Shown here: piece by piece, positions 1 through 64,000 of the stretch | How the letters are laid out: the number at the start of each line of letters is the position of its first letter | How positions within the stretch are numbered: the stretch's first letter is position 1 | DNA from: Fomes fomentarius | Taxonomy: Eukaryota > Basidiomycota > Agaricomycetes > Polyporales > Polyporaceae | Assembly (NCBI GenBank): GCA_022606135.1 | Contig: JABYQN010000002.1 | Location: 3,658,001 to 3,722,000, forward strand | Direction of reading: 5' to 3' | Length of the DNA: 64,000 nt | Program-made: the position numbers and the translations under genes | The notes under the pieces: model-generated | What the model was told of the DNA's origin: nothing | The model's database searches: none | What the model saw: only the letters and a program-made list of their open reading frames with translations

Positions 1-469
1 GGGAAGAGCCCCACTGAACGCCGTGGGTTAATAAGCTTGAGTAGACAAAGACCTTGTAAATGCATCAGTAGACGACAGTTCAAAGGGTGATGGACGACAC
101 CACTGAAGAGTTTGTGGCACTGACGAAAGGGCAAGGCGAAAGCTCGTAGACGGAAAAAGAGACACATCGCCCTTTGCGACAGAAACGAGGGCGAGATTGC
201 CTATCGGTATACGTCGCCATCCACATGTGACGGGAAGCACATTGCGACACGCAACGTCTCTTCTTGTTCTCCAACATACAGTCAATTACACGATACAATA
301 CGAGATACAAGTACACAAGCAGCGATTCTGTGCGTGACGATACTTCCCTGTCACACCAGCGAGCGTCCGAGGCCTGTATTGAAACCTTAGAGGCCATCCT
401 GGCCAGCGGCGGGGAGAGTTGTCATCTCTGAGCCGGTGTGTCAGTGCGACATCGACATCCGAATATATG

Positions 470-1133
470 TTACGCGATGAACTCACCATCGACGACCTGG
501 TCCTGGTTGCCCTCAATCGGGAAGGAGTCCATGACTTCCTTGAAAGCAGCATCGAGTCCTTTGCAGAAGTTGCGCGATGCACCGCTCGCAATCCACCAAG
601 CCGAAGTGAATTCGACGAACTCATCGAACGAGCGGAATCGAATGTGGAACATGCGGAGGGGCTCCCCGTCCGGTCCCGTCTCGGTGATTGACACGGTGGT
701 CTGGGTCTGAAGAGCGTACTTGATTTGACTGGGCCGAACGAGCTGTGAAAAACAAAGACTCACCTGGAATGCGTCCAAGGTAAAAGATGAGTTGAGCGTC
801 TTCGCGATCAGCGGCTGGAAAGTGTCCCGGCTGCTGGCGAGACGGTAATGCCAGTTGCCGTTCCGTAGCCCTTCGCAGATGATGAGGCCGTCTAGACTTG
901 ACGTTAATGAAGACGTCCAGAGACACGAGCATAGACTCACAAAGGCCCGACGTAACCTCAACCAGAGCAACCTGACTAGCCGTCCAGGCTAACTTCTCAG
1001 CATTCTCAATACCTACCATCTCGCGATCATCCAGGACGGAGACCTTAAAATTGGAGACGAGGACGGACGGAATGCTGCAAAACAATGTCAGTGCCGTCTC
1101 CAGTTTGGGTGTACGTAGGCGGACTAACGGCAT
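470..1133 (-). CDS. Hypothetical protein, two exons
   Basis: The model reads from an ATG at 1133 through exon 1133-941, a 49-nt intron (892-940, GTGAGT...CTAG) and exon 891-470, giving 204 residues. No domain is recognised. The sequence looks like real soluble protein, with motifs such as GLIICEGLRNGNWHYRL and MFHIRFRSFDEFVEF, and no membrane segment or signal peptide. The pattern of a compact beta-rich N-terminal half followed by a helix is loosely reminiscent of PH-like folds, but this is only an impression. A second possible donor lies just before the stop (GTGAGTTC at about 475-482). Splicing there to an acceptor near 426 would add a C-terminal exon reaching about position 286, so the C-terminus may be longer than shown. 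The start codon is supported by an open frame with no need for an upstream exon. Confidence 0.55.
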
Positions 1134-1643
1134 TTCTGACGAGTGCGACGAGTGGACGATTGGTGGGGACTTGAGAGGATTGAGCGACGAGGAGAAGGGA
1201 CTGGGAAGCTTCTTATCCTGGGCGACACAAAGGATGCCTTTACAGTGGTGACCTGTGCCTCATGGCTTTCTTTCGCTGCTTTGTCCCTGGCGTGGTGCGG
1301 AGCGCGGCGTGGTGAAGTGCGTCGCGGGACAGCGTGGTGAAGTGCGTCGCGGGACGGCGTGGTGAAGTGTGGTGTGAGGCGGTGTGATGAATTGCGTTGC
1401 GGGACGGCGTGCTCTAGCATGTCGCGGACGATTGAGCAGAGGCAAGTTGAAGTTGTATGTCGCTACAGTCAGTGAGTCACGTTGCTCTCAAAATGGAAAT
1501 TTCCTCAGCGCCTTCGGAAAACACCGGGCGAATGCTGGTACGTTATGCTTCTCTTCAATCGCGGGGTACATAACCTTCTCTTTTGTGCCAACTGACTATG
1601 AAAGCCTCCGCACAGTCATCTCTCTCCTTGAATTCAGTCCACC
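1134..1643. other. Intergenic spacer holding a minisatellite
   Basis: This is the spacer between two divergently transcribed genes. Apart from the minisatellite at 1306-1415 it holds no frame I can support. Confidence 0.5.
1306..1415. repeat. Minisatellite, 25-bp unit
   Basis: Units of the form GGCGTGGTGAAGTGCGTCGC plus GGGAC occur at 1306-1330 and 1331-1355, followed by two degenerate copies up to about 1415 that carry internal insertions. The unit length is not a multiple of three and the tract lies between genes. It is GC-rich and strand-asymmetric. The core GCGTGGTG also appears, on the opposite strand, in the minisatellite near 10.8 kb. Confidence 0.8.
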
Positions 1644-2475
1644 ATGTCCTCGTAAGATAGCGTCGTGAGTCCCTAGGAGTGCTTGCGCTGACTTCTCCAT
1701 ACATAGCCATAGCTCGGAGTCGACACCCCACATCTTGTACGCGACTGATGCAGCTGAGATCGCTACACCTGACGAAGCTGGCCGGCTACGCTGGCTCAGC
1801 ACACGCGTTGTTCTCGCCGAACTGAGCGCAGACACTCGTGAGTACAATTTTCCCTACGTATTCAAGCTATGTATATATTCATATATACAATCCTGGAACA
1901 GTCGGAGTAGTTGCACGTTACATTGGCCCATCTCCCGCCACGATACCCGGTCTATCCGCTATCATCGATGAGCACTTCTGGTATGCTCTGGACGAGGTAT
2001 GTGTTAGCATTCGGCCTCCCGCAGCGCATTGATAGCTTAACATCCTATCAGGCAGAGGGCGTCGTTTCTATCACGCTGTTCTCGTGCAGTCAAGCTCCTG
2101 ACAGCACACGTCGTGGTCACTACGCGCTGCGCTTTCAGCAACTCCTTGACTACTCAGAGTTTGCACGCTTGGTCGTGAATGCGAAGACCGAGATTGACCG
2201 CCGCCAAGCACTTTTGTCTCAACGTCTTGCCGAGCTGTTCGCCATACAGTATACCTACAGTCGCATCACTTCTACTCCCTCCCTCAACGAAGAGCGAGCA
2301 CCGATACATCTTGCATCCATTGCCGTGCAAACTGGGACCTCTGTTCGGGATGAAGGTAAGAGCACATCATGACTCTAAAGGGCAGTCGCTGAAATCATGA
2401 CTAGACGGCGAGCTTAGCGTCTATAATCCTCCAAGCTCGTCGGGCAGTGCTTCCGATTCTCCGCAAGACGAGTAA
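1644..2475 (+). CDS. Hypothetical protein, five exons
   Basis: The start is ATG 1644 in a good context (CACCATGTCC), followed after only 8 nt by a 55-nt intron (1652-1706). Further introns are 1838-1901, 1997-2051 and 2356-2404. The exons sum to 609 nt and keep one frame, giving 202 residues. The protein starts MSSHSSESTPHILYATDAAE and ends in an acidic serine-rich tail SGSASDSPQDE. The middle contains a probable amphipathic helix (EFARLVVNAKTEIDRRQALL). There is no signal peptide and no membrane segment. I do not recognise a family. It is transcribed away from the unknown gene at 470-1133, so the two may share the spacer that holds the minisatellite. Confidence 0.65.
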
Positions 2476-2715
2476 ACAAAACTCAGTGTAATCTGTTTGT
2501 GCATCATTTAGTATGCCTGTTACCGCCTGTCCTGTACCTCGTACTGTTCCCTCTCAATCCAAGCTCGTTTCGCGACATTTTGTTCACACTAAGGGACCTT
2601 TTGCGCTTTCAAATCAGCTATTGTTCATGTGAATACTTACCAGGTGTCAAAGCACCTTGCTGCAGGGGACCACATATCAAGGAGCTACGATCATCTCTCA
2701 TCCACACTTCTCGCC

Positions 2716-3983
2716 ATGACCTCACTCGCAATGAATGCCCAGCCGGCAGGGAAGGTAAGTAATATCGATGTATTATACCTTCAGTGCTAATGTGGAAACG
2801 TTATTGCAGGAGAACGCAGTCTTCCTTGGGGTGTTCCGCCGTCATCTCGGCGATGTCGTTCTCACCACATTCGCATTGATGAAGAAGCCCATCTCCTTCC
2901 TCCTAACCGTTGCTCTAAGTGCAACGATGATGCGCTACTCTATCTTGTACGGGCTCAATGTTGCTCAAACTGACATACATACGATGAATGTTTGCGAGTT
3001 TCCCATCCTCTCCATGCTCCCGCTCTGCACCACGCCTCCTGCACACACACCTCCGCTAACACATGCGGATTTTCCTGCCCTCATCGCCATCCAGCATCGC
3101 GCTCTGGATGAGCTTTACCTGAACTCCGCCATAGGCCTCGATCTTGTGCTCAACATTAAGCACGCTGAGCTTGCTGCACGCGATCTGGTCATCATCGTCA
3201 AGTCGAGCGACCTCTCCAGCAAGGACGCCCTCGCAGATGTCCTCACAGGCTTCTTGTCAGACGCACGGCTAGCAGCGCGTGACCTTCAAGTGTTCACGTC
3301 TAAGCTATATGGAATATTGGATAGGTGAGTACAACTTGGTATGTCCCATCTGTCGACCCGCTCATATGATGCCTAGTCTTCTCGCATTCAATACTTATGC
3401 GCTGCGCGCTATCGAGTCTGTGCGGGAACCTACGGCCAAGCCAGGCCTTACTTCGCCTCTTGGTCAAGCCCTCGTCCGCACGTTCGAGTCGTCGTTGCTG
3501 TCCTTCACCGCGGCAATCTCCACTATCATCTTGGATGCAACGACCACTTCGAGCAGCCTCGATCGTCTAGAAGAGCGCTTGGCCACTGCTCATGCGCTCA
3601 CTGTTCAAGAGGCTTTTGACAATGCCCTTGCATTGGACGACCTCTTGTGGGAGCTTTGGACACGCCTGGGCGGCAATAGGCACAAACTGCGCGATCTCAG
3701 GAACCGCGAAACGACGTTGAAACAGGTTCAGCAATGCCGCAATGTCGCTGTGGCCTATGTTGCTACTGCCATGCACACTCTGACGGTCCTTGAGGTGGAG
3801 GTATCGGAGCTTCGTGACCGGTTGAGTACCTCAGCAATGGAGGCCATCGCGGTGCCGTTTGAAGTGCAGTTGGCGAGTATCGAGGCCAGCGTTTATCGGA
3901 TGAAGGAGGAGAGCTTGACACGTCGGGGTGGCTCACTGGAGCATCATCACGGAGGACAGCGCCTCATTGACGGAGGACGGTGA
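2716..3983 (+). CDS. Putative single-pass membrane protein with coiled coils
   Basis: Three exons (2716-2754, 2810-3324, 3377-3983) join in frame to 386 residues. Exon 1 encodes MTSLAMNAQPAGK. A hydrophobic stretch follows (KPISFLLTVALSATMMRYSI) that looks like one transmembrane helix. The remaining 300 residues are mostly helical with heptad-like leucine spacing (for example LDRLEERLATAHAL and VLEVEVSELRDRLS), which suggests coiled coils. The tail is basic and histidine-rich. No SUN, KASH or other named domain is visible. It lies about 2 kb upstream of a SUN-domain gene on the same strand, with a WD40 gene convergent between them. A functional link to the nuclear envelope is possible but only inferred. 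Confidence 0.65.
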
Positions 3984-4026
3984 TGACTGCGGGGAAGGAT
4001 CAATTCATTGATATGTGGGAGAACAA

Positions 4027-5556
4027 TTACTCTACATTGTAGATGTGTGTGATGAAGCTCTCAACAACGAGAGCATGCATCTGAAAGAAGATGACTACAG
4101 CAGGGACGATCACAAAGATACCGATATAGACCAGGCACTATGAACGTGTGAGCACCAGAGATCGCAGCAAAACGTTGAATGACATACCAACCGAGACCGT
4201 CCGGGGCGGTGTTTACCAATGTTATCATCACCTGTAAGTCATGAACAGCCGAAATATTGACTAGATGTCTAACTCACGAGCCATCCAAATGATGATGTCG
4301 GAATCTCCCTCCAGATCGCTCACACCAGCGGCAAGGAGGAACAGGTCCTCTTCGGGATTGTAATTAGCCTATCATGCTTGAATCAGTGCAAGTTATCTAT
4401 GTTATCGTTGCACCTACAGAAAGGGCGCGGACATTGGGGTACCCTGCAGACGATAATCAGAAACCTACTGTATGTCACATGAATTGTATTCCGTACCTTG
4501 CGTGGCAAATGTCTGGTGCAAGCGCCCATTATGCACGTTCCACAGTCGGGCAAGTCCAACGGTCCCACCACCCAGAAGCGCGTGCCCTCCATGGGCATAC
4601 AGGACCGGGACCGTGCATTCGCTGCCGTCGTCGACAGGGAACGAACGTAAACAATCGCCTGTGACCAGATCGTAGAGGTTGAACCCAGAACCTATGATCG
4701 ACAGAGCTATGACGGACCCCTGTGGTGACATGCAAGATCCGCCGCTGGGAATGCGTGACTACAATGAAACAAGATGGCGGGGATGAAATAGCTTACATGT
4801 CATTGATGGGATATACCTGGAGACGTCGCCAATCGGCATTTCTGTATATACTGTGTATGATGAGCATAAGGCGCGATCGTAGGCCTACGGACGTACATAA
4901 TACCATGGTGGGCATAAGTGATGACTACGACGGAGTCGTGGACACGTGTCTTCGTCCAGTGAACGCCTATCACTATGACTTCCTTGTCCGCATTTGTAGA
5001 GTCGACGGGTGGAGAGGGAAGCTTGAACTGAACTCCCCACTTCCCTATAACATCACATCGGGGGTGGGGGTGGATGATGGAGAATCCGGAGGGGATATAT
5101 GGGACTTACTATGCCGATCGCGTTTCCAGACCTTGACTTCCGGTAAGCCACCAGAGATTAATTGCCCACCCTTCGCCGCCAGACATTCTATCGGGTACGA
5201 ATGAGCCTCGAAACCGCCAAGCTCAGCTATGCCCTGTTCAACAAGCTCAGAAAGTCGCTGCTCTGTCGAAACTAAATACGTACCGACAAGAATCCCAACT
5301 CAAAGATGTAACCGCTCTGTGACCCACAGAGCACAGTCGGATTGTCGCCTGGTAGCCATTCGATAGAGAGCACGGGGGCTCGAGAACCCTTGTACGTGTG
5401 CAGCAGCTTCTTGTCAGCCATACGCCATATATAGACCTTCTCGTCCGCCATGCCAGCAGTCGCAATGTAAGCTCCATCGGGACTGAAAGCCACTGCTGAC
5501 ACGCCGCCAACAAGTCCACGTTTCAGTCGAGCCACAAGTTCGTATCTGAGAGCCAT
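4027..5556 (-). CDS. WD40-repeat protein with C-terminal membrane anchor
   Basis: Translation starts at ATG 5556 (MALRYELVARLKRGL) and immediately enters WD40 blades: GVSAVAFSPDGAYIATAG ending in VYIWRM, then VLSIEWLPGD. Later exons on the same strand supply further blades (VKVWKRDRH near 5120; GVHWTKTRVHDSVVVITYA near 4950; VGLARLWNVHNGRLHQTFAT near 4520). The gene is cut by several short introns. The last exon encodes LVYIGIFVIVPAVVIFFQMH followed by a short hydrophilic end and a stop at 4027, so the protein seems to be C-tail anchored with its propeller in the cytosol. Such beta-propellers are usually docking platforms; the partner is unknown. Exon borders in the middle are approximate. 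Confidence 0.8.
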
Positions 5557-5817
5557 AGATGATCAAGTTATTGAGATTGAGACACGGTGAGTACAGTGGA
5601 AGTCCGTGAAGACAATGGACTTTCTTTGGCGCCGGCACGAGAATTGTTACTAGTATGTAACAATGACATTGTTAGTCGATCTCCTCTACGTACTGTGCGC
5701 TGTGCGACCTCATTCCTAACATCTCCCGCCTCAGTCTATCATCTCCCGCCCCAGTCCTTCCTGCTACCGCCCCAAGGACTCTCACGCAAAGCTTTTGTCG
5801 CGTATATATCCGTGGAG

Positions 5818-6882
5818 ATGCGCACCCCGAAGAAGAGTCGCTCGGATGTATTCCAGGATCGCTTCGTCTATGAAGCTGAGTGCCCACCATCGAGTGAGTA
5901 TGTCATGGCACTATCTGCTCTTGATGTATCTTGACACATGGTGGGTATTAAAGAGGGCCGCGCTCAGGGTAAACCTCAAGAGCATGTACCAAACTCGCAT
6001 GACGCCACTCCAGTTTCCAATACAGCCGAAGGAGGCGGGTGGCTGATTCGCGTGGCCCAGGTCTTCACGGTGGCATGCGTTATTACCTGCATTGGCATCG
6101 TCGCACTGGACACCAGCAGTGGGCCGCCTACGTCCCCTGCAATTGCAGAACTTTCGCGTGAGAGGGACGTGGTTCCACCCCTCTTGCCCGGCGACTTGCT
6201 CGAGCGCTTGCTCGCGCCGCCTCCAACGACGGAGTCACCGATGATAGCTCAAGATGTCCTCGCCTATGTACACCATGCGATCTCAGCCGCCCTTCGCGAC
6301 CCTGTTGGTCGGAGAGATTTTGCGCTGGTTGCTGACGGCGCTAAAGTTGTCAACAACTTAACCTCTCCATCGCCGCTCACCGGCGACAACTCACCGGAAC
6401 TCGCCCTGAGGGACGATTTACGGATTGGCCAATGCTGGTTGGTGGATCAACGGAGCTTCCAGCTTGGGGTTGGCCTACCCGTCTTCGTGCATCCGACCCA
6501 TGTCACTGTGGAGCACATTCCTCTCGAGATCGCCGCGGACATTCGCCAATCCCCCAGAAAGATGCTCCTGTGGGGAATGGTCGAGGGGCCACTCAACAGG
6601 GCCCGTTACCGTAACCTCGTCGCAAACGGCGTCGTTCTCCCCGCCGCGACATATGGTCGATATGGGCCGCATCTATCTGACGATCGTTTGTTTGTCCTGC
6701 TCACCAGTTTTGAATACAACATCCATGCTCCCTTTCATGTTCAGACTTTTCCTATCTACGACACTATCCTAGACCTCGACTTCTATTTTGGTGTACTTGT
6801 TCTGGAAGCCGTAGAGAATTGGGGTGCTGAGAGTACGTGCCTCTATCGCTGGCGCGTTCACGGCCGTGAGATGCTCCCGTAA
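5818..6882 (+). CDS. SUN-domain inner nuclear membrane protein, short form
   Basis: Exon 1 (5818-5893) joins across a 60-nt intron to exon 2 (5954-6882), giving 334 residues. The order is a short basic nucleoplasmic N-terminus (MRTPKKSRSD), one transmembrane helix at about 56-77 (VAQVFTVACVITCIGIVALD), a linker of about 95 residues, and a C-terminal SUN domain at about 174-329. Diagnostic blocks are GQCWLVDQ, VTVEHIPLEIA, KMLLWGMVEG and the terminal NWGAESTCLYRWRVHG, which matches the classic end of SUN domains. SUN proteins sit in the inner nuclear membrane and bind KASH proteins in the perinuclear space to form LINC bridges for nuclear positioning and chromosome movement. The coiled-coil stalk between membrane and SUN domain is very short here compared with Sad1-type proteins. 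Confidence 0.9.
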
Positions 6883-7058
6883 TTCTAGTATGAATTCGAA
6901 TATAATCACTCGCATGTACATAGAATGCTCATCAAGGAAGGTGACCCGTGCATGTCCGACATGCGCCACTCGATGCCAAAGGGTGCCATTACGACAAAGC
7001 AATCGATGCCACAGATATCCCGTTTGGTGAGTACCTACCTCCGCTAACATCTCCCACC

Positions 7059-10000
7059 ATGAGCCACCCAGAGCAGTTTACCGTCGCGAATGTCGACTCA
7101 GGAGTCGACAGCGAAGGCTTGGGTGAGTTGTCTCATATATGAGCACCGCATGGGCCATAGCTAACATAGGTATCTTGGTCCCATAGTGTACCAAGGTCCA
7201 TACGAGACCGCATCTGTGCTCGGGGCACGACGTGCCCCACAACGCGCTTCAGATGTCTTGAACATCAAGAATCGGAAGGTCAAGGACACTGTGGGTGGAT
7301 CTTCGTTGCATATTTGGTGAATCTAAATCATGTTTGTCAGGATCGTCCGAAACCGGTTCAATTGAAGCCACCTTTCAAGGTTCGTTTTTGCTAGCATTAT
7401 GAGTAGGTGACCCGAAGTTAACGCAACGCTATAGGTCGGCATAAGAGAAGAACCAAGTCGGAGGAAGGCCCGTCTGGATGCAGAGGCCCGTCTGAATGGA
7501 GGGGACGCAGAGGTAGGCATAGCATCTGACTGTCGTCTAACATCTTTAGTACTTACGGTATATCATCAGCGGCGAGAATCCTCTGCAACTACTACAACGG
7601 TTCATCGACCTTCCAAGGCCTTACCCAAGAGGACCTCCAGAAAGGCTACAACTCCACCCCACTCAGCCGCGCCTCCTCCTGCACTACCATCTCCTGCCGA
7701 GAATCCTACTACTCCACGAGCCTGGCCCCTTCCACCTCAGTCCCCGCCAGCACAGCCAGCAGCTCCACTCAGTGCCGCGCAGATGGACTTTGATTTCTTA
7801 GACGCTCAGCCCGTCACCCTGCAACGTTTGCTCACAGCGGCTTCTCAGCAGGCTCCTGTTTATGCTATGGCGAACGAGTTACTATTGCCCTCTCGCGAGT
7901 CAGCCCCGCCCGCCCCGCACCCACCCACCCCGCGCGCATCTGTCCCGCGCGCATCCACCCCGCACGCATCAGCCCTGCACGCACCCACCCCGCACGCACC
8001 AGCCCCGCACACATCCGCCCCGCACGCACCCGCCCCGCACGCATCCGTCCCGCATGCATACGCCCCGCACCCTCTCGAAGGGCAGAACAACCCCACAGCT
8101 CCCAACACCATGCCCACCATGCCCCCTCTTGGGCTTGGCCCCCCTCCCATCCCTCCTCGCCCCGGGATGTTGGCTCCTATGGTGACTGCGGCCGACCGCC
8201 CTTCCGAACCGCCATTGGTCACACCCATCCCGGTCAATGCGATCTCGTATCACGAGTCTCCGCTGCAGATTGGATCTGCCGGTGTGATGCAACATACAAC
8301 TTTTTCGAGGTTGAATCGGACGCCGTCTGTGACGCATCTGACCCCCGAGTTTTTGCTATTTTTGGGAGAGTCATATCAGCATCATCACGGCGCGCAGGTT
8401 GTGAGTGAGCCTTCTTACATCATGCTAACAAAGGTATGAACCGTGACTTCAGTCTAATCAGACTCTCTGGAACTTGTGGAGCACACTGGACGAAGGTCAA
8501 CAAGCTTTGCTTGTCAACACGTACACGAAGTGGTCTGCGCAGAAACAGATGCAGGCTCGGGATGCAGAGTTCAGTTGCGTCCGCACCCGCCTCCTCACCA
8601 CCAGTAGTCCAGACGAGATCACAGACCAGCCCGGTCCATCCCAATTGACTCCAAAAGGCGCGGGCTCAGCATCTTTGCTCACTGCGACACCATCGAATGC
8701 ACCGGCCGCCCAACCAACTTCTTCATTGACCCGTTACGATACACTCTCATCCGAATCCAGTATCTGCTTTGAGAACATGGAGATGAACACTCTTGACGGT
8801 GTTGAACCGGAGGCGGCGGCTGTATACGATTTATCCTATCGGGTGTGTACTATCTCGACTCATAGTATCCTCATAACGCTCTACTCATCTCATCGAAGAC
8901 CACGCTCTCCCATTCCAACACTCAGCAGTCCATCTCGTCCACTGACACAGTCACGCCTGCATCTACTTCGCGTGACAAAGGAAAGGTGGGGTAGTGTTTG
9001 TAGTAAAGACTAGTGATAAACTGATTCAGATTCCGTCAGGGCCGCGCGACAAATACTATGGACTGGGAGGGCGGTGCGAGCAGCGGAGACGATGATACCG
9101 AATATGCAAATTACAACGCCAACGCCGACTTGGACAATGATGCTGACAACGAAAACAGAAGCGACGACTCCGACGGTGATGAAGACGACCCAATGGCCAC
9201 TGAGGTATGCCTTTGAATAGCTCGCGTCGGGCGTTCTCCCTCACTATTGATAGACTTTCGCTGATTCTGAGAAGGCTGGGACATACTACAACCCGCAAAT
9301 GTTCGTGATGATGTTCAGGAAGGTCGATATGATCTCCAAAGCCATCCATGAACAGGGTCAATTGTTGCTACAGCAGATGAAGGGGAATCAAGAGTTCCAG
9401 TGAGTTCTCATCATTCTAATTGTGCCCGTCTCGTATTTGACGAAATGATCAGAGCAGCGTGTCTAGCGGAGTTCAAGTCCATGCGTGAACGGTCTGATGA
9501 TCCCGTCCCCAAGAAACCGAATAAAGCGGCCCCGCGAGCGGGTGCGGCCGTACGCAAGGCCAAAGCACGGGCTGCTAGAGCTCGCGGGGAGGAGGTCGTC
9601 CTTACACCAGCGGAGGTCGAGCGAGATCATCTCACTCGCTTGCAAGTACGTTTTTCTGTAACAACAAACTTGCTCGCTATTGAGCGATTTATAGGGACGT
9701 TTGCACGCACATGTTCGTCTATTGCTGAAGATCAGCGACACCAAAGAGCTGTTCGACAAATTCCCTACACTCACCGACGCTCAGGAAACTGCCTATCTCG
9801 CTGGTGCACCAGACGCTGTGCAATGCACCCCAGACAACCTCTACATTGACTTCCAGCGTCGGTGGAAGGGCTTTAAGCTGAACCAGGTGGCACGACATAT
9901 CATCGTGCGGACATTTCAGAGGAAGGCAGAAGGCGGGACCTTCCTCAGAAACCCTCCTCCTCCTCATCTCTTGACCGACGAGTCTGTCAGTGATGTGACA

Positions 10001-10651
10001 GACAACTACATGAAGTCTTTACGTCGAGCATGGAGGAAAGGACAAAAGCCCCCCACAGAGGAGAGGTTGAAGGAGATTCAACGCCAGGCAGCCCGGAACT
10101 CAAGGACGAATACCGTGAGTCGTCATCGCGGTGCAATCGCGCGCGTAGCTTACACGGCATACCTTTCACAGCTCTACCAGTCTCGACTATTTGTCTGTAT
10201 CCATTTCAAGTACACGAGACACCAAGCTCTCTTGAGCATGATGGCTGCTTCCAACATGAGTGGCGACGAAACCGACGGTGAGCAAGTGGAGCATCCGCCC
10301 GTGTACCGGATCATCATCGCCGCGTGGCAAAGCCATGAGCTACGAACGCTCCTGTGGTCGTTGGATGCCAAATACATTGACCATTGGAAGTCACCGCCGT
10401 ATCAGAGGCGTACCAGCGGCAACCCGGTGCGAGTTCGTCGACTACATCAGACATGTCGGACAGTGTCCGGGATTGCTCCGATAGGCCTATGGCGCAACTG
10501 CTACAACTCGGAGTGGTTGGAAACGCTCGATGAGTGGGAGATCGAGCTCCTCGAGATCAATGAAGAGGAATACGACTTCGCGTTAGAGGCCAAACCCCTG
10601 AAGTTGCAACCGCCACAGTTTGGAGGTGTCGCTGGCCCATTTACACAATGA
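7059..10651 (+). CDS. Lineage-specific multi-exon protein of an expanded agaricomycete family
   Basis: The gene starts at ATG 7059 (CACCATGAGCC). Small exons encode MSHPEQFTVANVDSG, VYQGPYETASVLG, DRPKPVQLKPPFK and VGIREEPSRRKA. A long proline-rich exon (7570-8400) follows, then serine/acidic segments (DADNENRSDDSDGDEDDP near 9140), a basic alanine-rich segment (about 9500-9600), and a helical region (LLLKISDTKELFDKFPTLTD). The C-terminal module (about 10240-10651) has the pattern of a domain I recall as repeated many times in polypore genomes, including a GNPVRVRRL block and NCYNSEWLETLDEWE. The function is unknown. The proline-rich part carries a pentapeptide repeat. A minisatellite and AT-rich spacer follow directly, a setting common for transposon-associated or recently amplified genes. 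The number of exons (at least ten) makes individual borders uncertain. Confidence 0.6.
7930..8072 (+). repeat. 15-bp coding repeat encoding a His-Ala-Pro pentapeptide
   Basis: A 15-bp unit close to CACGCACCCGCCCCG is repeated in tandem within the proline-rich exon of the gene at 7059-10651. It encodes PHAPA/PHASV-type pentapeptides. Being a multiple of three, copy changes keep the frame. The same tract leaves long open frames on other frames and on the minus strand, which are shadows. Confidence 0.85.
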
Positions 10652-11932
10652 TGTCCAGCGCATTGGTGGACAACATCCATTGCTCGCTCACCCCCACCCG
10701 CCCGACTACATCTCACTGCGCAGGACCGCACTACTCCCCATCGCAGGACCGCGCAGGACCGCGCTACTCCCCATTGCACGACCGCGCTGCACCACACAGG
10801 ACCGCGCTGCACCACGCAGGACCGCGCTGCACCACGCAGGACCGCGCTGCACCACGCAGGACCGTGCTGCACCACACTACTCCCCATTGCAGGACCGCGC
10901 TGGACCGCGCTGCACCATTACTCCCCATTGCAGGACCGCGCTGGACCGCGCTGCACCACTACTCCCCATTGCAGGACCGCGCTGGACCGCGCTGGCGCTG
11001 GACCGTGTTGCTCGCGCTCGCCCACTCGCCCACTCTTACTGCACCACACCCACGTCGGACTGCCCGCAGGACCGCGCAAATCTCCACTCCTTCGTGTCCC
11101 AGAGCCGCGTTGCGCGTTGCTCCCTGCCCCCACGCTCACTTATCACATCGCAAATGTCTTATCTAATGGTTGTATTCTTGTTTGATCGTAATCTGATCGC
11201 TGTAATCTAATCTGATTTTGATCTCATCTAATCCCCGTAATCCCCGTAATCCAATCTGATCTTGTTTGACTAAGACATGCCTGAAAGGGTTACCAATTGG
11301 ACGCCTATCCTCCATCACAAAAGGGATAACATAACAAAGCCTTGGCAGGGTATCTGCCTAGGGGGTATAATATCTGTCACCCACCTATCATCTGCCAATA
11401 TTCACGGTGCTCTAGGTTAACTCAATACCGGCCATCGGCTCGCTATAACTTATTGTTATAGAGGTGTTATAAAGGATAAATAGGGAGGTTGTAGGTGGTT
11501 GGTGTGAGAAATATTGATAACCTATGACAAAGTGCTATAGGCGTGGCGCAGCAAAGCTTTACCCCCTCTATACCCTCACGTAACCTTGGAGTGGACATAC
11601 TGTCTTTGGCCCTAAAACAATAGATGTGCTATAGGCGGTGCGTAGGTTTACTATTCCCTGGTGTTATAGGGAGACGATAGCCGCTGGATAGCTATACGTC
11701 GTGCGCCGCTATTACCTGCCTATTACGCGGGGGATAACACCCCGGGGCCCGCAGTGTACAAGAATTTTGGATTGTCTCCTTACCGGAACACGTGGCTCGC
11801 AACCGGATCAAGAAGACGCCCAGTACTTTGAAGTGTGAACAGACTTCCAGTCCGACTAAGCAGGCCGTCCTTGTGCTTTTCTAAAGGGTATAGCACCACT
11901 CGATGCGTATGTATATATACTCCTTATTCTCA
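10652..11932. other. Intergenic spacer: minisatellite, then AT-rich segment
   Basis: After the stop at 10651 comes a minisatellite (10716-11010) and a tract of GTAATCTGATC-like words (11170-11270). Beyond it is an AT-rich stretch (about 11280-11760) with two loosely similar blocks starting GTGCTATAGGC (about 11531 and 11628). No coding frame is supported. The composition differs clearly from the GC-rich neighbours and looks like decayed mobile-element sequence, but no transposon protein is readable. Confidence 0.5.
10716..11010. repeat. Minisatellite with 20-bp core and longer higher-order unit
   Basis: About four copies of ACCGCGCTGCACCACGCAGG occur between 10788 and 10870. They are flanked on both sides by longer units built from TACTCCCCATTGCAGGACCG plus CGCTGGACCGCGCTGCACCA. 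It lies just behind the stop codon of the gene at 7059-10651. The apparent open frames through it on both strands are products of the repeat. Confidence 0.9.
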
Positions 11933-13054
11933 CTACAGCCCCAAGATTGATGATAGAAGAGCAATTACACGTTCCACCAGCCACGAGTGTGTTCTCGCCA
12001 ACACCGAATCAACCATCCTCCATGTTGCAAGAAAGAGGTGCAGTATAGGCGCTAATATGAATCTCCAGACACCGTATGCAATTGCCAAACTGAGGGCGGC
12101 GCTGACGAGCGTCGCCCATACCTGCGTTCTCACTTCCTCCCGAAACCGTTCTCGGAGCCTCCCCAACTCCTGCGCTAGTTCCTCTCTGATCATGCTCTTC
12201 ATAGCAGCTCGTTGCTGGGAAAGAGAAACGCCTTCTGACTGAGCAGCACGCTGCTGCGCGAACGGGTGGGCCCAACCATCCGGGTGCTGGGGGAACGGGA
12301 CGCCAGACGACAAGAATGATTCCAAGTCATCGATATCGAAGCGGAGTCCCGTTCCACCGGTCGCTGTGGAGCGAGGTGCGCCGTGTTCTCTCAGAAACTT
12401 GGTGAAGGCCGGAAGATCATCCATGCTGACATCGAAGAACTGCGTGAGGGTGCTCGCGGGCTCGCGTGCGCGGTATCCGATGAGCGTTCCTCCCCACTCG
12501 ACATGGGATAACCCTCCGGTGAGCTGCGCTGCACAACGGTTCAGTGGCGAGCCATCGATTGCGAAGCAGTCGCTGAACGCGAGGTATAGCCGGGTAGGGT
12601 GAGCATGGCGCGATAGGGACTCGTGGGGTCCAACGGGTTGGGAAGTGAAGGGCCCGTTGAGTTGCGACTGCCAGTCGATGGAGTGCACCTCTTCTCCGGA
12701 ATTCTCGTCATCATCTTGGACCTGACAGTCCAACTGAACGACTCTGGGCGATAATTGGAAGGGAGGAAAGACGAGCACACTGACGCGACGTGCTCCAGTG
12801 TCTCGTTTGGCAGACGGCTCTCCCGTGCATTCGGCTGTTCGGTGACGTTGAACGTCCTGCGAAGCATAGAAGTCGGTGAGTGTATCCAATGGCTAACGCT
12901 GCTTATGTCTCACCGAAACTAGGTGTGCACGCCTGCAGTACCCCGCATTCTTGCATTTGTTACACGAGATTGCTGGGGACGCTTTGAGCCCGCAAGGCGG
13001 GTAGGCGCAGATGGTCGTTGGGACAGAGGACTTGGATTCTGCCGAGTTGTTCAT
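11933..13054 (-). CDS. MYND zinc-finger protein with C-terminal membrane helix
   Basis: Exon 1 (13054-12914, 47 codons) joins through a 57-nt intron (12857-12913) to exon 2 (12856-11933), giving 354 residues. The N-terminus forms a MYND-type zinc finger: C16, C21, C31, C34, C40, H44, H52 and C57 fall in the expected spacing (CAYPPC, CNKCKNAGYC, DVQRHRTAEC). H44 stands where most MYND fingers have cysteine, and valine replaces the usual tryptophan. The splice site chosen is the one that completes the finger. The middle resembles the uncharacterised body of other fungal MYND proteins. Near the C-terminus a basic amphipathic helix (ELGRLRERFREEVRTQ) is followed by a hydrophobic segment (VWATLVSAALSLAIAYGVW), suggesting tail anchoring. 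MYND fingers bind proline-rich peptides; the partner is unknown. Confidence 0.8.
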
Positions 13055-13313
13055 CGCTACCTGGGTGAGTGGTGGTAGTAATCAAAAGACGATGGATGAC
13101 AGTGTGGGCAGTAGCAAAGAGATATACATTCCACGTCGCATGTTTCACATGCGGCCTCCTCATTGCGGGTGGGAGCAGTGACAGAACGGAGGTTATGCTT
13201 CCTGTGAGAGAGAAGTGTGCCCAACAAACAGGTCTCGCTCGCAGCTGCGGCAGCCATCCCGTGAACACCACTGTCATCATTATACAGGATACATACTGAG
13301 GTGGGTATCAAAT

Positions 13314-14827
13314 TCAGACCTCGGTCGAATGTTTCTCCATAGACATTGACTCCGCGTATCTAGGGCTCGGCGAGAGCGCAAAGTCCGTCTCCGTCTCCAC
13401 CGTCCGCGTCACATTCAATGTAATCACCGGCATGCGGTACGACTGCTCTTGGTTCTCCCGTCGCGACGGTCTATGTACCGGCGTGGGCACGGCGTCCGCC
13501 CTAGTTTCCGTCCACGAAGAGAAGCCGAGGCCGACGCGGACGATGATGAGCATGAAGGAGATGCCGGTTGCGGCAGGTATGCAGTGGAACGCGAACGAGA
13601 AGAGAACAGATCTCGCGCAGTACGCGATCAGGAAGAAGAGCGTCCAAGACCTGCAATAGGGGAAGCAAACAGGGAGCGTGAGTCTAAGTTCGGGCACGAA
13701 GATCGTGGGGGCGCTGGGGAAAATGGCGGCAGCCTGACTTACGTGTACAGAGCAGCGCTCTCGACGAAGATAACTAAGGCTTCCTGTAATGGTGAAAGAT
13801 GCGCATGAGTGACGGAGAGGCTGAGTTCGGGATGAACGGGATCACCGCAAGGCCCATTCCAGGGACTGTCATCCGTTCATGCTTGAGAGTTCTATTCGAA
13901 GCCCAGATACGATATGCAATGGTTCCTACGATCGAAAGTCGAGTGAGTCTTCCGGGGACAAAAGGCTAGCGCGGGCGATCGTACCTGTGCCATAGATATT
14001 CGTTCTAAATAGCACACGGTCTAAGGATCAGTGGCTAGTCAGTAGTATGGGGGAAGGACGCACGCAAGGGTGAGTGCTGCAGTCAAAACAATGCGGCGTT
14101 GTGACTTATCGAGGAAGATATCTTCTCCGGGAGTGAAAACAGCGAACAATTGGATCATGCTGATGCCAGATCCTAGAAGAGAACATGCACGCATGAGCAG
14201 AGTCGTTTAGCCACGGAACGGGAGTTGAAGCACCAGCGTAGCCCAACGTGCAAAGCAGAGGGAATACGATCATGGCAAATTTGCGATCCCATACAACCCA
14301 GATCCGGTATGTCTAACACATGGACAGAATGCCGTGATTGAGATCGGAGCAAGAGCGCGTGCGGATGATATTGCGTACCAGGATGATGTCGCCGACAATG
14401 ACGGAAGAGACCACGAACGCCGCCGCGGTGACGTGCGTTGGCTCCCCGACGAGGGAGTAGAACGCTTCTGCTTGCGATCCGGAACCATTCGAGCTGCTGA
14501 ACGCAAGGAACGCGCGCTGCACTGTGATCACCCAATGCTACCAGCCAAAACACGCGACGTCACGACCAAGAGGCATAGTGCACATAACTTAAGACTCACC
14601 GCGCTAACCGTCGCAAGGAGCATGATAGTCGCGACGACCGACGGCGACCGCACGATCTCCGCGAAAGAGACTCTGGTCGGCCGCGCGGCCATCTTGCCAA
14701 GACCCATGCCATGTCGAAAGACCAGTACCACGAGCGACGTCACTGCAAGCACGAAGAATATACCAAAGAGCGCACTCTCGACGCAGGTCAGCGCTAGCGC
14801 GACGTCAACAACTGAGAGGGCAGGCAT
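13314..14827 (-). CDS. Seven-helix membrane protein of an agaricomycete-specific family
   Basis: The start is ATG 14827 (MPALSVVDVALAL). Hydrophobic segments follow in successive exons: FGIFFVLAVTSLVVLVF, AAAFVVSSVIVGDIIL, then TYRIWVVWDRKF-AMIVFPLLCTLG, ISMIQLFAVF, a 20-nt microexon TNIYGT, GTIAYRIWASNRTLK, EALVIFVESAALYT and SWTLFFLIAYCARSVLFSF ending IPAATGISFMLIIVRVGLG. The motif GD-ILTYR-VVWDR with a later AYR-WASNR and V-ESAALY is typical of a large family of seven-helix proteins expanded in mushrooms. The role is unknown, with receptor-like topology assumed. The C-terminal tail after the last helix is hydrophilic and ends EKHSTEV with a stop at 13314. At least seven short introns are needed to keep the frame. 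Confidence 0.8.
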
Positions 14828-16902
14828 TGGAGGTACCAGACCGAGGACGGGCGAAGAGGTGAACCGCACGCGGTCTTTAAGGCCATGAGAACCTGAGCCC
14901 CTGATGACGGGACGGACGTGAGATGGGAAAGAGCTTAAATCCCTGTGGCGGCAACAAGGTACTGCTAGATGTCAGGAAGTAGGTGATCTCGGACTTGTGT
15001 GCTGTGAACTTGTTGCGTGGGAGACTGCAGCGGCGAGCTATCTGCATGGTTCTGGTATATATATTCGGATCTTGTCTGGCTATCCTGAGAGGAGGACCGG
15101 GGGATGACAGTCAGAGCACTGAATGGTACTGCACGTTTCCCTCCCATTCGGCTTTTGGAAGAAGTCAAACACGCGGCGGCAGTTCAGTATACGGATAGAT
15201 ATCCCACCACAAAGTCTAATGGAGGTATTCCTTCCGCGTACTTGCGGATATGCCACGCAGCCTCCGTTGCTCGGTGTCCGCGGAAGGACTTCTGGTATCA
15301 GTGGCAACGCTGATATTCAGTTTGGCGTACGACCGGTACAGCGGATTCAGTACAGTGGCGTTGTGCTACAATGGTGTGTCAGTAAACCAATTGGAGCAAT
15401 TTTAGTTGAAGTGAGGTGGACTGACGTCTTGTGTATCCGTATCTGTCGAAGGTATGGCAGATCAGCAGGCGGTTTGCACAGCCTAACAAGATGTGAGCTA
15501 TGTAGTCTGAACCAAAATTGACCATATCTCGGCGTAGGAACTCCGGCTGAGCCTAAGAAACATGCAATCGCTGCAAGAAAAGAAAAGGCCGTAAAGGCAA
15601 GACATGAACCGATCCTGTGCATGTGTGTACTGATTTGATTTTGATTCCAGTTCGAGCTCCAATCCGGCGGAATCCTACTGTGCTGGCGAGCTAGCTTGTG
15701 ACGAGTGCTAAGTCGTATGAAGCGCAGATGGCACTGCGAGCTGCGAACCATTGCCTTTGGCAGACACCAACGTGAGCCGATGTCGGGGTTCCTATCGCTG
15801 TCAGTACGTTCCGAGTAATTGTGCATCAGAAGCGGTCTGCTGTGGCATGTGAGATAGAAGTGTCACATTATCCATCAAGCAGACAAGTTGTTCATCTTGT
15901 GTCACAGATCGGGAAAGTGCGGTCTTGCACAGCTGCTGCCAGAACTTCCACGCGGGTGGCAAAGGACCTTATCACATTGTGGTGTCTCTCGCACCATCCC
16001 AGGCCCTGACGGCGTGGACATCAGGGCCAGTTGTCGCAGCAGTTTCAAGAAGCAAATCTCGAGGACAAGGCATGTCTTCAACGCAATGCACTGCTGCGAA
16101 GTTGTCGTGACGGAACAAAGACTCGCAGTGTCGGCGGTGATAATGCAGGGGGAGGGATCTTCAGGAAGTAGCGTGAACTTGGCTGAGGTTCGCGCACGAC
16201 TTGCCAAAATCGTTCTGGATAGGTCATCGAACTCGACACAGCACATTGTGCACTGGGAGCGGCAGAGTTCCCAAACTGCTCTCGATGTAGGTACACAGTG
16301 GGGGCTCAAAGCGGTCAAGAATATGTACAACATACCCGTGAACAACTCCACTAGACCTCGACCCATTGCTTCTCCCAAAACCCGCAGTAGAACTCCCAAG
16401 TCCCCGTCTTCGCACATTTTAGAACATGTGTATGAGTACTCACCTCATTTGAGCTTCGAAGCCACGAACACCCCCAAAATCCACACCTGCAGGTTTCCGC
16501 ACAAGCAACGAGGAAAATGGATCCGGACAGCAGTGGCCAATCTGTATTGCGAGGACTAGAACACAAAAGAAGAGATGTCACAGGGATATGTCGACATGCC
16601 GCAACATGGAGAGAATGAGCTACGACACTTCCTAACCTGCTTAAGAGAGCCATGATCTCGAGAGGACAGGGACTCAAAGAGTCGCTGGCACTGTCTCAAC
16701 GGTGAAAAGCCCGTCGAACAGCGTGGCATCTCTCTGGAGTAAAGAAAAAAAAAAGCCAACGCGCGCAAACTGATATACTGCCGCCCACGTGGCGTAAGCG
16801 GAGATTCTCACGGTCTCGGCCCAGCAAGCTTTCTGACGCGCAAGGGACGGACGCGGTTTCGCAATCACCACCTGGTCATCTCGAGTGTCGACGGAGGCCA
16901 AC
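14828..16902. other. Intergenic region, no supported gene
   Basis: About 2 kb lie between the divergently transcribed seven-helix gene and uS15m. Several open frames of 100-220 codons exist on both strands (for example minus 15902-16417 and plus 15888-16559). They overlap each other, are rich in Cys, Ser and Arg, and show no domain or splice pattern I trust. The middle could hold a decayed or very fragmented minus-strand gene. Confidence 0.4.
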
Positions 16903-17851
16903 ATGTTTGGGGCACAACTCGCCCAGTGTAAGTGTGCTCTAAACCAAACTTCTGACTTATGCAATGTACCTGATAGGGGCCCGTTTAGGCTCACGCCCAC
17001 TCGCTTCGTCGAGTTCGGTACGCGCTGCCTCCCTCCACACATCCGCTGTCCTGCAGGCTGTCTCCACTCGGACTCGCAAGTCCCAACGGACACTGAAGGC
17101 AAACATCCAGCGTCGCGAGGAGCTCGGGCGGCAGGCCCAGCAAAACCGCCCCCACGTCGTTCTCGGCCACAAAGCTGGCGACGAGGCCAAGTGGCTGGAC
17201 TGCGACCTCGCGCGAGTGCTCGTCACCCCAGAGGAAATCCAAAATGCGCCATCACCCACCATCAATCCGAAGACGCTGGAGATGAATCTACCCCGGTATT
17301 TCAACTACGGTATCGGGGAGAACGAGAAGGACGCGCTGTTCGAGGTGCTGCCCCGACTGTCTGCCGAGGGTCAAGTTGCGGCCGCTGGGAAGACGACAGC
17401 GGCGGAAATTGAGGCGACATGGAGGGATAGGGAGTCCGTTGAACTGCAGAAGAGCGCGTTGTTCGCGAGATTGGTGGACTTGCGGAACGCGAACGCCAGG
17501 GGGATTGCGTACGAGAACCGCAGACGCATCGTGGCCACGTTCTCTGAGCCAGAGAACCCGAACGACACGGGGAGGCCGGAGGTACAAGGTACGTCATTTG
17601 TATACCATTCAGTGGGCGTTCACCAATACTTCCGTGAAGCCGCACTTGCTACCATGGAGATCCGCAACGTCTGGGATCACTTGAGCAGGTGCAAGAAGGA
17701 CATTGCGAACCGTCGAAGCCTCCGCAAGCTCGTTCACCATAGGGCGAAGATCCTCAGATACCTGAGGTCTGTGGACGAAGATCGGTATGACCGGATACTA
17801 GAACGGTTAGGCTTGGAGCGGAGTGCTGTAGAGGGGGAGCTGGTGGTATGA
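16903..17851 (+). CDS. MRPS28: Mitochondrial small-subunit ribosomal protein uS15m
   Basis: Three exons (16903-16927, 16977-17588, 17640-17851) sum to 849 nt, 282 residues. The N-terminus is an arginine/serine/alanine-rich mitochondrial presequence (MFGAQLAQWARLGSRPLASS). The C-terminal 70 residues are the S15 RNA-binding fold: AALATMEIRNVWDHLSRC, then KKDIANRRSLRKLVHHR and ILRYLRSVDEDRYDRILERL followed by GL. This protein binds 15S rRNA in the body of the mitochondrial small subunit, helping to nucleate the platform. The long N-terminal extension before the S15 core is usual for fungal MRPS28. The symbol follows the yeast name. Confidence 0.92.
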
Positions 17852-18390
17852 CACCTATCACATAGATCACAATCTACTGGCGTTGCGGCGCACCATAATG
17901 CTACGACTTTGCTCTCAAGATCCGTTGGACCCCTGAGCGGTACATACGATGCACGACACGCCACAGCGAGTTCCCCGAGTGTCGTGCCGGACACGCTGGT
18001 CGCGCAAGCCACAGAGTGTGCATTCTGTATATAAGGAGTCAGAAATTGCGTAGTCCATTGTGCATAGCGCCTTCAAGTTCATTTCCTCCGCTTCTCCTCG
18101 GTTTCGTGTGCAGCTCACCGGTGCCATCGCAGCCGGGCTTCTTCTGAGTCTGGTATAGAGCTCTCGGGAGTTCATAACAATGTGAGTTGCCATATTTGGC
18201 AGTCTTGGGCTCGGACTGGTGGCTGACGACGGTGGCGGCGGAGACGACCTTGCGGGGTTCCTCAGTGACGTCGTCATTGCGATTTGACCCAACGTCACAC
18301 TCATAATGGCCCTCGGTGCGTCCTGTGACTTTCATAATCTTTCATTTCCTCCTCACACCCTCAACATCAGTCTCCTCGCCGCCGACCGCC
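17852..18390. other. Intergenic spacer, 3' of uS15m and 5' of the RhoGEF gene
   Basis: This spacer probably contains the uS15m terminator and the RhoGEF promoter and 5' UTR. Minus-strand frames at 17915-18304 and 18039-18335 overlap one another in different frames and have no recognisable content. A very small minus-strand gene cannot be excluded. Confidence 0.4.
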
Positions 18391-21300
18391 ATGGTCGACT
18401 TTCCGTCCTCCGCACCCGATCTTCACTCCAGTTCATCACTCGATGTGCACTACCAACGACCCACATATCTCCCCTTCCGGCGCATATCTTTGCCATCTGC
18501 TCCGAATCTCCAGAACCGCCAATCTATTGTGAGCACGGCGTCTTTCGACTCATTACCGGAGGAAGGTGGTCCGCCCATCCCTGCTACCCCTGTCGTTATC
18601 AAGAATGTGGTGAGGGCACCCAGACAAAGACCATCGTCAGTAGACGTCTCAAGGCGAGGAGTGCGGCGGAGGGAGTCGCGCATGGTCGACGAGCAAAGAG
18701 AGGCAAAGCGGAGGAAGGTCATCGCAGAGTTCTACGAGACGGAGAAGTCGTACTTGGACGGGCTCGAGCTTATACACTCGGTGCGCATTTTCCTTGTTCT
18801 TTCCATCATAATATGCGTCCTCACCTCGCCAATTATGCGTCCTCACCTCGCCAATTCAATGCCAAAAGCATTTCCTAACGCCCATCATCGCATCTTTGGA
18901 TACTCCATATCCTCTCCTCACTCGCGCCGAACTCACCTCCATATTCTCCAATTTCATTGACATCTGGAACCTGCATCGCTCATTCTACACCTCTCTCACC
19001 GCTTTCCTCAACTCTTCGGCCTCGGCATCTCTCCAAGACCTCCCTCCGCCTCTGTCTCCCGTCCTTCTCGCTCACTTCCCCTACCTCTCGCTCTACACCC
19101 CTTTCGTGAGCTCATTCTCGGATGCGCTCGCTTCGTATGCTGCTCTCTTCCGGAACAACAACGCTTTTGCAACGTTCATTGCTCAACAGGAAGCTGATCC
19201 GCGCTGTGGCAAGCTCAAATTCAGGGACTGGCTCTTGACTATCGTCCAACGATGTCCACGCTATCTGCTCTTGCTGAAAGACATCATTGGTTGCACTGAC
19301 TCGGAGGACCCAGAATACGCGTCTCTGACTGCGGTACATACGCTTGTTTCCAAGAGTGAGTAGCCCTTCTCACTGCTGGTGACTGAGAATTCGATGGGAT
19401 ACATTATATCCCATCATGCTGGTTAGGATTGCTTTCGACAATGACAGATTATAAATTCCCATTCTAGATACTAGAATCATGGGAATACAGATTCATTGTC
19501 GAATGCAATCCTAACCAGCATGATGTACGCCATCGAATTCTCAGTCACCAGCAGTGTCTGCCGTTATGTGTACCGCATACTCATGCGTACATGCTTCACA
19601 GTCACCATGTCTCTGAACACCTCACTGCACACCCATGCACAGACCCTGTCCCTGCTCGCACTACAACGCAATACCGTCAATCTCCCCTTCCAACTCATAA
19701 CTCCCGGCCGCACATTCCTCAAGCGTGCATCTCTCCTCCAGCTCGAAGGCTCCACACCCAAGGAGCGCGAGTTCCTCCTCTTCTCAGACTGCCTCATATG
19801 GCTCGCGAGTGCAGACGGGGACTTCTTCTCCGAGAGATGGGGCGCTCTCGCCGTATCACCTGGTGCCGGCGCGAGCACCCCGGACCTCCGCTTGCGGACG
19901 AGAAGCGACGCCCAGGCGGATGTCATCCATAAACGGCAGTCGCTTCTTAATCTCAAGATGAACGGAAGCCCGCGGAAGAAGCGGCAGGCGAGCAGCGGCG
20001 TGGACGACAGATGGATATATAGAGGCCATGTGGACCTTGTCGACTTGGAGGTCGTCGTAAGCACTCCGGCGGTCGGCGACACACCAGAACGTGGGTTTGA
20101 GCTGCTGAGCCCTCACCAGTCGTTCGCTGTCTACGCAGGTGAGTAATAGTGATCACTCACTAACACCGCTCATGTGGTAACGTACGTTTGTAGTGGGCGA
20201 GGAGGAGCGGGACGAATGGGTGACTGCGATTCGGAACGCGAAGTCGTCCCTTCTTGTGTCGCTGAGTGTCATGCAGCTCAACTCGACACTGACGTCCTCT
20301 GCTTCCACAAATCATCTTCGCCGTACATTGCAGGCGCTGCCTTATGCACCCGAGGATGCTTCGAAACCCAAGCGGGGGAAGGTCGAGCACTTCGTTCCTG
20401 CAGTGTGGATTCCGGACGGGAAGACGGAAAGTTGCATGCGCTGTGGCCGGACATTTGGTTGGCGGAGACGAAGACACCATTGTCGGCTGTGTGGGCGATG
20501 TGTTTGCGGTAGTTGCTCAGGGAAGGTAAATAACACTCAATCTCTCAGGAACGATCGTCATGCTCATATCCTCCAGACATTCTTCATTGTCGACCTAAAC
20601 GCCAAAGACCACAAGTCTGCTCGTGCATGCGAAGCCTGCTATGACACCGTCTTTCCTCTCCTTGAGCAGCCGCCAGGACCCTCGGTGACTGTCACAGCTG
20701 GTACCACGCACTCTCATTTCACCCTCTCTGGGCTCAAATCCATGCCCTCCCTTCTTTTGAACAATGACGTCACTTCTAATACACCCTCCGCTCTGATGGC
20801 GATCGATCTCGACTCTCCGAAACGGGTGCTGACGCGGATAGAAGACGAGTCCTACTCACCCTCACCTTCAGAAGAGCCTAGCAGTCCAGCAGTCGCAGCC
20901 ATGAGGCTGAAACCAGCACAGCGTCCAAAGAGCTACATCCAGATCCTCGAGGAGTTCGAAGCACAAGAACGCGAAGCGTCTCCAGCAGCAAGTCCTCGCG
21001 CATCGCGATTCAGCGAACGCAGCACTATGGACGACTTGGACGAGCGAGACGAAGAGGTCCTAGACAAGGACGGACAGGAAGCAGAGTTGCCCAACGCCTT
21101 CGCGAGCGCAGGGAGCCAGCCGTCCACACCTCGCAAGGAGAACACCGCGCGGCGGCACAAACGGTTCTCCCTCCCTGCGGTCGCGCTGCAGACGAGTCCC
21201 GTGACAACGCGGCCGAGCTCAGACGGCGGCAGCAAGGCGCACGGCCACCGCTTCTCACTCGTGCTTGGCAAGGGCGGTGGTGTCTCGCACCAGTCGGAGC

Positions 21301-21395
21301 CTGGGGCAGGCGAACGGTCGCCGACTCGTACACCGTTCCGACATAGCATGGCGGCCGGGAGGTTGAACGAGCTCCTCGGCCGGACAAAGGATTGA
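18391..21395 (+). CDS. RhoGEF with DH, PH and FYVE domains, Don1-like
   Basis: The start is ATG 18391 (CGCCATGGTCG). After a serine-rich N-terminus, the Dbl-homology domain begins at KVIAEFYETEKSYLDGLELI, crosses an 88-nt intron (18781-18868), and continues through FSNFIDIWNLHRSF and KFRDWLLTIVQRCPRYLLLL, the conserved DH helix. A 246-nt intron (19356-19601) follows, then the PH domain (FLKRASLLQL, EFLLFSDCLIWL, closing helix EERDEWVTAIRNAK). The FYVE zinc finger comes next: WIPDGKTESCMRCGRTFGW, RRRRHHCRLCGRCVCGSCS and ARACEACYDTVF. A long serine-rich tail has no domain. The architecture matches Ustilago Don1, a Cdc42-specific exchange factor on endosomes needed for septation. FYVE binding to PI3P would place this protein on early endosomes. 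Confidence 0.92.
18813..18856. repeat. 22-bp perfect tandem duplication inside a RhoGEF intron
   Basis: Two adjacent identical 22-bp copies (18813-18834 and 18835-18856, beginning ATGCGTCCTCACC) lie within the first RhoGEF intron. Without one copy the intron would be 66 nt, closer to the local norm. Perfect identity implies a recent slippage event. Confidence 0.9.
19371..19556. mobile_element. 186-bp foldback MITE, CACTA-like, in a RhoGEF intron
   Basis: The ends are perfect 27-bp inverted repeats (19371-19397 and 19530-19556) starting CACTGCTGGTGACTGAG. The arms continue inward with a 31-bp near-perfect match (TCATGCTGGTTAGGATTGC and on), broken by a 10-bp insertion in the left arm, and meet in a short imperfect centre. 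The element is flanked on both sides by TCT (19368-19370 and 19557-19559), a 3-bp target duplication. CACT ends plus a 3-bp duplication are the hallmarks of CACTA/EnSpm-type elements. Removing the element and one TCT leaves a 57-nt intron. There is no coding capacity. Confidence 0.85.
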
Positions 21396-23060
21396 ATTAA
21401 GCTATTAATACTTTGGTTGTGGCGTCGGATGGTCCCGCTGTGCGGAGTGGTGGTGTGGTTGCTTATCGAGATGAGGTTGTGTGGAGTGTGGAGCTCGCAA
21501 GTTAGAGTTCTGGTTCCGGGGAATCAGGTACGGTCATCGCATCTAGGCCTCGCATAAGTACACATCAGCAGTCTGTTCGGTGTGCTGTGCATGCTTTCCT
21601 TCGACCAATCACATCAAGAGACGGTAGAGACCGAACGCTTATGATACCCCATGTGCCGTGTCTCATGCTCTGTGTCTCTCTGGTCACTCATTTGCTCCCA
21701 TCATGTTGCTCTGCTGTACACATAGTCACGACTGTGCGACGACATTCATGAATACAAGTTATCGTACGTACCGCCGATGGCGGGTCCAGCAACACATCAT
21801 AGCATGACCTAGTACTTTGAGCTTGTCTAGATCAGTTGTCGAAGGTTAGTGACCAACCGCCTACCGTACATATATCGGAATCGGAAGTATACTGAACTTC
21901 TCCCTGTGGTGACAGCCAATGAATCAAGAGTGTAGGCTCAGCTTCATGCACAGCGTGCATCCCTAGAGATGTAGGGCATTGACATCTTTGTAGCAGCCTA
22001 CGTGTCATTCACACATCATAAAGCAAACTTGGAGGTGTCGCGAAATTGTTTGGATCAGGTGCTGAAGGCTAGTGACCAACCGCTGTAGTCCGCAACCATA
22101 CATATATCGGAAGTACTTATACTGAACTTCTCCCTGTAGTGGCAGCCAAGGAATCAAGTATGTACATAGTATGTATAGACTCAGCTTCATATCTGCAGTT
22201 CCGGCCATGGATGGCCTGCATGTGAAACATGTCTTGGCGTGTGGCTCGCTTACGACCGATTGCCTCAGCGCTCCTGCAATCTCGGAGTTCAATTGTGAAC
22301 CGCTGCCACACGTTCCATGAGGTAAATATTTCTATGTCTTGGTGGCTTCATCCCTGTGGTACAGATACTTGCCTATACTTGCTCGTTCTGGGTACATCGC
22401 TGAACTATGTATCAGAAGTGGACACCGGACGGTGAGCTGGCATTCGGCTAGAGCATCTTGGTATTGGACATACAGAATTGATGCAGCAACGGGTCGCTAT
22501 CTGTAAGTACTTAAAAGGTCCTTCTCAGCCGCTAAATCCACCTAAGGCGGCCTCGGCCACCGTGTGCCCGGGTATTTGCCCGAGAACGTCGCGTTTATCT
22601 CGAGCGCGTTCTGTGATCTATCATGTCCGGTCGGACGTCGCGCAATTTGGGCATCCCTTTGTCTCGCAGGACTTGAGAGCTAAGTCCCGTAGTCCAAAGG
22701 TACGTTTATTACTCTGACTGCCCTACTCTTCTCGACCTCTTGCGGAGCTGGTGTAGGTCTATAGCTAGGCACTAACTCCTCTTTGTGCGAGGCGCTTCCA
22801 TCGCAGCCCACAGAGCAATTCACTGCGCGTGACAGTCTATTGCTCCCATCTTGATGGAGAGCGCCAGATCAGTGTAATTCATTGTCAGGAGAACGAGCAG
22901 GGCATCCAGGGCTTTCCCTCACACGGCCTGGTCTGCCGCCTCGAGGTTAAAATCCGGACAACATATTATCAACGTGCTCTGCCGTACCGAGATTCTTCTC
23001 CCTCCCTCTGCGACCTGTTCCTGGTCCTGGTCCTGGTCCTCCCGTCACCCATCCGTCACC
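21396..23060. other. Intergenic spacer with a diverged direct duplication
   Basis: This 1.7-kb spacer separates two plus-strand genes. It carries two related blocks (21832-21947 and 22053-22190). No coding frame is supported. Short frames at 22478-22717 and 22829-23281 have no recognisable content, and the second probably overlaps the 5' UTR of the glycosyltransferase-like gene. Confidence 0.5.
21832..22190. repeat. Diverged direct repeat, two copies about 220 bp apart
   Basis: Both copies contain AGTGACCAACCGC, then CATATATCGGAA, then ACTGAACTTCTCCCTGT and CAGCCAA-GAATCAAG, ending ACTCAGCTTCAT or GGCTCAGCTTCAT. They share the same order with small indels. They run in the same orientation, so they look like a segmental or promoter-element duplication rather than inverted repeats. 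Confidence 0.8.
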
Positions 23061-24810
23061 ATGTTGCCAACTTATCGAAAGTTCGACGACAGGCCCTCAC
23101 GGTCAAGACGATACCTCCTCTATCTCAACTACCTGGCGAAGAACTATACTCTCCTCTTCATATCTGGGTTGGCAATCACTGTCTTGCTATGGCGGATGTT
23201 TTCTCCGTTCGACCGCCTCAGGACTCCACCACATCCGCTTCCCACTCCGCTACCTCCAACCTATGTGCGGCATCACAATGAGTTAATGAACTTGCCTCAA
23301 CACCGCTGGCAAAACGACAAGCCGCTACCTTTCGAAAGATTCTTCTATGTTTCAGGACATGGGCGTGGTATGTCCCCTGGGTTCTGTACCAATCTCTGCT
23401 CACTGGTCCTTAACGTCCTGCAACACAGGGACGGGATGGGGCAATGCGATGGAGGAACTTCTGTTCAACGCTTATCTGGCTTACAAAGCGAACCGGGCGT
23501 GAGTACCCTCTCTATTCGTTCGTGTTCCAGTCCCACCTATATCATGTCATTCAGTTTCGTCTTCAACAACTACACATGGGCCGACGACGACATGTCCAAT
23601 CCATACGCTGAATACAAGGGTAAAAAGATCCCCGCGCGCATTCCCTACAACGCGATTGTAGGAGGTACGTGCCACTCTTCAACCTGTCTGATTGCTCGTC
23701 AACCCTTCGAGGCAGGTCCGATTGTGGGTGAGCCTTGGCCCGCTGGCGACCTTGCACCCCTCTCCGTGAGCAGGCTGTACTACGAGAAGATGTGTCCTGA
23801 CCCGGTGGTGTACGTTCGCGAGGATGTTCACAGCCACCTCAAGGAGATCTACAATAACAAAGAGATCACGGATCGCTGGGTAGCAAAGCTCAACAGCAAC
23901 AACAACCCGTGTATGGAGACCGCGAGGGACTCGGGCCCCATATACACGTACATGTGAGTGTTACTTTGGGGGCCTGAGTCCGCTGTCAAGGGTTTGGCGC
24001 TGACGGCGTCATCCCGACCATCCTCAGGGAATTTGGCGACCCTAACGCAATGAAGGACATCTGGCCGGATTTTTCTGTATCAACGATCATGACCACGTTT
24101 CGATGGTCCCCCCTCGTCGAGCTCGCCTTCGACACGAACCGTGAGCTCTGGCTCTCTGGCCCCGTCTTCGAGCGGTATCTCTCCCAGCGCCCGTTCACGA
24201 ACAACAGGGACCGATACCCGATGATTCCTGGACTGCTCGCCATCCACGTCCGGCGCGGAGACTATGAGGAGCACTGCGTGAATCTTGCAAACTGGGGGTC
24301 TACCTGGCTCGGGTTCAACTCGTTCCCTGAGATGGCCGACAAGTTCGTCCCGCCCGGCGGGAACACCCCGGAGACGCACGAGTTCTACAGGAAGCACTGC
24401 TACCCGACCGTGAAGGAGATCGTCGAGAAGGTGCGCGCCGTCCGCAAGACGCAGGCGGGCCAGGGCCTGCGCAAGCTGTACATCATGACGAACGGGACGC
24501 CCGACTTCATCCTCGAGCTCAAGCTCGCGCTCGAGAAGGAGGGCGACTGGCAGCATGTCGCCAGCAGTCGCGATATGGTGCTCAACCATGAGCAGAAGTA
24601 CGTCTCGCACGCTGTGGACATGCTCGTCGCACAGCGGGCGCAGGTGCTTATCGGGAACGGGGTGAGTTCATGTTTGGGACCCGCTGCGGTCTCCTCTGCC
24701 GTAATTCCTGACGTCGGATCTTTTCTTTGCAGTGGTCGACGATGACTTCGAATGCCGTGATGTTCCGCATGGCGAACGGCTTCCCGACGGAAAGTACTCG
24801 TTTCTTCTGA
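23061..24810 (+). CDS. Type II membrane glycosyltransferase-like protein with HxRRGD motif
   Basis: The start is ATG 23061 (CACCATGTTGCC). A basic N-terminus precedes a signal-anchor helix (YTLLFISGLAITVLLWRM) and a proline-rich stem. The lumenal domain has GTGWGNAMEELLFNAYLA, a glycine-rich N-terminal motif of GDP-fucose-type transferases, and LLAIHVRRGDYEEHC, the HxRRGD signature of O-fucosyltransferase-like folds. Near the end, WSTMTSNAVMFRMANG resembles the (F/W)SS-TSN-V motif that closes the donor site. The gene needs several introns (at about 23369-23430, 23500-23553, 23666-23716, 23955-24028 and 24663-24732) and ends STRFF at 24810. It probably acts in the Golgi on secreted proteins or wall glycans. 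Donor and acceptor are not deducible. Confidence 0.75.
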
Positions 24811-25589
24811 AACGACACGATATGTTTTTGTTAGGTGTTTCCTCCATTGAGGGGCGCTCTTCACAGGGATTGGGCTTCTTGGGTAATAATGGATATAGTG
24901 TATACCATACTAGTCGACGCGTAGTATTCCGAAAAAGGAACTATGCGGACAGTTTACATCCTAATGTAGAATCACCGGTTTTCACGCGAGTCTGATCAAT
25001 GGTTGTGGTTGGGTGTCCTTCCTCAAGCTGTATGGGTGTTCATGTCCCCCGTCAAAGGCAGACTGGAGGACGCAAGCACTGATCCATCAAATCTTGCAAT
25101 CGCCATCGTCATACCATGTACGGCTGTGTGTGTCCCCTAGGCAGACATTCATGTAGTGTGTAGGTGCGGAGGACTCGCGAGGGATGTTCACAGAACGGTG
25201 CAATATATGTGTGATATCTATGCATCAGAAGCAAAGCAAATTCGATCAATCAAATCTGGGTGACGGAGCTCGGCATAAGTTTCATGAAAGCAGGGAGAGG
25301 AATCTGGCGAAGAGATAGGACAACGTGCACGGTGCGCGACAGAACATGAGAGCAGGAGATATGGTGGCAATGACAACGATCGAGTGATAGCAAACGAAGC
25401 AGGAGGGGGATGACATCAGGACAAACAAAAGCACGGGGAAGAGTAACGTGAGAGCATAGGAGCGAGGACGTGAGATAGTGGTTAAGGATCCGAAACAGAT
25501 AACAGCGATATACGTCGATAGGGGGTGGACGAAAGCAGATATACAAGCATCTAGGAGCAAATGACGAGTGCAATAGCAGGTAGATGGGT
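24811..25589. other. Convergent 3' spacer
   Basis: This spacer lies between the ends of the glycosyltransferase-like gene (plus) and the C2H2 gene (minus). It should hold both terminators. Open frames on the minus strand (25250-25767) are 3' UTR shadows with low-complexity content. I see no other feature. Confidence 0.5.
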
Positions 25590-26591
25590 TCACGAAGAAG
25601 TATCGGACTTCACGTTCAACCGGAACTGGCCATACAAGGAGCGAGGATCGTGCGGTTTGTACGGTGTGAACTCGTTCCCAGGCGGGGGCATCTTCCAATC
25701 CCACTTGGGATCGCCATTGAGAGCGGCATCGCGCTCCTCGGGATGGGCAGCGAAGTACTTGTCGCAATCGCTGTGCAATGGTATGTCGAATCCGCGCTCA
25801 CGTTGGCGCTCCTGGAAGCGCCACAGATCGAGCGCGAGAGTTGATATAGCGATATTGGCGTAGGGCTTGATGTTGAAGCAGTCGGGATCGAGGACGTGCG
25901 GGTTCTGTAGGTGAACGCCTTTATAATCGTCTTCGGGAGCGCATGCAAGAATCTCCTGATGATGGGACTGATGCTTGCGCCAATGACGGTTGTAGTTGTC
26001 CGCCCGAGTGAAGCTCTTGTCGCAATTCGGTATGGCGCAGGTATAGGCTAATCGATGCTGGGATCAATGTAAGATATCAGCGAGGATTCAAAATTACGCA
26101 CTCTTCTCATGTTGGTGCAGAGACTGGATGTGACGATTGAGATGGTCCCGTTTCGTGAACAGCTTGCGACAGTCCCCCACAGGACAGGAATACTTCCTGT
26201 TGGTGGCGCTAGAGGCACCCTTCTTGGGAACGTGACGGCCTCTAGCAGGCTTCGAGAGCCCTGCAATGGGCTCTGCGAGAGGTAGCTTGGGCAGGGCCAT
26301 GCGAGGCTCCGGTTTGCAAAAGCCCGGCAAGCCAGAGATATGTCCGTTCCTGAACCAGTACTTGTTGCCGTTGACATCAATGATCTGGGATGGGTCGATC
26401 AGGGAGATATCCAAGGTATTCTGGGGCATCTTGGGACGGTAGAAGGGGGGCGGTGGTGGTGTCTTGCGACGTGGCTCAGGAAGGCCACGAGGCTCGATGT
26501 TCACGGTTTCGGAGGATGAATCGTCGGGCGGCGACTTCCGAGCCATAGACCCACGTACGACAAATGATACTGGTCGCTCTGTGTCGTTCAT
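25590..26591 (-). CDS. C2H2 zinc-finger protein with two fingers
   Basis: Exon 1 (26591-26102) and exon 2 (26047-25590) are joined across a 54-nt intron that splits the two fingers. The first finger is C-x4-C-x12-H-x4-H (YSCPVGDCRKLFTKRDHLNR), and the second is C-x4-C-x12-H-x3-H (YTCAIPNCDKSFTRADNYNR), with the linker HEKT between them. Splicing restores the standard linker, which supports the intron. The N-terminal part is proline-rich and basic (GLSKPARGRHVPKKG), as in many fungal transcription factors. The region after the fingers (DLWRFQERQRERGFDIPLHS, then WKMPPPGNEFTPY) is not a known domain. It is likely a DNA-binding regulator; its targets are unknown. Confidence 0.82.
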
Positions 26592-29500
26592 GATAGGTCC
26601 GCCGCCCTTGGAAAAAGTGTGTGTCAGAGGTCAAGTGGGAGCGCGCTACGAAGTCTGGTCATACCCATGGCTGCTCGCGCTCCCATTCAAAATTTCGTGG
26701 GATACAATGGTCCGGCATTCGTTCAGATTCCGAGCTAGAGCGGTGAAAAGTGACCTAATGTGGGCGCACGGGAGCAAAGCCTGTGTGTCCAAGTGGGTGG
26801 CCGAAGCACTGGTTCTAGTAAGAGAGGACCAGAAGTGTGTTATTACCGTCCGAACAGCCTATAAAAGTTGCCTCTGCTCCAGGAAGGGAGCCACCAACGG
26901 CACAAAGTGTGCCGCCACCGTCTCTGAGAGGATGTGACGATGTGGTGCAATGGACGAAAGCCAACAAACATGAGTCTGCAGGGCTATAATAGGATTACGT
27001 AATACTAGATCAATCTCGGCGCATCATAGGCGCTCGAAGTTAGACACTGTTCACTTCAAACGCTCAGCGACACTACAGTCAGAGAACGGAACAGCAGTAA
27101 TGCGTGACATGTATACTGCATGTTTGAGTATGGGACCGAGTAACAATTTCTATGAGCAATCAACGTTGAGGTTGCCAAATTTTGAATGATGGCACTAGTA
27201 CTAGTAGGCTCAGTGCTACCGTTGACTCGGAAAGGTATAATCAAAAGATATTACAAGGCTTCACAGGCTCAACAGCTAACCACCGTATAGCACGGCAATA
27301 ATCATCATAATTCCTGCCTACGGGTTCTAGAGTATCCTGTGTGTAAGAGCCAACAAATACCGATATCTCGGTAGTAACTCAGAACTTCAGAAGTACTATT
27401 TCTAACTATCTGCGTGATTCCGAATGGGTCAAGGGAAGACGGAGGAGGTCATAGAGACCTCGTCATTCCTGCCCAGTTATCAGCCACTGCTGTTGTACTG
27501 CGGTGGAGCCAAACCCAGCGCGGTATTGATGGGAGCGTATGGTTAGCCTCTACGCGGCTATCTGTTCCGTTCGCACAAGGCGTGGCAGTCGCATGGGCTC
27601 ACATCCGAGAAATCTCCATATATAGTCTCATAGTACAAGTCAGGGGGGTTATGAGAGGCTTCTCGATGACGCGTATTTGTAAGTGAAAGAAGCTAAACCA
27701 GCTACGTAGGGCATCAAGCTCCCCGCAGGCATGAGGACAAAGAAACTGGTGCGAGTGTACCGTACCTCCAACCGAAAATTGAACCGCTGCAAGCGATGGA
27801 CGGCTGCCAGCCGCTGCATGATGTTCGGGATTGAAAACACAAAGTTCCATAACTTGCCGAGAATGCTACTTCGGATCGTTGATAGTTTAGATCAAGACCC
27901 TGACCTACTAGCTCAGGCTCTGTTTGCCACGTCCTTTAGTGTGGGGCCAGAGCTACACCTTCTGACTCGGAGAATATCGTACATGCTGATTCTCTGGCAA
28001 CAGCCGGCGGAGTCTCGCGGGCCACGTGGCTACAAGCTGACAGCAGCGTCACACTGACTGAACATAGTGACACTGTGACACTCCTCTGCCAACAGTCTCG
28101 TATGCATTGATTGCTCGTAATGCGCACCAAACCGCGGACACCGATACACCACACCCCACGTTTATCGCTGTGTCATGTGAAGAAAACGAACATCGATGGC
28201 CCACCAAAAGCCCGATCCGGGAAGGCCATTATGTCACGACCCCGTCGTGGCAGCCTTCCGAGTCAGCGTACCAAGAGACCGAGACAATTGCAATCCAAAG
28301 AATCACGAACGGATGCATGGGGATACACCTTATGCCGAGGACACTCTACAATACACCTCGCTTATGGTACGGTTCTCGCTATTACTTATCAGCTAATCTC
28401 ATCTCCCATCCATCGTCCAGGCTCCCAGGTAACAGGTAACAACACGTACGGCAAACACGAGTATACTGACCCACCATTCAAGTTGACACCTCCGAAGCTG
28501 TCTCATCGATGCTAAGTCACCCATCACCATGTGTGTCATGCATGGTGTGTGTGTTGCTCGGTGTATGATTAGTAGCCCCGCGAAACAAGGCAGCCCCCGG
28601 ATCTGGCCGTACGTTTGTATGTTTCCCGTTGGGCAAGCCTGGTCCTGACATTTGGTTTGTTCGCATTGACTGGAGCTGGTTCAGAATTGGATGTCGCGGA
28701 TGAACTATAAACATCACTAGGATCGATTTTGCCGAGCGTTTTGATGCCGCAAGGTCCATATAGTTCATGATTCCTTTTGCAATTCATAGAACTCGTCCTG
28801 TGTTCGTTGTCGAAGCAACGAAGCGTAAGCCCACCAAATTGCTCCATACTAGCTAACCTTCCAAAGAGAAATGAAAATGTAGAGGCGACATTTCAGTTGC
28901 CAGCGGGTAGTATTAAGTGAGTATTTTCCTCGACGGGCTAGCGTTCTGTTCTACAGACTTTGAATAATAATCGTAATCCGCCACAGCCCGGTTCCTCGCA
29001 AGTTAGCCCTAACCTCCGAGTAGCACGTTGCCAGAAGGGGCCATGTTAGGCACATGCTTTTTCATATCGCCAAGTGAAATTGACAGTCGATAAGTGTTAT
29101 TGCCAGCCCTGCGTCTTTAATGAAGGTCACTCATTATTCGCCATCACGGGCATGAGGCAGAAGTCCTTCATGCGGGTTTTGTGTCCGCGTTTGTTCCAGT
29201 GAGAGTGACTGGTTCCGAGTTCTCCGTTCTCGCGTGTACTATTGACCCGCTGCCGCTGGTCAGTTCTAATTGTCTGCCGGAGCCAACTAGGTCTGTACGC
29301 TATGCGTTCAATGGCCGAGTCCCGACAGAGCTCAAGGCCGTCTGTGCGGACGTAATAACGGACACTGTGTCCCTGGAACAGCAGGTCTTCGTGTCGAAAA
29401 TCCATTGGTTCAGCACCAGCAGGAGAACGTCTGCTGCATCCTCGCTCAGGCTTCATTTCGCTTCCCAGAACCCGCGAAAGCCGCGGACAATCGAATGCGA

Positions 29501-32500
29501 CAAATCCCGCCCTCAGGAAGGCACGCTTCTCAAATATTGAGCCGCTTCTTCGTTCTATGTCGCAGCTCAAAGTGGTTGCTCCACTCTAGGCTACACACTG
29601 CAGGACACCGGACAACCTCTTCGGTATGCCAATCTCGCGGAAATTCATCGGCACAGGTGTTGACCGAGCGTGCTCCAGGTACATGAACCGGAGTAAACCC
29701 CCGCTCCACACGCAGCAGTAACTATGATCGCCACACATTTCAGGCTGTTCATTTTGAATGCGGAGGTACCTTCTGGAATGTTTGACGGTTAATATTAGCT
29801 CTCGCACCGTATCTCCGCACGCTGACTATACTGGCGTGTGTCTTGCAACCCTCAGAGCGCACGATCTTAATGCATATGAAGCTACCTGTCACGGGCGGCC
29901 GTGACGAAGTTCGGGCCTGTAACCCAAGCTTCTCAACACACATCGAGGCACCAGAGGACACCCAGGGTGGAGCTTCGTCCTCAGCCCCCGGGTGTGTTCT
30001 GCTTCCATGTTCGCTCCGCGAACAATGGCCAGGCTACCAAACCTAAACCCAAGCATACATATGGGTGAAGGTGAAGGTGGGCATACGACACTCGGCGAAG
30101 GACCCGAGAGCCGTAGTCGTACTTCTAGACGTGGAGAGCGCGAAGAACGCATACAAAACCATGAATTCCGCTTCCGTGATACCTCCGCGTACGGCAGCAT
30201 CCATCGAGCTCGCCCGCTTCGCTGTATACCCCCGCCATCGTCCATGCAGCACCCTGGGCGGGGCGCAGGGTGCCGCCGTCCAAGCAGCAGCCTATCGTGT
30301 ATGCGGGCGGCTACTCTCCTACGGAGCCTTCTCGCAGTCGTAACGTCACCTTCATACTCCGCGGCCGCCCTGGGCGGTAACTTACGTGTCCGAAGGCACG
30401 AGCAAGGGAAGGTAATAGTGTAATATACAACCTATTGACTCTCCGGTCACACGCACGCGCAGGCGTTCGCACAGATCGGAATCGCGCCGCGACGAGACCG
30501 CGTGTGTACTGGACGTCGAGCGGGTGCACTCGGGCTCTTCTGGGCCTCAAGGCGCGGGAGAAGACGCGCGCCGTGCACGCCGCCGTCCTGCTGTCTCACA
30601 ACTCTCACTCGCTCACGCTCACACTCTCATTCTCAGCATGGCGGGCTTCCACCGTCACAGGCTCGACTTTCCAGATCGTGCCCGCGCAGGGACGGCCGGA
30701 CAGCGTCCTCGCGCGACACCGCGTTGCGTAAGTAATTCCGCGCCATCTCTCTCCCTGGATGAAACACCGCGGGCTGCGCCCGCGAGCGGTCTGCCGCCGC
30801 TGACACCATCAGGACTCAGCATCCTCATACTACCTCTCGCTCGACACCCTTGTCGGAATCCCCAGCACACGCCACACGACCAATGTCGTGCGTACGTGAC
30901 TGCTCGCGATCACTGTGACGCGACGCAGCAACGGTGTCTACAACCGACGCCGCGCGCAATGCCACCCACATTGCAAGGCGGTACACATCGTCGACCGCTC
31001 ATGCTCGTCATGTACTACCTTCGTGCTCAATAGGTACTCGAGGCTCGAGGCTCGAAGCTCGAAGCTCGACGTATTTAGTTCCGCGACGGCCTCGCGCAAG
31101 ATATATGAATCTGCATGGAGGTGGCGTACTGGGTATTACGATCTGTAACAGATCAATTGCCCCCAGTGCCAGGCCCCCGGAGCCTGGCGGTTTGCACATT
31201 CATATTATTCGAGCCGCGCGTCTTGGGTCGAGTCGCGAGTTCTCCGGGCATCGGACCGGAGCGTCCTCAGCTCGCCGGACGAGGGAAGGTGGCTTCCCAT
31301 GTATGTACTATGCTGTCGGGCGAGTCGCGCGCCACTGTGCGGGAGCTTGAAAGAGCGGATGTGTCAGCGGCATGACAACGAGCGTGTCATACTTACTTCA
31401 AAGCTTCCAAGTTGCGGTGGTTATGAATTGGATGATGTGCTGGAGTGCGAATGCCGAAATGGCTGAACGCACACACACAACCGTAACGTATGTCACATTA
31501 TGCCTGACTCAGGCAAAAAAAACCATCACAATAATGACTTGAACTACTAGTAAGTACTAGCTCCACACCGCCGCAGCGTACTGCGTGAGTACATGTACAT
31601 ACCTACAGAGCACTGCCCAAATCGCACCAACTTGAAGCAGGACCAGACGACAGGTACCCGCCATCCGTCCATTCATTCATCCATTCATCCGTCCGTTGAC
31701 TGTCATGTCGCGTCTCACCCGATGCAATCTCGTCCCACTCCCCTTCCATAATTCCCATTTCAAACCTCTAACGCACTGTATACTGTTATACGTCATGCGA
31801 TGATGTCCTTTCAATTCTCTTCAATTCTCCGTTTCGGCGCTGCCTTACCGGTCGGTACACACACAAAGCCCCTCGGAGCAGCAGGCGCGCGCGATGTCCA
31901 AAGGCTGTTCGATGCTAACCGTCAACCTTGGCCTTTGTTCCTTTTTCGCATTTTCATTTTCATTTTTTTTTTTCGCTGCTACGGCTGGTGGCCAGCGCCG
32001 GCACGAGGTGATTGGTGAGTGGTGAGTCGACATGACGGCGCGGCGCGCGGATGCGCTCGGGGTCTGGATGAGTATGGCAGACGAAATAAGAAACACACAC
32101 ACACAACTTGTCATGAGAAGCTTCAAGTCGAGGATGACGGAGCTTCCCGCTGTGACTCAGTATGAGCCGGGGCTCGCGCTCTATAGTCAAGCGCATCCTC
32201 GGGACCCGACCGGGGGGCCAATGTCGACTCCGAGTCTATTCGCTACTCAAATAATTCAATTCACCGTTCGTCAACTTCATAGACACAATTTCTGCTTTTC
32301 CTCCCAGTTCTTTCCTTTCATAACACGCACATCCGGACATCCGCGGCTGGGACGGACCGCGCCGGCACACACACAACTTCTCTCGTCCCTCGGAGAGTCG
32401 GAGTGCGTCCCTCGAGTTCCGTGGTCACTGACTGATGGCTCGAGTCTCGAGGCAGCAGGCTGGCGCAGCGTGAGTCGCGGTTCGCGGGATTATTGAGAAC

Positions 32501-35140
32501 GACCGTCGCCGTTCATATCTCTCCTGCAGAAGCCTGCGGGGGGGACGTATGCGTATGCATGATGCATATTGCATAGTGCACGGCGCATGAAGGGCCGTGT
32601 GTTCCTGCTCCGGAATGGAATGCGGAGTGCTGGGTGCCTGGACGATGAATTTGACATATGGCGTACAACGTACGACGTACGATATAACGGCATGCGATCG
32701 GCAATAAATAGAACTAGAAGCAGAGGCAGAAGCAAGCCGAAGCAGGCAGAGCCAGCCAAGAGTCGACGACCAAGCGGGAGCATACGAAATGAAGCGGAGG
32801 TGATATTATGCTGAGGTGAAGCCATGCATATGAATATTCCATCTTGCGGGGATCGAAATTCGAGCAGTGGGTGGTGCCCGTAGCCCCAGGCGATATCAAT
32901 AAATCCGTATAGCTAGATCGGCCGCACCCATGGGCCGTACGCAGCACGCGTATCCCGCAGAGAACGGCGCAGGACCTGCCGGCTTTGGATTTTGGAAGGC
33001 TTCGTCTCCGGTGTGACGAGTGCCAGTTCGAGCGTGCGATATGGATTCTGGATCCCGGACACTCACCGCGGTGGATCCCCTCCCCCCAAACCAACCCCCA
33101 ACCCCCGAGTTTCGGATGGGCCGGGGGGGGCGAGAGTGTATAGAAGTTAGCGCATAACGCTGGAACCGTCCGGCGCGGGCGGCCTGCCTCGAGTATGCAG
33201 CATGGGCGGCTGGAGCTGCCGCGGGAGGCGAGTCCGAGCTGCGATTGGGCGGACGGGCAGTGGGCTAGTACTTGGTACTCCAGACGGAGACTGGCTCTGA
33301 GGCCGAGGGATGTGAGGATGGAGCAAGTGCATTTTAGTGCAATCGACCGTGCGGGAAGTGGGCGTCTGTGGATGCCGGGGGCGCGAGGCCGCTAAAGAGG
33401 GATCGAGAAATGCAAGAGAAATGGATGCCGAGTTCCGCATGTTATATGAATGTGGGGTGGGGAGTGTATACGTGCCTGTATGCTCGCGGTTGGGTGGAAG
33501 GGATGGGAAAAGGCGAGAGAGGGAGAATTTAGCGGTGAATTGTACATACTACACATAGGGCTGCGAGGAGACTCGTGGTGAGATATCCGGCAGACGCATC
33601 AGGCGTGAGGAGGGTTCTGGGCGGCCCAAGGCAGACGGCTACGATAGGCAGGGTGTGTCGTGGCTGTCGGGCATGCGTGCTGGCATGCTGGGAGGGGACG
33701 GAGGAGAGGAAGCGGTGAGGACCGGGCGCAGGCTTGCTCCTTGCACCTCTTCACTCGCTTGGGCCGGGCGCGATGGCCTCGTTCTATGTCTAGTCGACGA
33801 ACCTCGATGGCTGGCGGGCGACGGGAGACAACTCGGGGCGAAATCGTGGACGGAGCGGGGAGGCGGACGGGCGAAAGAGACGGGCGGAAGGAGCGGGAGG
33901 GCGTCCATTCGGGGCTAGGCTGGAGAGCGAGATTGGAGGGAGATCGGAGATTTGGGGACGGTTAGATCGCTGGGCAGATCGTGCGCGGAGTCGAGACTGG
34001 AGAGTGTGGGAGCGACGTCGACGGCCCCAGCCCGGCTGGCAGTGGGAGACCCGGCCGTTGCTGGTTGTTGCGCTGGGCTCGAGCGGGACTGGAGGCTGCG
34101 CGGGCGGGGCGGGCACAGTGGGCGCGAGGGCTGGTCGGCGGTGGAGGCGGGGAGGGCGGTGGATGGCCGGGATGAACGAAGGGCTGGGAGTGGGTGGTGG
34201 GAAGACGGCTGGGCTCGGGCGGGAGCTGCCTATTGGAGGGAGGAAGGAAGCGTCTGCGTCTTCGCGCGTCCGGTGTAGGCTGAGGCTCGGTGGCAATGCG
34301 CACTCTGAGACGTCCGCGTAGCAGTCGCCTCGCCTGGCAGTGCGTGGCTGGCTGTGTGCACTGTGTCCCATATCGACCATAAGTCTCTCCCGGCCTCTCT
34401 CCCTCCTTCTCATTCTCCAGGACGCCAGCAGTGCCCGCGCCGCAGCCCGCCTTTCGGATACGTACTTGTACGCTTACCTTGCCACCCCACCATTCCCCTC
34501 CCTGCCCCATCCCCAGCTTATTCCAAGCCCTGCGCTTCTGCGCCCGACGTGCACAGCCCGCCGATCCACTTGGCCCGCCCTCACCGCCAACGCCCGCCGT
34601 CTTCTCTCACCACCCCGTCATTGAATTCTTACGACCATTACGACCATTACGACCCGACCCATTCCATTCCTCTCCCAGCTCCGTCCCGTATCCCGTCCCG
34701 CCCAGTCGGGCCTCTAGCGTCCTGTCAAATTCTTCTTTTCTTTGTCCCATTTGCATTAGCGTTTGCATTCGCATTCGCATTCGCATTCGCATTTGCAGCG
34801 CACCCGCATTCTCACGTGCGTCCTGCTCCGTTCTGCAGCGCATTGTCACTTTGCATTAGCCGAAGGCGAATACGCAGCTGTGCTTTGGCGGGACATTATT
34901 GCGACGCTCCACCCAATCGAGCACGCCGCCCGATCACATCCGCCGCTGCGTTCCTGAAAAATCTAGGTTGGCCATTGTCTGCGTCTCTCATTGGCCTCTT
35001 CAGGTAGGCTTCTCCTGCCTTTTTCGTCCCCAATCCCGTTCTCGTTCATAAGCCATCGCTCGTTTCATCCCTCTTCCGCCCATCCGCCCCGTTCCAGTCC
35101 AGACCGCCTGCTCACTTCTCTCTTATATTCCACAGTATCC
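26592..35140. other. 8.5-kb gene-poor region upstream of the Msn2-like gene
   Basis: No coding gene is supported here. Many 60-200-codon frames occur, as expected in GC-rich DNA, but none shows a domain or spliceable continuation. Composition changes along it: 27-30 kb is mixed, 30-31 kb is CpG-rich, and 31.4-33 kb contains short tandem tracts such as ATTC/ATCC repeats at 31671-31690. From 33.6 to 34.3 kb the plus strand is very G-rich, and from 34.34 to 35.14 kb it switches to C/T-rich, with a GCATTC hexamer repeat at 34758-34797. The C/T-rich part ending at ATG 35141 is probably the long 5' UTR and core promoter of the transcription-factor gene. Confidence 0.5.
34758..34797. repeat. GCATTC hexamer microsatellite
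   Basis: About six consecutive copies of GCATTC/GCATTT occur within the C/T-rich leader upstream of the C2H2 gene at 35141. It lies in presumed 5' UTR, so length changes could affect the leader but not the protein. Confidence 0.85.
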
Positions 35141-36923
35141 ATGTTTACCCATCAACGCTCTCAGCCGCACATGGACGCCGCAATCCTCTTCAACCTCCCC
35201 GCCAATCCTGCCTCCCACCCTCTCCATCAATCCTCCACTCACTACTCATATCTCCCTTCTGATCGGGTGGCTGACCGCCGTCCCTTTGCCGACAACTCTT
35301 CCTACCTTCGCTCCTCTGCTCCTCGACAATTGCACCATCACTTCCTCTCGTCCTCCTTCCGCTCCACCTACCCTATGCCTTCCTCTAGCTCTAGCTCTTT
35401 CGTCGCCGGCAGCAGTCCTGCGAGCTCCCCCTTTGAGCTCGCTGCCGAGCCCGACCTCCGCGCGCACGCCCCTGGCGGCCAGCCGTATCAGCCGGAGCAC
35501 TTTCCTCAGTCGTGGGGAATGTCAGAGCAGCCGAGCCACCCACAGTACGCAGACCAGTATGCTTCTAGCTCTTACGACATTCCCCCACTCGCGTCCGCGT
35601 CCACTTCTACCGACGCTTCTATCATGCACTCATCCATCAAGTCCGAGGAGCACCAACTCGAGGCTTTCGGCAACATGTACATGACGTCTTACGCCGACAT
35701 GCAGAATTCGCAACAATTGCCCGACCACCACCAGCAGTCGCCGCTCAACTCTTTCGCCCTGCCACTTTCTGCCTTCCACGAGTCTGGCGGATCACATCAG
35801 CTCGGCTACGCGTACGGCCAAGACAACCAGTCGCATACGGGCGGCGCACAGGATGTGGCTAACCTGACCCCCTTCATGCTTCCCGCTCCAACCTCACAGC
35901 TGCAGTATCCGGAATATACTCAGGACGGCGACGTGCCTCGCTACGTAAATCCGACCCATGTCTCACCCGCTATCTCGCCAACATCACCGTTCATGCAGCT
36001 GCAGGATGTTGCCCCGAGCCAGAGCCTCGACCCGCGCTTCACCTTGACGAATACCATGCACACGATGACAGGCGCAGGCAGCGGCGGCAGCTCGTCCGAT
36101 TTCACCGACTTCGAGGTGGAGAGCAGTAGCGGTGCGAGCGGGAGTGATTCGCCCGCCATGGCGAACGCTATCGCAGGGGCGTCCGCGCCTATCCCCATGT
36201 CCACCGGTATCCCACTGGGTGACCGCAAGCGGCAGCGGTCGGCGAGCTTCACGTCGTCAGAAGAAGAAGCGTACCACCAGGAGACGAGCGGCGGTGAGTC
36301 TGAGCACGAGGACGATGAAGACGACGAGTACATCGGGTCTCCGCATGCGAGGCGGCAGGCGTTCACGCCTTCAATGCCGTCGCCGACGACATCGACCGGC
36401 TCCGGCTCGATGTCCGTGGGCGGTCGCCGGCTCGCGCCTCCGGTCCCCGTGCCCAACTTGACGAAAAAGAGCCGCGGCCGGAGGGTGCCGACTGCGCAAC
36501 AGGTCGTGTCGGAGGGGGCGTTGCAGAAGGTACGTTGCATACACGTCATTCCGCGGCACTTATGCGTGTGCGTGCGCGCCGGGGGTGTAGAGCTTGTCCG
36601 CTGATATGCGTTGTTTGTGTGTGTCATCGACAGCGCGGGTACATGTGCAAGGTGGCCGGGTGCGGAAAGTGCTTTGCGCGCGGGGAACACCTGAAGCGGC
36701 ACGTTCGCAGCATTCATACGCACGAGAAGCGTGAGTACGCCGCTCGTTCTCGATGCGGGGTCGATGGGCTGACGGACCGCTCTCTCTCTCTTTGTGTTCT
36801 CTCCATGTAGCGCACAAGTGCCCGTACCCCGGGTGTGGCAAGGACTTCTCGCGGCACGATAACCTCGGACAGCACATGCGCGTGCACAAGGGGTTCAGCA
36901 TGCCCAAGCCCGGCCGTCTGTGA
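35141..36923 (+). CDS. C2H2 zinc-finger transcription factor, Msn2/4-like
   Basis: ATG 35141 opens a long first exon that encodes a low-complexity activation-type region rich in Ser, Pro, Gln and His, an acidic stretch (SEHEDDEDDEYIGS) and a basic patch (NLTKKSRGRRVPTAQQ). Two introns follow: one at about 36532-36633 before the first finger, the other (about 36731-36810) exactly in the linker between the fingers. Finger 1 is C-x4-C-x12-H-x4-H (CKVAGCGKCFARGEHLKRH). Finger 2 is C-x4-C-x12-H-x3-H (CPYPGCGKDFSRHDNLGQH). The contact residues RGEHLKR and RHDNLGQ resemble those of yeast Msn2/4 (RSEHLKR, RSDNLSQ), which read the AGGGG stress element. The fingers are at the very C-terminus, as in Msn2. 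A stress or developmental regulator is the best guess. Confidence 0.88.
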
Positions 36924-39900
36924 TGTGATTACGATGCCGCCTGGTGGTTCTTGCTCTGATCGGATGCATATTTTTTGGCACCCTCGGCCTCTTCGCACCT
37001 ACCACCTGTCGCCTATCGTCTCCGCATCCGCCTGTCCCCCTCCCTGCCTCTCTGACTCATACAATATCTTGGTTAGCCGCTGTGCGTTTCGTTTCACTTA
37101 AGGTTCAAGCGTTGGGTTAGACGAGGACCGGTGTCCTCGCACCGTCGGCGGCGCACAGCCAGCCGTCGGGTTATGACTTGCGATGACTTCTCTCTCTATC
37201 TCCTACTTCTTTCGTTCGGTCGAGATCCGTTGTGTGTAGTATGCACTTCTCCCTGCTGGTTTATACTTTCACGATCATTATTCTCAGTCGTCTCACGTCC
37301 ATCACTATCCATCCTCACTCAACTACTCTCCACTCGCACCACCCTCTGTCCCCGTTACGCCGTTACGAGCAGTCGTTGACCCCGGCATCAGCTCCACCTC
37401 GTCCGCACCCTCTCCCCACCTCCCCTCATCTCACGCTGGTTTTTGTTTGGCTTCGCGGTACCGCCGCGTGTAGTATTCGCTCACACTCTCCCTCTCTGGC
37501 TGTATTATCTGCTGTCGCCCTGTGTATCGCTTACCTCTGCCCCCTCCCCCCTCCCCCCTCCCCCTGGTCTCACTGCCCACTGCTGTATTCATATCCACAT
37601 CACGTATCCATATCCGTAGTCCGTATTCCGTATTCGTAGCATCCCGTATCCATATTCGTATCATATGCATCATCGCGTTGCCCCGCGTTACTTACTATCT
37701 TTGCACGTGCGACGTCCGAGTCGAGCCCGCGCGCGATATCGAGTTCGATTTCGGTGTGTCCCGCCGCCCACCGCCTGTCAGTGTCTCGCCGGTCTGGTCC
37801 TGGAGTGTGGTAACGCCTGCGGTCCTGGAGCTGGAGCTGGAATTCGGAACTTGGCGTCGGTGCGTCACTGTCCGTCGGCTCACGGTGCGTGCCGGGCTGC
37901 TGTGCGTGACGTGGTGACGTAGTGACGTTTGGCATTCAGCCACGGATGTCATCCGTTCTCGTTCATGGAGCTTTAATGTCATTGTGCAGTGTACAGCATA
38001 AAGTATCATATGCACTGGGGAATTAATGCCAGTCGTCGTGAATGATTGAACTCGTCAATCGTCGTCAATCGGGATTCGTGATTCATGATCCGTGCACTGG
38101 CCTGAGGTCGAGAACAGGACATTTCTCGATGATTGGACACATCTCCACTGCACAGTGTGCCACGAGTCCGCCACTGACAAGGTTGACAGCAGGTGCGCGG
38201 GTGACAGCTGGGGGAGAACGGCGAATGGAAGGAGAAGGACGCAGTGTTACTCGGCAGCTGCCTCTGAGAATTATCAGGTGCCACTTGCTCAGGCTGCTGC
38301 TGCCGTTTCTCGCCGTTCAGTCTGTCAGTCTGAGTTAACGTTCTTCCCCCGATCTATGTTACTGGTATGTCGACAGCCTTCCTTCTGCGCAGTCGCGTGT
38401 GTCGTCGGAAGTCGATCGAATTGAAGAAAAAAAAATTCTCCGTGCCAGTCATAATAGATTGAGTAAGTGAAGTATTGGTTGATTAGTACTGCTCTGTGCT
38501 CAGCCGAGGTTGTTCCCTGCATCATACGCATGGGCATATACTCAGACACTGACAGGCCCGGCTGGTGCCAGTTGATCATGAAAAAAAATTGTTTTGGCTG
38601 AGAATTAGAACGGACGGGTCGACTGGTGCTATGTCCTCGGTGACTGCGCACGTTCGATGGCCCGCGAGCCGGACCATGGCCGTCCTGGTGTGTTATGGCA
38701 TATCGCACCAGATTAAGTTGGGCCGGAAGTGCGCAGCTCGCGACACTAGCACAAGGCACTGGGCCGGTTGTCAGCCTTGGTGAGTAGGTGGGGATTACAT
38801 ATCAGCCTTTCCAACTAGTAAGTATCATGTGCCGGATTAGAGGTGTGGCAATTGCTCGCCACATCGGACGAACGTTTTGAACGTCCGAGGCGAGGCTGAC
38901 AAGGCTATACCGACTGGCAGGCCGCCGTCACGCCCATATGCATCTGCTTGTCCGGGCCCGGAGATATCGATATCTCTCTCGCTAGAAGTTCGGAGCAAGT
39001 ACCCCCCACGCGCGCACAGCCCCGACGCCCACTCAGTTTTATGTGTGGTACGTACTGCGTATTGTGCGTTCGCTGTGCCTCAATTTGCGGTCAGCGGCGG
39101 TGGGAGCCACGTCCTTGGCCCGCAGACAATACTACCGTACGGAGGAGAGCAGTGGGGGGGCTGGCATGTGCGCCTTTCTTGGCATACGTTGCAAGTGACA
39201 CCACGGTCTGTAGCTACTGATAGCCACGGTCTGCGCTGAACCAATATGGGCGAGTACTTGCACAGACAAGTCCAAGTCCAAGACATGGGTAAATTAGGAG
39301 AAGTTGTCTTCGGCCTGGGGACGTGTCCGTGAGTCGGGTTCGGCTCAGAGCGAGCTGGCCCCGGTGGGGCCCGCGTGAGGGCGATTGCGATCATAGCAAT
39401 AACGAGTCGTGACTCCCAGCGGTTGAATTATCCGACCGTTCGGCATCTCGGGCAGCCAGCACTGCAATCCGTGGACCGCCCAGCACCGTAAGTGGTGGCA
39501 GATTGCTTATACTATTGGGACGGGTCACGGGCGGGGGGAGTGTCCGGACGTGCGTCGGCGGAGACGTACTTGATCATGCATATGCAGCCACTGCTGCAGC
39601 ACCCGACCGTCGCTCACTTCACTCAGCCCAGTCCGAGTCGGGGCGTCACTTTGTCCGAGACTCCGAGCTGCGATGTCGCAGCCGTCAGCCATAGTCATAA
39701 TCGGCTAGCGACAGTGCTGACCAGTGACTAAGGCATCGAGGCCCGGAGGCCTGAGGCATAGCAGATGACGCCGGAACGCTGATACGGGTACTGGTGCTCT
39801 CCGCGATATACCTATGGTGCTGACGAACCGGGCTCGTCCCGTGGAAGCATCCGCGGCGCGATCGCGATGCGCACGAGTGCCATGTCATAAAGGCCGAGGC

Positions 39901-41149
39901 GGCGAGAACGTCGGGTCGTCATCCGTGCAGGTCGGTCTCGCGTCTCGCGGGATGGATGGCGCTGTCACGCGCGCAGTATTAGCACGGACCACGCGCACGG
40001 TGGAGTCGGCGCACTAGCCACCGACAGGCTGCCGGGTGCGCCACTACTGCCTTCGAACGGTGAAAGGAGAGAATGCAAGCTGGGCCGAGCGGTGGATGCG
40101 CCGAGTTAATGTTGATTATTCACCAGTGTCGATCAGCACTAGTGGTCTCTTTCTCTCTTCGCTGCATGAGGATGTGGAGTCCGAGTCCGGGTCCGAGTCC
40201 GATGTCTTTGTCTTCGACCTTTGCCGAATTAATCCATCTCCATTGTGTGAGGTTCGGACAGACGGGATTTTTTTTTTTCATATCTTCTGTTGTTTTTTTC
40301 CGAAGAGCTTTGACTGATCGCGCACGGCCCCGTTCATGGTCGCACCGGAATTCTGAACGTCAATGACTCTTCCCGATCGACAGAGTTGAAAGACGCAGAT
40401 ATCTCAATGCCGCCAGAACGCACCCGATGACACGGTCGGCCGTCACTCTGCCCGAGCCTTGTGCCGCTCCGTCCAGCCGATCATGAATGACAGTCGGGCT
40501 CGGACCCGATTACGATCGCCCACCTTTCTGGGGTTCCAGTCGACTCCAGCACTTGCCAAGTTGCACGCTAATCCATCCGCTACTTTCGCGTCCACAGTGA
40601 CTGCTCGGCCTTGTTTGACGGCGGCTTGTCTTCCGCAGGTCTCATTTGACCGCTACGATCTGCTACCTGAATTGCGTATGATGCATACGTATTGTTAGCA
40701 CGAGCTGTCTCACCAACGCACCCCCGATATTCACGGCCTGAACAGGGAAGAGAATTCATATTTGTACAGCGATTACTTTGCTACAGGTCTATGGTCCGGC
40801 GTGGAGTGTGATGACGAGGGCTGGAGAATCCGATGGCAGCGGGCCTCTGGAGTGAGCAATGGTCTGTGATAAGGTATTGAGGCACAAAAGCTAACTTACA
40901 ATGGGGAGAGGTACATGCACAGCCAACGTCAGAGCCAACAGCGTCAGCGGACACAACAGAAGGAAAGCATGGCAGAACGGGAACGGTATCAAAACATGTG
41001 GGTGACGAAGGTTTGGTCCGTCGGGAGCCAGAGAACCGGGGGAATGGAGACATGACGCTAGTGGACAGAGAAGAATGAGACCGATACGGGGAGCACAGGC
41101 GAGGCGCCATGCGCAGCTAACGCCTTTGAGGTGACATGGAGCCTCGAGG
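36924..41149. other. 4.2-kb gene-poor region between the Msn2-like and centrin genes
   Basis: I see no gene. The first 700 bases are pyrimidine-rich and probably 3' UTR. At 37540-37565 there is a C-rich run, and at 37580-37670 a degenerate tract of CCATATCC/CGTATTC words. Later frames (38565-38783, 38877-39239, 39492-39731, 40036-40317) are short and have no recognisable content. A noncoding transcript is possible but nothing in the sequence shows one. Confidence 0.45.
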
Positions 41150-41887
41150 CTACGCGTCGTCTGTCATAATTGAGAGGAATTCTGCCTCGTTAATCTCGCC
41201 GTCCTGGTCAAGATCGAACTCGTCTATCATCGCTTGTCTGTAAAAGGGCATGATTTAGGCATTAGCATCACTTCAATACACTAACGGCAGTACTTTACCC
41301 CGCTCGGGACTAGGGAGGAATGGAGCAGAAATGTGAAGGGAGTACTCACAGTTCATCATCCTCCAGTCGATCCCCAATTTCCTTCGCTACACGACGAAGG
41401 TTGCGCAAACTAATCCTTCCGGTGTTGTCATCATCGAAGAGTTGGAATGCACGACGGATCTCTTCCATAGGATCACGTGCAAGGATGCGTTCGCTCACTG
41501 ATAGTCGGGTTTGCAGTGTAGGTGATGGGGAACAACGGGGTGGAGAACAAGCGGTGCATGCCGGTCAGCAATCTCATCTCATACAACATCGAGTGCTATG
41601 TCTCTGTGGGTGGCTGGACACGTACTAATCTTGACGAAGTCCTCGAATTCCAGGACACCCTGCCCAGTCTTGTCGTGATCCCGAAGAATCTTGAGCACCT
41701 CCGCCTTCTTCAAGTCAAATCCGAGTGCACGCATAGCCACTTTGAGCTCATGGTAGTCGACAGCGCCGTCCTTGTCGGTGTCGAAGAGCTCGAAGGCCTC
41801 CTTTATCTCCTGCTTCTGTTCGTCTGTGAGCTCTGGGCGAGAGTGAGCGCGTCGTTTCGCTTTCTGGGCCGCAGCAGAGGAGTACAT
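41150..41887 (-). CDS. CDC31: Centrin (Cdc31-type EF-hand protein)
   Basis: The start is ATG 41887 ([20 protein letters not shown]). Four EF hands follow in centrin order: [40 protein letters not shown]; then, after an intron, [20 protein letters not shown]; and, after a second intron, [20 protein letters not shown], ending TDDA. The [17 protein letters not shown] block and the FD-KKAEVLK-L-DHD spacing distinguish centrin from calmodulin. Centrin binds Sfi1 repeats and is needed for spindle-pole-body duplication. It also takes part in TREX-2 mRNA export and in nucleotide excision repair. The first loop looks calcium-competent. The size is normal for the family. The symbol follows yeast usage. 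Confidence 0.93.
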
Positions 41888-42228
41888 AGTCTAGATGCGC
41901 TACAGGGTGCAGATGACGCGTCGAGTGAGATAGCAAGCTGGCGTAGACTTTGGTGGACGAGAGAGTCGTGGTTTCGGACGCGTTCAACGTGAGACGCGTC
42001 CCGGCGTCTGTGGGGTAAGGCCACGTGGGGCGCTGTCACGGTTGAAGTGCCGAGCCGTAAATTTCGTCAGATGAGTGTCTCTATGTAATCTTATCTCTTA
42101 TGCTGCTGCATATGCATGATCATTACCCCGATGGGCGTACTTATATCAAGCCTTTGACATGATAACGTCTTTCGTTCTCTTACACTGACCTCAGACGCAG
42201 CAACCATCTCTGAACCACTGCTAGAGTC
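41888..42228. promoter_or_regulatory. Divergent promoter region of centrin and xanthine dioxygenase
   Basis: These 341 bases lie between two divergent start codons and must hold both promoters. A TATA-like ACTTATATCAAG lies about 90 bases upstream of the plus-strand ATG. No other motif is clear. Confidence 0.45.
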
Positions 42229-43718
42229 ATGGCCATCGAGACCGCCCCTCTCCCTGTACCCCCCACCGCCGACGCCTCGAAGTTGAAGGACTTTGGGAGG
42301 GAGGTGAAGGGAGTCAACCCAGGTGTACTCACCCCAGAGGAGTTCAGGGAGGTTCATGACTTGCTTTACAAGGTGCTTAGCACGCTTGATGCACGGGAGC
42401 TGAACCTGCTGACCGTCAATGTCACACGAATAGCACGGCGCTCTGCTCTTCCGGAACGTGGCCCTTACTCCGGAGCAGCAGTATGCCCTGACGAAGGTAT
42501 GATATGGTGTGCGTACGTCCTTTATTACTCCATAGCTAACGACGAGTAGGCTTTCGACCCCTCGTCTGAGAGCTATGGACATGGTAACAAGAAGACTGAG
42601 GGCGAGAAGAAGTCTATTCTCCACCCCGACTTGAAGACCATCCCCCATGTCCCTCAGGTGCAGCTCATCGGTAACGGAACCGTCTACAACCATGAGGGTC
42701 TCGCCGAGGCGAAGCTCAAGCACCCCTCGCATACCACTTTCCATAAGACCCGGGTTTCGCCTGAAGACGAAGCGAAGGGGTACACGCGCTTTTATCGTTG
42801 GCATATTGACGCTGCCTTGTATGATCTCTCGCCTCCCAAGGTCACCACTCTGTATGGCGTGACGGTACCCAAGGGTCTCCACCAGCGCGTACGGTATGAC
42901 GACGGCACGGGAGACGAGCTCGATGTCCCACTCGGGACTACGGCGTTCGTCGATGGAAGGATTATGTTTGACATCCTTCCACCTGAGCTGAAGAGCGTTG
43001 CTGTCCGGACTAAAGTCAAGTATGCGCCGCACCCTTACGTGTGGATGGCTCCTGCGCATGCCCTGCCCACAGGACTCGGGATCGAGTCAGAGGGCTTGGA
43101 GTTGCCACACGACGAGCTACCTGCCTGGGAGGAGTCGAAGATCAAGGTTCTTCCCGTGGTACGTCCATGCATGTCATGGTTCGGAGCTTAAACATAATTC
43201 ACGGTCGCAGTTGTGGAAGAACCCTGTGACGGGAGAGCTGCACTTCCAGGTCCACCCGTGCGGCGTTTCTGAATTGCTCATCGATCCCCTGCCGGCAGGC
43301 GCGAAGCGGGATGGGGCGCTCTATCCTGACGGCGCACACCTGAATGACCTGAAGGCAGTAAGGGAGTTGCTGTACAAAATGCAGCGGCCTGCGATCGCGC
43401 CGAATGTGAGTCCTTCACCGCAGTTCTTACTGTACTGTTCACTGGTCTCACGAGGTCAATAACGGCCATTCCACTTATAGTTAGTGTACCCACATGATTG
43501 GTAAGTTTCGTGGTTCTTACCGCGAGTTCTGAAATTTTGACGCGGTGATAACGTGCAGGCAGGAGAAGGACCTGGTTCTCTTCCATAACCGCGGTGTTCT
43601 GCACACAGTGGTCGGAGCCTTCACGCCAGATCAGGTCCGGGCGTTCCACCAATGCAACCTTGCGGCTTCTGACGATCCCGCTGGCCCGACCTCCGAGGAC
43701 GTCAAGAAGTGGGCATGA
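42229..43718 (+). CDS. xanA: Alpha-ketoglutarate/Fe(II)-dependent xanthine dioxygenase (XanA-like)
   Basis: ATG 42229 leads to MAIETAPLPVPPTADASKLK. A 61-nt intron (42373-42433) joins DLLYK to HGALLFRNVALTPEQQYALT, and further introns follow before AFDPSSESYGHG, LWKNPVTGELHFQVHPCGV and the C-terminal LVYPHDW. This is the TauD/TfdA fold. The iron ligands are the His and Asp of FYRWHIDAALYD and the distal His of LFHNRGVLHTVVG; an Arg after it (QVRAFHQCNL) would bind 2-oxoglutarate. Conserved stretches such as TTLYGVTVPKG, KVKYAPHPYVWMA and CNLAASDDPAGPTSED match fungal XanA. The enzyme hydroxylates xanthine to uric acid without molybdenum, in cytosolic purine catabolism. It lies divergent from centrin with no functional link expected. 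Confidence 0.88.
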
Positions 43719-44220
43719 GGACCTCGTCGTCTCCTCCAGGGATCTGTCACATCGCGTCATTGAGGGTTGTCACGAACTTAACGGCTATCTGCTCAATGTA
43801 TGGTAGTGTCAGTACCGATCAATCGTTTTCTTGCATACTTGTCTAGTCCCACTCTGCATGCAGTGTCGGACTGTGCAAGTAGCGTAATGAGTGGTTAAAA
43901 GGATTTCGCAAAGTGCAAAAGGGGTAAATAGACGTGGATGGACGAAGATAGCTTGCGCAGTCAGTGAAGTGTGAGATATTGAGTCACGTGTGCTACTCCA
44001 AGTGGACTCTTGACTAGGTGGCGATAATTGAACCCCTCTTCACTCCCTTCTGCTGTTGCTTGTGTGCTGCTGCTGGTGCCCTTCGGCCTTCATCTTGCTG
44101 TCGTAGTTCCGTGACTGCTCTTTTTGTGTTCGACCTCGTACTGTCTTGCGACGCTGGCACGTCATTCAGTAACTCAGTTCATCTAGCGCTTAGCGATTGC
44201 TGTGACGACTACTGCGCAAT
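43719..44220. other. Intergenic spacer, 3' of xanthine dioxygenase and 5' of GH47
   Basis: These 500 bases hold the terminator of one plus-strand gene and the promoter of the next. I see no coding frame or repeat of note. Confidence 0.5.
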
Positions 44221-46987
44221 ATGGCCGAGACAAAACTCCGGAAACGAAACGCAGGGGTCGCATCCAAAGGGAAGGAAGGAGAGAAGACTGTAACGAATGT
44301 ATGCTCTCTCACACTACTTAGCGCGTCGAGGGATGGGAGGACTAAGGACATACTTTTGACATGACAGGACCAGCCACGTGCTAAGGAGTCTGCGTCGTCT
44401 GCGTCGTCAATCCTCGTTCTCGTGTTACTTAGCGCATTCGCAGTGCTGGTGTACAAGGTGCGTGGCAGCATTCTGCTTCGGGCTGCAGACCCCGAGGTGG
44501 AAGAAGAGTGCTGATGGTGTGGTGGAACCGGTCAAGAACCCCGCGCTGGTAACGGAACCCATATACGAATTCCTCGGATTCGAGACGGAGCTGCAACCAT
44601 CCTCCAGTGTCCGTACGGCGGCAGGGTTTGTCGCGGATGTCGAGAAGAAGGATGCTATTGTTGCCGCGTTCAAGGTAAGTGTTGTGTCGGTCCGGGTACA
44701 ACACGCTCGTTCATCTCCGCGGCTGTTATAGCATGCATGGCTTGCGTACGGTATGTACTCGTTTTGTTGACCTCCGGACTCACCAGCTCATTGGAGCAGA
44801 ACGCGATGCCATGGGTGCCGATGAATACCATCCAATAAGTCACGAAGGCACGAACCTCACCGAGGCAGGAGGTATCGGGTACACCGTTATCGACTCAATA
44901 GACACAATGCTGCTCATGGGGCTGCGAGACGAGTACCAACGCGCGAGACACTGGGTCCAGACGAAGCTATCCTTCGACCGCGACGCGGCCTTCAACACCT
45001 TCGAGGTCAGTCTCCCTCACGATGCTTCACTCATGTCCTGACATTCTGCAGACGACAATCCGCGTCCTGGGTGGACTATTGACGGCATACCACCTCACAA
45101 ACGATCCGCTGTACTTGGACAAGGCGAAGGACCTCGCAGATCGCATGATTCCTGTGTTCGATACCCCCTCACAACTTCCTACATCCTACATCAACCTGGC
45201 CAAGCGCGAAGGCGTTCGTGACAAGGATAACAATGGACTAGTAAGCACCGCGGAGGTGTCCACCCTGCAGCTCGAGTTTCGGTATCTGAGCTACCTCACG
45301 GACAACGACGTATACTGGGACGCAGTCGAAAGGGTGCGGCATGTTCTTTTTTAACTTCCGCTTCCAACGCAGCTCGTATGCGCATTCATTCCGGGAAGGG
45401 GACTTACGTGAGACGGCGCATAGGTTATGAAGACCATCAAGGCATCGGCACTGACGACGGGCCTAGCTTCGATTTTCATGAAGTGAGTCAGGTTCCAGTG
45501 CCTGTGTGAAGGCCAAACGCACGACGACTGAAGCATTGCATCTGATAGTCCTGAAGACGGCCGCTTCGTGCTGTCCGCCATCCGCCTCGGCTCTCGCGGA
45601 GATTCGTACTATGAGTACCTGCTGTGCGTAGCTCGTTCATACTGATCGGAACTCCGCTCTCATATATACCAGAAAACAATATTTGCAGACGGTAAGTCTC
45701 GAGCGTTCTCAGTGCGGACTTCGAAGCTTACAGTGGAAAAGAACATGTCGGAGCCTGTGTACCAAGAGGTATGCACGTTGTCACACTACTTTCCCTTCGT
45801 GCACATCTCATCATGCTGCGGACATTCTAGATGTACATGGGCGCCATGGACGGTGTGCATAACCATTTGATCCAGAAGAGCCAGTATACGCGAATGACAT
45901 ACACGTCTGAGCTCATTCCTGAACGCGACGGAGCCGGGACACTGTGCGTTATCGCCTTTCCCTCAAATCGTTCATCGCTTGTGTTTGTGCTCATTCATAT
46001 ACCCCTTCGACTACATTAATAGCACGTGGAGACTCACGCCCAAGCAAGACCACTTGGCCTGTTTCCTGGGAGGCTCGCTCATGCTCGGCGCCGTCACCAG
46101 CGGTGCAGTATCGCTGCCAGCGTCCGTGCCCCCACGTCCCTCCCAGCTGACCCCCAATGGGTGGCGCGACTGGAAAACCGGCGTGGAGCTCATCGAAACG
46201 TGCATGCAGACGCACGACACCGCGACGGGCCTCTCGCCCGAGATCGTGCATTTCCGCATTCCCAGCGATGGCGTCGTCGGCTCGGGCATCCCCTCAGACT
46301 GGTACATTAAGGGTGCGAGGTGCGTTCCGCGTCCCTGCATCCACGGCCGATGTCGAGCGCACTGGTAGCTGATTGGAATCCCAAAATGCGTCTCGGACTT
46401 GACTTGAACGGCGGCGCGCGCAATCAGACCAGGCGCGCCCGCACCGTACGACGCGCGGTACATCCTCCGCCCGGAGACGGTCGAGTCGCTGTTCATCGCC
46501 TACCGGCTGACGGGCGACGACAAGTACAGGCGGTACGGGTGGAAGATATTCCAGGCGATCGAGAACCATTGCAAGGTCTCGACCGGCGGGTACGCGAGCA
46601 TCCTCAACGTCGACCAGGTGCCGGTCGAGTTCGAGGACAAGATGGAGACGTTCTTGATGGTGCGTTTGTCTCCGGTCCGAGGTCTGGTTTGCGTGTGTTG
46701 TGTGCTCATGGAGGCGATGCGATGCAGAGCGAGACGCTGAAGTATCTGTACTTGCTATTCGAGGACGACTCTGTACTGCCTCTGTCGAGTACGTTCTCTC
46801 TCACTTCTCTTCAGTGTGTCACAGATCACTGACATGAGCCGGGTAGAATACGTGTTCAACACCGAGGTAGGCTTCTCCGCTCCCTTACTGCTTCCATGCA
46901 ATTCGTTTACTGATCCATTTACCCATTCACACCTGCAAGGCGCACCCATTCCCCATCATCCAGACATCGCGGAGGGCGAACTTCTGA
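44221..46987 (+). CDS. MNS1: ER mannosyl-oligosaccharide 1,2-alpha-mannosidase, GH47
   Basis: ATG 44221 starts a type II membrane protein: a basic cytosolic N-terminus (MAETKLRKRNAGVASKGK), then a signal anchor (SILVLVLLSAFAVLVYK). The lumenal GH47 domain follows over many exons: HAWLAY, ERDAMGADEYHPISHEG, GIGYTVIDSIDTMLLMGL, TTIRVLGGLLTAYHLT, STLQLEFRYLSYLT, STWRLTPKQDHLACFLGGSL, YILRPETVESLFIAYRLTGD, SETLKYLYLLFEDDSVL and finally VFNTEAHPFPI, whose Thr binds the active-site calcium. The enzyme trims one mannose from Man9GlcNAc2 in the ER during N-glycan maturation and glycoprotein quality control. HAWLAY sits on a 19-nt microexon, and the intron after the anchor seems to be only 31 (or 41) nt. 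At least ten introns make the borders approximate. Confidence 0.93.
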
Positions 46988-47467
46988 GACTCAAAGGCCG
47001 AGGCCTCGAAGGCGTGGATACACTGAACCGACATGGAATTCTAATCAAGTATTCTTGCATACGCAACACTGTCTATTGTTATTCTAGTTCTTCTGCTATC
47101 GACGGACAAGGCATATTACAAGCATGCAAAGTATATGGATGGGTACATCCAGCGTACATACGAAGATGATGGCTCGACGGCGCACATAGAGGCGCATAAA
47201 ACGAATGTAGGTGCGTGAGGTCATGAGGTAGGTCGTTACTGTAAGTTATCAATATGTATGTATTGGTACAAGTGAGTCCGTTCTTCTGACAGTCCTTCAA
47301 CTTCTCTGCGTTCCTGACACGTATGTGTGCATGCTGCAATGCGTATAAGGATTGTGTTACATGTTTCACTAAAGCAGGTCTTCCAAGTTACCCTGATAAG
47401 TTACGCGTGGGTCATGGATTAGTGCACAACGCGCCGTGTGGGTATCTTCGTCCGCTCTCGGTCAAAG
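46988..47467. other. Convergent 3' spacer
   Basis: This is the spacer between the ends of the GH47 gene (plus) and an unknown minus-strand gene. It is moderately AT-rich with no supported frame. It presumably contains both terminators. Confidence 0.5.
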
Positions 47468-48220
47468 TCAGAGGGCTTTCGCGACGATGGTGGCGTAGGA
47501 GGGGGGTACGACGCGCTTCTCGTCAAGCTCGTCGGCGGAGATGTGTTCCCAAGGCTCGTCGAGCTCGGCGTCATCGGGCATCTGGTCGTCGAGAGCAATG
47601 ACCCCCGGCATGCCCGGAACGAGCTCAAACTCGCCTGCTGTATCCCATTCGCGCGCGTAAGCTATGCGTGTCCCGCGACTATCATGATGAGGATGGTGCC
47701 ACTCACCCTTGCTCTTGCGCGTCTTGCTCGGCTTGACGAATTGCTCGAGGTGCACCTCGAGTGGCTGGACAGCTCCGCGCGCCTGTGCCTCCCGCTCGAC
47801 GACGTCGGCAATGATCTCCTCGACCCCCGGACTCAGCAAGGGAGACGCGTTCTCGTCTCCCATTCCAAAGCCCGCTCCCAATGCGATCCTGGGAAGCTTC
47901 GTACCTGTCCGTCTCCCCGCGCCCTGGGTTGGGGTGGGGTGAGACTCGGAAGCGTTCCGTTCTCTCTCCCGTTCCCGCTCGGCCCGCTCCTTGCGCTTCT
48001 TGGTGCGCTGGCGGTCGTGCTCGTACGCACGCTTCGCCTTGAGCACGAGGCTCTCGCTCTCTAGGGGGACTGAGGGGGATGTGGGGCGTGTGGCGGGATC
48101 GGCCTCTGCCGCAGCTGGGTGCTTCGGCGTTAGGGCGGTATTGTTGTCCACGGTGATGAGGGACGCTGTGCGCGATGCGCGGCGGGCACGGAGTGAAGAG
48201 GCGGTCGTGAACACGGGCAT
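47468..48220 (-). CDS. Hypothetical intronless protein, 250 residues
   Basis: A single uninterrupted frame runs from ATG 48220 (MPVFTTASSLRARRASRTAS) to a stop at 47468. The N-terminal third is Ala/Thr/Pro-rich and disordered-looking. A strongly basic charged helix (RQRTKKRKERAERERERER) follows, which could act as a nuclear localisation signal. The C-terminal part includes VEEIIADVVEREAQARG, FELVPGMPGVIALDDQMPD and an acidic DDAELDEPWEHISADELDE. I recognise no domain. Lack of introns is unusual among its neighbours. The length and charge pattern suggest a small nuclear protein, but this is a guess. Confidence 0.65.
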   Translation of the reverse strand: MPVFTTASSLRARRASRTASLITVDNNTALTPKHPAAAEADPATRPTSPSVPLESESLVLKAKRAYEHDRQRTKKRKERAERERERERNASESHPTPTQGAGRRTGTKLPRIALGAGFGMGDENASPLLSPGVEEIIADVVEREAQARGAVQPLEVHLEQFVKPSKTRKSKGEWHHPHHDSRGTRIAYAREWDTAGEFELVPGMPGVIALDDQMPDDAELDEPWEHISADELDEKRVVPPSYATIVAKAL

Positions 48221-49611
48221 TATGATGATGATGATGTGTGGTGTATTATAGTGGTATGTTGTGTTGCAAGATAGATAGATAGGGTATGAAGGTTACAATG
48301 AACTTGAGACTGAAGAGAAATGAAGCAGAAGGGAGTCGATGCTGACGGTGGGTGTGGTACTGTGTGGATGGTGGTGGTACGAGAGCAAGATAGAGTCGCT
48401 GGGCGTATGGGAGATAAGAGAGCGACCGGGCGGGCGGAGTACCTCCGCCGTCAGAGGCTGCGTCCGTGATAGTGGAGCGCTGGCACGGTGGCGAATCTGG
48501 AGTACGGGATTCGTGGTATTATAGGTAGGCACGGGACCGGATCCTGACAAGGTCAGACATGTCTGAGGATGTGAGCACGTTGGTAGTAGAGACTCGAGAG
48601 CAGTGCCACAAGACATGGCCTGAGTAACCTCTCTCGGGCTATGACGCAATAGCGCAGCCATGTGCGCTCCGGTCGGTGCGTACCGTATCTGGCCATCTGT
48701 GGTATCGTCCCACCCACAGTCAAACAGCACTCCACAATCAGACAAAGGAATGAATGTGAGTACCTTTGCGAGCGAAGGGTGACACTGCATGCTACGTCAG
48801 TACCTCTCCGGTGTCCCCTGGCCATTAGTACAAATAGAGGTTGGCGATTTCATGCTGCATCCTCACCAACGTGCATACATACACTCGCACGGACGTAGTA
48901 AGATCGTTGCGATAGACTGCGGGAAGTCACGAACCTACTGGCGGTCTTTCGACACCTGGCCCATGAATATGTGCCATCTCGTTCATTCAAGCTCACACAG
49001 ATACCAGACACCCGTCATAGAGAGCGGTGAGGTATATATATCACTAACCTGCAGTTAGACCACACAGTGGCGCCCAAAGCCGAGAAGTGATGGGGGCCGA
49101 CCTTCGTCCGACGTCCATGCAAATTTTCAGTAAGATTTGCGCAGTTGGACGTATCGATGAGCTACTCAGCTAGATCGCAACTCGAATTTGACTCGACCTT
49201 GAAGCTGAGCGCGAATAGCAAAGAAGGCGTGCTAAATCTTCCTACTAGTCTAGACGAATGTCTGGGCTACCATTCGCAGGGGATCGTCGAGAGCGGCGTC
49301 CTGGCTTCGGAGAGATGTCGCAGTACAAGTCTTTATGACGCGACCTGGGCCGACTGGCCGAGTCTCGAGTCAGGGCACTATCTGGCAACACGCAAGAGTG
49401 CCGGCCGTAGTGCGAAGACGTGAAATAAATCGTCCGAGGGAGAAGAGGACCGCATCGTCCGAGCGTGAAGTGACTTGGAACAGCATAGAACGCTGATAAG
49501 CGCCCTTTCTACACCTTCTGCTTTGGGGTACCGTGGGAACTGAACGCGATTAGAAGAACGCGCGCGAGGTCGCGACTCGAGGCAATCATCTCTTTCTTTC
49601 GTACCATCGAT
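48221..49611. other. Divergent promoter region upstream of enolase
   Basis: This 1.4-kb spacer separates the unknown minus-strand gene from enolase. It includes a TATA-like GGTATATATATCAC at about 49030. A minus-strand frame (48293-48790) and a plus-strand frame (49145-49423) show no domain. A pyrimidine-rich stretch (TCATCTCTTTCTTTCG) directly precedes the enolase ATG, as is common for highly expressed fungal glycolytic genes. Confidence 0.5.
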
Positions 49612-51712
<2,101 letters not shown>

Positions 51713-51951
51713 TAAACACGCGACGCGTCCGTCCCGTGATCGCGTTGCTGATCAGGGAGCGCCCAGGTTATGGCTTCCGAGTCGCAACTCATCCGAAACC
51801 ATCATCTTGACACTGACGACCGAAAGGCGTTAACGCCTCCCTTGTACTCTACCTCTGCAACCACCACAAACCCCTACTCTGTGAGCCACTAGCTATCCTG
51901 TGCTGTAATGTGAGTTGCTAAGCTGAGAGACACGACTCGAATTGTGCGCTG

Positions 51952-54043
51952 ATGTGTGTGCACAGGGATCCAAGCACGGTCATTGCGGCCGGCCCAAGCA
52001 ACATACCTCCACCTATCATCTCGCCTCATCTCGGACAGCGAAACCCGGAAGCTCAAAAGAAGAAGCGGCCGAAACGAAAACGCCTCGCCAGCGAAGCTAG
52101 CACGAGTGTAAATGGAGAGCATGCAGAGGCCGCAGCGGACGGAGAGACTGAGTCTGTCATCGTGGAGACAGAGGTCTGGAGTGCACCATGGGTGGAAAGT
52201 ATGGGCGTGACAAGCTATGAAAGTAAAGAGCAAAGGTGCGTTTCCTGCTCGTGTTAGAAGATGGGGCAGACTTGGTGAGACGCTACGGGCCCGGTTAGGC
52301 TGCATGACGAGATCGTGGCGTTCTTCAACTACATCTCGCCGACGCCGGATGAGTGCCATGCGCGCGCGATGGTTGTTGCCAAGATCACAGACGTTGTACG
52401 AAGGCGGTTTAACTACTTGAAGGCCTCCGTGGACATCTTCGGGAGCTTCGCGCAGAACTTGTATCTCCCAGATGGGTGAGTCTCGTTCTTGTCTCATCCC
52501 CTTGTGCTCTCCTGACCGCCACCTGTAACCCCGACTGTGCTCATGATGTACGTGCTTGCGTCTGTATGTGCGCATATAGCGACACGGACCTGGTCATCAG
52601 TACCCCCTACCCGCTCGATGACGAGACGAGGAAGCGGACGCTTTTCCAGCTCGCCAGCGCGATGCGCAACACCTGCGTTACACCGCACGTCCAGGTCATC
52701 CCTCGTGCGCGCGTGCCCGTTGCCTCCTTCCAAACCATGCCTGAGCTCGGTAAGCATCTCCCTTCTTGCCGCGCATTACGTCCACCGTGCTCTTCCTTAT
52801 TACCATGCTGACTCCCCCATGGCGTACGTTGCCTGTCTTCGCACGCGCGCTGCGCAGGTTCGCTCAAGATCGACATCAGCGTGAACGCCACGGACGGCAT
52901 GACAGCGGTGCCAATCCTCCGGGACTGGTTTGACAAGCTGCCTGCGCTCCGGTTCTTGGTGCTGTGCATCAAGAGCTTGCTGTCGCGCTACGATCTGAAC
53001 AACGCGTCGAGCAGCGGGCTGAGCAGCTATGGAGTCATCCTCCTTGCTATCAACTTCCTGCAGATTAACCCCATGGGCCGGCCCATGGCGCTGCTCGAGC
53101 AGCCCATGGAGAACGAAGCGCTAGGTGTCCTGCTTATGGACTTCCTTAACTACTACGGGAACAAGTTCAGATATGCCGACTCGGTGGTGTCTGTCACCCA
53201 GGGGAAGCTGCTCTCCAAGAAGGAGAAGGGCTGGGAGAACCCCAAGTTTCCCGGGGCGTTGTGCATCGAGTGCATGCTGAAGCCAGGTATGTGCGCATGG
53301 CGTGTGGGTGCTGCGGCAGTTAAACGTTGGAAATGAATGCTTACGAAGATGTACATGTACAGAGAACGACGTTGGCCGACCGACCAGCAAGATCGGGAAG
53401 ATCCGCCAGCTGTTCTCTGACGCACATGTGGCACTCCGGGCGTATGCCTTCTCGAACTCGGTGATTGCTTATAATATACTTGGCACCGTCCTCGGTGTCT
53501 CCGAATCTGTCCGTACTGTGCTTTTTTTTTGTCCACCATAGGTGTTCTTTCTAACCGTTTCATGCACATCTTCACGTACAGACACTCGCCCATCGCATCT
53601 TGCTCAAGGAGATCGTCACGTCTGGACGATTGACTCAAGCACTCGCACAGGTAGAACAGCTATCCGCCACCCTCCACCAACCTTACCCCAGATACAACAA
53701 CTCGCGGCCGTACAACGGTAACGACCGTGCCCCTCGTGGCCTTCCTCCCAGACCGCCTCCGCCTTCGAGGCAACAGCCCTCGTCTGCCCACCACAGTCTG
53801 CCTCCCCGTCCTGCACAGAGGACGCCATACGTCCCTCAGGGCCCGAGCATGCGCGAGCTCAAGGAGAAGGCTCAAGCTGCTGCTGCAGATGCCAATGCCA
53901 ATGGTGACGGTAAGAGTCATGACCAAGGCGGCAAGGGTAATGGCGACGCGAAGAATGCGAATCCCAGCTCGAGTATGGGTTCGAGCGCGGATCCGCCACA
54001 AGGAATGCGGTCTCCGCCTAGAAGGCGGCGGAAGGCGGCTTGA
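51952..54043 (+). CDS. TRF4: Non-canonical poly(A) polymerase, Trf4/Cid14 type (TRAMP complex)
   Basis: The N-terminal region is basic (EAQKKKRPKRKRLASEAS), followed by EVWSAPWVESMGVTSYESKE and RLHDEIVAFFNYISPTPDE. The nucleotidyltransferase core has FGSFAQNLYLPDGDTDLVIS, which carries the G-S motif and the first two catalytic aspartates (D-x-D), and the third in GSLKIDISVN. The central and PAP-associated domains are clear: GLSSYGVILLAINFLQ, ALGVLLMDFLNYYGNKF, then AYAFSNSVIAYNILGTVL. The tail is Pro/Arg-rich. Trf4 adds short oligo(A) tails to aberrant nuclear RNAs as part of TRAMP and so feeds the exosome. The start is uncertain. ATG 51952 is open into the protein. ATG 51769 (MASESQLIRNHHLDTDDRKA) looks more natural, but its best donor (GTGAGC at 51880) is out of phase with the next exon. 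Confidence 0.88.
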
Positions 54044-54687
54044 GCTCTCGTCGTGATCTGACAAATTGACTTGTGAGTGCTGTCTGAAGAGTCTTGCTTT
54101 GTGTATGATTTGATTAGTCTTCGTTTCCTTTCTGTCTGTCTGTCGAAGCACCTGGCACGCGTCCTCGTCGATGTTGCTGTTGATCTCGTTGATCTTATCT
54201 TGTACTCGTACGCTCGATTTGTACTCGCACTCGCACTCGCACTCGCACATGCACTCGTACCGCGCATACCCATACTCGTACTCGTACACGTTGCATTGGA
54301 TATTGGATTCGGAAGATGTTTGCTTTGCTTTGTATCGTATAATGTGTATGCATCTCTAGTAGTCCTAGTCAAGGACGGATCATGCCGCCTCGTTCAAACT
54401 GCAGCTTGTCTTGAACGTTCATACGTCGATGCGACACACATCCCTGGTCGGAGACTACACATTTCCGGGCAGCTAGAAGATATGATAACTAGTATTGAAT
54501 CATCCATGTCGGTAACCAGGCATATGAGTACAACAGCTTCCTAGGTGTTAGTAGGGAGATACATGAAACGACGGCATACGGGAAGGAGAACGGTGGAGGG
54601 CATATATGGACAGACAGTAGTGGGGCAAGAAGGTTTGCATGAAGGCATGAGGGATTAACAACCGGGTTCGCAACTTCCCTGATCTTG
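54044..54687. other. Convergent 3' spacer with ACTCGC microsatellite
   Basis: This spacer holds the 3' ends of the Trf4 gene and the membrane-protein gene at 54688. It contains a short ACTCGC repeat at about 54228-54247 within a longer degenerate tract of ACTCGTAC-like words (about 54204-54290). Open frames across the tract on both strands are repeat artefacts. Confidence 0.6.
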
Positions 54688-56004
54688 TCAGTTATACATT
54701 GTGGCGTCGTACCGCGGAGGAGGGACGTCATCAGGCATGGGAGCGCAAACGTGTCCCTTTGACCTTGTGTCAGCAAGGGTGCTGTCGGGATAGTGCGCAG
54801 GGACCACTGGAGATGGGCTGCTCGGATGGGACGGAGCAACGGACACAGGGACCGCAGGCGACAATCGTTCAGTAGATTGCCGCGGTGTGGTGTCCGAGGT
54901 GCTACGGCCTGCCAGTGAGGATAGTGCGGAGGCACTGTCACTGAAAGACGCCGGTTCCGAGATACACAGGGAGGAGCGGGGAGTCTCAGCGTCCAGGGAC
55001 AATCGAGATGCTGCTCTCATGGACTTGATTAGGTCCGGCCGTTTCATAGAGCCAGCGTAGATTCCATCAGATTCTTGTACGGTGGGAGAATGTCCCGCAG
55101 ATCGTCTGTACCGCCGGGTATACCGGTACCACGCGAAGACTATCACGAGGAGGAGGAGAGCCTCCATTACTCCGAGAGTACCGATGGCGACCGCCGCGGG
55201 GGTCATAGAACCTGCAGCGTGCGGTGCTTGGGCGGAGTTCTGCAGAGGACCCTGCGAGAAGTGCGATCGGTGAGTTTACAGTCGGAAACACAAAGAAAAT
55301 GCGAGACGTACTGCGACAGGTTCTGTCTGATTCGCAGCTGTGGTACTAGGTTTGAGGCTTGAGGGTAGGTCGGCGATACTAGTACTGCTACTAGCAACAC
55401 CTTCTGTCCCAGTACTGGCTCGTTCGTCGTGCAAGGTAGTGGCAGTAGGTGTCTCCTCCGAATCCCCTGGCAGCGTCACGTTTGGCTGGACGGTCGTGTT
55501 CGTCCTCAGAGTGACGATGATACGCGAAGTGGACTCAGAGTCGCCGGATACGACGGCATGTAACACCGATCCTGGAGTGCGCTGAGCAGAATGGGAGAAC
55601 GAAATGCTAGTGGAGGGGTCGCAAGCGTCATCGTCGGTGGATATCTCCATCACGTCGCCCTGGGAGTTGACGACTTCTGCAGTCATGTGTGACGACGATT
55701 CACAAGAAGAATCACCGTCGGAGTTGATGCGTTTGGTGGGACTGGCTTCATGATCCGGGAGGGGGAGGAGGATCGCTGATGCTGCGCCGCTTTCGCCATT
55801 GCCCTGTCCGCACTCTGGACAATTGAAATTGGGGTGCGGAATTGAGACAGCGAGTGCCAGAGCCCCGACGGCATTGGTCACAACACTCTCATCTTTTGCA
55901 CGAGGAATGGCACGCGCGGAGGTTGCTGTACCGCACGTGAACAGCACGAGCACTTGAAGCATGCCGCTCTGAGGGACTCCAAAGAGGCTTGTACCACTGG
56001 GCAT
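54688..56004 (-). CDS. Single-pass membrane protein with Ser/Thr-rich ectodomain and PPxY tail
   Basis: The start is ATG 56004 (context ACCAATG; ATG 55962 is an alternative). A hydrophobic leader (MLQVLVLFTCGTATSARA) looks like a signal peptide. The ectodomain is long, acidic and rich in Ser and Thr, with several N-x-S/T sites, and is probably O-glycosylated. An intron (about 55246-55305) joins EPVA to GPLQNSAQAPHAAGS. One transmembrane helix follows (IGTLGVMEALLLLVIVFAWY) with a stop-transfer basic cluster RYTRRYRR. The cytosolic tail of about 150 residues is Ser/Pro-rich and ends DVPPPRYDATMYN. PPRY fits the PPxY motif bound by WW domains of Rsp5/Nedd4 ubiquitin ligases. No enzymatic domain is visible. 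It may be a wall sensor-like protein, but that is inference. Confidence 0.75.
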
Positions 56005-57951
56005 TGGTAAACACAGGCGTTCCCTGTCGAAGTGTTCGTAGCTAGTGTAAGCATCTCTCAAGGAGGGGTTTGACGCTGTGGTACTGACTGCTGTGGGGCG
56101 AGAATGACAATGGATGGGGCCCGACTTTGGCAACACTCGATCAAGTCCGGTGTATTTGAACTCCGGGACTAAAACTGTTTCTCCTTATTGTGCAAGGTAT
56201 GCACCCAAGTCCTGGTCGCCGTAGCAGTATTGCGTCTGCATGGTTATCCACGCAATGTTCTCTGAATAGAGTGCACTGGCCGTGTGTGAGACATAGTCAC
56301 TGGCAGAGACTAACTGTTCTGACGACAATGGAGAAGTCGAAGGCTGTTGTCGGATATCTGGACAAGCATGCACCTGCATATTGCTGCGTCGAGTGCCACG
56401 GCTTCTGCACGAGGATACAATGCGGAAAGAATACTGGCTGGATATTTCTTATCGATGAAGGATGGGAACTCCGCGGCTTACACCTGGTTCCATTTTTGGT
56501 GGCCGAGCGCCCAACTGCCACTACGTGCACGAGCCCAAAGGTTGTGTTGGGATAGGCATGGGAAATCTCGGGGCGGTCTTACCTTCCCCAGAAAATTGAC
56601 CTTTGGGGAAAGGTTGAATTTCACTATTATATGCAGCGCCTTTCACAGGGAGTGAAAGGAAACCTATAACATCATCGATTACAGGGCCGGACAGTATCAC
56701 TTTCCCATCACTTTCCTGTGCTTGACCCAATATGGGTCGGTGGCAGCATTGAGAAAGGTTATGTTTTGCACCAAAAGACTCTGAGACAAACTTACCCGAG
56801 TTGGGAAAGTGTACCTTTTGCATCAGGCGTCAGATTGCCACGGTTTTTTCTGACTTTGTCATGCATTTCCCCCCGTGCCCTGTCCGGTGTGAAAGGTTGC
56901 CAAACCTGCTCATGGAAAACCATTGGCAAACTGTTGGGATAGTTTACCTTTCCCGTGAGAATATGATTTTGGGTAAGGTAAGACCACCCCGAGATTTCCC
57001 ATGCCTATCACAACACAACCTTCGGGCCTGTGCATGTGGTGTGCACAGCACACTTTGCACACGACAAAGTCGAAAATTATGAAGGAGGTCAGTTCACGTT
57101 GGCACCTTGATTGGCCGAAAAAACTCATTTTGAGGCATGTATGAGCACATTGATCGATTTATATGCCTCACGAGGTACAGAAATCCACTTTTCGGCCTGC
57201 CTCAGTAACCACGTCAGAGGGCGCCAAACGTCCGCAACTTTGAACAAGGCATTAGAACCCCGGAATTGCTCACAGGTTATATAGCATTGCACATAGATGG
57301 TAGAGAGTGTGTATATATCATGCTAGGAAGCTCTAGGGCGAAGAGAAGAGGTTTTCGTGGCCGGATCCTCGTCAGAAATCCGGGATTAATCTGACTTCTG
57401 TAACTTACAAACCCGAGTATCCATGGAGATTCCGAAGGTGTAGGTGTGTTTGCAAGGCTTGTAGCAGTATATATCACCAGTCTCAGAGCAAGGGATGCAG
57501 CGGCAAGGGCACAGTCGATTTGTTTGTATTTTCTGACTTTTTCGTGTCGAAAGTGCGCGCGCGTCAGTCGGAGATGAGCGGCCACAATTTCGGAAACAGC
57601 TGTAGTACGACGAGGGATAGTAGTTTACTCACGTGAGAGATAGGCTGGATATCCGACGCAACGCATTCGGGCCTAGATAGGTCTGGATTGGCAGCTGTCA
57701 CTTAACTATTTGCAAGAGGCCTGAGAACAACCCATTGGCGGACAGCATGATTGTGGACGGCTTTCGGACATCCAGATATCCAGAGAAGCACAGCCACTAA
57801 TATGAATGAGGCGCTGCTACTGCGCAAACGTATTTTATACTGAACGAGGACGCCAGGCTCTTTCACCGCAGGACGCGATGCGGCGTCGACTGCGATGTAA
57901 TCAGTCTCGGTATTTGGCTCTACACAAGACAATCATCATTGAGGGTAGGCC
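56005..57951. other. Intergenic region with a non-autonomous DNA transposon
   Basis: This 1.9-kb spacer lies between two minus-strand membrane-protein genes. It holds the CACTA-like element at 56519-57041 and a second imperfect inverted repeat at about 57090-57240. The rest (57260-57950) is upstream sequence of the gene at 54688-56004 or 3' flank of the gene at 57952-59230, without a supported frame. Confidence 0.55.
56519..57041. mobile_element. 523-bp non-autonomous CACTA-like transposon
   Basis: The terminal inverted repeats are about 71 bp (56519-56589 and 56971-57041) with about nine mismatches. They start CACTACGTGCACGAG on the left and, on the complementary strand at the right, CACCACATGCACAGG. 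Both share GGTTGTGTTG-GATAGGC and ATGGGAAATCTCGGGG. The element is flanked by the 3-bp direct repeat TGC (56516-56518 and 57042-57044). The interior carries several copies of a GGGAAAGGTT-like word in both orientations, which look like subterminal transposase-binding repeats. No transposase is encoded. CACTA ends, the 3-bp duplication and subterminal repeats place it with CACTA/EnSpm-type elements. Confidence 0.88.
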
Positions 57952-59230
57952 CTAGTGAGCCATCGTCTCCTGGTACTGCGGAGGTGGTTCCATCGGCATT
58001 TGCTGTTGCGTGAACTGCGTCCGAAGGGTAGCATCCAGGCTCTGGAAGTTATCGGGTTGACCTGTGTCAACAGTGCTTTCCGTCCTCCCCAGCGAAGGAT
58101 CGGAAGCGAGGAGGGGAGTCCTGATGCTCGATTCCGCAGGTTGGTCAGAGCCTTCGGAAGAGGGCTCATTGGTAAAAGAGCTGGCAAGTGACGCAGGAAG
58201 TATCACTGATGGGAGGGGTACCTGCCCGCCGGTGGTTCGCCGTACAGGTCGTTCCGGGGCTGGCCCGACTATCACAGCGCCCTTTGGCGTCATGTATAAA
58301 AGTGTTGTATTCATGGGTTGCTCTATGTCGGATTTGGCACAGAAGCTAGCGGCCTCTGGCGTCGAGGGCTCCGGAGACTCGTCTCGGGATCGCTCAGCAT
58401 GTCTGCCCCTGGGGAGATGCTGGAAAAGACGGCGGCAGAGGTCGTGCAGCACTTGGAATGTATGGATTCGGCAACGAATGCCGACTACAACGATGACTAG
58501 CAATACCACAAGCCCGCAGATGGCGCCCATGATGCCGTAAAGAGCACGCTTGTGATACGTGATAGCCTCCGGCTTTCAGCAGAAGTTAGGCACCCCTACA
58601 TCATGAGTGTGGCGTTGTACTCACCTCGATAGCGCTATGTGAAGGATCGCTAGTACTGGGAACGCTGGGTGGCGCCGCATTGTGGTCTTCTATGTCCTCA
58701 GTGGTGTACACAATGTAGTCGAACAGGACCAACGACCTCTTCGGGCCCGTCGCTTGCATCGTGAATGTATGGAGCTTGTTTGGCAACGACTGGTTCATGT
58801 AAACCATCACGTCGTACTGCACCGCCGCGGTATCAGGGAGCGGAATGTGGATGTATCGGCCAACGTAATCGTTGTCGATATAGAAGGTGAGGTTCGTGTC
58901 CGCACTGATGTCCGCTGAGACGTTGTTTGCGATCACGTTATACGCGTAAACCGCCGTCCCTTTGAACTGGACTGTCATGCTGTAGGGCAGGGGAGCCTCG
59001 GCGAGGTACGTAGCGTAGTGCCACGTTCGATCGACCGTAGAGTTTCCATCAACTTGCACAGCCCAGTCAAGAGTGCATTGTGACCCTTGCTTCCAGGCGT
59101 TCGGGGGAGAATAGACAGGCTTGATCCCGGAGAGGCTATCCCCGTTCTCGTCATCAACTGTGTGATTCGTCCTGATGGAGCCAGCTACTGCTGCCATCAG
59201 TATGGAGGTACCGACTCGACGGATTAACAT
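57952..59230 (-). CDS. Single-pass membrane protein with beta-sandwich ectodomain and PPxY tail
   Basis: The start is ATG 59230 (MLIRRVGTSILMAAVAG, a signal peptide). Upstream in-frame sequence exists but lacks a better start. The ectodomain has the pattern of an agaricomycete beta-sandwich module: MTVQFKGTAVYAYNVIANN, LTFYIDNDYVGRYIHIPLP, YDVMVYMNQSLPNKLHTFTM and RSLVLFDYIVYTTED. It has many N-x-S/T sites. A spliced junction (intron about 58551-58623) joins SHSAIE to RALYGIMGAICGLVVLLVIV, the membrane helix, followed by basic residues. The long cytosolic Ser/Pro-rich tail ends MEPPPQYQETMAH, so it carries a PPxY motif (PPQY) close to the C-terminus, as in the neighbour at 54688-56004. It may bind an extracellular or cell-wall ligand. 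The function is unknown. Confidence 0.8.
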
Positions 59231-60033
59231 CTTGGGTCCGAAGAGCGACGGAATGCTACGAGGCGAAGAGGTGGAGTACTGGCAGGTTGGAAACATGGGG
59301 ATGAGTGTCACATGCCCATCAACGTCACAGTATGATGAGAGGAGAGACTGACCATATCGCAGTCTGAATATACTTTGTCGACGTATGCTGATGTTCGATG
59401 AGGGAGTGAGGGTTGTCGGTTGCGGCTGCCTGAAACTCATAGTGGCAACCTATATCGACATGCCAAGCGCAGCATCACCCTCAAGGTTTATCTGTGAGGA
59501 GAGCCTTTGACAATATCATGATCTATAGCCACTGGGGATAACTCAACATTCAGCTCATGAGCGTTTGAGCGAGTCGTGGTGCTGAGTAGGCCCATGGCGA
59601 ACATCTATCTGGATAGCAGTCGGGAGTGGGAAGGGTCGGGCGGCCCCAGAGTCGGATATTATAAGAAGGCATGTTAGCTGACACGCCGGGACTTCTGTTC
59701 GCTTTACGTATACTCACATCAGTGCATATTTGACTTTCTGACATCATTCGAGGTCCAAGAACACTCGAGATCTGTGGACAGTCCTGAAATCAGACGCAGA
59801 GAGACCTATGTCCGGATATCCATAGAATAGAGTGACCAAGAGCTGCTACTCCACCTTGGAGGTAGAATTGCCTGCGGGTGGGGCGTCTTGCATGACACAA
59901 CACTATTCTTATAGACGCCTCTTCGTTGGAATGGACAACGCTCATGCCAGGCACTCTGCAAGGATGTATGGTGTTTTAAGATAAGGTCATTAGACAGTGA
60001 AAAAGGTCACCAGAAGGTCTTCGAAGTGTCAAC
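59231..60033. other. Intergenic spacer
   Basis: Upstream of the membrane-protein gene and downstream of the GH20 pseudogene. I see no supported gene or repeat. The frame upstream of 59230 (to 59440) probably is 5' leader. Confidence 0.45.
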
Positions 60034-61290
60034 CTACGTCTCAAGCGTCAACTTCAACTTGACGTCCCTGATTGTGCCCGTGAACTCATGGCCGTCGATG
60101 GAACGTGTTTCCAAGCGTCATAGTCTCCCCAGATATCCATGAGCGTGTGCTGATACCGAGGGTTCGACTCGTCTCCATTCATGATGGCATACGTATAGTC
60201 GCGCGTCGCGTATATCGATGGATCCGTGTATGTATCCGGAAGGAGGGAGTATCCAAGCGTGTATAGCTGGCCGGTGGGTTCGAAGGTCAAGTTGGCTATA
60301 TGGAGCGTCGAGTATGTGCCAGAGAACAAGGGTCCTGTCCCAGGGGCCTCTGAGGCGGGTTTGATGCTGAAACTTGAAGAAAGTGTGTACGGCGGGCACA
60401 CAGACGGTATACTAGTGGAGGTTCTGACCTGGGGCTGTAGTGTTCAGCGATACACAACGTCCAACTGGTCGCGCTCACTTTGCTCATAACTCAGTGCAGA
60501 TCGTATGTCACTTGGTGGATTCACTGGGTCGCGGGTGAGCCCCGTCGCACGGATGTCACTTCCCGTCCATGTCTTCTCGGCGAACACGGCGATGCTTCGC
60601 GCGAGCTGGTACATGGTATATAATAAGCGCCGCCGTCGCGTTGTTCCACCTGTCGTTCCAGAGCGCGAAGATCGTGCCGCGGTGGTTGGGCGCATCCACG
60701 CTCGCTCGTCGGACCAGAGGATATCCTAGTTGAGTTCCCGTGGAAACTGCCCGTCCTCAGACCCCAGATGCGGATATCAATGCTCTTTCCTGACTTGAAC
60801 TCCAATGCAATCATCCTCTGCCCTGCTTTCTTTTCTCCGAGGCACAAGACCTTCGAGCGCCGAACCTACGGAAACGGCTGGCCGAGTCCAGAGATTGTCC
60901 GACGCATGGAGACGCATCTCGTTCAGTTTGGAGAAGGATCTGAGCGACTGACACTCAGAGTTACGGGGGACACTGCGAATAATTGACGTACCCTGAAACG
61001 AAGTGTACATGTCGAACCAATGCCTCCCAGCATCCAACATGAAACCTCGTATTTCCCACCCCGGAGAGTCGGACCCGACTCCCGCTGGAAACGACAACTC
61101 TTTGTCTGCGTTATGGGACTTGATCGCAGCATGCTGGAGAAAGGTTCTGGTGCCCCACCATACGTCTATAGGTGCAGTCCCTTTGATGATGAACGCCTTC
61201 AGGGTCACTGCAATGTCGTACCCCTCATTTATTGCCCGTGTTATGTAACGGAGAGATAGATAGTAGAGCTAGGGGGTGTGGAGCGAGGGG
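60034..61290 (-). pseudogene. GH20 beta-N-acetylhexosaminidase pseudogene
   Basis: Read on the minus strand, fragments of a fungal GH20 enzyme appear in the right order: INEGYDIAVTLKAFIIKGTA and PIDVWWGTRTFLQHAA, WEIRGFMLDAGRHWFD, then after a likely intron KLNEMRLHASDNLW, then LEGLVPRRKESRAEDD, IRIWG, GTIFALWNDRWNNATAALII, LARSIAVFAEKTWTG, and the C-terminal module YTLSSSFSIKPASEAPG through QHTLMDIWGDYDAW to GHEFTGTIRDVKLKLTLET and a stop at 60034. The copy is broken. The N-terminal domain before 61290 is missing. The central part of the barrel, including the catalytic Asp-Glu pair, is absent between VPRR and IRIWG. The frame also shifts before LARSIAV and again before GHEFTG. An active copy would cleave terminal GlcNAc from chitin or glycan fragments. 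Confidence 0.85.
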
Positions 61291-61620
61291 CCAGTAACGT
61301 ATCTCCTTGCATGAGAGGGCATGTGGGGAAGCTAGAGCGATTGTTCTGATGAGGCCTTTGGGCAGATGGTGAACCTGTCGACGTAAAGTCAAAGTTGAAC
61401 AAGAAAAGTGGCGAACACTCTCGCGGCCCGTAGATTATCTGATAAGATCATAAGCGAGCGAGATCGTCCTCACGAGATGACGCGCCTGGCGCCGCCTGCC
61501 AACCCCGTCAAACCAGTAGGAACTTGAAGCTCGTTCAAACCGTGACACGCAGAAAGTCTGAGCTGCAAGACTCGGAGACCGGCAAGAGCCAACGGGGAAA
61601 AGACCTGCTGTAGTGTGGCA
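61291..61620. other. Spacer between the GH20 pseudogene and a divergent gene
   Basis: These 330 bases hold the presumed promoter of the plus-strand gene at 61621. I could not find the missing 5' part of the GH20 gene here, so the truncation is real within this window. Confidence 0.5.
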
Positions 61621-62495
61621 ATGCGCCTACCTAGCGAATTTCTTCTTTACGTCCTGGTGTATGTGCTCGGACGGGCGTCGTATGTCCGGGCTAACACCGA
61701 GATCGTCAACTTCGCCGTGCTGTCAGGTCCAAACGTACCAATACCTCAATCCGAGGCTTGGTGAGCTCCAGTCGATGTGGCAAGATCATTCGTAACAGTA
61801 ACTGAGGCTAGCATGAATCCAGGACAGACCTTACACCAGACAACACTGAGAGGCTTATCAAGGTCCTTCCTGCCCCGATTGGTACACCCGTCAACAAGGT
61901 GTGCGCGTCGGCCACATCCCGCCCAATAGAGCTGAACGGGTGCCAGCACGAAACCTGGCTCACCCTCGACCTCGACGACCCCCGATGGGCACGGTACTCT
62001 AAGTTCACGCTGAGGGTGTCATGGCCTGCTTCAGTACGTACCCTGCAACGCGGAACGACACAGAAACATGCTCATGATACTTCCGTCCTCGCTCAGCATC
62101 CAGCAGAGTTTCACATCAGAACATACACCCCACAGTCGCTAGCCAGGCTCATCCAACCGGGTGGTCGTCATCAAAAGCTTCCTGTCGCGGAACCCGCGAC
62201 GACAACGACACGACGTATGTTCGCTAGGATCCGCCTTGTCGACACAGGCGTCCAGACGGAGTCGGATGCTATAGTTCCATCCACAACGACTGCGCCAGTC
62301 CCATTCATCGTGACGTTGGAGCCGTTGGTCCTTGGAGTCCTGCCTGCATCCCTCTTACCTACGATCGCGGTCATCGTCCTTGTCGCAGTCGTCGCCGGAT
62401 TCTTCGTTGTACCGCCCGTGTATAGGTATCTCGCAAACCTCGCGGACGAAGTGAGGAAAGAGACGGCAACGGCCAAGAGCCGTAAAAATGAATGA
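61621..62495 (+). CDS. Putative type I membrane protein of unknown function
   Basis: ATG 61621 starts a signal peptide (MRLPSEFLLYVLVYVLGRAS). Introns at 61761-61822 and 62034-62096 join PQSEAW to TDLTPDNTERL and WPAS to HPAEFHIRTYTP in frame. The lumenal part has two cysteines, KVCASA and GCQHETWLTLDL, that could pair. It is followed by a repeated-strand pattern (ARYSKFTLRVSW, RMFARIRLVDTGV, PVPFIVTLEPL). A hydrophobic helix (LLPTIAVIVLVAVVAGFFVV) and a short basic cytosolic tail (EVRKETATAKSRKNE) end the protein. The topology suggests an ER-resident accessory subunit, for example in glycosylation or GPI assembly, but no family is certain. It is divergent from the GH20 pseudogene. Confidence 0.7.
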
Positions 62496-62759
62496 TGACG
62501 CGGGGTTGTATGGACACACAATTACTGTTACTGTTCTTTGGTGTACGGATACAGACGGGACAGCGTACACATAGCACATACAGTAGATGTCTTCGTGACG
62601 GTGCCAAAGAGTCAACCATCTCCACAGGGTGGCATGACAATTGATCTCGTACATACCATCCTATCCACAAAACAAGAGTCTCGGATGAAATCGCAGTGCC
62701 TTACATACATAGAAATGTTCTCGCGTCGTCAAGCTTCCCCACCCTTGCCCATGTTCGCC

Positions 62760-64000
62760 TCAGGCAACCGTATCCAACTCACACAAGAAGACCGCGGCCA
62801 TCCACGCGAGCACAATCTCCACACGGGGGCCATGCAGAGGGATGTTGATGTTCAACGGCCTCTTGTTCTTGCTCTTCCCGTTCACCTTCTCCGTTGCAAC
62901 CTGCTCCGCCTTCTCCCTCTGGCGCTTCGCCACCGGTGCGAGCAGAATCCGCGCAGCGTCCAGCGCCTCAAGCAGATCTTCCCTCTCCCTCTCCTTCTCA
63001 ACGTCAATGCCACCACTGGCGCCGGTACGTCCATTGGATGATGGGGAAGGGGGCGCCTGGTAGCTCGAACTGGAGCTCGACCCGTTCACGCCAAACGCGC
63101 ATGCGGCGGCCGAGCCCGAAGCTCCCGAGCCATAGCAATCGGCGTCAGACGATGAGAGCGAGGGCGACGGCGGAGTGGGAATCCGGTTCACTTCCTTCGC
63201 CTTGTGCGACGACGACGACGACGACGAAGAGGTGGAGGAACACGCGGGCGAGCGCGAGCGCGGAGGGGCCTCGATCGCGAGCTGTTTTGAGTTCGCGCGG
63301 CTGAGCGAGTGCGGCTGGATACCGTTCTTCCACCCACCGGCGAGGCGCTCGAGGACTTCGACGAACTCTGCTTGGGCCATCGAGCGCGGCGGCAGGAACA
63401 CGGGGTACCCTTCGAGCCCATCTACGAGCGCCGCTGTGCGGGAGAACGCGGGGAGGAGTCCGGGGAAGTCGCCGAGCATCAGGAAGCAGATCAGGATGCT
63501 GAAGTGGCTCTCCACGAGCAGGGGGTGGTATGTCGTGAACATGGGCGTCGTGTCTGGCACGGGCGGTGGAGTGCTCTGGCTACCTGGGCGCAGGGACTCG
63601 GAGAGCAAGAACGCGTACTCTGTGCGCTGCGCGATATCGGTGTCGTTGTAACTGGGTGGGCCCTCCAACGTGTCGAAATGGGATAGGAACTGCCGATGGT
63701 CGCGCATGCTTTTCTTGACGAGCGTTACGATCTGTTCTCGAAACGCGGGGTCTGCGAGCACCTGCCGGTACGCTTGCAACTTAGTGCCATCACGTCTACC
63801 GAGAGGTCCGTCCGGGTTTCCGATCTCCACCCCACCGTACAGCCCGTTTTCCACATAGCAGAGCCGCATCTCTGCGCCATCGACGGTAGGCACTTTGACG
63901 ATACCCTCAAGCTTGAATATTGCCTCTTCGACCAAGAAGACGGCATGCTGGAGATACGTGGCCGCGCGCAGGAACAGGCATTGAGGTTCAATGGGCTCTG
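62760..64000 (-). CDS. Unknown helical protein, N-terminus beyond the window
   Basis: The frame is open from the right edge (EPIEPQCLFLRAATYLQHAV) to a stop at 62760, giving more than 410 residues; the start lies outside. The N-terminal visible half is conserved-looking: LCYVENGLYGGVEIGNPDGP, HRQFLSHFDTLEGPPSYND, TTYHPLLVESHFSILICFLM and VDGLEGYPVFLPPRSMAQAE. A long low-complexity Ser/Pro linker follows (SSTSSSSSSSSHKAKE). The C-terminal part is charged (IDVEKEREREDLLEALDAAR) and ends in a hydrophobic piece (VEIVLAWMAAVFLCELDTVA). I remember similar uncharacterised basidiomycete proteins but no function. The last segment could be a membrane anchor. Confidence 0.75.
   Translation of the reverse strand, partial: EPIEPQCLFLRAATYLQHAVFLVEEAIFKLEGIVKVPTVDGAEMRLCYVENGLYGGVEIGNPDGPLGRRDGTKLQAYRQVLADPAFREQIVTLVKKSMRDHRQFLSHFDTLEGPPSYNDTDIAQRTEYAFLLSESLRPGSQSTPPPVPDTTPMFTTYHPLLVESHFSILICFLMLGDFPGLLPAFSRTAALVDGLEGYPVFLPPRSMAQAEFVEVLERLAGGWKNGIQPHSLSRANSKQLAIEAPPRSRSPACSSTSSSSSSSSHKAKEVNRIPTPPSPSLSSSDADCYGSGASGSAAACAFGVNGSSSSSSYQAPPSPSSNGRTGASGGIDVEKEREREDLLEALDAARILLAPVAKRQREKAEQVATEKVNGKSKNKRPLNINIPLHGPRVEIVLAWMAAVFLCELDTVA

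What the first reader, a model, noticed from the sequence alone, without database searches (positions are those of the whole stretch)
19356..19601. CACTA-like MITE caught inside a 57-nt intron
The intron between the DH and PH parts of the RhoGEF is 246 nt. It contains a 186-bp palindromic element with perfect 27-bp ends and TCT on both sides. Taking out the element plus one TCT leaves exactly 57 nt, a standard intron for this genome. The ends are intact, so insertion is recent. The long hairpin could slow splicing or form a double-stranded RNA structure.
Basis: partly seen in the sequence, partly recalled or inferred. Interest (0 to 1): 0.75.

Follow-up and report, generated by a model that had tools for sequence, protein, structure and literature searches.

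The report
Palindromic mini-transposon inside a fungal intron
A 186-base self-pairing mini-transposon appears to have jumped recently into a normal 57-base intron of a fungal signalling gene, and because it should fold into a hairpin it may leave splicing almost undisturbed.

Summary
Window 19371-19556 is a 186-bp palindrome with perfect 27-bp ends (CACTG...CAGTG), flanked by TCT, in a 246-nt intron of a FYVE/RhoGEF gene. The closest relative found (97.7% ungapped protein identity) reads through this intron as exactly 19 extra codons = 57 nt, matching the reconstructed empty site (one TCT) at 17 of 20 residues: a lineage-specific insertion.
It is the only palindromic copy found in the 40.9-Mb assembly. 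Four non-palindromic 108-138-bp relatives share its end; one has its own empty site with an exact CCA duplication. Two PF02992 transposase families here also end in CAGTG. So it is best filed as a CACTA-type non-autonomous element, not a high-copy MITE; its parent was not found.
The guess that the hairpin slows splicing is not favoured: modelled 5' splice site-to-branch path is 20.1 steps with it, 20.4 without, 38.0 +/- 16.9 for shuffled inserts; no RNA data exist here. Ordinary in kind, unusually clean. Separate oddity: a 23.9-kb CACTA-type element at window 1-11756 with permuted flanking trinucleotides.

The parts
18391..18780 (+). exon 1 of the FYVE/RhoGEF gene (start codon at 18391)
   Evidence: reading frame; splice choice inferred from homologues
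18781..18868 (+). intron 1, 88 nt, with a tandem copy of a 22-nt unit; 19 codons (57 nt) read through in P0001
18869..19355 (+). exon 2, RhoGEF (DH) domain
19356..19601 (+). host intron, 246 nt, GTGAGT...CAG
   Evidence: junction K-I-T as in homologues without an insertion there
19368..19370 (+). target duplication TCT, left copy
   Evidence: single copy inferred in P0001
19371..19397 (+). 27-bp terminal inverted repeat, left
19371..19556 (.). 186-bp palindromic CACTG-ended non-autonomous transposon
19530..19556 (-). 27-bp terminal inverted repeat, right
19557..19559 (+). target duplication TCT, right copy
19580..19584 (+). candidate branch site CTCAT, branch A at 19583, 26 nt past the element (inferred from a recalled fungal consensus)
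   Evidence: sequence; context printed
19602..20138 (+). exon 3

Best explanation
A short non-autonomous CACTA-type (CACTG...CAGTG) DNA transposon inserted into a pre-existing 57-nt intron of a FYVE/RhoGEF gene, duplicating 3 bp (TCT). The insertion most simply happened after this lineage split from its closest sampled relative. The element is a foldback that looks like two head-to-head copies of the left part of an older 108-138-bp element family in the same genome. It was presumably moved in trans by a TNP2-type transposase, several of which are present (inferred; no transposase was linked to it). In the pre-mRNA it should fold into one long hairpin lying between the 5' splice site (15 nt away) and the likely branch site (26 nt away), so the spliceosome meets nearly the same spacing as in the empty intron. 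Shown: the element, its duplication, its relatives and a second empty site. Shown at protein level only: the empty intron in the near relative. Inferred: which enzyme moved it, how the palindrome arose, the branch site, near-neutral splicing.
For: Empty site: P0001 (333 of 341 compared residues identical, 97.7%) carries exactly 19 extra residues at the intron, SEQPFCRHVYRILMRACFTV; the window's reconstructed empty intron translates SE*PFCRYVYRILMRTCFTV, 17 of 20 the same; a second TCT would add a codon. Of 120 homologues read (the best of 268), 65 align across the junction: 14 show no length difference, one lacks three residues, 50 carry 16-24 extra residues (48-72 nt), none more. Family: relatives at C2:3941284+, C8:321429+, C6:1888323-, C14:79129-; against the C2 relative the arms match over 62 nt at 82% and 40 nt at 88%. 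The C8 member interrupts an inverted repeat whose other arm reads straight through ...CCCTACCAGTTTGACCAG, with CCA on both sides of the element. Class: two families with PF02992 matches end in CAGTG (CACTGCGGG...; CACTGAG..., one end only); the three flanking trinucleotides of the 23.9-kb family each occur twice. Ends CAC..GTG with 3-bp duplications are given for fungal EnSpm in PMC12730594 (passages read). Splicing: modelled path 20.1 (full), 20.4 (empty), 38.0 +/- 16.9 (60 shuffled inserts; 1 of 60 as short), first and last base of the element paired with P = 0.97.
Against: Only one palindromic copy was found, so it could not be dated against siblings, and its donor is missing. No autonomous element with this end was found: the first 19 nt with up to 3 mismatches, and no more than 12-bp matches to the element in the 28 loci of ~3-4 kb around transposase matches. 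Of the four relatives only one has a matching 3-bp duplication (CCA; the others GTA/ATG, CAA/GTG, CAA/TAA). A third PF02992 family has different ends and apparent 6-bp duplications. P0001 is a predicted protein; its DNA was not seen. The homologue set favours introns without in-frame stops, so a stop-containing element elsewhere would be missed. The splicing argument is thermodynamic modelling; splice-site accessibility did not distinguish the element from shuffled inserts, only the path length did.
Confidence: 0.88

Rival explanations
1. The hairpin impairs the gene: it lengthens the intron beyond what this fungus handles well, causing retention (the intron has in-frame stops) or dsRNA processing.
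For: 246 nt is over three times the longest intron inferred at this site among the 65 homologues that span it (72 nt). The retained intron has stops in frame, one of them even without the element, and the helix is very stable.
Against: The element pairs within itself and leaves the modelled 5' splice site-branch path as in the empty intron (20.1 vs 20.4); splice-site accessibility is also unchanged (5' site 0.29 vs 0.28, 3' site 0.39 vs 0.36), though shuffled inserts gave similar accessibility (0.23 and 0.36), so that part does not discriminate.
Confidence: 0.25
2. The palindrome is not a transposon but an inverted duplication, or a hairpin RNA gene that arose in place.
For: Only one palindromic copy was found in the assembly.
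Against: Exact 3-bp duplication, an inferred clean empty site in the near relative, four dispersed relatives sharing the end, and one of those with its own empty site. No Rfam match in the window at gathering scores.
Confidence: 0.04
3. The element was ancestral and P0001's lineage lost it by precise excision.
For: Excision exists for cut-and-paste elements (recalled).
Against: Of 65 homologues spanning the junction none carries more than 24 extra residues, and the next closest (P0002, P0003) have 17, with the caveat that stop-containing introns are invisible there. Precise loss of the element and one TCT is less simple than one gain.
Confidence: 0.05
4. It belongs to another 3-bp-duplicating group such as Plavaka or PIF/Harbinger rather than CACTA/EnSpm.
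For: Plavaka transposases are also present (22 PF18759 matches), and PlavakaB makes 2- or 3-bp duplications (PMC12730594 passages).
Against: Plavaka termini in that paper are TGT..ACA or CATCA..TGATG, not CACTG. The duplication here is TCT; for Harbinger a TWA-type site is recalled.
Confidence: 0.08

Closest known systems
CACTA/EnSpm (TNP2) DNA transposons of fungi, non-autonomous members
   Same: CACTG...CAGTG ends, 3-bp duplication, terminal inverted repeats; families with PF02992 matches and the same terminal pentamer in this genome
   Different: No coding capacity; no autonomous partner with the same 27-bp end found; whole body palindromic
MITEs and foldback elements
   Same: Short, non-coding, inverted repeats, target duplication, gene-internal site
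   Different: One palindromic copy and four non-palindromic relatives found, instead of many copies
Zipper stems of yeast introns (PMC12350175, passages read)
   Same: Stem between 5' splice site and branch site that shortens the effective distance
   Different: Here the stem is a transposon, far longer, and the intron without it is of ordinary length; the linker total is 41 nt against the paper's 42-85 nt rule
Introners / introner-like elements (PMC4457414, seen in a search listing only)
   Same: Repeat unit associated with an intron
   Different: Introners create introns; here the intron predates the element

Membership tests
CACTA/EnSpm | Termini CACT(A/G)...(T/C)AGTG (pentamer recalled; CAC..GTG in PMC12730594) | tested here: met
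CACTA/EnSpm | 3-bp target duplication | tested here: met
   TCT here with inferred empty site; CCA for a relative with empty site; the other three relatives do not match
CACTA/EnSpm | Moved by, or sharing ends with, a TNP2 (PF02992) element | tested here: inconclusive
   18 PF02992 matches in the genome, 17 over the cut-off; of four groups of loci examined, two families share the terminal CACTG/CAGTG, one has other ends, one gave no clear end; none found with the 27-bp end
CACTA/EnSpm | Subterminal repeat array | not tested
   no dedicated test made
MITE | Short, non-coding, TIR plus target duplication | tested here: met
MITE | High copy number of near-identical copies | tested here: not met
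   one palindrome, four diverged relatives, one isolated end; the tool calls its counts lower bounds
Plavaka | Termini TGT..ACA or CATCA..TGATG | tested here: not met
Introner | Element creates the intron | tested here: not met
   57-nt intron inferred without the element in P0001; 16-24 codons in 50 of 65 homologues spanning the site
[quoted passage not shown]
   15 nt and 26 nt (total 41) with an inferred branch A at 19583; rule from PMC12350175; no RNA probing

The most novel reading that the evidence does not exclude
Palindromic elements are a self-cloaking class of insertion in intron-dense fungi. Because the hairpin brings the splice signals back to their original spacing, foldback elements can enter ~55-nt introns without a splicing cost that a non-palindromic insert of the same length would pay, so selection filters intronic insertions by their ability to fold.
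Probability: 0.3. Interest if true: 0.6.

Novelty: new member of a known kind. Interest (0 to 1): 0.35.

Why it matters
It is a clean single event: filled and inferred empty versions of one short intron in near-identical genes, with a palindromic insert whose effect on splicing can be separated from its length. It would let one test directly whether intron hairpins protect short-intron genes from transposon insertions.

Tried and rejected
Introner (intron created by the element): rejected, the short intron exists in P0001 and other homologues. Known structured RNA: no Rfam match at gathering scores and no tRNA match in the window. An autonomous partner by the end sequence: none found; the isolated end at C13:695149 (L007/L022) shares 28 bp, but no second end was seen in the ~5 kb downstream that I held. 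No match longer than 12 bp between the element and 28 loci around transposase matches. Four groups of PF02992 loci were examined for ends: the giant family and C18/C5 gave CAGTG ends, C13/C3 gave CCCAGTC-type ends with apparent 6-bp duplications, C12/C5 gave no clear end. The second end of the C18/C5 family was not found (5 matches, 2 of them the known ends, 3 others with 2-3 mismatches not followed; reversed control 2).

Rows dropped before counting the family. One search gave 17 matches (reversed control 10): 2 are the element's own ends, 1 the isolated end, 4 the relatives; one with 2 mismatches (L010) and nine with 3 (L013-L021) were left out because the sequence beyond the pattern does not match. 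One search gave 7 matches (reversed control 12): 4 are the relatives, 3 with 2-3 mismatches were not followed. One search gave 3 (reversed control 0): 2 are the two arms, 1 at C4:656261 with 3 mismatches was not followed. One search (11-mer CACTGCTGGTG) gave 42 matches against 82 for the reversed pattern, so chance level, and was not used for counting.

Literature on CACTA MITEs in introns of polypores or basidiomycetes: in the listings I saw no title or abstract start on this case; I read only passages of PMC12730594, PMC12350175 and PMC3411680, and list rows otherwise. DNA of relatives could not be searched with the collections at hand; the species was not determined (named homologues include Rhodofomes, Trametes and Hericium).

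Full report
What is there. The intron of a FYVE/RhoGEF gene at window 19356-19601 is 246 nt and contains a 186-bp palindrome, 19371-19556, whose outer 27 bp are perfect inverted repeats; TCT lies on both sides. The 27-mer with up to 3 mismatches had no match in 100 shuffles of the window, and the folded intron is 17 standard deviations more stable than shuffles. The inner arms are not perfect: they differ by substitutions and a 10-nt indel. The element is 41% GC against 55% for the window.

The empty site. DNA of relatives could not be searched, but protein predictions that read through the intron served instead. P0001, the best of 268 homologues (120 listed and read), is identical at 333 of 341 compared residues and holds 19 extra residues exactly at the junction, i.e. 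57 nt. Its read-through peptide SEQPFCRHVYRILMRACFTV matches the translation of the window's intron after removal of the element and one TCT, SE*PFCRYVYRILMRTCFTV, at 17 of 20 positions; PFC spans the insertion point, so one TCT is inferred. Of the 120, 65 align across the junction: 14 with no length difference, 1 lacking three residues, 50 with 16-24 extra residues (48-72 nt), none longer. Introns with in-frame stops would not show up in such a set, so this does not prove that no other species has an insert; it does show a long-standing short intron here and an empty site in the nearest relative found.

The family. In the 40.9-Mb, 24-contig assembly the palindrome was found once (the tool warns that counts are lower bounds). 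Four relatives share the end CACTGCTGGTGACCGAGAATTC or close variants and run to CAGCC(G/A)TG, 108-138 bp, without being palindromes; an isolated 28-bp end lies at C13:695149. Against the C2 relative the right arm matches over 62 nt at 82% and the left arm over 40 nt at 88%; a multiple alignment carries the likeness somewhat further in. So the element looks like two left parts joined head to head. The arms have diverged inside while the outer 27 bp are identical, so the palindrome was probably made before this insertion (inference). One relative, at C8:321429, has CCA on both sides and sits in one arm of an inverted repeat; the other arm, reverse-complemented, reads through ...AATGCCCTACCAGTTTGACCAG without it. 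That is a second empty site and confirms the ends and the 3-bp duplication of the family. The other three relatives do not show a matching 3-bp duplication. In the pairs compared, relatives are 75-81% identical, except L008-L009 at 87% (L009-L011 not compared), so loss with age is possible but not shown.

Class. Ends were sought for four groups of PF02992 loci. Two families end in CAGTG: a 23.8-23.9-kb family in three copies with both ends known and one at C18/C5 with one end known. The third (C13/C3) has CCCAGTC-type ends and apparent 6-bp duplications; the fourth (C12/C5) gave no clear end. Fungal EnSpm with CAC..GTG ends and 3-bp duplications, and the different ends of Plavaka, are in PMC12730594 (passages). 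So CACTA-type is the best filing, with the parent element unidentified.

How it likely behaves. The element lies 15 nt after the 5' splice site and 26 nt before the likely branch A (19583, inferred from a recalled consensus). In sampled structures the path from 5' splice site to branch A is 20.1 steps with the element, 20.4 in the empty intron and 38.0 +/- 16.9 with shuffled inserts of the same composition, 1 of 60 of which was as short. Splice-site accessibility is unchanged from the empty intron, but shuffled inserts give similar accessibility, so that measure does not discriminate. Yeast work describes stems of this position as zipper stems that can help splicing, with 42-85 nt of linker (PMC12350175, passages); here the linker is 41 nt. 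I therefore think that the hairpin makes the insert nearly neutral rather than slowing splicing, but no RNA evidence was available.

Verdict. It is a new member of a known kind. The wider idea, that foldback elements are tolerated in short introns because they fold away, is testable and not excluded.

Noticed in passing
window 1-11756 (G000:C2:3645860-3669756): The window begins inside a ~23.9-kb CACTA-type element with ends CACTGCGGGCCCCGGGG; copies bounded by the same ends also at C2:1412903-1436755 and C10:2074557-2098389, 97-100% identical in the stretches compared. A Sad1/UNC-like domain is encoded at 5935-6879 inside it, possibly cargo (the other 8 reading frames tried had no Pfam match at E <= 0.01).
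   Followed up: partly
window 11757-11759; L063, L065, L068, L069, L070: In element orientation the flanking trinucleotides of the three 23.9-kb copies are CGG/GTA, GTA/GGA and GGA/CGG: none matches itself, but together they form a perfect cycle (copy 2 reverse-complemented by hand). This indicates exchange between copies (rearrangement of C2 and C10) or misassembly across the 24-kb repeats.
   Followed up: partly
L071-L074 (G000:C13 and C3): A transposon family with a PF02992 match (E about 1e-10), CCCAGTC...GACTGGG ends and apparent 6-bp duplications (GCTGAA, ATTCAA), unlike the 3 bp of CACTA elements.
   Followed up: partly
L022 5322-6442: Broken reading frames next to the isolated 28-bp end look like class-II DAHP synthase (recalled resemblance, not searched).
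   Followed up: no
window 18781-18868: Intron 1 of the same gene is 88 nt with a tandem copy of ATGCGTCCTCACCTCGCCAATT; P0001 reads 19 residues (57 nt) there. Two introns of one gene may thus have grown from 57 nt by different routes (direction inferred for intron 1).
   Followed up: partly
L024 4016-5029: The C8 relative sits inside the right arm of another, unidentified inverted-repeat element (177-bp arms, 86% alike), i.e. a nested insertion.
   Followed up: partly
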